IMG/VR virus record: IMGVR_UViG_3300013120_000220
Location: 1-35,796 of that record
Reading direction: 5' to 3' (one strand)
Source of the DNA: a virus
DNA length: 35,796 nt
In this document: positions 1-35,796 of the stretch, in pieces
How positions within the stretch are numbered: the stretch's first letter is position 1
Layout: each line of letters opens with the position of its first letter
Translations under genes and position numbers: made by a program
The notes under the pieces: generated by a model
The model's input: the letters and a program-made list of their open reading frames with translations, nothing else
Databases searched by the model: none
Told to the model about the DNA's origin: nothing

Positions 1-41
1 AGCACAGAACTTGCAGAGTCTACAGCTGGATTAGCTGAAGC
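1..41. repeat. Terminal near-repeat (left copy)
   Basis: The first 41 bases match the last 41 (35756-35796). The first 32 bases are identical and three of the last nine differ. Both copies are in the same reading frame of the same gene. This is best explained as assembly overlap of a circular genome with end errors. A true tandem repeat in the coiled-coil part of the scaffold gene is the alternative. Confidence 0.8.
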
Positions 42-360
42 AAATGACAAGCTGGCAAAAGCAGAGGCAGAAATCAAAGGAATGAAAGACAAGCTTGAAG
101 CAGAAAAGATAGAAAAAGTAAAAGCTTTAATTGAGGCAAAACTTGACGAGCTAGGAATCGCAGACGAGACAGAAAGAGAAAATATGAGAAACAAGTTCAT
201 GAGCTTTTCAGAAAAAACAGATGAGAAAGAATTTTCCGAGTATTTGAGTTTGATAGGTGGAGAAAAAAAGGAAATAATTGTAAAGGCTGGAAAAATGAAT
301 TTTGAAAAAAAAGAAGATAGTAATAATACAAAATTTGTAGATTACGCAAATAAAATATAA
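1..360 (+). CDS. C-terminal part of phage protease/scaffold (Mu I-like), continues from right end
   Basis: The frame is open from base 1 to the TAA at 358-360, so this is the 3' part of a gene whose 5' part lies at 35210-35796. The piece is 119 residues, highly charged, Glu/Lys/Ala-rich and predicted helical. That is typical of the scaffolding tail of Mu I-type protease/scaffold fusions, where the N-terminal protease cuts the scaffold during head maturation. The capsid genes follow directly. Joined across the junction the protein is about 301 residues. The ATG at 82 is internal and should not be used as the start. Confidence 0.75.
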   Translation, partial: STELAESTAGLAEANDKLAKAEAEIKGMKDKLEAEKIEKVKALIEAKLDELGIADETERENMRNKFMSFSEKTDEKEFSEYLSLIGGEKKEIIVKAGKMNFEKKEDSNNTKFVDYANKI

Positions 361-385
361 ACAAATATAAAAAGGATGGTTTATT

Positions 386-766
386 ATGGCAATAAGCAGA
401 AATTCAACAATTGCAAGCGTGGTAGTAGATACCGAACATGTAGCAGAAATTGACCAATTGCAAACAGAAATTTTTAATTTGGGATCAAGCGCAATTAACA
501 ACTTCACATTGCTTGGAAGATTGACAACAGATAATTCAGTAGCATTATACGAGGAAGACTTAGCGAATCAAGTTTTTTATGGTGCAATGATTAAGTACAA
601 CGAAAGCACGAATGAGTGTACTATGTTAAAAGCTGGACTAATTGACTTCGCTAACTGGTATATTATCGACGATGAATCGGAAACTGTTTTAACTTCGACT
701 TTATCGACTGCGAAACAATTCGCACTTAATCAAGAAATGCTTAAACTAAATATTAGAACAATATAA
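386..766 (+). CDS. Putative capsid-associated (decoration-like) protein
   Basis: A 126-residue protein between the protease/scaffold and the major capsid gene, the slot where Mu-like phages carry a small head protein (Mu gp33 position). It has no transmembrane segment or recognisable catalytic motif; the composition is mixed and acidic, consistent with a small soluble structural protein. Its leader (aaaggatggt, then ATG) is almost identical to that of the capsid gene at 782, suggesting similar strong translation. The head-decoration role is inferred from position only. Confidence 0.55.
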   Translation: MAISRNSTIASVVVDTEHVAEIDQLQTEIFNLGSSAINNFTLLGRLTTDNSVALYEEDLANQVFYGAMIKYNESTNECTMLKAGLIDFANWYIIDDESETVLTSTLSTAKQFALNQEMLKLNIRTI

Positions 767-781
767 AAAGGATGGTAAATT

Positions 782-1774
782 ATGATTAATATTAGCGGTT
801 TAGACACAGCTTTTGATCCGAAGTCAATTGCGCAAGTCTTAGACACTACAACGCCGGTCGAGTCACCTATTAAGGATTTAATCTTTAAAGATCAAGGAAC
901 TCACCCGTTTACGTATATTAGTAAGCAAGAAATCAACAAAGTGATAAGTGCGTTACCTATGGTAATTGGTGGTGCAAGTGCTGAACCAGTAGGGAGCGCA
1001 ACAGGAAACATTGAAAAAATTAGTCCTGAAGTTATAGCCGGTGTGATGACGTTTACAGCTACAGAAGTAAGCGAAATCATGCAATTAACAGGTGAATCAT
1101 TAGCACAATGGAAAGCAGGAGTTATTAAAGATGCTAAAATGATGGTTGCGGAAACTGTTGAGTCAATGTGTGCAAAGTCTTTAACTGGTACTTTAAGCTG
1201 GAAAGCTAGAACGGGTACAAATGACTGGGATGACATTACTCTATATTCTGAAACTGTTCCAAATACTGCAATTTCTAACTGGGGGAGTTCAAGTGTTACT
1301 CTTGGAACTGTTCAAAAGAACCTTAATACTATGTATGATGGCATGAAGGATGCTGGAGCCTCGGGGAAAGAAATTGAAGTTCTTGTTTGGTCTGACGGCT
1401 GGTATGGTATTTTAGACAAGATCAGCGCAAAAACTACAAAAGATGTAGTATCGGCAAGGTATGATAGCGATAACGAAATTATTAAAATGGGTAGATTTAA
1501 CCTAAGAAATGAGCAAGCAGTTTATAAAAATGCAGAGACTCAAGCAACAACAAACGCCGTTGCAGATAATACTTGCTTAATGATTAACCCAAAAGCAGGT
1601 CACAAACTAAGATATTTAAAAATTGACAACTTCCTAAATGATTTTAAAGCTATGCCTTTCTTAATCATTCCACAGGTTTCTCCAAATGGAAGAGTAATGA
1701 CAATAGAAGTATCAACAAAGCCAATTCCATTATTTGGAGCTTTAAAAAGTGCAAAAGGTACTTATACAGCATAA
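782..1774 (+). CDS. Major capsid protein
   Basis: A 330-residue protein directly downstream of the protease/scaffold and a small head gene. Length and layout fit the lambda gpE-like major capsid family (HK97 fold, about 340 residues). The N-terminal third has the switch SPEVIAGVMTFTATEV, the middle has VLVWSDGWYGILDKI, and the end carries a hydrophobic strand with a late Pro (KPIPLF), as in gpE-type proteins where the last residues read like 'saPLmll'. It would form the icosahedral shell. A strong RBS (aaaaggatgg) precedes the ATG. The family is inferred from pattern, the role from context. Confidence 0.75.
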   Translation: MINISGLDTAFDPKSIAQVLDTTTPVESPIKDLIFKDQGTHPFTYISKQEINKVISALPMVIGGASAEPVGSATGNIEKISPEVIAGVMTFTATEVSEIMQLTGESLAQWKAGVIKDAKMMVAETVESMCAKSLTGTLSWKARTGTNDWDDITLYSETVPNTAISNWGSSSVTLGTVQKNLNTMYDGMKDAGASGKEIEVLVWSDGWYGILDKISAKTTKDVVSARYDSDNEIIKMGRFNLRNEQAVYKNAETQATTNAVADNTCLMINPKAGHKLRYLKIDNFLNDFKAMPFLIIPQVSPNGRVMTIEVSTKPIPLFGALKSAKGTYTA

Positions 1775-1785
1775 GAGGGTTTTAA

Positions 1786-2181
1786 ATGGCAGTTACAACG
1801 CAAAACGTTATTGACAGAATGGGAGCCGACAAGGCTTCCATTTATGCCGATACAACAGGGCAAACAACAGAAGAAGTAGTCGCACAATGTTTAAATTCTG
1901 CAAAGCTTTATATAAAAGCGTTCTGTATTAAATCAGATCAAACATATGACGAATCGGACGAAATGCAAGCCGAAGCTATTACTCTTTACGCAATCGGTGA
2001 AGTGTATGACTTCTCAAATGCAGATGTAACAGGACAGGACGAAAAAGACCAAGCAATGAGTTTGTTAGAAAATTATTTTCAACAGTTTAAGGAAGATGAT
2101 AGTAAACCGGATTTAAAACCATACGCCAAAGCTACACAATCGACAGGAGCGAGGTATTTAGATGACATTGTCACTTTCTAA
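1786..2181 (+). CDS. Head-tail connector protein (DUF1320/Mu gp36-like)
   Basis: A 131-residue protein just after the capsid gene. It begins with TTQNVIDRMGADKASIY, like the start of DUF1320/gp36-type head completion proteins ('..dlidRfG.d.l..l'), followed by mostly helical sequence that includes MQAEAITLYAIGEVYDF. Such proteins sit at the capsid portal vertex and join head to tail. The gene overlaps the next one by 20 bases, indicating translational coupling. Its acidic C-terminus (KEDDSKPD) is unremarkable. Confidence 0.6.
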   Translation: MAVTTQNVIDRMGADKASIYADTTGQTTEEVVAQCLNSAKLYIKAFCIKSDQTYDESDEMQAEAITLYAIGEVYDFSNADVTGQDEKDQAMSLLENYFQQFKEDDSKPDLKPYAKATQSTGARYLDDIVTF

Positions 2182-2629
2182 ACATTTATCAAAGGCTATT
2201 AAACAGCTAGATTCTAGCAATAAATTACTATCAATAGAGCTAGCTAATAGTATTAAAGATAAAATAAAAAATCAAACTGAAAACTGGAAGCCTTTAAAAC
2301 AGAAAACAAAAGATAACAAACCCGGCAAGACAAAAAATAAAATATTGTTTCATACGGGTTCTATGCTTAGATCAATAAAAGGCATATCAAGTAATTATAA
2401 AATATTTGTTGGAACGATTATAGAATATGCAAGAATACACAACGAAGGCGGTCGAATAAATAAAACTGTTAGTGTCAAATCTCATTCAAGGAAAAGAAAA
2501 GGCAAGAGCGAGACAGTTAAATCTCATTCAAGAAAAATGAATTTAACTATTCCAAAAAGAGAGTTTTTATTTTTAGGAAAATCCGAAGAATCAATTATTG
2601 ATGCATATGCAAAGAGGGTTATAACTTGA
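2162..2629 (+). CDS. Virion morphogenesis protein (Mu gpG / P2 gpS-like, PF05069 type)
   Basis: A 155-residue basic protein with the family landmarks in order: NWKPLKQKT, then ILFHTGSMLRSI, then VGTIIEYARIHNEGG, then IPKREFLFLG near the end. This family acts in tail completion or head-tail joining. Between the 'IHNEGG' and 'IPKREF' blocks lies a basic insert with a seven-residue unit (VKSHSRK) present twice, a DNA-level duplication (2477-2490 and 2519-2532). The gene starts inside the 3' end of the previous gene and its TGA overlaps the TTG start of the next one. Confidence 0.7.
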   Translation: MTLSLSKHLSKAIKQLDSSNKLLSIELANSIKDKIKNQTENWKPLKQKTKDNKPGKTKNKILFHTGSMLRSIKGISSNYKIFVGTIIEYARIHNEGGRINKTVSVKSHSRKRKGKSETVKSHSRKMNLTIPKREFLFLGKSEESIIDAYAKRVIT

Positions 2630-3015
2630 AAGATACAATTTTAGCAATGAAAGAAGATTTACAAACAAGATTAAGCGATATGCCGGTTAATTTTGGCACT
2701 ACTGCAATGAAACGAACATATGCAGAATTGTTAATTACTGATCACAATTTGTACGGCTCGAAAAAGTCAATAGAATGGTCGTTTAATTTAAAAGGTTTAA
2801 ACGTGACTGTTGAGGGATTAGTTTCTTTTTTGACAATTGATGACCTTTTGATTGATACATATAATCCAAGTTTTACAAATAAGCCTAATAAATTTTCAAT
2901 TACAGACGGCGTATATTATTTTTTAAATGAAGATGAAGACGAGGTTGAAATTGATAACGACAATGAAGAAAAAACACTTTCAAAAGTTTACAGAATAGTA
3001 TTAGAAATATTATAA
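2626..3015 (+). CDS. Putative tail completion / terminator protein
   Basis: 129 residues, starting with a TTG that overlaps the stop of the preceding gene (TTGA) and has an agaggg ribosome site 7-8 bases upstream. I do not recognise a family with certainty. The size, the mixed alpha/beta pattern and the place after a gpG-like gene match the tail-terminator/DUF1834-like slot of Mu-type and lambda-type phages, which caps the tail tube. The C-terminal third is very acidic (NEDEDEVEIDNDNEEK). Confidence 0.45.
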   Translation: MKDTILAMKEDLQTRLSDMPVNFGTTAMKRTYAELLITDHNLYGSKKSIEWSFNLKGLNVTVEGLVSFLTIDDLLIDTYNPSFTNKPNKFSITDGVYYFLNEDEDEVEIDNDNEEKTLSKVYRIVLEIL

Positions 3016-3025
3016 AGTGGTAAAT

Positions 3026-3307
3026 ATGGACGTTAAAAGAGAAATGAAAACAATTAAAGAAGATATAGGTAAAATAAAAGAGAAGTTTTTTATATGGATA
3101 GCTATCTTATTGAGTTTAAATATAATTACAATACTTTTTACAATATTCTTATTTGTTGTAAAAGTAGGAAATGAAGACGTAAAAGGGTTGAGGTTAGATT
3201 TAAAAGAGTTATCAAAGGATATTTATAAAGAAAAATTACAAGACAATTTATATAAAAAACAGATCAAAGATAAAATAGATAAAAAGTTAAAAGAAATAGG
3301 AGAGTAG
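3026..3307 (+). CDS. Single-span membrane protein, possible holin/antiholin or spanin-like
   Basis: Start chosen at the ATG at 3026; an in-frame GTG at 3017 is less likely. 93 residues: a charged helix of about 20 residues, one strongly hydrophobic segment at about 21-46 (FFIWIAILLSLNIITILFTI), then a Lys/Glu-rich coiled-coil tail. It opens a block that leads to a phospholipase-like protein and a peptidoglycan peptidase, so a role in lysis is likely. The single span with a long periplasmic-type or cytoplasmic coiled coil could be a holin partner or an i-spanin analogue. The sequence does not decide. Confidence 0.5.
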   Translation: MDVKREMKTIKEDIGKIKEKFFIWIAILLSLNIITILFTIFLFVVKVGNEDVKGLRLDLKELSKDIYKEKLQDNLYKKQIKDKIDKKLKEIGE

Positions 3308-3310
3308 AAA

Positions 3311-3469
3311 ATGGGACATCAACAAGACCCTCAACAAATATATAATAGTAAAGTAGTGCAGAGAAATGAAATAGAAGCTAGAATCGGAACTGAATTAGAA
3401 CTAGCAAATGACAAAGAAGATTTAAAAAGATTATTAGATGAATTAAAAGATTTGATTGATTTACTATAA
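3311..3469 (+). CDS. Small acidic coiled-coil protein, 52 aa
   Basis: ATG at 3311, four bases after the previous stop, to TAA 3467-3469. The protein is short and charged, with a C-terminal amphipathic helix (DLKRLLDELKDLIDLL). It has no membrane segment. It lies inside the presumed lysis block and overlaps nothing except the upstream region of the next gene, whose TTG start follows 11 bases later. Function unknown. Confidence 0.5.
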   Translation: MGHQQDPQQIYNSKVVQRNEIEARIGTELELANDKEDLKRLLDELKDLIDLL

Positions 3470-3479
3470 CGAGGTTACT

Positions 3480-4244
3480 TTGACAAATTTACAAATATTG
3501 CTTACTGGTATTTTCACAATTATAGGCTCTTTAATAACTGGTATTTTCACTTACAAAGCTACAAAAAATAAAAATCCGTGGAAAAGAAGAGTTCCAGCGA
3601 ACGACAAAGAACGCTTGCAGATGATAATAGATCATGACATCTTCACTACAACAAGGGATTGGATCAGAACTAGAATTTTATCTCTTAATTATGTAGGCAA
3701 TTCTCAAAATGAAGATGATAGTAAAAAAAGACTTGAAAATGTAAAACTTTTATTGCTAGTAAAATATACAGTTTGGTTTCAAGCGTTCATGACTTTAAAA
3801 GAGAAAGCTGTTTATGCGTATCATGGCGGGAAAAAAGGAGAGCAGGCAAAAAATGAATTATTAGACTCGCAATGGTGGATAAATGAATTTTTGTATAAAA
3901 ATGGGGATATGTATAAAAAAATATTTATTGATCGTGGAGGGTGTGACGAGTTTTTACAATTGTTTGAAGAAAAGCACCAAGCTAACTATGTAAGGATAGA
4001 GAGAAAAATAAAAAAAGTTGTTAACACTAAAATGTATAATAATTTATTTCAAAAAATGTACACAATATTTACAGCTTTTCACGATGCTTTAGAAGACACT
4101 GTTTTAGACATGGAAGAACTATTAAATTTGAATGGTCGTTTAACAAATCCGATAAAAGACTGGAATTGTGAAGAAACAAAACTTGACACGAAAACAGTTT
4201 CTTTTATTAGAGAAATAGTTTTAGAAATATACAAAGATCAATAA
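3480..4244 (+). CDS. Membrane-anchored protein in lysis block, 254 aa
   Basis: I prefer the TTG at 3480, which has a gagg ribosome site 5 bases upstream, over an in-frame TTG at 3456 that lies inside the preceding gene. Residues about 4-24 form one hydrophobic segment (LQILLTGIFTIIGSLITGIF) with a short N-terminus, as in small phage holins. After it comes a basic linker (KNKNPWKRR) and about 220 residues of soluble, mainly helical sequence of no family known to me. It could be a holin with an unusually long cytoplasmic domain. The stop overlaps the next start (TAATG). Confidence 0.55.
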   Translation: MTNLQILLTGIFTIIGSLITGIFTYKATKNKNPWKRRVPANDKERLQMIIDHDIFTTTRDWIRTRILSLNYVGNSQNEDDSKKRLENVKLLLLVKYTVWFQAFMTLKEKAVYAYHGGKKGEQAKNELLDSQWWINEFLYKNGDMYKKIFIDRGGCDEFLQLFEEKHQANYVRIERKIKKVVNTKMYNNLFQKMYTIFTAFHDALEDTVLDMEELLNLNGRLTNPIKDWNCEETKLDTKTVSFIREIVLEIYKDQ

Positions 4245-4375
4245 TGACCAAAAAAGAGTTACATCAAATAAATTCTAACAAGCATATAGATGGTGAGAAA
4301 AGTTTTATAGAATTTATGGTTGAACATTTAAATATTGAATATTACTTTAGCGAGATATATAAAAATGATAAATGA
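4244..4375 (+). CDS. Small hypothetical protein, 43 aa
   Basis: ATG overlapping the previous stop (TAATG), ending at the TGA 4373-4375, inside the start of the next gene. No membrane segment and no motif recognised. The tight overlaps on both sides argue for a real, coupled small gene. Alternatively it is only a spacer translated to couple the phospholipase gene. Confidence 0.4.
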   Translation: MTKKELHQINSNKHIDGEKSFIEFMVEHLNIEYYFSEIYKNDK

Positions 4376-4790
4376 CATTAGTGCAAATAAATATATAAAT
4401 GTATTAGAATGTAATCAAAAATATAAAAAAATGTCAAATGAAGAGATCAATAAGCTTTGTAATGGTTGCGGTTCTGGTTGGAATGTTGACTTAGTACCTG
4501 ATAAAATTTTAATAGACTTTTCAATATGTTGTAATATACACGATCTTGATTATAGTTTTGCAAAAGACAGAAAAAAATCCGACAAAAGATTAAAAAACAA
4601 TATGGAAAGACTTGCAGAACATATTTATATAAAAGAAACTAAAAAATTGACATGGTTTAAGCTTTCTAACTGGGATGACATCTTAAAAGCAAGAGCAAAA
4701 AGAAGAGCCATATATATATTAGCTAACATATATTATAAATTTGTTCATGAATTTGGTCAAAGTGCATGGAATAAAGGGCATAAAATATGA
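4365..4790 (+). CDS. Phospholipase A2-like protein
   Basis: Start taken at the ATG at 4365; a TTG at 4335 would add ten residues. 141 residues with the phospholipase A2 core: a Ca-loop-like NGCGSGW at about 33-39, then the active-site helix CCNIHDLDY at about 55-63 with catalytic His59-Asp60 and Tyr63, followed by DRKKSDKRLKNNM, which matches the 'aD..f...m' helix of bacterial and viral PLA2. These enzymes cut the sn-2 acyl chain of phospholipids and need Ca2+. There is no clear signal peptide. Its position directly before the endolysin suggests membrane breakdown at lysis; a virion-borne entry role, as in parvoviruses, is possible. Confidence 0.75.
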   Translation: MINDISANKYINVLECNQKYKKMSNEEINKLCNGCGSGWNVDLVPDKILIDFSICCNIHDLDYSFAKDRKKSDKRLKNNMERLAEHIYIKETKKLTWFKLSNWDDILKARAKRRAIYILANIYYKFVHEFGQSAWNKGHKI

Positions 4791-5131
4791 ATTATTTCAA
4801 ACAAAAAGAATTTCGTTGCAAATGTTGTGAAGGAAATCAAATAAGTCAAGACTTAATTGATAAATTGAACGTAGCGAGATACCTAGCGAAAACGCCTTTT
4901 ATAATAAATTCCGGTTATAGATGTAAAGATCATAATAAAAACGTTGGTGGCAAATCAGATAGTAGTCATTTAAAAGGGCTTGCAGTTGATATTAGAGCGA
5001 TTGGAGGAGTTAAGCAACTAACTATAGTAAAAGCATTATTGCAAGCAGGATTCACTCGTATAGGCGTTGCAAAAGAATTTATACATTGCGATATTGACAA
5101 CGATAAAAAAGATACTTTATATACATATTAA
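4787..5131 (+). CDS. Endolysin, M15-family peptidase
   Basis: 114 residues of the Peptidase_M15_3 type, which cleaves peptidoglycan cross-links or stem peptides. Landmarks: NSGYRCKDHNKNVGG at 41-55, the zinc site SSHLKGLAVDIR with His61 and Asp68, and FIHCDID with His100 and Asp102. It is a single catalytic domain with no cell-wall binding domain and no signal peptide, so it must be released by a holin. The start overlaps the preceding stop (ATGA). The pair of a PLA2 and a peptidase suggests attack on both membrane and wall. Confidence 0.85.
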   Translation: MNYFKQKEFRCKCCEGNQISQDLIDKLNVARYLAKTPFIINSGYRCKDHNKNVGGKSDSSHLKGLAVDIRAIGGVKQLTIVKALLQAGFTRIGVAKEFIHCDIDNDKKDTLYTY

Positions 5132-5147
5132 AAAGAGAGGTTAAAAG

Positions 5148-5687
5148 ATGGCTTTAAAAACAGCAAAAACAAATTATTTTAGGTTATTCATATGTGACTC
5201 ATTGCCTTTTTTAGGTGAGTCGGTTGATACAAAATGTATCACTGACTGGATTTCAAACATGGACGACATAAGTGTTGCTACAGATAATGCAGAGCTTGCA
5301 AAAAGGTTGAAAGATGCTAACGGGGTTCAGTTTGACCAAATCGCAGGAATAGGATTACAGAAAGAGCCGACTTTAATTGCTGATCCAGTTGGGTTTATCG
5401 GGAATAGAGGTATTCCAGCGTTAAAAATTGATTGTCAATTTAAAGTAATAGATCCTACAAATACAGAATGGACATATATTCAAACAATACCAAACACAAG
5501 ACAAACAGTCGTTTTAGTTGATATTCAAAACAAGCTTTATATTGCAGGCGATAAGCTAAAACTTAATATCAAAGTTAATCAAGTAGGAAATACTATTGAA
5601 GACGTGGAAATTATGGGTGGATTACCTGATGGTGGCGTCAATGGTGTAAATTTTATCAGATATAAAACAGAATTTCCTCATTCTTAA
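5148..5687 (+). CDS. Tail tube protein, paralogue 1 of 3
   Basis: 179 residues beginning MALKTAKTNYFRLFICD. It shares with the next two genes a core 'FDQIAGIGLQK.PTL.ADP', then 'GNRGIPALK', 'VIDPTN.EW' and 'NQVGNTIED'. Location between head-completion/lysis genes and the tail chaperone, and the size, fit a siphovirus major tail (tube) protein, which stacks as hexameric rings around the tape measure. This copy has the most divergent variable loops, for example IYTQ in place of the YTDGG seen in the others. Strong RBS (agagaggttaaaag). Confidence 0.65.
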   Translation: MALKTAKTNYFRLFICDSLPFLGESVDTKCITDWISNMDDISVATDNAELAKRLKDANGVQFDQIAGIGLQKEPTLIADPVGFIGNRGIPALKIDCQFKVIDPTNTEWTYIQTIPNTRQTVVLVDIQNKLYIAGDKLKLNIKVNQVGNTIEDVEIMGGLPDGGVNGVNFIRYKTEFPHS

Positions 5688-5697
5688 AGGGTTTTAA

Positions 5698-6231
5698 ATG
5701 GCTTTAAAAACTTCAAAAACAAATTATTTTCGTCTATTTATATGTGATAGCTTTCCATTTTTAGCAGGAAAAGCGATGATCTATGTTACTGACTGGACTA
5801 CTAACATGGACGATATAAGCGTTGCCACGGATGACAAAGAACTTGCAAAAAGGTTAAAAGATGCAAATGCAATTCAATTTGACCAAATTGCGGGGATTGG
5901 ACTACAAAAAGACCCAACTTTAACGGCGGATCCTGCTGGAAGTGAAGGGAATCGAGGGATTCCAGCATTAAAGATCAATTGTAATTTCAAAGTGATAGAC
6001 CCAACCAACACGGAATGGGATTATTTGAAAACTTTGCAAAATACAAGAAAAGTCGCTGTTTTAGTAGATACGCAAAATAAACTATATACCGATGGTGGAT
6101 TATTACAATTTAAATTAAAATTAAATCAAGTCGGAAATACAATAGAAGACATTGAGGTTTTCGGAGAGCTTGCAGATGGTGGGACTTATGATGATAATAT
6201 CAATAGACACAAAACATTATTTCCAGTATAA
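5698..6231 (+). CDS. Tail tube protein, paralogue 2 of 3
   Basis: 177 residues, starting 11 bases after paralogue 1 with its own RBS (aagggttttaa). It begins MALKTSKTNYFRLFICD and keeps the core blocks DQIAGIGLQKDPTLTADP, GNRGIPALK and NQVGNTIEDIEV. Differences fall mainly in short loops and at the C-terminus. It could be a second tube subunit, a tail-tube initiator or terminator ring, or an adhesive variant. Sequence alone does not tell which copy is the bulk protein. Confidence 0.65.
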   Translation: MALKTSKTNYFRLFICDSFPFLAGKAMIYVTDWTTNMDDISVATDDKELAKRLKDANAIQFDQIAGIGLQKDPTLTADPAGSEGNRGIPALKINCNFKVIDPTNTEWDYLKTLQNTRKVAVLVDTQNKLYTDGGLLQFKLKLNQVGNTIEDIEVFGELADGGTYDDNINRHKTLFPV

Positions 6232-6253
6232 TTAAATAAAAAAGGTGTGAATT

Positions 6254-6772
6254 ATGGCTTTAAAAACAGCAGAAACAAATTATTTTAGATTGTTCGTTTG
6301 TGATGACTTTCCGAGTATTTCGGCAGCTGTTACGGATTGGACTTCAAACATGGACGATATTTCGGGTGCAACAGGAGCAGAAAAATTAGCTACTCAATTA
6401 CTAGCGGTAAACGGAGAGCAGTTCGATCAAATTGCAGGAATTGGACTTCAAAAAGACCCAACTTTAACGGCTGATCCGTCCGGATTCGAAGGAAATAGAG
6501 GGATTCCAGCATTAAAAGTGAATGCAGCTTGGAAGGTTATTGATCCAACAAATGCAGAATGGGCAACATTGTTAGCAATGGACACGACAAGAAAGGTAAT
6601 TGTTTTAGTAGATACACAAAATCTACTTTATACAGACGGAGGGTTATTGCAATTAAAAATTAAAACTAATCAAGTCGGAAATACTATTGAAGATATTGAG
6701 GTTACAGGAGAACTAATTGACGGTGGTATTTATGGCACGAACTTTAGAAGATGGAAAACATTATTTACATAG
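6254..6772 (+). CDS. Tail tube protein, paralogue 3 of 3
   Basis: 172 residues, the third tandem copy, beginning MALKTAETNYFRLFVCDD. Blocks GIGLQKDPTLTADPSG, GNRGIPALKVN and VGNTIEDIEVTGEL align with paralogues 1 and 2. Its RBS is aaaaaaggtg. A GC-rich hairpin follows immediately (6780-6804), separating high expression of the tube genes from lower expression of the chaperone and tape measure. Confidence 0.65.
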   Translation: MALKTAETNYFRLFVCDDFPSISAAVTDWTSNMDDISGATGAEKLATQLLAVNGEQFDQIAGIGLQKDPTLTADPSGFEGNRGIPALKVNAAWKVIDPTNAEWATLLAMDTTRKVIVLVDTQNLLYTDGGLLQLKIKTNQVGNTIEDIEVTGELIDGGIYGTNFRRWKTLFT

Positions 6773-6779
6773 TAATATA

Positions 6780-6808
6780 GGGTCGAGCGTGAGAGACTCG
6801 ACCCTTTT
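6780..6808 (+). terminator. Leaky terminator / attenuator between tail tube and chaperone genes
   Basis: Perfect 8-bp inverted repeat gggtcgag / ctcgaccc with a 9-base loop, followed by only four T. The short T tract suggests partial termination, so that tube protein is made in excess of chaperone and tape measure, a common ratio control at this point of siphovirus tail operons. Confidence 0.65.
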
Positions 6809-6832
6809 AATTAAACAAGAGAGAGGTTTAAA

Positions 6833-7144
6833 ATGGCAAAAAAAAGATTCAACATTAAAACGGATTTATTGACAATTGAAAAAGTTTTTGATGTATTGAA
6901 AGATTCAGGATTAGAGCATCTTTTGATGGGTGCGAATGAAGATAAAGAAGTTAATACAGCAGAAATATTTTTCAAGCTATTCAGAGATAAGAAACTAAGA
7001 AAACTTTTAAGCGTTGTAACAGGTGGACAAGTTAAAAAAGACGACCCTATTGAACAAGATGAAGCCGTGCAAATTTTACAAGGTTTTTTTTTAGCTTTTT
7101 TGAAGACTTGGACAATGCAGAATTTTCTACCACAAGCCACGTAA
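6833..7144 (+). CDS. Tail assembly chaperone, unshifted product (gpG-like)
   Basis: 103 residues, directly upstream of the tape measure gene, with the family's usual small helical profile. Chaperones of this type coat the tape measure protein and recruit tube subunits. Near its end the mRNA reads TTT TTT TTA GCT TTT TTG, and the -1 frame remains open through 7314, the arrangement that gives gpG and gpGT in lambda. RBS agagaggtttaaa. Confidence 0.8.
   Translation: MAKKRFNIKTDLLTIEKVFDVLKDSGLEHLLMGANEDKEVNTAEIFFKLFRDKKLRKLLSVVTGGQVKKDDPIEQDEAVQILQGFFLAFLKTWTMQNFLPQAT
7087..7102 (+). promoter_or_regulatory. Programmed -1 frameshift site with two slippery heptamers
   Basis: In the phase of the upstream gene the bases read T TTT TTA at 7087-7093 and, one codon further on, T TTT TTG at 7096-7102. 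Both are canonical X XXY YYZ heptamers. A -1 slip at either enters the frame ending at 7314. No strong downstream hairpin is obvious to me. Confidence 0.8.
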
Positions 7145-7314
7145 ATCAAAGAAATCAACCCGAGAATATTTTTTCTTCTTGGGTTTTTTCACTTTCAAAA
7201 ATGAATATAGATAGCAAAGATATAAATATCCAGCAAGCAATCAGATATATAGACATTCACAACGAAGAAATTAGAATAAAACAAGAAGAAAACGAGCGTT
7301 TAAATGGCAAATAA
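7093..7314 (+). CDS. Tail assembly chaperone, frameshifted extension (gpT-like)
   Basis: Open -1 frame of about 73 residues read only after frameshifting from the gene starting at 6833. The full fusion is about 160 residues. After the slip the sequence begins SFFEDLDNAEF and ends with a charged amphipathic helix (IDIHNEEIRIKQEENERL). The ATG at 7108 has no ribosome site and is unlikely to start translation. The 3' end overlaps the tape measure start at 7304, as expected for gpGT-type genes. Confidence 0.75.
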   Translation, partial: SFFEDLDNAEFSTTSHVNQRNQPENIFSSWVFSLSKMNIDSKDINIQQAIRYIDIHNEEIRIKQEENERLNGK

Positions 7315-9787
7315 ATTTAAATATGCGATAGAAATAGATACCCAATCTGGAAAAGCTTCACTTATAGTACTAGAAAAGTCTGCAAATAGTGCAGAGGATT
7401 CAATAAGTGCAATTGGTGCAGAATCAACGAAAGTAGATCAGGAAGTCAGCTCTAATTTCAAAAATATGGCTACTGAAGTGGGTAAGTTTGGCGGTGTTTT
7501 GGGTGTTGCTTTTGGCGGTGTTAATGCTTTGTTGGGTAAATTGCAAGATCATAATAGACAAATGCTTACTTTGCAGACTTTAACAGGTAAAACAGCAGAC
7601 GAAACAAGGTCTTTAATGACAGAATATAAGTCAACAGCTAATTTAATTGGTGGAGACTTTAAAGACGTTATGCTATCTGCAAATACTTTGCAAAAAACTT
7701 ACGGGAGAACAGCAAAAGATAGTTTAAATCTAATAAAACAAGGTTTTTTAAATGGTGCGGATGCCTCCGGTCAATTTTTAGATCAATTAAAAGAATACCC
7801 TTCTATAATGAAGCAAGCCGGAATTAATGCAGAGGGGTTCGTCTCTATAATTTCCGAGTCTTCTCGTTTGGGTGTGTTTTCTGATAAAGGAATCGACGCA
7901 ATAAAAGAAGGGTTTTTATCAATTAGAGAGATGACCGACGCAACAAAAACAGCTTTGCAGGGTGTCGGGATTTCAGCCGATGACTTAACAGATAAAATTC
8001 AATCTGGAAATACTACATATTTTGAAGCAATGCAACAAATCAGTGTGGCTTTAAGAAAAAATAAAGATAATACTGAAGCGGTGGGAAAAGTTTACGCTGA
8101 TGTGTTCAGAGGAGCCGGAGAGGACGCTGGTCAATTTGTTGAAAACCTTGACAAAATAAACACTAAGCTAAAAGAAAACACAAGCGAAGCTAAAAATTTC
8201 TTAGATCAATCCCAAAAGGCTATAGGTTTTTTAAATACTGCTATTGATAAAAGTTCAGAACTATTGACAACAAGCTATGTTGACGCTGTTGAAGGATTGA
8301 CCGGTGTTTTGCAGTGGGGACGAGATCAAGCGGTCGCGGGTGCTGAATTTGCTTTAAGAAAAAATAAAGAGATAACAAAAGAGCAACTAGAAGATTTAAA
8401 AGAGTTTCATGGAGAAGAGGCTGTTTTAATTGCTCAAATGAACATACAAAAAGAAATCTACGAAAAAGAACTACAAGAAAAAAGAAAAAATATATTTGCC
8501 GAAAATTTAGAGAAAGAAAAAGGTAATTATAATAGCCTAGCAGATTTCGCAAAAGCTTACTATAATGGGTTAATGGCTTTAGTAGAAAGAAATGAAGAAA
8601 AAGAAATCAATTCTACAAATAATATAAAAAACAAGAAAAAAGAACTAATAAAAACAAATAAAGAGTTGTTGGCAATAATAGAGAAACAAAAAGAAGAGAG
8701 AGGAAGATACTGGGAGTTTTTAGAAGAAAAACAAGAGGAAGAAAAATTACAATTAAAAAAATTTAATAGTGATAAATATATAATAGAGCAAGTTCAATTA
8801 AGCGAGTCAATAAAATTAGAAGACAAAAAAACAGAAGTTTTTGAGATTGGATTGTTAGATAGATTAAATTTAATGATAGGCTATAAAGACCAACAACTTG
8901 AAATAATGCAACAAATAACCGGAGCAATGGCAAACGAACTAGACGAACAATTTTTTAATAAACAATCTAGGTCTAATGAAGAGATCGAACTTGATAGGAT
9001 AAGTGCGCAAGAAAAATATGAAGTTGAAAAAAATAAACTTAATGATGAATTAAAAACACTTCGAAAAGGTAGCGATAGATATAAGAAGCTACAATTAGAA
9101 AAAGTTGTACTTGAAAAAAACAAGAATAAACAGCTTGACAAACTAAGAGCAGAACAAGAAGAAAAAGATAAATCTGGCTTAGAAAAAGCTGGGGAAGTGC
9201 TAAAAGCAGGAATAAAAGAAGCTATTACAATGATAGCGAAAAAAGCTATGGCTTCGGCTATGGCAAGCGTTTTTGAAATAATTCCTTTTCCTTTTAACTT
9301 AGTTGCCGCGCCTTTAGCCGGTGCGACTGCATACGGTTTAATAAATGCTATAGGTAACAGTTTTGCAACGGGTGGATACACCGGAGATGGTGGAAAATAT
9401 GACGAAGCCGGAGTTGTTCACAAAGGTGAGGTTGTTTATGAATCAGAAATAACAAGAAAAAATAAAGATGGCTTATTAGCTCAAAGAAAACTATTACAGC
9501 AAGGTCATAGTTTGGAAAGTTTAATTAGACCTGAAATAGCATTGCCTAGTGTTTTAAGTGCTAGTAATTTATCGGGTGGGTTTGCTGAAGGTGGAGAAGT
9601 TAAAGGTTCTACAATGCCTATGTTATTAGAAGAAATTTTAATGTCAATTAGAGCGATGAACACAAATTTAGTTAATAAAGACTTAAGTGTTACAACAAAC
9701 ATAAATGCTAATATTGACAGCTTAGATTTTACAGAAAATGAAATAGTTCCAAGTTTAAATATATTAAGCGATGAGGGAAAAATATAA
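7304..9787 (+). CDS. Tail tape measure protein
   Basis: 827 residues, the largest gene, starting inside the chaperone extension. An N-terminal Gly/Ala-rich part contains an apolar stretch (FGGVLGVAFGGVNALLGKL). Long Lys/Glu-rich coiled coils occupy about residues 350-640. A hydrophobic region follows at about 645-690 (FEIIPFPFNLVAAPLAGATA), then the typical tape-measure end block FATGGYTGDGGKYDEAGVVH with KGEVV. It sets tail length and is ejected with the DNA. The stop overlaps the next start (TAATG). Confidence 0.9.
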   Translation: MANKFKYAIEIDTQSGKASLIVLEKSANSAEDSISAIGAESTKVDQEVSSNFKNMATEVGKFGGVLGVAFGGVNALLGKLQDHNRQMLTLQTLTGKTADETRSLMTEYKSTANLIGGDFKDVMLSANTLQKTYGRTAKDSLNLIKQGFLNGADASGQFLDQLKEYPSIMKQAGINAEGFVSIISESSRLGVFSDKGIDAIKEGFLSIREMTDATKTALQGVGISADDLTDKIQSGNTTYFEAMQQISVALRKNKDNTEAVGKVYADVFRGAGEDAGQFVENLDKINTKLKENTSEAKNFLDQSQKAIGFLNTAIDKSSELLTTSYVDAVEGLTGVLQWGRDQAVAGAEFALRKNKEITKEQLEDLKEFHGEEAVLIAQMNIQKEIYEKELQEKRKNIFAENLEKEKGNYNSLADFAKAYYNGLMALVERNEEKEINSTNNIKNKKKELIKTNKELLAIIEKQKEERGRYWEFLEEKQEEEKLQLKKFNSDKYIIEQVQLSESIKLEDKKTEVFEIGLLDRLNLMIGYKDQQLEIMQQITGAMANELDEQFFNKQSRSNEEIELDRISAQEKYEVEKNKLNDELKTLRKGSDRYKKLQLEKVVLEKNKNKQLDKLRAEQEEKDKSGLEKAGEVLKAGIKEAITMIAKKAMASAMASVFEIIPFPFNLVAAPLAGATAYGLINAIGNSFATGGYTGDGGKYDEAGVVHKGEVVYESEITRKNKDGLLAQRKLLQQGHSLESLIRPEIALPSVLSASNLSGGFAEGGEVKGSTMPMLLEEILMSIRAMNTNLVNKDLSVTTNINANIDSLDFTENEIVPSLNILSDEGKI

Positions 9788-11409
9788 TGAGTTTTAATGT
9801 AATGATTGATAGCACCGATGTATCAGATTATATTATTGATCTTTCAGGTAGTACGGCGCTCTTTAGACTTGATGACTTCGGTCTTGTAACTCCACAATGT
9901 ACGCTTACCGCAGTTGAAGGAATTGACAATTCTGTATCAATGGTCGAGGGTTTAGAGGTAATTATAAAAGGTAGCGACGACGCTTCAGCATCAGATAGAG
10001 TTTTATTTTCAGGGAAAATTGAAGTTGTAAACTTGCGACAAAATGGAGACATATACAAATTAACTCTTAAACATGATTTCAAAGATTCTTTTAAAACTTT
10101 AGTCAATAATGGAGAGTATTACACGGATGCAAATCTCACAGGATATGGAGTTGTAACACACACCACTTTTACAATAAATAGTATTAACCCAAAAACAATA
10201 AATCCTATGGACTTACTCGAATATTATTTTGATCTTGCCGGCTTGAATTTTGGAACCGTTCCGTCTGCTGTTGATGCGATCGTATTAGATAGTGGAGCAA
10301 GTATAACAATATCAAATTCTGAAATAGATTTAAAAGTATTAAAATGCGCTGGAACTGATTACGCAACTTCTAATTTATCCGATTTATACGATGAAACAAA
10401 CGAAGTATTGATTATAGATATAATAAAAGATTTATTAAAAAAACTAGGTTTAATATTAGCCTATGAACTAGATTCAGGAGTTGTCAAATATTCAGTTAGA
10501 AGTGTGCGAACAGCTTTAGAAAATGCTATTGATTACGATGATACAACAATAAAACAAGAAAAAATAATTAAATTAGCAAACGGGTTTAAAAATCTTTGGG
10601 CGTATTTTGCAAATGTAAAAAATGACGGAGACGACACTTTCTTTATCGAATATTATACAACCCATGCGACCGGATCACTTTTTGATATAACTGAAGATCG
10701 CGCTTTTTATGCGAAATATAATAACATATATAATCTTGCTGTTGGTGGTGGTAATTTAATAAATGAAGATAGAGAATTTTTAATGTCCAATGTTGTGGTT
10801 GGTAAATACTCAACATATGGAGGGGGAGGATTTAAAAATTTTCGTGTTGTAAGTAATGCTGATGATATCAAGCTTATATATGCGCACTTTAGAGATTACA
10901 AAAAAAGTACTTTAGTGCCTGAAAATTTACTTGTAGCAGATGAGACAGATTTCAATTTTAGAGTTTTAGATAATTTCAAAGCAAATAGCAACGGGGTTTC
11001 AGAAATAATTACACATATATTTAATACGGAATTTATAACTTTAGATAGTCTAGTATTAACTTTTGTAGATCCTACTTATAAGCTACATTTATATGTAGAA
11101 AATGAAGGATTAGATAATACAACTCCCCCCTTGAATTTAGATACATTTTTTTATACAGATTACAATAAATGCTCATATAGATTGCAACAGGGAGCAAGTT
11201 ACCCCTATACTTATATTGATGCAACGATCACATATATAAGCTATAGTGCCGGAACCAACTTACATAAATACGAAATAGCAGGTGGCACGATTGCAACAGG
11301 TTCTAATAGTTACAGTTTTTCTGTTAATTATACAACTCAAAGCGCAAAGCCTAAAACAATAACAAATAATTTTATAAATGCAGGTTATTTACAATCTGTA
11401 AGCACATAG
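9787..11409 (+). CDS. Tail tip / hub protein
   Basis: 540 residues following the tape measure, start overlapping its stop. The N-terminal part is rich in short beta strands (FNVMIDSTDVSDYIIDLSG; VLFSGKIEVVNL), as in baseplate hub and distal tail proteins that open with an 'I.g.DvT..i' strand. The rest is beta-rich with many Asn/Thr/Tyr residues. It probably closes the tip of the tail tube. No enzyme motif is visible. The specific family (Dit, Tal or other hub) is not resolved. Confidence 0.55.
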   Translation: MSFNVMIDSTDVSDYIIDLSGSTALFRLDDFGLVTPQCTLTAVEGIDNSVSMVEGLEVIIKGSDDASASDRVLFSGKIEVVNLRQNGDIYKLTLKHDFKDSFKTLVNNGEYYTDANLTGYGVVTHTTFTINSINPKTINPMDLLEYYFDLAGLNFGTVPSAVDAIVLDSGASITISNSEIDLKVLKCAGTDYATSNLSDLYDETNEVLIIDIIKDLLKKLGLILAYELDSGVVKYSVRSVRTALENAIDYDDTTIKQEKIIKLANGFKNLWAYFANVKNDGDDTFFIEYYTTHATGSLFDITEDRAFYAKYNNIYNLAVGGGNLINEDREFLMSNVVVGKYSTYGGGGFKNFRVVSNADDIKLIYAHFRDYKKSTLVPENLLVADETDFNFRVLDNFKANSNGVSEIITHIFNTEFITLDSLVLTFVDPTYKLHLYVENEGLDNTTPPLNLDTFFYTDYNKCSYRLQQGASYPYTYIDATITYISYSAGTNLHKYEIAGGTIATGSNSYSFSVNYTTQSAKPKTITNNFINAGYLQSVST

Positions 11410-11421
11410 AGGGGTTTTAAT

Positions 11422-11820
11422 ATGTCAGTTTTCGGAACAGGTAAATTTAAAATAATTGGAAGTGACACGAACGAATACGAGCCGGACGAATCAACAGCCG
11501 GAATAAATAGTAATTATATAAAAGATGACAAAAAAACATATAAGTCTATTACAGGGAAAAATCATGTTTTTAACCGCGGTCAGTATCTTAATATAATAAT
11601 TAACGATGTTGCTTTAACAAAGGCAAATTATGACATAATAAAAACATGGAATAGTAGCACAACAATAACATTAACTTTTAAAATTCATAGTGATAAAACG
11701 CAAACAGTACCGGTTAAAATAACAAGCTTCGAACCTTATTATTTTAAATCAAATTTTTTTCATGATGCTGTTATGATTAAATTAGTTAGCATAGACCCCG
11801 TAGTCTTAACCTCAATATAA
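11422..11820 (+). CDS. Tail protein, 132 aa
   Basis: Last gene of the tail operon, with a gaggggtttt ribosome site. Beta-rich, with no cysteine and no membrane segment; includes TITLTFKIHSDKTQTVPVKI. A rho-independent terminator follows 20 bases later. Likely a small tail-tip component by position; family not recognised. Confidence 0.5.
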   Translation: MSVFGTGKFKIIGSDTNEYEPDESTAGINSNYIKDDKKTYKSITGKNHVFNRGQYLNIIINDVALTKANYDIIKTWNSSTTITLTFKIHSDKTQTVPVKITSFEPYYFKSNFFHDAVMIKLVSIDPVVLTSI

Positions 11821-11839
11821 AACTCCTCTCTCTTGCAGG

Positions 11840-11862
11840 CCGTCAGAAATGGCGGTTTTTTT
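11840..11862 (+). terminator. Rho-independent terminator closing the structural operon
   Basis: Stem ccgtc / ggcgg (one T.G pair) with loop agaaat, followed by seven T. It lies 20 bases after the stop of the last tail gene and before the early promoter. The remaining bases up to 11930 hold no gene. Confidence 0.8.
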
Positions 11863-11944
11863 ATTTTCACTTTTTTTATTTCACAAATCTAGCCTTAAAA
11901 TATAATCAAATTTCAAAATAATACAAAAATATTTGTCTTTCTAC

Positions 11945-11973
11945 TTGACAAAAGGCAAATAAATTTGTATCTT
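11945..11973 (+). promoter_or_regulatory. Early promoter
   Basis: TTGACA at 11945-11950, 17-base spacer, weak -10 TATCTT at 11968-11973. It sits downstream of the terminator and 39 bases before the first early gene. A TTGTCT box at 11933-11938 lies upstream, the same hexamer that is doubled at the two late promoters, but in a different register. It may be an operator. Confidence 0.7.
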
Positions 11974-12011
11974 TGTATTAGATAAGTTAATGTTATTGTT
12001 GAGGTTTTAAA

Positions 12012-12194
12012 ATGTTATGTCCTAAATGTAAAAGCAGTAATATCAATATTGGAAGTAATGAGTATGAACAAAGTTATAATTATTGCACAGATCAAATAAT
12101 CTATAGTGAATATAATATTGTTGAGTGTGAAGATTGCAATTATGAGTTTAACGAGTTTGAAACAGATAATTATATTGAATTTATAAAGGAGTAA
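12012..12194 (+). CDS. Small zinc-ribbon protein
   Basis: 60 residues, first gene after the early promoter. Two CxxC knuckles (CPKC at 3-6 and CEDC at about 39-42) separated by a beta-type segment make a zinc ribbon. It could bind nucleic acid or be a transcription factor. The tail is acidic (YEFNEFETDNYIEF). RBS gaggtttt. Confidence 0.6.
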   Translation: MLCPKCKSSNINIGSNEYEQSYNYCTDQIIYSEYNIVECEDCNYEFNEFETDNYIEFIKE

Positions 12195-12199
12195 AAAAA

Positions 12200-12442
12200 A
12201 TGATGCAAAAAGGAAAGCCAATTAAAAGAGTTGAAAAAAACAGTCTACAAGCAAAAATTAACGAACTATATTTTTGCAAGTACCCAAAAAGGGAAAAAAT
12301 AAAAAAGGGATTTTATAAGAAGCTTACTAAGGTTCTTGGCGTAACAAAAGAAGCATTAAGATTATGGAGAAAGCAGGACTGGAGATTTAGGAGTTGTTTT
12401 GAAATGGAAAAAATTCAAGAATTCATTGAGGGGAAATTATGA
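12200..12442 (+). CDS. Putative helix-turn-helix DNA-binding protein
   Basis: 80 residues, very basic. The central part LTKVLGVTKEALRLWRKQDW reads as a helix-turn-helix with the recognition helix at about 50-58. A phage regulator of early or late transcription is possible, and it is one candidate for the factor that reads the TTGTCT boxes. Starts at ATGATG; either Met is possible. The end overlaps the next gene (ATGA). Confidence 0.55.
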   Translation: MMQKGKPIKRVEKNSLQAKINELYFCKYPKREKIKKGFYKKLTKVLGVTKEALRLWRKQDWRFRSCFEMEKIQEFIEGKL

Positions 12443-12684
12443 AATATTATAAATCATTAGAATGTGAAATATGTGATATGATTATGTATCGAAAAGCTAT
12501 ACAAGTGTTTTTAGATGGTATTTTACAAGGTAAGTCAATTGAATACTTAAGCCACCATGAAGATAATATAACATGGGTAAATATAGATCATTTAAGCCTT
12601 GATAGTAAAGTTGAAAATCATAATGAGTATGAAGTATTTTTGAGAAATGAACCAGACAGAATTACAGATTATAGGTGTGTATAA
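12439..12684 (+). CDS. Hypothetical protein, 81 aa
   Basis: Start overlaps the previous stop and its own stop overlaps the next start (TAATG), so it is coupled within the early operon. Acidic, with Cys pairs at the N-terminus (LECEICDM) and one near the end; no fold recognised. Confidence 0.5.
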   Translation: MKYYKSLECEICDMIMYRKAIQVFLDGILQGKSIEYLSHHEDNITWVNIDHLSLDSKVENHNEYEVFLRNEPDRITDYRCV

Positions 12685-13115
12685 TGAAGATATATTTAAT
12701 TAAAACAGATTTTGGGTTAAAGCCATCTGATAAAGAAAGTGAAGAACTTTACAAAAAAATCAAACATAATGAAGTATATAGCTATGAAGTTAAAAAGCCA
12801 AGAAACTACAAATTTCACAAAAAATTCTTTTCTCTTTTAAGTTTCTGCATAGACCATATGCAAGAAACATATCAAAAACAATTTGGTTTTAACAATGTAA
12901 ATGATTTAAAAGATTTTATCTTGATAGTGTCTAAAAGATATGAAGAAAAACAAATGCCACAAGGAGAGATTTATAAAAAGTTAAATAGTATAAGTTTTGC
13001 GAGTATGGATGAATACGAATTTGAAGAACTATACAAAGATACGATTCATATTGTTTCAAGGCTTGCAAATTGTGAAAAATGGGAAATAGAACAAGAACTA
13101 ATAAATTATATGTAA
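12684..13115 (+). CDS. DUF1367 family protein
   Basis: The ATG at 12684, overlapping the previous stop, is preferred; an in-frame ATG at 12675 lies inside the previous gene. 143 residues with the DUF1367 hallmarks: IYLIKTDFGLKPSDKES at the N-terminus, KPRNYKFHKKFFSLLSF in the middle, and SFASMDEYEFEELYKDTIH near the C-terminus. The family is common in early/recombination operons of siphoviruses; its function is not established. Confidence 0.7.
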   Translation: MKIYLIKTDFGLKPSDKESEELYKKIKHNEVYSYEVKKPRNYKFHKKFFSLLSFCIDHMQETYQKQFGFNNVNDLKDFILIVSKRYEEKQMPQGEIYKKLNSISFASMDEYEFEELYKDTIHIVSRLANCEKWEIEQELINYM

Positions 13116-13126
13116 GGAGTGAAAAG

Positions 13127-13771
13127 ATGAATACTGTTAATATTAAAGGTAAAGAATATGTTGAAGTAAATGAGAGAATTAAGTATTTTAGAGAGCGTTT
13201 TAAAGGTTATGCTTTACTTTCTGAAATGGTAAGCAATGAAAATGGTATTTGCATAATAAAAAGCAAAATAATAAATTCTGATGGTGTTGAGGTTGCAAAT
13301 GGCTACGCATATGAAAAAGAGGGAAGTACATTTATAAATAAAACTTCATATATAGAAAATTGCGAAACATCTTCTTGGGGTCGTTGCCTAGCTAATTTCG
13401 GTATTGGAATTGATAGTAGTGTTGCTAGTGCTGATGAAGTAGAAAATGCAATTAAACAGCAAGGAAGCGACCAAAAAAAGAAAGCTGAAGAAAGAGATAA
13501 ATATAAAAAAGAATTTACTATTGATAATCTATATGAATTACTTGCAGTAAATAATATTGAAATAATAGATTTTCAAGAAAAATTATGTATAACTAAAGAA
13601 AATATCAAATATTTGAATCGAGAATTGTCTTTAAATGTGATAAAAATATATAAAAAATGCGAGAATAATAAAATATCAATAGATAATTACATAAAATCAA
13701 TTAAGATTGATAATATCCCAGAAGATTACAAAGAAACTATTCAACTAATAAAAGATTTAAAAGGAGTGTAA
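13127..13771 (+). CDS. Putative ERF/Rad52-like single-strand annealing protein
   Basis: Start chosen at the ATG at 13127, which follows aaggagtgaaaag; a frame-open ATG at 13079 lacks an RBS. 214 residues. The N-terminal domain has VEVNERIKYFRERF, an antiparallel beta segment with GYAYEKEGSTFINK, then ENCETSSWGRCLANFGIGI, the pattern of phage annealing proteins related to ERF/Rad52. The C-terminal half is Lys/Glu/Ile-rich and less conserved. Neighbours (DUF1367, Gp157, HNH) fit a recombination and replication operon. The family assignment is from pattern recall, not a search. Confidence 0.6.
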   Translation: MNTVNIKGKEYVEVNERIKYFRERFKGYALLSEMVSNENGICIIKSKIINSDGVEVANGYAYEKEGSTFINKTSYIENCETSSWGRCLANFGIGIDSSVASADEVENAIKQQGSDQKKKAEERDKYKKEFTIDNLYELLAVNNIEIIDFQEKLCITKENIKYLNRELSLNVIKIYKKCENNKISIDNYIKSIKIDNIPEDYKETIQLIKDLKGV

Positions 13772-13772
13772 A

Positions 13773-14267
13773 ATGAATTTATATGAAATAGCACAAGATT
13801 ATCAAAAGCTATCTGAAGCTGTTCAGGTTTTAGGCAATGAATCAGATAAAGAGATTAACGACGCTTTGGAACTTTTAAGCGATTCGATAGAAAATAAAGC
13901 ACTTAACATTAGCAAGCTTTTAAATGTCTTTAAATTTGATTTAAATAGTATTGACGAGGAAATAAAAAGACTTCAGCAACTAAAAAAAGTAAAACAGAAC
14001 GCAACCGACAGATTAAAGAATTATTTACAGTTTAGTTTAGAGCAAGCAGGAATGAAAAAAATTGATCTTGGATTATTCAAATTAACAATAAGAAACAATC
14101 CTGAAAAGGTAATAATTGATGATCCTGAAAGTATTAACAAAAAGTATATCAAAACTGAAACTGTTGAAAAGATTGATAAAAAAGCAATAAAAGAAGATTA
14201 TAAAAAATCTGGAATATTGCCAGACGGTGCAAGAATAGAAAAAACACAATCTTTAATGATAAAGTAA
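13773..14267 (+). CDS. Siphovirus Gp157 family protein
   Basis: 164 residues. The N-terminal MNLYEIAQDYQKL, a central coiled coil and the C-terminal block 'ERIDKKAIKED'-like (VEKIDKKAIKEDYKKSG) with DGARIEKTQSLMIK are typical of Gp157 (PF05565), a protein first linked to phage resistance in Streptococcus thermophilus phage and usually found next to annealing proteins. It sits directly after the putative annealing protein with a one-base gap. Confidence 0.75.
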   Translation: MNLYEIAQDYQKLSEAVQVLGNESDKEINDALELLSDSIENKALNISKLLNVFKFDLNSIDEEIKRLQQLKKVKQNATDRLKNYLQFSLEQAGMKKIDLGLFKLTIRNNPEKVIIDDPESINKKYIKTETVEKIDKKAIKEDYKKSGILPDGARIEKTQSLMIK

Positions 14268-14277
14268 GGTTTGCAAA

Positions 14278-14460
14278 ATGAATATTGAAAAAATATTAAA
14301 AAAAGACTTTACACACTGGAATAATTCAGTGCGTAAACTAGAAAAAGAAAGACTTGAATTTATAAACAAAATAGATAAAAAAATAATACATGCTAAAGCA
14401 ATGCGAAAAAAAACAAATTGGTTCTTAAATTTATTTGATAGGTGTGAAAATGAAAACTAA
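14278..14460 (+). CDS. Small basic hypothetical protein, 60 aa
   Basis: Lys-rich helical protein with one amphipathic C-terminal segment (TNWFLNLFDRCE). Overlaps the HNH gene by 11 bases. No family recognised. Confidence 0.45.
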   Translation: MNIEKILKKDFTHWNNSVRKLEKERLEFINKIDKKIIHAKAMRKKTNWFLNLFDRCENEN

Positions 14461-14770
14461 TAACAGATTTAAACAATCTGATTATGATTTAATAGCTAAA
14501 AAATCAAATTACAAATGTGGAATATGTAATAGTTGGCAAATAGAACCAACTCCACACCACATTATAAAACGATCATCTGGAGGATCTGGTCATTATTCAA
14601 ATGGTGTATTTTTATGTTCAAAATGCCATTACCAAATACACCATGGATTAAAAAGCAAAGAATATGAAGAAAGGACTTATAAATACATAACCGACTTATC
14701 TAAGTGTTGGGTTGGATTATATGAACCTAAAATAGTTAAAATATTAAAAGAGAGGATTAAAAAATGTTAA
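14450..14770 (+). CDS. HNH endonuclease-like protein
   Basis: Start at ATG 14450 (RBS ataggtgtgaaa); an earlier in-frame start at 14435 is less likely. 106 residues with a zinc-supported HNH fold: CGIC at 23-26, HHIIKRSSGG at 36-45, NGVFLCSKCHYQIHHG with Cys56, Cys59, His60 and His64. Such small nucleases can be recombination or packaging enzymes or homing nucleases. Free-standing here, not inserted in another gene. Confidence 0.75.
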   Translation: MKTNNRFKQSDYDLIAKKSNYKCGICNSWQIEPTPHHIIKRSSGGSGHYSNGVFLCSKCHYQIHHGLKSKEYEERTYKYITDLSKCWVGLYEPKIVKILKERIKKC

Positions 14771-15225
14771 ATCAAACATTCACAGGACTAATTACAAAAG
14801 TAGCAGGAAAAAGCATAATAAAAAAAAAGGAAGATGGCACAAAAATAATTGACAACATAGTCAATATAAAGCTTGAATGTGCTAATATAGACTATGAATC
14901 ATTAGAAAAATTCAATCCTGCGATAAGTGCAACACTTTTAAATATTCAGCCTATACCTTTTGATTATGTAGGCTTTGGATCGCAAGAGGCGTATTTATTC
15001 GGGTTGAGGTTAAGGCTGAAAGAAGACGGACAATTGCCAAATATGCCAGACTTCCCAGAATATGAGTATGTAAGAGTTTTAATAAAAGATCTTCATGTCA
15101 AAATTAAGGAAAATATACCGGTTTTTCACTTTGCAATCGACATTCCAAGCGACAATATAAATAACAAGTTTCTTTTTGACTTCCTAAAAAAGACAAATGA
15201 GTTCGAATTTTTCGAAATGAAATAA
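14764..15225 (+). CDS. Hypothetical protein, 153 aa, early operon
   Basis: Overlaps the HNH gene by 7 bases. Beta-rich sequence with a Pro-rich stretch (NMPDFPEYEYVRV). No Cys motif and no membrane segment. Position between recombination and replication genes suggests a DNA-metabolism role, for example an SSB-like fold, but I see no diagnostic motif. Confidence 0.5.
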   Translation: MLNQTFTGLITKVAGKSIIKKKEDGTKIIDNIVNIKLECANIDYESLEKFNPAISATLLNIQPIPFDYVGFGSQEAYLFGLRLRLKEDGQLPNMPDFPEYEYVRVLIKDLHVKIKENIPVFHFAIDIPSDNINNKFLFDFLKKTNEFEFFEMK

Positions 15226-15256
15226 ATTAAAAGACAAAGATCAGTTAAAAAAATTA

Positions 15257-15400
15257 TTGATTATATTAAAAAATGATTGTGACAAATTTGCTTACTGTTC
15301 ATTATGTGAACATTACAACGATATTTGTGATTCTTTAGTAGATTTAGAACATATGAATGAAATAAGAATAGAAAATTTAGAGAATACAAAACAGAAATAA
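15257..15400 (+). CDS. Possible Cys-rich small ORF with TTG start
   Basis: Open frame of 47 codons from TTG with no good ribosome site. It contains Cys residues in a zinc-knuckle-like spacing (CDKFAYCSLCEHYNDIC). The frame is also open upstream to 15221 without a normal start codon. It is either a real small gene, a decayed gene, or translated through coupling with the gene before it. Confidence 0.3.
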   Translation: MIILKNDCDKFAYCSLCEHYNDICDSLVDLEHMNEIRIENLENTKQK

Positions 15401-15438
15401 AAGAACAAATAAAAACGCTTGGCAAAAAGGGGTAAAAG

Positions 15439-15594
15439 ATGAAAATGGATTTAAAAAAAATAGATTATGTGAATGTAATAAAAAAGTCAAGAGAAATAAT
15501 TTTTAATTTAATAGTATTATTTATCTATATTCATGTTTTAATAACTGTTTTAAGTTCAATAAAAACTTTAATAATTGTAAATTTTGGGGGTTAA
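15439..15594 (+). CDS. Small single-span membrane protein, 51 aa
   Basis: ATG 15439 with RBS aaaggggtaaaag. A basic N-terminus of about 18 residues is followed by a hydrophobic segment (IIFNLIVLFIYIHVLITVL). The stop lies two bases before the next ATG. Early membrane peptides of phages often act on host envelope functions; no function is assigned. Confidence 0.5.
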   Translation: MKMDLKKIDYVNVIKKSREIIFNLIVLFIYIHVLITVLSSIKTLIIVNFGG

Positions 15595-15596
15595 AA

Positions 15597-15830
15597 ATGA
15601 AAATTCATGATGTATTAGATATTTTTACTGGATTAGAAAAAATGTCAAAAATAATAAATGTAGATGTAAATCATATATTAGGATATATAGGTTATCATGA
15701 TAAAGACATAGAAGATTTACTATGTAATATAACTGATAAATATAATGAGTTTGTAAACGCAGACATAGTGAAAAGAGGGGAGATGTTAGGAATTAAAATA
15801 AAGCAAAATAGTAAAGAAGAAAAGGACTAA
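15597..15830 (+). CDS. Hypothetical protein, 77 aa
   Basis: RBS tttgggggtt before the ATG. Contains a helical N-terminal domain (VLDIFTGLEKMSKII) with a DVNHILGYIGYHDKDI segment. Last gene before the promoter at 15854. No family recognised. Confidence 0.5.
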   Translation: MKIHDVLDIFTGLEKMSKIINVDVNHILGYIGYHDKDIEDLLCNITDKYNEFVNADIVKRGEMLGIKIKQNSKEEKD

Positions 15831-15853
15831 AAAAATAACAGCAATAAAAACAC

Positions 15854-15882
15854 TTGACAAAAATAAAGAATAGTGTTATAAT
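15854..15882 (+). promoter_or_regulatory. Sigma70-type promoter of leader RNA 1
   Basis: Perfect TTGACA (15854-15859) and TATAAT (15877-15882) with a 17-base spacer. Transcription should begin near 15889, directly before the first stem of the leader RNA. Confidence 0.9.
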
Positions 15883-15888
15883 TAAGCA

Positions 15889-16010
15889 TAAGATAAAATT
15901 TAATTTTCGTAGTGGCTAATTAAATAATATCAAAAAATTTCATAAAACATTGTAAGGCTCTCTGCCACTACAAGCTTTAATTAGCTTAGAGAGTTTTACA
16001 ATGTTTTTTT
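15889..16010 (+). ncRNA. Kissing-loop leader RNA 1 (upstream of replisome organizer)
   Basis: A 5' hairpin with an 8-bp stem (15898-15905 / 15918-15925) has GTAGTGGC (15909-15916) in its loop. A 3' hairpin with an 18-bp stem including two G.U pairs (15946-15963 / 15988-16005) has in its 24-base loop the exact complement GCCACTAC (15964-15971), then a small nested hairpin aagct / agctt. A T tract (16004-16010) follows. The ribosome site and ATG of the next gene begin just after. It can act as an attenuator of the gene at 16035, as a free RNA of about 120 nt, or both. Confidence 0.75.
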
Positions 16011-16034
16011 ATACTTAAAATTTAGAGGGGAAAC

Positions 16035-16871
16035 ATGGCTCATTTTATAAAATTAGATGTGAATATTATGAACGATACTAAAATAAAAATTATTCGTAAA
16101 ATGCCAGAGGGTGCAAAAATATTTGAATTATGGCTTGGAATTTTATGTCTAGGAATGAAATCTGGGAAACTAGGGGTTTTAGAAATTGGAGATGGAATAT
16201 ATTTTAATGATGAAATGTTATCTGCTGAACTAGACATTGATTTGCAAGTTGTAAGAATGGGGTTAAATATTTTTACAAAATTAAAGATGATAGAAGTATT
16301 AGATAATAACAGTATTTATATAACAAATTTCGAAAAACATCAGAATACTGAAAAGATAACACTAGCAAGAGAACAAACAAGAAAAAGAGTACAAAAACAT
16401 AGAGAAAAGAAGCTTTTACAGCTTAGTAACAGTGATGTAACGCGTTACAAGCAAGTTACGAACGAAAATGTAACGCCGACAGAAATAGAATTAGAATTAG
16501 AATTAGAACAAGAGAAAGAAAAAGATATATATATTACCATTTTTTCAAGATGGAATGAGTGTAAAATAATTGTTCATAAAAAATTATCAAATAATATGAA
16601 AAAATATATTGATAAGTTAATAAAAGATTTTGAATTGGAAGAAATTACAAAAGGAATAGAAAATTATTCTGATATATATAAAAGTGAAAAAACATGGTTC
16701 AATCATAAATGGACGCTTGAAGAGTTTTTAAGTAGAGAAAAAGGAATAAGAGTTTTTATATACAAGTCTATAAATGATTATTTAGTAAAAGATAATTTTA
16801 AACAACCTAAAAAATCAAGATTCTCTTATGAGAACGAACAACCACAACAGCAAGAAATAACAATAGGGTGA
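16035..16871 (+). CDS. Phage replisome organizer (N-terminal Phage_rep_org_N type)
   Basis: 278 residues. The N-terminal domain (about 1-115) matches the replisome-organizer fold: FIKLDVNIMNDTKIKIIRKM, then LWLGILCLGMKSGKLG, then a winged-helix pattern ending IYITNFEKHQN. A basic linker (RKRVQKHREKK) and a Glu/Leu repeat (ELELELEQEKEK) follow, then a C-terminal domain. Such proteins bind the origin, which often lies within the gene, and recruit the helicase loader, which is encoded at 17132. First gene after leader RNA 1. Confidence 0.75.
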   Translation: MAHFIKLDVNIMNDTKIKIIRKMPEGAKIFELWLGILCLGMKSGKLGVLEIGDGIYFNDEMLSAELDIDLQVVRMGLNIFTKLKMIEVLDNNSIYITNFEKHQNTEKITLAREQTRKRVQKHREKKLLQLSNSDVTRYKQVTNENVTPTEIELELELEQEKEKDIYITIFSRWNECKIIVHKKLSNNMKKYIDKLIKDFELEEITKGIENYSDIYKSEKTWFNHKWTLEEFLSREKGIRVFIYKSINDYLVKDNFKQPKKSRFSYENEQPQQQEITIG

Positions 16872-16875
16872 TATT

Positions 16876-17127
16876 ATGAGAGAGATAAAAGCTTATATGT
16901 GTGAATATTGTGAGAAAATATTGAAAACTAGATCAGGGATAAAAAAACATGAAGACAAATGTTTTGCAAACCCTAGAGAGAAAGCTTGTAGAACTTGTGA
17001 AAATTTTTATTCTGATGATTGGAATGAAACTCATTGTGATGTATATTTAAAATCATTTAGTAAAAAAGAAATAAAATATAAAAAAAATTGTCAAAATCAT
17101 AGAAGATCAAAAATTAAAAGGTGGTAA
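16876..17127 (+). CDS. Zinc-finger protein, 83 aa
   Basis: A C2H2-like finger near the N-terminus (CEYCEKILKTRSGIKKHEDKC) is followed by a second Cys/His cluster (CRTCENFY, then THCDVY and NCQNH). Basic C-terminus. Lies four bases after the replisome organizer and before the helicase loader, so a DNA-binding helper in replication is plausible. Confidence 0.6.
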   Translation: MREIKAYMCEYCEKILKTRSGIKKHEDKCFANPREKACRTCENFYSDDWNETHCDVYLKSFSKKEIKYKKNCQNHRRSKIKRW

Positions 17128-17131
17128 TATC

Positions 17132-17872
17132 ATGAAAATAAACGAAATACTGGATAATATAAAAGTAGATAAAAATTGTAGATTCTGCAAAAAAGAGCTA
17201 CAATTGATCAATAATAGATATTTGTGTGATTGCGAAGGATTTAAGCAAGAAACTATTCAGAGAATGCAATCACAAAGACAAGAGCAAGAAACACGCGAGA
17301 AACGCGAGGAAACAAGCAAAAAAGCAAGATTATTAAAAATGTTAGACATCCCTAAGCGTTTTGAAAGTGCAAACCTTAATGATTGGAATATGAAAGAAGG
17401 AAATAAAATTAAAATTCATACCAATAATATTAAAGAAAATATAAAAGAAGGTAACGGGCTTGTTTTATATGGCACTACAGGAACGGGGAAGACGAGATTA
17501 TCTTTTGCAATAGCTAGATATATAATAGAAAATGCTAATATTGAGACAATAAGCAGAATAAAACTTCATAACTTAATTGCTGATATAATTGACGAGGAGA
17601 ACGGGAAAAGCAATTTTAAAAGAATTGTTAAAATAGATGTGTTGTTAATTGATGAACTAGGAGCGAAAGAAGAGTTGACGGACTGGGAAAGGTTGCAACT
17701 ATATACAATCATTGACGAGAGATCGGAAAATCTACTTTATACAATCATAACGACAAACATAAAACAAGACGAATTAAAAAGTTATGTAGGTGCTAGGATA
17801 TACGACAGATTGCAAGAGAATAGCGAGTTTATTGAGTTTAAAGGTAATTCAAGAAGGATTAAAAATAATTGA
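17132..17872 (+). CDS. DnaC-type helicase loader ATPase
   Basis: 246 residues. N-terminal zinc ribbon (CRFC at 16-19, CDC at 32-34), a Gln/Glu/Arg linker, then an AAA+ domain with Walker A GTTGTGKT at 114-121 and Walker B VLLIDELG at about 170-177, a sensor-1-like TIITTN and an arginine-rich end (GARIYDRLQEN). It loads the host replicative helicase onto the phage origin together with the replisome organizer. Confidence 0.85.
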   Translation: MKINEILDNIKVDKNCRFCKKELQLINNRYLCDCEGFKQETIQRMQSQRQEQETREKREETSKKARLLKMLDIPKRFESANLNDWNMKEGNKIKIHTNNIKENIKEGNGLVLYGTTGTGKTRLSFAIARYIIENANIETISRIKLHNLIADIIDEENGKSNFKRIVKIDVLLIDELGAKEELTDWERLQLYTIIDERSENLLYTIITTNIKQDELKSYVGARIYDRLQENSEFIEFKGNSRRIKNN

Positions 17873-17900
17873 TAATGAATATAGAATAGGAGTGTAAAAG

Positions 17901-18242
17901 ATGACAGATAATCAAAAGTTAGAACTTGTAAAAGAGTGTATTAAAAATGAAGCATTTAAAAAAGGGCATAATCAATCAATATTTATAGATTTCATTAAAC
18001 ATTTAACCGATATTAAATTATTGAGTCCTTTAATACTTGAAAATTATCGTAAAACAAGAGGCTCAAAATTTAAAGGTTTTTTTGTAGAATTTAAAAGCGA
18101 TATATTAAAATCATTAGATTTATTTGAAAATATGGTAAAAAGAAATGAAAAAGATATACTAGAAAATTATATTGAAACTTTAGAAATAACAATTATTGAG
18201 CAAAAGAATAAATTAAAACAACTTAACAATATAGGAGTGTAA
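17901..18242 (+). CDS. Hypothetical protein, 113 aa
   Basis: Starts after the conserved AGGAGTGTAAAAG leader. Helical and charged, with a C-terminal coiled coil (TLEITIIEQKNKLKQLNN). No family recognised. Part of the replication operon. Confidence 0.45.
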   Translation: MTDNQKLELVKECIKNEAFKKGHNQSIFIDFIKHLTDIKLLSPLILENYRKTRGSKFKGFFVEFKSDILKSLDLFENMVKRNEKDILENYIETLEITIIEQKNKLKQLNNIGV

Positions 18243-18245
18243 AAG

Positions 18246-18506
18246 ATGAGTATAGAATATAATGGGTGGGTAATAGATTGGGTTATACAATGGAGAAGGG
18301 AAGAGAAGCATTTGGGAGAAATTGTAATAATAGAAGCAAAAAAACAGCTAAAATTAAAAGATTATGAAAATTATTTAATAGATTGTGAAAATTTATGTAA
18401 TCAATTAAAACATAAAGAGTGTAAAAATGGAAGAGATATAAAATATTTTATCGATGTAATGATGAAAAAAATAAATTATGTAGAAAATTTTAAAACAAAA
18501 GAATAG
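18246..18506 (+). CDS. Hypothetical protein, 86 aa
   Basis: Starts after a second copy of the AGGAGTGTAAAAG leader. N-terminal Trp-rich segment (YNGWVIDWVIQWRREEKH), then a coiled-coil-like body. No family recognised. Confidence 0.45.
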   Translation: MSIEYNGWVIDWVIQWRREEKHLGEIVIIEAKKQLKLKDYENYLIDCENLCNQLKHKECKNGRDIKYFIDVMMKKINYVENFKTKE

Positions 18507-18517
18507 GAGTGTAAAAG

Positions 18518-18736
18518 ATGATAGCGTTAAGCACTTGGTATGAAAAAAGATGTGTCTTATGTGGTAAATTGATAGAAGATCCATATAAAACAAATGCGAA
18601 TACTAGCATAAGACCAGTTTGTCGATGTAATGACAAAGAGTTTAAAGAAAATAAAAATAATAAAAAAACAAAAAAAGAACATCCTAAATATAATGCTTTA
18701 GGGAAAAGAAAAAAGACAAAATTTAACTGGAAATAA
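18518..18736 (+). CDS. Small zinc-binding basic protein, 72 aa
   Basis: Third gene with the AGGAGTGTAAAAG leader. CVLC and a downstream VCRC pair make a probable zinc knuckle; the C-terminal half is almost all Lys/Asn/Glu. Possibly nucleic-acid binding. Confidence 0.5.
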   Translation: MIALSTWYEKRCVLCGKLIEDPYKTNANTSIRPVCRCNDKEFKENKNNKKTKKEHPKYNALGKRKKTKFNWK

Positions 18737-18754
18737 GCTACAGGAGTGTAAAAG

Positions 18755-19135
18755 ATGAGAAATATAAAATTTAGAATTTGGTGTGCAAATAAAAAAGAAT
18801 GGGAAAAGAATAATTGTGTCATCAGTTTAAGCGGTAGTCTATTTGATATGGATAATAGAATAATAATGAGACGAGAAACTCATATATTAGAATTTTCAAC
18901 AGGATTACACGATAAGAACGGTAAAGAGATTTTTGAAGGGGATATTGTAGAAATTATTCATCCTTGTTGGTATTCAAAGTGTAAAACAGAATTTAAAAAT
19001 GGAGGCTTTATTTTTACAGAATTAAATAACCCTGTTGAAAATTCAGCAGTTACAACTTACTCATTTATGCGTAATAAATGGAAAATAGAAGTAATAGGAA
19101 ATATTCACGATAACCCTGAATTATTAGAGGATTAA
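18755..19135 (+). CDS. YopX family protein, copy 1
   Basis: 126 residues with the YopX pattern: IKFRIWCANKKEW at the N-terminus, FSTGLHDKNGKEIFEGDIV in the middle and EVIGNIHDNPELL at the end. YopX proteins are common phage proteins of unknown role. Fourth gene with the AGGAGTGTAAAAG leader. A second YopX copy lies at 22000. Confidence 0.8.
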   Translation: MRNIKFRIWCANKKEWEKNNCVISLSGSLFDMDNRIIMRRETHILEFSTGLHDKNGKEIFEGDIVEIIHPCWYSKCKTEFKNGGFIFTELNNPVENSAVTTYSFMRNKWKIEVIGNIHDNPELLED

Positions 19136-19157
19136 ATCATGGATATAAAAGAAATGT

Positions 19158-19268
19158 ATGTATTATATTAACGGAGAAAAGAAAGTCGGATTTTGTGGGA
19201 ATAGTGAAGGAAGTCATTTCATTTGTAATTATAGTTTGAAGATGTTAATTGGTAAAAGTTTTAAATAA
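19158..19268 (+). CDS. Small ORF, 36 aa
   Basis: ATG 19158 to TAA 19266-19268; begins MYYINGEKKVGF. An overlapping out-of-frame ATG at 19139 yields only ten residues. Weak ribosome site, no known family. The codon pattern looks coding, but it could be a decayed gene. Confidence 0.3.
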   Translation: MYYINGEKKVGFCGNSEGSHFICNYSLKMLIGKSFK

Positions 19269-19284
19269 AAGAGGAGCTTAAAGA

Positions 19285-20013
19285 ATGGATTATATAGTAT
19301 TTCACAAATTAGTAAGAATTAAAAATATACCAAAAAGCAGATTACAAGAGTTTTTGGATGATTACAAAGTCAGGAGAAGGAAAACACAAGCAAACAAATG
19401 CAACGGGAAAGAGTACTGTTTAAAAGATGTTGATAAGATGATTGAAAAGGAAGCCGAAAAAGAAAACAAAATAAAAGAAAATCATGTTGATATTGCAACA
19501 TTGCCATATCATAGATCGAACATGGTAACAAGGTTAAAAGAGAAGAATATTAAACTAATAAAATACAAACCGCTAAAAGGTAGGCATAAATATTATATTA
19601 AAAATAGTGATCTGGAAAAGTATTTAAAAGAAAAACAAATACTTACAAAACAAAAAGATTACAACATGAGTATAGATAAGGACATTATAAAAGATATTAT
19701 GTATTTTCTGAAAGAAAAACACAAAAGAAAAATTACAAGGATAGATAATTCATTCAGAATAGAAGATAAAAACATTGAAATGATTTACTTCCCAAATGAT
19801 GATATATTTCACTATAGAGAAAAAGGAACTCTTCACACTCTTTTCAATTGTAAGGAAGAGTTTAAAAAAATGATTGAAGCAATAAAAAAAGACAATATTA
19901 AAAAAGAAAAAAAACTTGAAAAAGAAAAAATAGAACGAGCAAAGCGCACAAGTACAATTTTATATGGTTCGACAAAATATTATAAAAAAATTTTAGAAAA
20001 TAACAGGGGTTAA
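19285..20013 (+). CDS. Hypothetical basic protein, 242 aa
   Basis: RBS agaggagctt. Very Lys-rich; the first 110 residues include helices with RRRKTQANKCNGKEY, and the centre has HRSNMVTRLKEKNIKLIKY, which reads like a degenerate helix-turn-helix followed by YYIKNSDLEKYLKEK. The last third is a Lys/Glu coiled coil. DNA binding is likely but no family is recognised. Confidence 0.45.
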   Translation: MDYIVFHKLVRIKNIPKSRLQEFLDDYKVRRRKTQANKCNGKEYCLKDVDKMIEKEAEKENKIKENHVDIATLPYHRSNMVTRLKEKNIKLIKYKPLKGRHKYYIKNSDLEKYLKEKQILTKQKDYNMSIDKDIIKDIMYFLKEKHKRKITRIDNSFRIEDKNIEMIYFPNDDIFHYREKGTLHTLFNCKEEFKKMIEAIKKDNIKKEKKLEKEKIERAKRTSTILYGSTKYYKKILENNRG

Positions 20014-20014
20014 A

Positions 20015-20176
20015 ATGATATTGAGAAGGTTAGGAAATAAAAAAAAGATAGCTCATAAAATACAGGCGCACTTTCCAGAGCATAAAATTTATATTGAGCC
20101 TTTTTTCGGTGCTGGTGGGATGTTCTTTAATAAACCAAAAGCAAAATATAATATTGTCAATAATTTTAGTTTATAA
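20015..20176 (+). pseudogene. Truncated Dam-type N6-adenine methyltransferase
   Basis: 53 codons that encode the start of a D12-class adenine methyltransferase: MILRRLGNKKKIAHKI, then the SAM-binding motif EPFFGAGGMFF and KYNIVN, where intact enzymes continue '..ND.n'. The frame ends six codons later, and all further domains, including the DPPY catalytic motif, are absent. The RBS (aacaggggtt) is intact. The promoter of leader RNA 2 begins 46 bases after the stop, so the missing part was probably replaced by that module. Confidence 0.75.
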
Positions 20177-20221
20177 TTATCAATTACAAGATACATTATT
20201 CTAAAATAAACAAAAAAACTC

Positions 20222-20250
20222 TTGACAAAGTTAAATAATAGTAGTATTAT
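20222..20250 (+). promoter_or_regulatory. Sigma70-type promoter of leader RNA 2
   Basis: TTGACA at 20222-20227, 17-base spacer, TATTAT at 20245-20250. Start of transcription expected near 20257. Confidence 0.85.
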
Positions 20251-20256
20251 GAGTTA

Positions 20257-20367
20257 TAAACATAATCATTTAATCGCTAATGAATGATAAATAAAAGAAA
20301 ATGCTTATTATAACCCCTGTTTAGCGACAATACTTCAATGTGTAGGGGGGTTGTGATAAGCTTTTTT
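20257..20367 (+). ncRNA. Kissing-loop leader RNA 2 (upstream of DUF6948 gene)
   Basis: 5' hairpin stem 20265-20272 / 20281-20288 (8 bp, one T.G) with TCGCTAA (20274-20280) in the loop. 3' hairpin stem 20303-20317 / 20347-20361 (15 bp, two G.U) with the complement TTAGCGA (20321-20327) near the start of its 29-base loop, followed by a weak nested hairpin (20328-20333 / 20340-20345). Six T follow (20362-20367). RBS aaggag and ATG 20382 come directly after. Confidence 0.75.
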
Positions 20368-20381
20368 ATTAAGGAGAAAAT

Positions 20382-20759
20382 ATGAAACCTGAAACAATTA
20401 TGATTGATGATGTAAAATATGTAAGAGAAGATAGTATAAAAGAAAATGCTATAGAAATTGATGGTTTAAAAGCTGTTTTAATTAGATCATATTCAAGTGG
20501 CGTGCATTATGGGTATTTAAAAGAAGAAAAAGACTTACTTGCTGGGTTGTCTGTAACTTTGGTAAATAGTAGAAGAGTATGGAATTGGTATGGAGCAGCT
20601 TCTTTGTCACAATTAGCTATAGATGGGGTTAAAGATAAGGAAAATAGCAAAATAGCAATGATACTCCCAGAAATACAAATACAGCAAGTAATTGAAATTA
20701 TTCCATTGTCAAAGAATGCATTAGAAAATCTTAATGAGGTTCCAATATGGAAACAATAA
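20382..20759 (+). CDS. DUF6948-like protein
   Basis: 125 residues. The central block AVLIRSYSSGVHYGYL followed by TLVNSRRVWNWYGAASLSQL is the signature I associate with DUF6948, a phage and bacterial family of unknown function. C-terminal VPIWKQ is also typical. It is the first gene after leader RNA 2. Its last codons overlap the start of the repeat-protein gene. Confidence 0.65.
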   Translation: MKPETIMIDDVKYVREDSIKENAIEIDGLKAVLIRSYSSGVHYGYLKEEKDLLAGLSVTLVNSRRVWNWYGAASLSQLAIDGVKDKENSKIAMILPEIQIQQVIEIIPLSKNALENLNEVPIWKQ

Positions 20760-20902
20760 AAAATTATGATGGATCTGGATATGGAGATGGATCTGGATAT
20801 GGATCTGGATCTGGATCTGGATATGGATCTGGATCTGGATCTGGATATGGATATGGATATGGATATGGATATGGATATCCATATGGAGAAGGAGAAGGAT
20901 AA
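20747..20902 (+). CDS. Gly/Ser/Tyr hexanucleotide-repeat protein, 51 aa
   Basis: ATG 20747 with a GAGG site seven bases upstream, overlapping the end of the DUF6948 gene. After METIKNYDGSGYGDGSG the protein is only GS and GY dipeptides (GYGSGSGSGYG), ending PYGEGEG. At DNA level it is a run of GGATCT/GGATAT hexamers (about 20773-20880), prone to slippage. The other open frames over this run (Met-Asp-Leu repeats) are shadows. The flexible Gly-rich chain has no predicted fold; role unknown. Confidence 0.65.
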   Translation: METIKNYDGSGYGDGSGYGSGSGSGYGSGSGSGYGYGYGYGYGYPYGEGEG

Positions 20903-20943
20903 TATCAATTATAGTAATAGAAATAAAAGAGAGGCCATTCCAA

Positions 20944-21240
20944 ATGAAAATATCAAATAGTAATATATTATGTTTAGAGGGCGAAATAAAACGATTAAAT
21001 CAAAGTTTAGAGCTGAGAGTAATAGGAACATCCAACGGCTATAAAATCAAAGTTAATGAAGCTTATAAAAAAGATTTTGATAGTGATTTAATGTGTTTAA
21101 ATCATTGCTACAGATATTTAAAAGGGATTTTATCAAGTTTGGCAATGATAGAAAATAAAATAAGAGATAATAAAATGTATAACACACTTGAAAAGCTAAA
21201 TGAGAAAGGCGATCATATATATCAACAGTATGGAATATAA
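20944..21240 (+). CDS. Hypothetical protein, 98 aa
   Basis: RBS gagaggcc. N-terminal 'EGEIKRLNQSLELRVIG' and a helical C-terminus with CLNHCYRYLKGIL. The stop codon TAA lies inside the first arm of the palindromic element that follows (21238), as is common for integron cassette genes. No family recognised. Confidence 0.45.
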   Translation: MKISNSNILCLEGEIKRLNQSLELRVIGTSNGYKIKVNEAYKKDFDSDLMCLNHCYRYLKGILSSLAMIENKIRDNKMYNTLEKLNEKGDHIYQQYGI

Positions 21241-21308
21241 CGGCAGACTTAGCACTGGATGCGAGGAACGAGTAAACAGGACTAAAGTGTTATAAACTGC
21301 GGTCTAAC
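21238..21308. repeat. attC-like imperfect palindrome 1
   Basis: Outer arms ac(g)gcag (21240-21246) / ctgc(g)gt (21297-21303), inner arms tagcac (21250-21255) / gtgtta (21287-21292), with GAGGAACGA (21263-21271) in the central part. Two stems separated by spacers with extra-helical bases resemble an integron attC site. The right end reads GTCTAAC, not the expected GTTRRRY, so the match is imperfect. Confidence 0.4.
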
Positions 21309-21326
21309 TTAAAAATGGAGGAATAG

Positions 21327-21899
21327 ATGATTAAAATAGATGTGCCTGATGCAGAATATGGTAATGTAAAAATTGATAGCTTCACTATTGGAGATAAAGA
21401 GTATAATAGGCAATTAGGGGGTTTTTATAGATCTGGTAGAATTGTTCCAAAAGGAAAGTATAAAAGACTTTATATAAATGGTGAAGTTATGATGAGTAAC
21501 ACTCCTGATGAAATTAGAGATTTTTCAAGTTTCGTTTCTAAAGCTAATGGCGATATTTTAGTAAATGGATTGGGGTTAGGTGTTTTAGTACAGGCTTTAT
21601 TAAATAAAGAAGATGTTGAAAGTATTACCGTGATTGAAATAAATGAGGATGTAATAAAACTTGTAGCTCCTACATACGAAAAAGACAAAAGATTTAAAGT
21701 TATAAATGCAGATGCTTTTGAATATAAGCCAGAAAAGGGAGTTAAGTTTGATTATGTTTGGCACGACATCTGGTTTACAATTTGCAGTGATAACCTACCA
21801 GAAATGAAAAAATTGCATAGAAAATACGGAAGAAGAGCAAAGTATCAAGAATCTTGGTGTAGATATGAATGTGAGAGACAGGCAAAACGTGATTGGTAG
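21327..21899 (+). CDS. Class I SAM-dependent methyltransferase-like protein
   Basis: 190 residues. Motif I ILVNGLGLGVLVQAL at about 77-91, motif II VIEINEDVIKLV at about 102-113, then VINADAFEY and FDYVWHDIWFTIC, as in spermidine-synthase-like small phage methyltransferases. The end has NLPEMKKLHRKYGRR and Cys-containing RYECE. Substrate unknown. It lies between two attC-like palindromes. Clean RBS (atggagg). Confidence 0.65.
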   Translation: MIKIDVPDAEYGNVKIDSFTIGDKEYNRQLGGFYRSGRIVPKGKYKRLYINGEVMMSNTPDEIRDFSSFVSKANGDILVNGLGLGVLVQALLNKEDVESITVIEINEDVIKLVAPTYEKDKRFKVINADAFEYKPEKGVKFDYVWHDIWFTICSDNLPEMKKLHRKYGRRAKYQESWCRYECERQAKRDW

Positions 21900-21904
21900 T
21901 TGTT

Positions 21905-21976
21905 TATAACGAAAAATTGTATTAAGCATACTGAGGAACGAAGTTGATTGAAACAAAATGTTATGCTTCGTTTATA
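21905..21976. repeat. attC-like imperfect palindrome 2
   Basis: Outer arms tataacgaa (21905-21913) / ttcgtttata (21967-21976) pair over 9 bp with one bulged T. Inner arms agcat (21925-21929) / atgtt (21958-21962). GAGGAACGA is repeated exactly at 21933-21941. Architecture is the same as palindrome 1, six bases downstream of the methyltransferase stop, and here the outer arms keep AAC and GTT as in attC sites. Confidence 0.45.
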
Positions 21977-21999
21977 TCTAAAAAGAAAAAGGATTTAAA

Positions 22000-22389
22000 A
22001 TGAGAAGAATAGGATTTAGAATATGGGATAAAAATAGTAGAAAATTTAATTATAATCCAGATTTAATATTTAACTCTAGGTGTGATATAAATCAGCAACT
22101 AGAAGAATTAAATGATAGATATGGACTAGAACAATACACTGGATTAAAAGATTGTAATGATAAAGAGATTTATGAAGGAGATATTGTAAAAATTCCTGAT
22201 GATTGGGAAGAGTTCGGAATGATGTCAGGAGCTAATAGAGAAATTTATTTTAAACTCGGTGGGTTTAGACTAAAACCGACAAACAGCAATAGTGCTCAAA
22301 ATGGATATTGGCTAGATGAAACATCTAAGCATTTTGAAATAATCGGTAATATTCACGAAAATCCAGAGCTTCTGCAAAATGAAGCATAA
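22000..22389 (+). CDS. YopX family protein, copy 2
   Basis: 129 residues: RIGFRIWDKNSRKFNYN at the N-terminus, EQYTGLKDCNDKEIYEGDIV in the middle, FEIIGNIHENPELL near the end. It shares these three blocks with copy 1 at 18755 but is otherwise diverged. RBS aaaaaggatt. Its TAA stop lies inside the arm of the next palindrome. Confidence 0.8.
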   Translation: MRRIGFRIWDKNSRKFNYNPDLIFNSRCDINQQLEELNDRYGLEQYTGLKDCNDKEIYEGDIVKIPDDWEEFGMMSGANREIYFKLGGFRLKPTNSNSAQNGYWLDETSKHFEIIGNIHENPELLQNEA

Positions 22390-22436
22390 CAAAATTATAA
22401 CAAGCCGTTTTAATGGCTTTTAATAAAGTGTTAAGA
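22384..22436. repeat. attC-like imperfect palindrome 3
   Basis: R''-like GCATAAC (22384-22390) and R'-like GTTAAGA (22430-22436) flank an inner imperfect stem (22395-22406 / 22415-22426, 10 of 12 bases paired) with an eight-base loop. TAACA / TGTTA form the outer stem. It lacks GAGGAACGA but shares AAAGTGTTA with palindrome 1. The stop codon of the YopX gene is in the left arm. The inner hairpin could also act as a weak terminator. Confidence 0.35.
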
Positions 22437-22443
22437 GGAAAAT

Positions 22444-22620
22444 GTGGCAATAGATTATATAAAATTTAAGAAAATGTTTGATCCCGAACCGGTAAATATG
22501 TTTAGTACTATATCTAAAAATTTAAAACTAAGCAAATACAAAAATAAAAAGATAGAAAATTCAGAACATGAAGAACAAAAAGCAGTTTGTAAATATTTAG
22601 ATATAAAAAAGAGATTATAA
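22444..22620 (+). CDS. Short protein resembling the N-terminus of VRR-NUC nuclease
   Basis: GTG start with RBS aagaggaaa; 58 residues ending at the base before the next ATG. Its end, EHEEQKAVCKYLDIKK, mirrors SEEQKGLVKYLKLKN at the start of the nuclease encoded next, and then stops. It may be a truncated relic of an older VRR-NUC gene replaced by the following one. Confidence 0.45.
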   Translation: MAIDYIKFKKMFDPEPVNMFSTISKNLKLSKYKNKKIENSEHEEQKAVCKYLDIKKRL

Positions 22621-23031
22621 ATGAAAATTAAAGAACCTTTAGAGTCAGAAGAGCAAAAAGGGCTTGTAAAATATTTAAAATTAAAAAATATTAAACATTA
22701 TGCTCCAATGAATGAAAATATATTTTCTGGAATTATAAGAGCTATCATAAAAAATCAATCTTTAGCAAGTAGAATTATATGTTCAATAGAAAATAAATTA
22801 AAATCAATGGGGAAATCAAAAGGGATATGTGATATTGTAATTCCGTATCCTAGCATAAATAAACATGGGTTATATATAGAGCTTAAAAGGGTGTCAGGTG
22901 GCACAGTTTCAAAAGAACAGAAAGAATGGATAGAATTTTTAAAAGATCAAAATTATAAAGTTGAAGTTTGCAAAGGTTGCCAAGAGGCAATAAAAGTAAT
23001 AAATAAATATTTTGAGAGGGTTAAAAAATGA
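22621..23031 (+). CDS. VRR-NUC domain nuclease
   Basis: 136 residues. Landmarks: SEEQKGLVKYLKLKN (first catalytic Glu region), KSKGICDIVIPYPS with the conserved Asp, GLYIELKRVSGGTVSKEQ with the Glu-x-Lys pair, and YKVEVCKGCQEAIKVI. VRR-NUC is a PD-(D/E)XK-type nuclease domain often found as a stand-alone phage protein that may resolve or process DNA junctions. It overlaps the next gene by four bases (ATGA). Confidence 0.8.
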   Translation: MKIKEPLESEEQKGLVKYLKLKNIKHYAPMNENIFSGIIRAIIKNQSLASRIICSIENKLKSMGKSKGICDIVIPYPSINKHGLYIELKRVSGGTVSKEQKEWIEFLKDQNYKVEVCKGCQEAIKVINKYFERVKK

Positions 23032-23309
23032 AAAAAGCATTAAAAGAAAAATTCGACAAATTAAAAAAAGAATATGTAAAAGAATTCTGTAAGAAGCAAA
23101 ATATGGAATTTGAAAGTTTTGAAAATAACTTTGTAAAATTAAGTTTAGGATATTTACTTTATGATGACATAAGAATAGACATCGATAACGAAATAAAAGC
23201 GGGTTTTATAGTTGATTATTACGAGTATAAGAAAAATGAATCAAGTCCTAAAATGAACAGCTATAAGCATTATTTGAAAACATTTAAGAGAATTGCAAAA
23301 TGGGTGTAA
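23028..23309 (+). CDS. Hypothetical protein, 93 aa
   Basis: ATGA overlap with the nuclease gene; the C-terminus overlaps a small membrane ORF. Charged helical start, then a beta-like middle (FVKLSLGYLLYDDIRIDI). No family recognised. Confidence 0.45.
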   Translation: MKKALKEKFDKLKKEYVKEFCKKQNMEFESFENNFVKLSLGYLLYDDIRIDIDNEIKAGFIVDYYEYKKNESSPKMNSYKHYLKTFKRIAKWV

Positions 23310-23398
23310 ATGATATTTTAGTACTAGGAAGTAGTTTATATATATTATTCATCATGTTAGCAGTATTGTATTATTACATAATTTTTAAACGGAAGTAA
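23300..23398 (+). CDS. Tiny membrane protein, 32 aa
   Basis: ATG 23300 within the end of the preceding gene. Almost the whole protein is one hydrophobic segment (VLGSSLYILFIMLAVLYYY) followed by a basic tail (FKRK). Fits the phage habit of small early membrane peptides. Confidence 0.4.
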   Translation: MGVNDILVLGSSLYILFIMLAVLYYYIIFKRK

Positions 23399-23400
23399 AA

Positions 23401-23697
23401 ATGTTTTATGATTTGTCAGATTTTGAACTATTACAAGAATGTAAAGAAATATTAAAAGATGAAGAAATTGTAATTGAATTATTAAGCAGATTTGAAAACC
23501 GTATTAAATACGATGTGATAAAAAACAAGCTTTATTCAATGGACGAAGTAGCTGGAATTTTTGGTGTATCTACTAAAACAATTGAAAGAAAGCTAAAAAA
23601 TAAAGAATTAACTTACTTTAAGACAGGTTTAAATCTTGTAACAGGTGAAGTAATTACTAAATATCTTGAAAGTAAAAAGGTGAAAGGCAAAGTATAA
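23401..23697 (+). CDS. Helix-turn-helix protein (excisionase/MerR-like fold)
   Basis: 98 residues. C-terminal LYSMDEVAGIFGVSTKTIER and KLKNKELTYFK read as a winged helix-turn-helix of the HTH_17/excisionase type. It lies just upstream of the terminase genes, a usual place for late-gene activators, and is a candidate for the protein that binds the TTGTCT boxes. This is inferred from position. Confidence 0.6.
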   Translation: MFYDLSDFELLQECKEILKDEEIVIELLSRFENRIKYDVIKNKLYSMDEVAGIFGVSTKTIERKLKNKELTYFKTGLNLVTGEVITKYLESKKVKGKV

Positions 23698-23711
23698 AGA
23701 GAGGTGAAAGA

Positions 23712-23846
23712 ATGAAAAGTTACCCTTCTAATTGTAAAATATGCAATCCTAGAAAAGACAAAAAGCAAAATATATGTTTCGGGTGCTTAATTAAGTTGAA
23801 AAAGAAAAACCAAACGGAAAGAATAAATAAAATAATAAAGGCGTAA
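23712..23846 (+). CDS. Small zinc-ribbon protein, 44 aa
   Basis: ATG 23712 with RBS gagaggtgaaag, TAA 23844-23846. Two knuckles CKIC and CFGC about 14 residues apart and a Lys-rich tail. Probably nucleic-acid binding. Confidence 0.5.
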   Translation: MKSYPSNCKICNPRKDKKQNICFGCLIKLKKKNQTERINKIIKA

Positions 23847-23848
23847 AG

Positions 23849-24046
23849 ATGCAAGAAAAAGAAGATCAAATAAGCGAAAAAGATATGGAATATATTCAAG
23901 GCTTGTTTTCAGATATGCCAACATGGGAAGAGTTGTATAAAATGGAAATAAATAATAGAATGGTAGACGGGTATATTCAAGAAAAAAATCATTCAATGAT
24001 TCATGGTGATATAGTAATAAATGAATTAACAAGTTTGCAGGTGTAA
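23849..24046 (+). CDS. Hypothetical acidic protein, 65 aa
   Basis: Starts two bases after the previous stop. Acidic helical protein with LFSDMPTWEELYKMEINN. No family recognised. Confidence 0.4.
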   Translation: MQEKEDQISEKDMEYIQGLFSDMPTWEELYKMEINNRMVDGYIQEKNHSMIHGDIVINELTSLQV

Positions 24047-24060
24047 AAATAAAAAGGAAA

Positions 24061-24102
24061 GTGAATTTATTTAAAAAAATATTATACTGGTTAATAAAAT
24101 GA
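24061..24102 (+). CDS. Possible 13-aa leader peptide of terminase small subunit
   Basis: GTG 24061 preceded by aaaaaggaaa reads 13 codons (VNLFKKILYWLIK) and stops at a TGA that overlaps the terS ATG (ATGA). The terS start itself has no good ribosome site, so translation may be coupled to this peptide. Confidence 0.3.
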   Translation: MNLFKKILYWLIK

Positions 24103-24653
24103 GTAAAGAAGAACTAACACAAAAACAAAAAATATTTTGTCAAGAATATATAATCGATTGGAACGCCACAAGGTCAGCAAAAAAAGCTGGATATTCTGAA
24201 AAAACAGCATATCAAACAGGCGTTGAGAACCTCAGAAAACCTCAAATTAAACAATATATCCAAGAGATACAAAACGACCTTGAGAAACAAGCAGGGATTT
24301 CAAGACTAAAAGTTTTAAACGAGTTTATGAAAATTGCCTTTTCTTCAATAGCTGAATATCATAATACTTGGATTTCTCGAAAAAAATTTGAAGAGTTAAC
24401 AAAAGATCAAAAATCTTGTATTCAAGAGATTCAAACACGAGTAAGTAAAATAGCCGATGGCGTGGAGCTTGAAGAGGTTAAAATCAAGCTTTATGATAAA
24501 CAAAAAGCGCTTGAAAACATTAAGAAAATGCTAGGATATGACGAAGCAGAAAAGCATGACTATACTTCAAAAGGTGAAAAAATCGACGGGTTTAGCATAA
24601 ACATTACAGGAGTTAATGAAGATGAAGAAATCAACAATAACAATGCAAGTTAG
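24099..24653 (+). CDS. terS: Terminase small subunit
   Basis: 184 residues of the Terminase_2 type: LTQKQKIFCQEYIIDWNATR, then SAKKAGYSEKTAYQTGVENL (helix-turn-helix that recognises packaging DNA), LRKPQIKQYIQEI, then a long helical oligomerisation region. The last part, TSKGEKIDG..INITGVNEDEE, is duplicated at 24948-25016. It overlaps the next small gene by 38 bases. Confidence 0.85.
   Translation: MSKEELTQKQKIFCQEYIIDWNATRSAKKAGYSEKTAYQTGVENLRKPQIKQYIQEIQNDLEKQAGISRLKVLNEFMKIAFSSIAEYHNTWISRKKFEELTKDQKSCIQEIQTRVSKIADGVELEEVKIKLYDKQKALENIKKMLGYDEAEKHDYTSKGEKIDGFSINITGVNEDEEINNNNAS
24562..24630 (+). repeat. Direct repeat of terS 3' end (copy 1)
   Basis: 69 bases in the terS 3' end, repeated at 24948-25016 with three mismatches. 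Two are synonymous and one gives Phe to Ile. Besides coding for terS, the repeat carries a GGAG site and ATG used by the small gene that follows. Confidence 0.85.
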
Positions 24654-24915
24654 CGAGGGTATAATTGACAAAATAGATAAAAATGAAAAATATGAGGTGT
24701 TTTTCATTGAGACAGACGAGAACGAGAACAATATTAAAAAGCCTCCTTTAGGTTTGACACCTGCGCACTTATTCAAAGGGTATGAAGAAAGGATAGAAGA
24801 TATAAAAGCGGTTTTTAATAGGTACATGTTAGCGAATAAAAGCATTCCGACGGACTGGGTAAACGAATATAATTACTTGATAAATTTAATAAATAATAAA
24901 AAAGCTTTTGAATAA
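24616..24915 (+). CDS. Hypothetical protein, 99 aa, inserted between terS and its duplicated end
   Basis: Starts inside terS using the repeat's aggagtta-ATG. Contains VSEGIIDKIDKNEKYEVFF and LGLTPAHLFKGYEERIEDI with a helical end. Small proteins ending in similar 'I..A..RY..a.......W..E...L' patterns are frequent next to phage genes, but I cannot name the family. It lies between the two copies of the direct repeat and so looks like an inserted module. Confidence 0.5.
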   Translation: MKMKKSTITMQVSEGIIDKIDKNEKYEVFFIETDENENNIKKPPLGLTPAHLFKGYEERIEDIKAVFNRYMLANKSIPTDWVNEYNYLINLINNKKAFE

Positions 24916-24947
24916 GAATATATTAAATATAAACAAGAAGTTTTTCA

Positions 24948-25016
24948 ATACTTCAAAAGGCGAAAAAATCGACGGGATTAGTATAAACATTACAGGAGTT
25001 AATGAAGATGAAGAAA
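24948..25016 (+). repeat. Direct repeat of terS 3' end (copy 2, relic)
   Basis: 66 of 69 bases equal to 24562-24630. It still encodes the terS tail in frame (NTSKGEKIDGISINITG, ending at TAG) but has no upstream terS body; only about 32 unrelated bases separate it from the previous gene. It supplies the RBS and start of the 35-aa gene at 25002. Confidence 0.85.
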
Positions 25017-25109
25017 AATACTAGAACAAGATATATTTTATCTGTTATACTGTTTAATGTATTCTGTTACGGGTTGATTTATGTATTATTTGAGACTTAT
25101 GTAAAATAA
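25002..25109 (+). CDS. Tiny membrane protein, 35 aa
   Basis: ATG 25002 after ggagtta, in exactly the same place relative to the repeat as the 99-aa gene is to copy 1. A basic N-terminus (MKMKKNTRTR) and one hydrophobic segment (YILSVILFNVFCYGLIYVLF). Confidence 0.45.
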   Translation: MKMKKNTRTRYILSVILFNVFCYGLIYVLFETYVK

Positions 25110-25173
25110 CCTAATTGTTAAAAGTAAAACCCCGCAAAAATCAAGACAAATGAAAAATAAATTAGAGAGATAA

Positions 25174-26447
25174 ATGACAACAGCAAATAAAATTAATATT
25201 GATGCAAACTTTTTCAATACTGCATATTTACCATTATTTAAAAATCTATCAAAAGTAAAAGTTTTAAAAGGGGGTGCCTGACAGGCTCGGGAAAATCTGT
25301 TTTCATATCTACATATTTAACTTTAAAAGCTATAAATGAAAAATATGGTAAAAGAAAAATATTGATCTTGCGAAAAGTCGGGCGTACTTCTCGACATTCC
25401 ACTTTTGCAAGTATTATTGATGCGATCGACCGGTTGCAATTAACACAATTCGCAAAAATAAATAAATCAAATCTAGAAATAAAACTTTTGCAAAGTGAGT
25501 TTATATTTCTAGGACTTGATGATGTGGCAAAATTAAAATCAATCGCAAATATAACAGATATATGGATTGAAGAAACGGATGAAGCATTGAAAAGGGACTT
25601 ACTTCAATTATTGTTAAGACTAAGAGGTAGAAATCTAATATTTCCAGAGTTCTTTACTTCATTCAATCCTATTTCTGAATTTCATTGGTTAAAAGAAACA
25701 TTTTTTGATAAAGAATTTAAGCTTGCAAGTACATTTATATTAGAAACTACATACAAAAACAATAAATTTTTAGATGAGGACTATAAGCAAGTACTTGAAA
25801 ACATGAAAGAAGAGGATGAAAACTATTATAATATTTATGTTCTTAATAAGTGGGGTTCTTTAACTAAAGGCATCATATATAAGCATTTTAAGACAGTTGA
25901 TAATTACGACAACATAAAACAAGATAATTTCTTTTATGGCTTGGATTTTGGATTCAATCACCCGACTGCGTTAATAAAAATATATGAAGATGAAAAAAAA
26001 TTCTATACTGAAGAGGAAATTTACTTATCAGGATTGACAAGTTTTGATTTAATAAAGTTAATGAATGATTTAAATATATCAAAAACAGCAGAAATTTACG
26101 CCGATAATGCAAGACCGGAAATGATAAAAGATTTAAGAAATGCAGGATATAATATTTTTGAAGCTTACAAAGGTAAAAATTCAGTAAAAGAAGGAATAAG
26201 TTTTTTAAAAAGTTGTGAAATTTACACTTTAAAGTCAAATTATGGCTTAAATAAAGAGCTTTCAAAATACAAATGGAAGGAAACAAAAGACGGGCGTGTG
26301 TTAGATGAGCCGGTAAAGTTGTTTGATGATGCGCTGGATGCTGTTAGATATGGAATTTACACAAGAAATAAGACTTTTGGGACTAATAAGCCAGTAATAG
26401 CAAAGATAAAAAGAAAGTTTAATAAAAAAAGCTATTATAAAAATTGA
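25174..26447 (+). CDS. terL: Terminase large subunit, frame broken in the Walker A motif
   Basis: Terminase_3-type packaging ATPase/nuclease. The true start is ATG 25174; this frame reads KVKVLKGGA and stops at TGA 25279-25281. The other frame continues from 25284 as GSGKSVFISTYLTLK through the ATPase (VWIEETDEA-like IWIEETDEA) and the RNase H-like nuclease (GLDFGFNHP; ADNARPE; DDALDAVRYGIY). Removing five bases, TGACA at 25279-25283, restores GGAGSGKS and a protein of about 422 residues, the usual size. The bases around it form the palindrome GCCTG-A-CAGGC. The break may be a real mutation, an insertion scar or an assembly error. A start at TTG 25362 would lack the ATP-binding loop. Confidence 0.85.
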
Positions 26448-26493
26448 TTGTCTGTATTTGTCTATTGATAAAAGCCTTAAAAATTAGTATAGT
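26448..26493 (+). promoter_or_regulatory. Late promoter 1 with twin TTGTCT boxes
   Basis: TTGTCT at 26448-26453 and 26458-26463 (10 bp apart), -35 TTGATA at 26465-26470, 17-base spacer, -10 TATAGT at 26488-26493. The boxes share 20 identical bases with the promoter at 35133. It drives the fibre, portal and MuF genes. Confidence 0.75.
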
Positions 26494-26530
26494 TAAAAGA
26501 TAAATATTTAATAAAAAAAAGGATTTAAAT

Positions 26531-26767
26531 ATGTCAATGGGTGATACAACAGATTTATATGATTTAAGAGCAGAAACGGAATATAGTCAGGCATTTTCTT
26601 TTATTATATGTAATGTATATGGAGAATATGAGACAGCAGGAGAAAACGGAGTCTTTTCAAAAACTATTTACGATGCAGGGCGTGTTTATCCAGCTAGACA
26701 ATTAAAAAAAATTCAAAAATTTGGTGGTGCTGATCTACTAGAAAATGAAATTACAGGCGTTCAATAA
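26531..26767 (+). CDS. Small structural-region protein, 78 aa
   Basis: First gene after late promoter 1, RBS aaaaggattt. Contains YSQAFSFIICNVYGEYETAG. The stop overlaps the next start (TAATG), suggesting a chaperone or subunit for the large protein that follows. No family recognised. Confidence 0.5.
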   Translation: MSMGDTTDLYDLRAETEYSQAFSFIICNVYGEYETAGENGVFSKTIYDAGRVYPARQLKKIQKFGGADLLENEITGVQ

Positions 26768-28518
26768 TGCATTCATTATATGAATTTTTAATATACTATT
26801 GCCAAGAGGGATTAAGCTTGCCAAAAGCTGACCTTTTACAATGGACATTATCACAGCTTCCAGTAAAAAATGCAATCTCTGGTATTTGGGAAAGTGTCGA
26901 TAGAATGGGAAATGAAACAAGACCGATTCAAGAGGGGCGGTGTTATTTAGGCGAGCCTTTGGCGCATATAGTAATAACCGGTCTTTTAACAACTGACACA
27001 ATAGAAGTTCCTGCTTATTCTGACACCCCAACTTGTACAGTAAATGATTATCTAGTTATTGCAAATACCGAAAAAGTCGGAGCGGTTACAATTAAAAGAG
27101 CCGGTGAGATAATAGGATTTTTTAAGTGTGACGAGCAAGACGGGACAGTATGTTATAATTCAAATAAAAGCCACGCAAGCGCATTGCCGGATGGAACTAT
27201 CACGGGTGCAACTCTTTTAAACTGGCATGCAAAAGACAATTCCTTTTATTCTTATCAAAATAATTTTGGTTATGCTTTAAAAACAGGCGTTGACGGGTTA
27301 ATTCCTTTAGACTCTAATTATCAAAGTGTTGTTTCTGATCCTGACACTTTATATCAAGGACGGGTTAAATATAATGCACAGATTTTAAACAGTAGTGTTG
27401 CTAATTTTGATGGAGTTGATGATAGCGTTGTAGCGAGTAGTGTAAATGCTTTTAGTGGTAATAATAACTTGACAGTATTTGCAAAATTTAAAACTAAAAG
27501 TAGTTTTCATTCTGGATTTACAGGAATTATAGGTGACTGGAATACATCAAGCAAGAGATCATTCTTATTAGCAAAGAATGCAACAGATGCAAAAATTAAA
27601 TTTTATGTATCGTCAAACGGAATAGAGACACCAAGTATAACTTCAGATAGTGTAATGCTAACAGATTCAATTTACCATGTTGTAGGTAGAGTTACTAATG
27701 GTTTAATGGAAATGTTTATTAATGGTGTGAAACAAATAGGCACTGAGACAGTAGCAAGTATATACAATTTTGCCAACTTGTTTCAAATATGCTCATTTGA
27801 TGATTCTTATAATAATAATATATTTATGTATGAATCAGGTGTTTATACAGATTCTAAATCAGATGAAGAAATAGCAACGCTAACAAATAAAGGTTTTGTT
27901 ATAGCAAATTTAGACAATCTTGATAGAGGTTATAATTTTTCTGAGTGTTCAGGAGCTATTGTTTATGATAAATCTGGCAATGATAATCATGGAACTATTA
28001 CAAACGCAACACTATCGACATTTTGGTCAAATGATGCAACTGGGAAAGTAAAACCAAGTAATTTATCAGATGGTTTTGATCTTTGGACTTTAGACAGCGA
28101 CCCAACTAAAATATTAAGAGTTCCTTTTGATGTTAATGGTGACAGTATTAAAACAAGGGGGGACACTATAACCGGCTATACATGGCAATCAAGAAATATA
28201 GCGGGAAACTATCACAATAATTCTGAAAATACTATCAAGGAATATGTTGCACCGGCTTTAATTAGCTCTGACGTTACAAGAGGCTACCTTTACAGTTCGG
28301 AAGTTCCTCAAGAAATTGCCTATTCTGATCTTAAGGGAGATGTTGATAGCGAACATAAAATATTTTGTAATATAGCAACTGATAATGAAAGAAAAGATTT
28401 TCTTGTTTATAGTTCAGCGCAAACAGGCGCACAATTAAATATAATTCGCAGATATAATAATATAAATTTATGGGTTGATTCGAAAATATGGAAAGATTCG
28501 GAAACTTGGACAGATTAA
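26767..28518 (+). CDS. Tail fibre / adhesin with LamG-like lectin domain
   Basis: 583 residues. The N-terminal 150 residues are a compact virion-type domain. At about 210-385 a concanavalin A/LamG-like jelly roll is visible: VANFDGVDDSVVASS, NNLTVFAKFKTKS, SIYHVVGRVTNGLMEMFING and the closing 'IVYDKSGNDNHG' that is typical of LamG_3 domains. The C-terminus has Trp-rich short repeats (LWVDSKIWKDSETWTD). It probably binds sugars on the host surface as the receptor-binding protein. Confidence 0.7.
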   Translation: MHSLYEFLIYYCQEGLSLPKADLLQWTLSQLPVKNAISGIWESVDRMGNETRPIQEGRCYLGEPLAHIVITGLLTTDTIEVPAYSDTPTCTVNDYLVIANTEKVGAVTIKRAGEIIGFFKCDEQDGTVCYNSNKSHASALPDGTITGATLLNWHAKDNSFYSYQNNFGYALKTGVDGLIPLDSNYQSVVSDPDTLYQGRVKYNAQILNSSVANFDGVDDSVVASSVNAFSGNNNLTVFAKFKTKSSFHSGFTGIIGDWNTSSKRSFLLAKNATDAKIKFYVSSNGIETPSITSDSVMLTDSIYHVVGRVTNGLMEMFINGVKQIGTETVASIYNFANLFQICSFDDSYNNNIFMYESGVYTDSKSDEEIATLTNKGFVIANLDNLDRGYNFSECSGAIVYDKSGNDNHGTITNATLSTFWSNDATGKVKPSNLSDGFDLWTLDSDPTKILRVPFDVNGDSIKTRGDTITGYTWQSRNIAGNYHNNSENTIKEYVAPALISSDVTRGYLYSSEVPQEIAYSDLKGDVDSEHKIFCNIATDNERKDFLVYSSAQTGAQLNIIRRYNNINLWVDSKIWKDSETWTD

Positions 28519-28532
28519 AAAGGGGTTAATTT

Positions 28533-28922
28533 ATGGCTATACAAACTTTAGATAATTTATCAACAATGGGAACGCAAAAAACAAAGATAAACGCTAACTT
28601 TGTTGAATCATACGGTGGTTATAATGTCAAAGCGTTTACAAATGTTAATAGCGCTACATATGATTTATTAGTAACAGACTTTTTAATTGGTGTTTCATAT
28701 ACTGCAACCGGAGCAGTCACAAGTTTAACTTTGCCAACTGCGCAAACTTTAGAGGGTAGAGTTATTATAATTAAAGATACCGGAGGTAACGCCGGAACCA
28801 ATTCAATAACTATTGACACTGAAGGGAGCGAGAAAATCGACGGAGAAGATACGCTTGTACTTGACAATGATTATGATAGTTATACTTTAATGAGTGATGG
28901 ATCTAACTGGTTTATAATATAG
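28533..28922 (+). CDS. Fibre-type beta-structured protein, 129 aa
   Basis: Begins MAIQTLDNLSTMGTQKTKIN, then a block GRVIIIKDTGGNAGTNSIT, then EGSEKIDGEDTLVLDNDYDS and SDGSNWFII. This block is seen at the C-terminus of many phage tail-fibre or head-fibre proteins. As a separate small gene it may form the tip or a fibre attached to the LamG protein. Confidence 0.6.
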   Translation: MAIQTLDNLSTMGTQKTKINANFVESYGGYNVKAFTNVNSATYDLLVTDFLIGVSYTATGAVTSLTLPTAQTLEGRVIIIKDTGGNAGTNSITIDTEGSEKIDGEDTLVLDNDYDSYTLMSDGSNWFII

Positions 28923-28933
28923 GGTAATAAAAA

Positions 28934-29590
28934 ATGAGTTATACAAAGAAATTTGGTACGAATGTCAATCATACAAAATTTAAAGCAGACGGAACTGTTC
29001 GAAGAGTTGGAACGGCTACAGCTTGGAAAGATATGGTAGGAGATTTATTTGGTAAAAGATTACTCTCAACAAGTGGAAAAGTTGATTATGATTATGATAA
29101 CAATTGCATTGACTTTGCAAGCGGTGGAAGTATATCTGTTGCGAATGATAGAGTAGGCACGAATATAGAAATAAATCACGAAATGATGATTGGGAATTCT
29201 ATCGTGTTTTATCCACATATACATTGGTTCCAAGAGGTTGTTAGTCACTCCCCCGATGTTTTAGATTCAACAGCTTATGAATTGACTTTAAGATATAGGC
29301 TAATAAGAAACGGCTATGGTGCAAATTTGACAACTCCGGAATGGACTACCTTAACAATTACAAACGGGGTTGATTCTATTTTTGACAAAACAAACGCCGG
29401 TGGGAAAGAGTATATAGGACAAATCACAAGAACAAATAGCTTTATAACTATTGACTGCAATATATCCGATACTTTTCAAATTCAAATGGCAAGAACTGAT
29501 TCTCTAGGGGGTACAATGAAAGTGTTTTTTATTGATATTCAAGGAGAAGTAGACAGCGATGGAAGCGACGCCGAAATCACTAAATCATAA
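28934..29590 (+). CDS. Putative structural protein, 218 aa
   Basis: Beta-rich protein with SIVFYPHIHWFQEV and LTLRYRLIRNGYG, a pattern I associate with phage structural or fibre proteins. No catalytic motif. Lies between fibre genes and the portal. Function inferred from context. Confidence 0.5.
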   Translation: MSYTKKFGTNVNHTKFKADGTVRRVGTATAWKDMVGDLFGKRLLSTSGKVDYDYDNNCIDFASGGSISVANDRVGTNIEINHEMMIGNSIVFYPHIHWFQEVVSHSPDVLDSTAYELTLRYRLIRNGYGANLTTPEWTTLTITNGVDSIFDKTNAGGKEYIGQITRTNSFITIDCNISDTFQIQMARTDSLGGTMKVFFIDIQGEVDSDGSDAEITKS

Positions 29591-29605
29591 AAGGAGAAAA
29601 TTAAA

Positions 29606-30259
29606 ATGTTTTTATATATGCCTATAGAAAAGATAGAAAGTTCAGATAGTAAAGATGTGATCTATCAACAATTAGCGTTGCGAATGATGTATTTGGGGAA
29701 AAAATGTGAAGCGCAAGACAACAATACTATTTCAAGGGTAGAGCTTGGTGATATTTATCAAAGTATTTTTCCGAAACTTTACAGCGATAAAATAAGAATG
29801 GAATATTTAACAGCATGGGTTGAAGTTGACAAGTCTGTTTTAGATCAGCAAGTACCGGAAAACTTTCCAGATTGTAAAGAAGATATTTTATTCAAAGATT
29901 ATCTTTTAGCTTATAGAGTAAAAGGAGAAAAGGCACTCTTATTCATAGGTCATAGAGATAGCGGATATTCAAGAAACAACCCTACAAGCTCAAATGAATT
30001 ATATTGTTTTGTTGATGAATTTAAAAATGATACTATTTCAAATATTTATACACAAGATTCAAGTATTCAAGAAAAATTAACAGAATACACGGATCCAGAA
30101 ACACTTGAAAATATAAATAAAATGCTTAAATCTGAAATAGTGGAATATATGCGAATTTGGGGTTATGACGAAAAAATGACAGCAGATAAAAACAGCCCTA
30201 ATTTCTCAACAGCAACAAAAGACGAGCTTTTAAATTATTTATCTACTATAAAAGGTTAA
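29606..30259 (+). CDS. Hypothetical protein, 217 aa
   Basis: RBS aaaaggagaaaa. Mixed alpha/beta, acidic, with DIYQSIFPKLYSDKIRMEYL and a C-terminal helical region (ATKDELLNYLSTIKG). Expressed with the fibre and portal genes, so probably virion-related; no family recognised. Confidence 0.45.
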   Translation: MFLYMPIEKIESSDSKDVIYQQLALRMMYLGKKCEAQDNNTISRVELGDIYQSIFPKLYSDKIRMEYLTAWVEVDKSVLDQQVPENFPDCKEDILFKDYLLAYRVKGEKALLFIGHRDSGYSRNNPTSSNELYCFVDEFKNDTISNIYTQDSSIQEKLTEYTDPETLENINKMLKSEIVEYMRIWGYDEKMTADKNSPNFSTATKDELLNYLSTIKG

Positions 30260-30262
30260 AAA

Positions 30263-31408
30263 ATGGCTATACAAACAGGGAAATTTTTTAAATACACATA
30301 TCTTTACGATGATAGAGAGCTTGAAATATCTGAAATAGACACCATTACCACAGATGATCAAGTTAAAAGCAAGCTAAATATCCGAACGGCTAATATGCTT
30401 GATTATAAAGGTTCTTTTGTTAATTCTGAAGATATAAACGATGAACTATTAAAGAATCTAAATAATTATTTCAGAGAATACAAGCGTTATATTGCTAACT
30501 TTATTACTAAGGCAATGTCTTATGGAGCGGGTGCGCTTGAATTTATTTGGCAAGAAAGAACATATAATTTACAAAGTTTACTATTTCATAAAGTAGGATA
30601 TGGAGAAAATCTATATTTTGATCTGTTAGACGACCAATTAAAAGCGAATACAGGCGAGGACATTGATACATCATATAAGTTTTTAATCTATGAATACGAC
30701 AAGGATGCAGATGCGCCACACGGACGATCTATATTTACTAAAACAATTTACAACTGGGTTGTATTTAAAAAGCGTTGTATTATATTACTTGACCAATTGC
30801 TTGATAAATTTGGCGTGCCTTCAGTAGTTGCATTATTAAAAGATACGCGCAACATGGATGAAATGCAAACATACATTGATGCACTTTCAGAAGAAATAGA
30901 AGCTTTAAGATCAGGAGCAGGAATCACAATAGGAAACGTTGAAAGTTTGGAAACATTACAAGCTAGCGGTTCGGCTGTTGATTTTGAGAAATCAATCAAT
31001 TTAGCTAATACGGCAATATCAAATTTAATTCTTGGAAGTGGACGAACTACAGACACGCAAACGAAAGGCGCTTATAGTTCAGATAAAACCGCTGAAAGTG
31101 TTATTGATAAAATCGCAAAGTCAGACAATGAAGTTTTCGAGTTTTATTTAAATCAGTTTTTTAACTGGATTATAAAGGTAAATTATAGAAGTGATATAAA
31201 AGTCAATTATGAATATGACAGGGGTGAAAGATACGAATTTGATCACTTATTAAAAGCCGTTCAAGTTGGAGATAAAAATATATCTCTTGAACAATGGTCG
31301 AAATTCGTGCCACGAGCAACAAATCCAAGTGATATTCTAACAATAGAGCAACCTCAAACGCAACAATTTGAAGAGAGTAAAAAAAAAATTCTAAAACTGA
31401 ATATATAG
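30263..31408 (+). CDS. Portal protein (DUF935 / Mu gp29-like)
   Basis: 381 residues in the unshifted frame. Landmarks of DUF935 portals: MSYGAGALEFIWQE, YDKDADAPHGRSIF, then KKRCIILLDQLLDKFGVPSV, DEMQTYIDALSEEIEALRSG and GSGRTTDTQTKGAYSSDKTAE. It forms the dodecameric DNA channel at the capsid vertex. The protein ends early for the family, just after an A10 run; the -1 frame continues into a MuF domain (see 31379 and 31387). Confidence 0.8.
   Translation: MAIQTGKFFKYTYLYDDRELEISEIDTITTDDQVKSKLNIRTANMLDYKGSFVNSEDINDELLKNLNNYFREYKRYIANFITKAMSYGAGALEFIWQERTYNLQSLLFHKVGYGENLYFDLLDDQLKANTGEDIDTSYKFLIYEYDKDADAPHGRSIFTKTIYNWVVFKKRCIILLDQLLDKFGVPSVVALLKDTRNMDEMQTYIDALSEEIEALRSGAGITIGNVESLETLQASGSAVDFEKSINLANTAISNLILGSGRTTDTQTKGAYSSDKTAESVIDKIAKSDNEVFEFYLNQFFNWIIKVNYRSDIKVNYEYDRGERYEFDHLLKAVQVGDKNISLEQWSKFVPRATNPSDILTIEQPQTQQFEESKKKILKLNI
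31379..31388 (+). promoter_or_regulatory. Probable -1 frameshift site A AAA AAA joining portal and MuF
   Basis: In portal phase the bases read AGT AAA AAA AAA ATT. A AAA AAA at 31381-31387 is a slippery heptamer. A -1 slip enters an open frame (AAT TCT AAA ACT) that has no ATG, GTG or TTG before 31549 yet reads as sensible protein. A ten-base homopolymer is also a common sequencing-error site. Confidence 0.55.
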
Positions 31409-32313
31409 AAGGGGCGAGCGAGGAAGTTCAAGATTTAGATTCAATTTTAAAGCCTATCAAAAAGAAAATTGTTGACCTTTCCGAAAAGCAATCATTAAGA
31501 TATTTAAAAACTGGGAAACAATTCCCTGCTAAAAAAAGCGTTGATGAAATGTCAGATTTATTTTCAGAAATGCAAATAATTTCATATTTGTGGGGGCGTA
31601 AATCTATATATAATACTATTGCAAAAGATAACAAAGCGGAAACTATAGAATTTGCAGAACCTGACTACACGCCAACCGGCGCAATTGAAACCCTTTTAAA
31701 ACAAATGCAACTTAAGACAGGAGATATATTCAAAACTGTTTTAAGTGAGCAAAGGAAAGCACGTATAATATCAGTATTGAGCTATACAGATTTTGTCACA
31801 AGAGTTAATAATATAATTATAAATACTCTAGGAAGTGGTAAAGGGTTAAATGAATTTAAAAAACAGATAAACAAAGGTGATTTAGAAAAGTTAGTAACTA
31901 AGGCGAGTTATTGGGAAACTGTTTTCAGAACAAATCAAAATACAGCTTATTCGTATGGTAATTATGAAGAAATGAAAAGGCTAGATAAATTTATTGCATA
32001 TGAAAAATATACGGTTGTTATTGGAGATCATCCAATTTGTAAAGCTTTAAAAAATGAGATAAGAGAAAAAGGTGGATTCGACTCAACATTTCCACCGAAC
32101 GGATTTAATTGCACAGCCGAGATAATACCAATTAGTAAAAGAGTAGCCGAGGCAAGAAACATAAAACCAACGCCAAAGAGCAAGCAAAACCCGAACAATA
32201 TAAAACCAGATAAAGGTTTTGGAACGCACCCGAAAAAATCATTTTTAACACTTCCAAAATCAACAACTAACAGACTTCCAGATGACACCCCAAAATATTT
32301 ATTAAAAGAATAA
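31387..32313 (+). CDS. MuF domain head morphogenesis protein, probably made as portal-MuF fusion
   Basis: Open frame of 308 codons; the first possible conventional start is ATG 31549, but about 54 codons of charged, coding-like sequence (IEGASEEVQDLDSILKPIKK) precede it with no start codon. The MuF fold is seen in EFKKQINKGDLEKL, FRTNQNTAYSYGNYEEM, DHPICKALKNEI and FPPNGFNCTAEII, ending PDKGFGTHPKK. MuF proteins enter the head with DNA or help assembly. With a -1 shift in the portal gene the fusion would be about 683 residues. If unshifted, translation would start at 31549. Confidence 0.75.
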   Translation, partial: NSKTEYIEGASEEVQDLDSILKPIKKKIVDLSEKQSLRYLKTGKQFPAKKSVDEMSDLFSEMQIISYLWGRKSIYNTIAKDNKAETIEFAEPDYTPTGAIETLLKQMQLKTGDIFKTVLSEQRKARIISVLSYTDFVTRVNNIIINTLGSGKGLNEFKKQINKGDLEKLVTKASYWETVFRTNQNTAYSYGNYEEMKRLDKFIAYEKYTVVIGDHPICKALKNEIREKGGFDSTFPPNGFNCTAEIIPISKRVAEARNIKPTPKSKQNPNNIKPDKGFGTHPKKSFLTLPKSTTNRLPDDTPKYLLKE

Positions 32314-32315
32314 AC

Positions 32316-32344
32316 TTGACATAATAAAATTATTTCACTATTAT
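32316..32344 (+). promoter_or_regulatory. Sigma70-type promoter of leader RNA 3
   Basis: TTGACA at 32316-32321, 17-base spacer, TATTAT at 32339-32344, three bases after the MuF stop. Expected start near 32351. Confidence 0.85.
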
Positions 32345-32350
32345 ATTATT

Positions 32351-32456
32351 ACTGATTAGCCTGATACCTAATAAGTAATAATATTTAGCCTTTTGATGAT
32401 ATTTGTATCAGCTTTCTACTATTTAGAAGAAAGGAATATCATCAAAAGGCTTTTTT
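32351..32456 (+). ncRNA. Kissing-loop leader RNA 3 (upstream of cytosine methyltransferase)
   Basis: 5' hairpin: act / agt (32351-32353 / 32374-32376) plus attag / ctaat (32355-32359 / 32368-32372), loop with CTGATAC (32361-32367). 3' hairpin: perfect 16-bp stem 32388-32403 / 32435-32450 with the complement GTATCAG (32405-32411) at the start of its loop and a nested hairpin ctttct / agaaag (32412-32417 / 32428-32433). Six T follow. This is the clearest member of the family. Confidence 0.8.
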
Positions 32457-32470
32457 ATTTAGGAATTTTT

Positions 32471-33526
32471 ATGAGTAAATACAATTATGAGTGGACTTTA
32501 AAAGATGCAAATTTCACAAAAGACAAGGGAAAAGTATTCTCTTGCTTTGCTTGTGGTGGTGGTTCAACAATGGGTTACAAGCTAGCTGGGTTTGATGTAA
32601 TAGGATGCAATGAGATAGACCCTAAAATGAATGAATGTTATGTGAAAAATCACAATCCTAAATATAACTATTTAATGGATATAAGAGAATTTAAGAATCT
32701 TGAAAATCTACCAGAGGATTTATATAATCTTGACATATTAGACGGTTCTCCACCTTGCAGTAGCTTTTCGATGGCTGGGAATAGAGGAAAAGACTGGGGA
32801 AAAGAAAAAAAATTCAGAGAAGGACAAGCAAGTCAAGTATTAGATACTTTGTTTTTTGATTTTATAGATGTAGCAAAAAGATTAAAACCAAAAATTGTAA
32901 TAGCTGAAAATGTAAAAGGTTTAATACAGGGAGAGGCAAAAGAGTATGTTGATAAAATATTCAAAGCTTTTGATAATGCAGGGTATAAGGTTGGTTTAAA
33001 ACTCTTAGATGCTTCAAAAATGGGTGTCCCTCAAAAAAGGCAAAGAGTATTTTTTTATGGAATTAGAGAAGATTTATTAAAACATATAGGAACTTGCGAT
33101 TTATTTGGAGAAGAGCCAGAACTTGATTTAAATTTTGAACATGAAGTAATACATTATAAAGAAATAAGAGAAGAGCAAGGTAATGAAAGTGCAATAGGGT
33201 TGTCAAGTCAAATTTCTAAATATTGGAAACTGACAAAACCCGGAAATCCTTTTAGTTCAGTACATGAAAAAGGTAGTTATTTTAATGAAATAAAAGCAGG
33301 ACCGGATAAAGTACTACCAACAATTAGAGCAAACGGCGTCCCTTATGATTATAAAACAGAAAGGATTTTATTTGATAATGAAATTAAAAAAGCCGGTTCA
33401 TTCCCTATGGATTATAATTTTATGAATAATAAAAGTTATTACATTATTGGAATGTCAGTTCCTCCTTTAATGACTGCAAATATAGCAGATAGAATTTACA
33501 CACAATGGTTGTCAAAATTAAAATAA
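32471..33526 (+). CDS. DNA (cytosine-5) methyltransferase
   Basis: The ATG at 32471 with agga upstream is preferred over ATG 32393, which lies inside the leader RNA. 351 residues. Motif I VFSCFACGGGSTMGYKLAG at 22-40, motif IV with catalytic Cys in GSPPCSSFS (Cys96), motif VI AENVKGL, motif VIII QKRQRVFFYG, and the late motif X MSVPPLMTANIADRIY. It probably protects phage DNA from host restriction. Own promoter and leader make it a moron-like module between head genes. Confidence 0.9.
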   Translation: MSKYNYEWTLKDANFTKDKGKVFSCFACGGGSTMGYKLAGFDVIGCNEIDPKMNECYVKNHNPKYNYLMDIREFKNLENLPEDLYNLDILDGSPPCSSFSMAGNRGKDWGKEKKFREGQASQVLDTLFFDFIDVAKRLKPKIVIAENVKGLIQGEAKEYVDKIFKAFDNAGYKVGLKLLDASKMGVPQKRQRVFFYGIREDLLKHIGTCDLFGEEPELDLNFEHEVIHYKEIREEQGNESAIGLSSQISKYWKLTKPGNPFSSVHEKGSYFNEIKAGPDKVLPTIRANGVPYDYKTERILFDNEIKKAGSFPMDYNFMNNKSYYIIGMSVPPLMTANIADRIYTQWLSKLK

Positions 33527-33529
33527 ATC

Positions 33530-33558
33530 TTGACATTGTGCAAAATTTATTGTATTAT
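33530..33558 (+). promoter_or_regulatory. Sigma70-type promoter of leader RNA 4
   Basis: TTGACA at 33530-33535, 17-base spacer, TATTAT at 33553-33558, beginning three bases after the methyltransferase stop, the same spacing seen for leader 3. Confidence 0.85.
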
Positions 33559-33564
33559 ACTTTT

Positions 33565-33658
33565 ATACGGCATACGTCCACAACAAAGCCGAAACAATTT
33601 GACAACCCTTTAAGATTTCAGGAGTGGACGCTTGATTCTTTTAGGGTTGTTTTGTTTT
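33565..33658 (+). ncRNA. Kissing-loop leader RNA 4 (upstream of Cys-repeat protein)
   Basis: 5' hairpin cggc / gccg (33568-33571 / 33588-33591) with CGTCCAC (33575-33581) in its loop. 3' hairpin acaaccct / agggttgt (33602-33609 / 33643-33650), extended outward by aaacaa / ttgttt with a three-base bulge and inward by aaga / tctt, encloses the complement GTGGACG (33624-33630). A U-rich tract follows (33650-33658). It is the most divergent member: the 5' stem is short and no separate nested hairpin follows the complement. Confidence 0.65.
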
Positions 33659-33682
33659 AGGGGTAATTATGAGAGGTGTAAA

Positions 33683-34180
33683 ATGAAAAAAGAAAATGGA
33701 TGGTGGATTGATGAATATAATAATAAATGGGATTGCGATTATTACTCAGAAGATCAAGCAAAAAAATATAGCGAATCGCTTATAAATTGTATTGATTGTC
33801 GTGATTGTAGTAATTGTAGAGATTGTAGAGATTGTATTGATTGTAGAGATTGTATTAATTGTCATGATTGTAGTGATTGTCGTGGTTGTAGTTATTGTAG
33901 TTATTGTAGTTATTGTAGTTATTGTAGTTATTGTAGTTATTGTAGTAATTTTAAATATAATCCCAATAGATATACAGGAAATAAAATAGGGTCAAGAGAT
34001 TCAAAAACTACTACTTACTGGATAAAAGGCAATATTCAAGTTGTATGTGGTTGTTTTAAGGGGAGCCTTGAAGAGTTTGAAAATAAAGTAAAAGAGACTC
34101 ATAAAGATAATGAATACGCAAAACAATATAATAATTATATTAAAATAGTTAAAACTATAATGGAAATGGAAAAGGAATAA
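33683..34180 (+). CDS. Cys-every-third-residue repeat protein
   Basis: Start at ATG 33683 with RBS gagaggtgtaa; an open frame back to 33632 runs through the leader RNA and is not used. 165 residues. Residues about 36-87 are CxxCxx repeats: 18 Cys at exact three-residue spacing, with xx mostly RD, ID, SN, then SY. The C-terminal domain reads YWIKGNIQVVCGCFKGSLEE then VKETHKDNEYAKQY, a phage/bacterial domain often preceded by such repeats. A tight beta-helix-like or metal-binding rod is likely. Function unknown. Confidence 0.7.
   Translation: MKKENGWWIDEYNNKWDCDYYSEDQAKKYSESLINCIDCRDCSNCRDCRDCIDCRDCINCHDCSDCRGCSYCSYCSYCSYCSYCSYCSNFKYNPNRYTGNKIGSRDSKTTTYWIKGNIQVVCGCFKGSLEEFENKVKETHKDNEYAKQYNNYIKIVKTIMEMEKE
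33788..33943 (+). repeat. Nine-base tandem coding repeat (Cys-repeat region)
   Basis: TGT codons every nine bases, 18 in all. The 3' half is almost perfect (tgtagttat repeated), the 5' half more varied (gattgtaga). Hydrophobic open frames in the other phases are artefacts of the repeat. Confidence 0.85.
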
Positions 34181-34204
34181 AAATGAAAATAAAAGGGGTA
34201 AAAT

Positions 34205-34519
34205 ATGAATTGTATACACGACCATAGATCGAGAAGTACAGAAGGATTTTATTGTTATGACTGTGAAACTTTCTTTTCAAAAAATTCACCAACTTATAGA
34301 AGTGGTGAGCTGTTAACTTCCATATGGATGGTGTTAAATAATATCAATGTTGCAAGATATAGAGCAGGTAAAGAGCCTTATCAAGATGTTGCAGATATGA
34401 AAGAAAGAATCGGAATAGGTAAAACTCATGAAGATTATGAAGAAATAATAAAAGAATGTGAAATAATATTAAAAAAATATGGGCAAAATTTCAATTCTGC
34501 TACTATAATGGTAAAATAA
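34205..34519 (+). CDS. Hypothetical protein with N-terminal zinc knuckle, 104 aa
   Basis: RBS aaaaggggtaaa. CIHD and CYDC at the N-terminus with His residues (HDHRS) form a probable zinc site, then a helical part (SIWMVLNNINVARYRAG). No family recognised. Confidence 0.5.
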   Translation: MNCIHDHRSRSTEGFYCYDCETFFSKNSPTYRSGELLTSIWMVLNNINVARYRAGKEPYQDVADMKERIGIGKTHEDYEEIIKECEIILKKYGQNFNSATIMVK

Positions 34520-34532
34520 AAGGAGCTAAAAA

Positions 34533-34778
34533 ATGAAAATAAAAAAAGATACTAAAATAATTTGTAGAGATTGTGGAGAAAATGAACAGGCTAAAATAAT
34601 TACAAAAGGTAATATAATAATTGAAATATTATTATATTTATTCTATTTAGTGCCGGGAATAATTTATACACTTTGGCGTGTTTCTAATAGATATCCAGCT
34701 TGTCCAAATTGCGAAAGTAAAAGAATTGTGTTATTAGAATCAAAAGCAGGTAAAAAACTTTATAAAGAATTTAATTAA
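34533..34778 (+). CDS. Membrane-anchored zinc-ribbon protein, 81 aa
   Basis: CRDC at 12-15 and CPNC at about 58-61 flank a hydrophobic segment (IIIEILLYLFYLVPGIIYTL). A split zinc ribbon around a membrane-associated helix is reminiscent of LITAF-like proteins. Role unknown. Confidence 0.55.
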   Translation: MKIKKDTKIICRDCGENEQAKIITKGNIIIEILLYLFYLVPGIIYTLWRVSNRYPACPNCESKRIVLLESKAGKKLYKEFN

Positions 34779-34789
34779 AGGGGTTAATT

Positions 34790-35035
34790 ATGTCATTGTC
34801 ATATTATACTATGAAAGACTTGCAAGAAGAAATAAAAAAACGGAATGAATTGCCACAAAAAAAAGAAAATATATGTTGTACTAAACTAGTAGAAATTTGT
34901 GAAGAATATATTAGATATGTTTCTAGCTGCGATTACAATATAAATAATAATTATAATACTTTGATAGCTGATGAAGCGCTGGAAGCAATCTATGGAGAAA
35001 AAATATTTAATTATAGAGATAATAAAATAGAATAA
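34790..35035 (+). CDS. Hypothetical protein, 81 aa
   Basis: RBS aaaggggttaa. Helical, with CCTKLVEICEEYIRYVSSC and a short acidic end. Last gene before the terminator at 35090. No family recognised. Confidence 0.45.
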   Translation: MSLSYYTMKDLQEEIKKRNELPQKKENICCTKLVEICEEYIRYVSSCDYNINNNYNTLIADEALEAIYGEKIFNYRDNKIE

Positions 35036-35089
35036 GAGGATAATTATACGCGACTTAGACAGATAAAAATAAAACAAAATATTCAACTA

Positions 35090-35115
35090 AGAGACTTTCG
35101 AGTCTCTTTTTTTTT
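35090..35115 (+). terminator. Strong rho-independent terminator
   Basis: Seven-bp stem agagact / agtctct with a TTCG tetraloop and a tract of nine T. It isolates the late promoter at 35133 from upstream transcription. The bases 35041-35089 hold no gene. Confidence 0.9.
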
Positions 35116-35132
35116 ATGTCAAAAAATTATTC

Positions 35133-35178
35133 TTGTCTGTATTTGTCTATTGCATTATTATAATATTATTTATATAAT
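35133..35178 (+). promoter_or_regulatory. Late promoter 2 with twin TTGTCT boxes
   Basis: TTGTCT at 35133-35138 and 35143-35148, -35 TTGCAT at 35150-35155, 17-base spacer, -10 TATAAT at 35173-35178. Box spacing and register are identical to late promoter 1. It drives protease, capsid, lysis and tail genes. Confidence 0.8.
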
Positions 35179-35209
35179 AAACTATTATAATTAAATTAGA
35201 GTTACTACA

Positions 35210-35796
35210 ATGAATGCAAAACAAGCAATAGAAAATCAAGATATAGTTATTTTTAGGGCTGGAAAACATATGAGTTCTGAAGGTATAAAAGCAGAATTTA
35301 GTGAAAAGAATCTTGATGATATTATAAATAATACTGATATAAGCAAAGTAGCTTTGGTAATACATCACCCAAAAACTACAAGTTATTCTTTGGGAGGGTT
35401 TAAGGAATTAAAAAGGATGGGTAAGGATTTAGTCGCTAGATTAAAAGACGTCCCTTTGAACTTTGCAAATAGTATAAAAGATGGTTTATTTCCTACAAGA
35501 TCAATTAAAATTGATAATAATTCAATTGAACATCTTGGATTTTTACCGGTTGGAGTCAATCCAGCGGTTTCTGGAATGCCTGCAATCCAATTTGAAGAAA
35601 ATCAAAACATAATGAGTTTTAATAATTCAGATATAAATTTTAAAAAAGAGGTTTCAAAAATGGAAAACGAAAAAATCAAAGACTTAGAGGCTAAAGTTGC
35701 CGATTTAGAAAATAAACTAAAAGAGGCAAACGAAAAAATCTTATCTTTTGAAGAAAGCACAGAACTTGCAGAGTCTACAGCTGGATTGAATGAAGC
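35210..35796 (+). CDS. N-terminal part of Mu I-like protease/scaffold, runs off the right end
   Basis: ATG 35210; 195 codons to the end of the window, continuing in phase at base 1. The N-terminal region has IVIFRAGKHMSSEG and VALVIHHPKTTSYS (conserved His region), then DLVARLKDVPLNFANSIKDG and LGFLPVGVNPAVSG, the order seen in Mu I-type capsid proteases. From about residue 155 a coiled coil begins (MENEKIKDLEAKVADLENKL), the start of the scaffold domain. It leads the late operon. RBS is weak (gagttactaca). Confidence 0.75.
   Translation, partial: MNAKQAIENQDIVIFRAGKHMSSEGIKAEFSEKNLDDIINNTDISKVALVIHHPKTTSYSLGGFKELKRMGKDLVARLKDVPLNFANSIKDGLFPTRSIKIDNNSIEHLGFLPVGVNPAVSGMPAIQFEENQNIMSFNNSDINFKKEVSKMENEKIKDLEAKVADLENKLKEANEKILSFEESTELAESTAGLNE
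35756..35796. repeat. Terminal near-repeat (right copy)
   Basis: Partner of bases 1-41. The final nine bases differ at three positions (GAA here where the left copy has AGC), changing Ala to Asn in the encoded coiled coil. Confidence 0.8.

Follow-up and report, generated by a model that had tools for sequence, protein, structure and literature searches.

Four times in one phage genome, a consensus promoter is followed by two hairpins and, shortly after them, by a gene, and the loops of the two hairpins can pair with each other. Is this arrangement a genuine RNA element, and what might it do for the genes behind it?

Four promoter-linked leaders

The DNA under analysis, called the window below, is the whole of the IMG/VR virus record IMGVR_UViG_3300013120_000220, at its full length of 35,796 bases and with 30% GC. 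It belongs to a tailed phage, with genes for a PBSX-type terminase, a portal and a tape-measure protein. Methyltransferase and terminase proteins identical to those of the window were found in a 22 kb IMG/VR record, IMGVR_UViG_3300009320_000132, so the same or a near-identical phage has been recorded twice. Terminase relatives sought in viral contigs yielded nothing beyond this second record, and a DNA search detected no close relatives of the window among cultured phages. Shine-Dalgarno-like sites were observed at 36 of 43 inspected window genes, which together with the sigma-70-like promoters suggests a host outside the Bacteroidota, in contrast to the hosts of the relatives described below.

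A perfect TTGACA with a 17-base spacer and TATAAT or TATTAT occurs in the window only at 15854, 20222, 32316 and 33530, always on the plus strand. Downstream of each of the four sites comes first a 5' hairpin, then an AT-rich linker and a long hairpin whose large loop is interrupted, and finally a U-tract and a gene. The parts are as follows.

15854 to 15882, plus strand: member 1 promoter, TTGACA, 17-base spacer, TATAAT
15898 to 15925, plus strand: member 1 5' hairpin, kissing segment GTAGTGGC at 15909-15916
15944 to 16010, plus strand: member 1 terminator hairpin and U-tract, kissing segment GCCACTAC at 15964-15971, inner hairpin 15972-15987
16035 to 16871, plus strand: member 1 downstream gene, replisome organiser (Phage_rep_org_N)
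20222 to 20250, plus strand: member 2 promoter, TTGACA, 17, TATTAT
20265 to 20288, plus strand: member 2 5' hairpin, kissing segment TCGCTAA at 20274-20280
20303 to 20367, plus strand: member 2 terminator hairpin and U-tract, kissing segment TTAGCGA at 20321-20327
20382 to 20759, plus strand: member 2 downstream gene, DUF6948 protein
32316 to 32344, plus strand: member 3 promoter, TTGACA, 17, TATTAT
32348 to 32379, plus strand: member 3 5' hairpin, kissing segment CTGATAC at 32361-32367
32387 to 32457, plus strand: member 3 terminator hairpin and U-tract, kissing segment GTATCAG at 32405-32411, inner hairpin about 32412-32434
32471 to 33526, plus strand: member 3 downstream gene, C5 cytosine DNA methyltransferase
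33530 to 33558, plus strand: member 4 promoter, TTGACA, 17, TATTAT
33568 to 33591, plus strand: member 4 5' hairpin, 4-bp stem that is not the minimum free energy (MFE) fold, kissing segment CGTCCAC at 33575-33581
33603 to 33658, plus strand: member 4 terminator hairpin and U-tract, kissing segment GTGGACG at 33624-33630
33683 to 34180, plus strand: member 4 downstream gene, protein of unknown function (phrog_15341 / phrog_20532)

The promoter scan thus returns exactly the four leaders that the preliminary description had grouped under one plan. Its large-loop terminator is present and can be refined, in that the terminator-side kissing segment of members 1-3 forms a 5' bulge beneath an extra apical hairpin and that of member 4 is apical. 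The gene was said to begin 15-25 bases past the terminator; the start codons (16035, 20382, 32471, 33683) are indeed near, at about 20-35 nt past the terminator stem, slightly farther than described for members 1 and 4.

Complementary loops in the window

The perfect complementarity over 7-8 bases that had been claimed for all four leaders is exact, with GTAGTGGC/GCCACTAC, TCGCTAA/TTAGCGA, CTGATAC/GTATCAG and CGTCCAC/GTGGACG pairing over 8, 7, 7 and 7 bases in members 1-4. Shuffling of the terminator loops gave p = 0.0011, 0.0077, 0.0051 and 0.021, respectively, and a Fisher combined value of 1.6e-6. Plain MFE folding, which cannot display pseudoknots, leaves the kissing segments of members 1-3 unpaired. 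Member 4 is the weakest of the four, since its 5' hairpin (CGGC/GCCG) loses to a 3-bp alternative in the MFE fold.

Related leaders in other phages

Large-loop terminator hairpins preceded by a hairpin with a complementary loop were sought in a scan, with swapped loops as the control. Own loops gave 34 matches against 4.9 for swapped loops at score 20, and 21 against 1.3 at score 22; low-scoring matches are mostly chance. The convincing relatives lie directly behind promoters, in Flavobacteriia phages of the TAnnTTTG type. A promoter requirement leaves 51 candidates, about ten of which were judged chance, so that some 40 promoter-anchored members are known in total, mostly from Flavobacteriia phages and usually ahead of replication operons. 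They include the cultured Flavobacterium phages mumin9-1, tooticki6-1, morran9-1, 11b, FCL-2 and elemoA_7-9A, as well as Cellulophaga phi13:2 and phi18:3 and Olleya Harreka_1. A further 98 loci were retrieved with a profile of a replication protein encoded close to several of the leaders; more than half of these and the earlier loci carry an above-threshold candidate, many 12-27 nt upstream of a start codon, in a list that is redundant and has a tail of chance matches. Among loci from bacterial assemblies, a candidate was found only in L140 and L144. No convincing member was detected in lambda, THSA-485A, a Helicobacter pullorum prophage, Marinitoga virus 1, B40-8 or part of crAss001, and FCL-2 and phi18:3 scored positive in the same batch in which lambda, THSA-485A, B40-8 and others were negative.

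No such leader precedes homologs of the replisome organiser and the methyltransferase of the window, at identities reaching about 70%; it is therefore not tied to the gene. Among relatives of the DUF6948 protein, a pseudoknotted variant occurs only in L091/L275; the matches at three other such loci (L286, L292, L298) look like chance. About 105 nt upstream of the L091 gene at 3001, a DUF6948 homolog, lies a TTGACA-17-TATACT promoter, and the leader there has perfect inverted repeats of 13 and 14 bases that interleave as an H-type pseudoknot; it lacks a clear U-tract, and we regard it as a looser relative of the window plan. On the minus strand of L119 near 17444, repeated AGGTAACC-type motifs with an 11-base loop match occur without gene context, probably as an unrelated repeat.

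The second hairpin of the Flavobacteriia type combines an outer stem of about 11 bp with an internal loop that often reads UGAA/GGAU or the reverse and an inner stem of 3-4 bp; its kissing segment is in the apical loop. The loop of the 5' hairpin often holds the 8 kissing bases plus a tail, such as ATTATA, behind them, and linkers tend towards AAAGGAATTATT. Across the family, the loop-loop helix has 6-9 bp, usually 8, and the start codon usually follows 5-35 nt downstream; the distance from the terminator base to the kissing segment is near 21 nt, mostly 18-24, across unrelated sub-types. An argument from strain between rod and linker was dropped, as linker length does not rise with rod length (rho -0.29) and loop geometry may put both stems at one end of the kissing helix. 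A terminator/antiterminator choice could exist in L212, where two alternative 3' arms, TGAGATTCTT and TGAGGTTTTTT, seem to be available to the second hairpin ahead of the gene at 736.

Copy number varies from four in the window through three in the L167 phage (GGTCTGAA, CGTCCGAC, GTGAGAGC) and two in several phages to one in many. Within multi-copy genomes, a leader's own loops match over 7-8 bases and those of different copies over 3-6, so that the codes are different and mutually orthogonal. The genes behind the leaders vary as well, with replication initiators, primases, a methyltransferase and homing-type endonucleases among them.

Covariation of the loop-loop helix

Homologous leaders of the sister Flavobacterium phages mumin, tooticki and morran carry GTGGAACG/CGTTCCAC, GTGAGACG/CGTCTCAC and GTGAGAAG/CTTCTCAC, in which changes on one side are compensated on the other. 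Likewise L096 carries GCGTGAGA and L098 GCGTGGAA, each with a matching partner, and L203 carries CGTCTAAC and L215 GGTCTAAC. In the sister Flavobacterium phages (L119:12660-12822 and the tooticki/morran equivalents) the leader sits at the exact junction of a replication-module exchange, where similarity stops just past the U-tract and the kissing code differs between haplotypes.

In a plain MAFFT alignment of 16 leaders, standard pairs fill 79.7% of the kissing-helix cells against 60.1 +/- 2.8 after shuffling, both sides have changed in 7 of the 8 kissing pairs, and the covariation score is 0.53 against 0.20 shuffled and 0.26 for the best slide; the hairpin stems covary also. Because these 16 leaders had been selected for kissing, a covariance model built without the kissing helix offers the cleaner test. 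All 28 of its matches below 1e-5, of which 12 lie outside the seed and several of those 12 are near-identical to each other, have complementary loops, over 8-9 bp in 27 and over 6 bp in one (L162). Matches above 1e-5 are mixed, and in L037 the 5' part is truncated. In a set of 18 representative leaders, a leader's own two loops are complementary over 8-9 bp in 17 cases and over 6 in one; the 306 cross pairings reach at least 8 bp only three times, via shared codes. The loop-loop helix is thus maintained by compensatory change, as in a kissing-loop RNA, and the earlier proposal that pairing is conserved without sequence is strongly supported and extends to many phages. Homologous leaders that had lost complementarity, named in the preliminary description as the observation that would count against it, were sought and none was found among the good model matches.

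Is the second hairpin a terminator?

Among hairpins picked without any U-tract requirement, a T-run of at least four follows 16 of 22 high scorers, compared with 152 of 1255 (12%) of all hairpins, and 20 of 26 in a second set. The promoter-anchored scan was not used for these frequencies because it includes U-tract-selected hairpins. A U-tract is present in about three quarters of the members, and a stable hairpin with a U-tract stands between promoter and start codon in all four window members and in most, not all, relatives. It is missing from L111, L182 (near 3825), L102 and the looser L091, the first three of which keep the rest of the plan, so termination cannot be universal; judged from the nucleotides, it is likely for most members. 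No competing antiterminator stem was found in the four window members or in relatives. The 5' loop is complementary to the terminator loop and not to its stem, so the kissing helix and the full terminator can coexist, which differs from a classical antiterminator.

Proposed mechanism and alternatives

The architecture, with two hairpins, a loop-loop helix, an adjacent promoter, a nearby start codon and usually a U-tract, is established at the level of sequence. We propose, at a probability of roughly 0.5, that it is a cis-acting 5' leader in which a promoter-proximal intrinsic terminator, an attenuator of early phage genes, has its loop docked on the 5' hairpin of its own transcript. RNA polymerase would make the 5' hairpin first, and its loop would capture the emerging terminator loop before the terminator stem is fully zipped. 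From the arm lengths, some 27 nt separate the kissing segment from the growing RNA end at the time the U-tract is synthesised, and polymerase covers about 14 nt of RNA, so the segment should already be outside the enzyme and docking is possible before the terminator is complete. Docking would then shift the balance between termination, which releases an RNA of about 95-125 nt, and read-through to the gene. We lean slightly to read-through as the favoured outcome, because otherwise a plain terminator would precede replication genes that are essential. When read-through is allowed would probably be set by a factor, of host or phage origin, that recognises the shape and not the letters, and the differing codes within a genome would prevent leaders from pairing with each other. 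Control of the downstream gene in cis is argued for by the close same-strand gene and the directly adjacent promoter. Of the roles first offered for the leader, the attenuator fits best, given the shared strand, the short distance to the start codon and the enriched U-tract; RNA multimers and an independent trans-acting RNA fit less well.

A 5' stabiliser or translation element is rather unlikely, although it survives best of the alternatives. A kissing-locked double hairpin just ahead of the ribosome footprint would shield the 5' end from nucleases, with the U-tract incidental or a leaky terminator. The 5' hairpin does start within a few bases of where transcription is expected to begin, the gap before the start codon is short and varies little, and the plan persists in the members that lack a U-tract; the strong enrichment of U-tracts over background hairpins argues against it. 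The T4 gene 32 leader likewise has a pseudoknot in the 5' leader of a phage replication gene, ahead of the ribosome site; it differs as an H-type pseudoknot for translational autoregulation without a terminator, whereas the genes behind the kissing leaders are mutually unrelated.

Processive antitermination is a doubtful alternative, in which the compact kissing RNA would contact its own polymerase and make it resistant to this and later terminators. The element stands at the start of all four strong window promoters and before early operons elsewhere, and its structure is kept and its sequence is not. However, no conserved unpaired contact sequence is common to the window and Flavobacteriia leaders, and a terminator-like hairpin belongs to the element. 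The HK022 put RNA and lambda nut likewise place two hairpins at the start of early phage transcripts, but put is sequence-constrained and without a terminator of its own, and no NusB/N-type box as in lambda nut was recognised in the phage leaders.

About as doubtful, and marginally more so, is a trans-acting or dimerising RNA, in which the terminated leader would pair with other copies via its loops for copy control or superinfection immunity. The plan predicts release of an RNA of roughly 95-125 nt, codes differ among close relatives, and replication genes are frequent downstream. ColE1 RNA I/RNA II and P4 CI RNA also combine loop-loop pairing and diverging codes with control of replication or immunity. 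Their partners are separate molecules, usually encoded on opposite strands in ColE1-type antisense systems, whereas both loops of the phage leader belong to one transcript and one strand. Being complementary inside one molecule, the loops would be expected to pair in cis. The small sets considered give no support for kissing loops evolving faster than the rest of the leader, and the close same-strand genes favour cis control.

Chance complementarity of ordinary hairpin loops is highly improbable for the family, being contradicted by the combined statistics, the swapped controls, the compensatory changes and the kissing-blind covariance model, although single 7-base matches reach individually only p of about 0.005-0.02, weak scan matches are mostly of this kind, and a single member such as member 4 could be imperfect.

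Relation to known RNAs and significance

That no named RNA family is known to have this plan, as had been stated earlier, agrees with a covariance-model search against Rfam 15, which at gathering score gave no match in the window or in 13 related loci, save an unrelated type-P5 twister ribozyme (RF02684, 54 bits) at L091:1230-1283 in a metagenomic phage contig; sub-threshold matches (miRNA models, PyrG_leader) were far under the cut-offs. A search of the open literature, with most subscription journals outside its reach, found nothing on such leaders. The proposed attenuator shares with known attenuators and terminator riboswitches, such as the purine riboswitch and T-box leaders, a 5' leader with a promoter-proximal terminator before the gene and, in some, a loop-loop contact. 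The purine riboswitch has L2-L3 kissing loops. Unlike these, the phage leader has no conserved ligand pocket or letters, its kissing partner is the terminator loop itself, and no competing antiterminator stem was seen. Attenuation leaders and kissing loops are thus each known, and a terminator locked by its own 5' loop with private codes appears undescribed.

The kissing-loop leader looks like a real, undescribed RNA control element, because pairing is kept across many phages despite freely changing letters. More tentatively, and with odds clearly against it, these leaders may form a widespread sequence-free class of phage RNA, in which a terminator loop locked to its own 5' hairpin gates early operons under private codes and all gates are opened together by a factor, from host or phage, that recognises shape. 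Their presence in cultured Flavobacterium, Cellulophaga and Olleya phages allows direct testing, and natural compensatory variants exist, so that the control of intrinsic termination by loop-loop docking becomes experimentally accessible. Such a leader would represent a form of RNA control whose architecture is conserved solely as base-pairing topology, and which is hard to find by sequence search.
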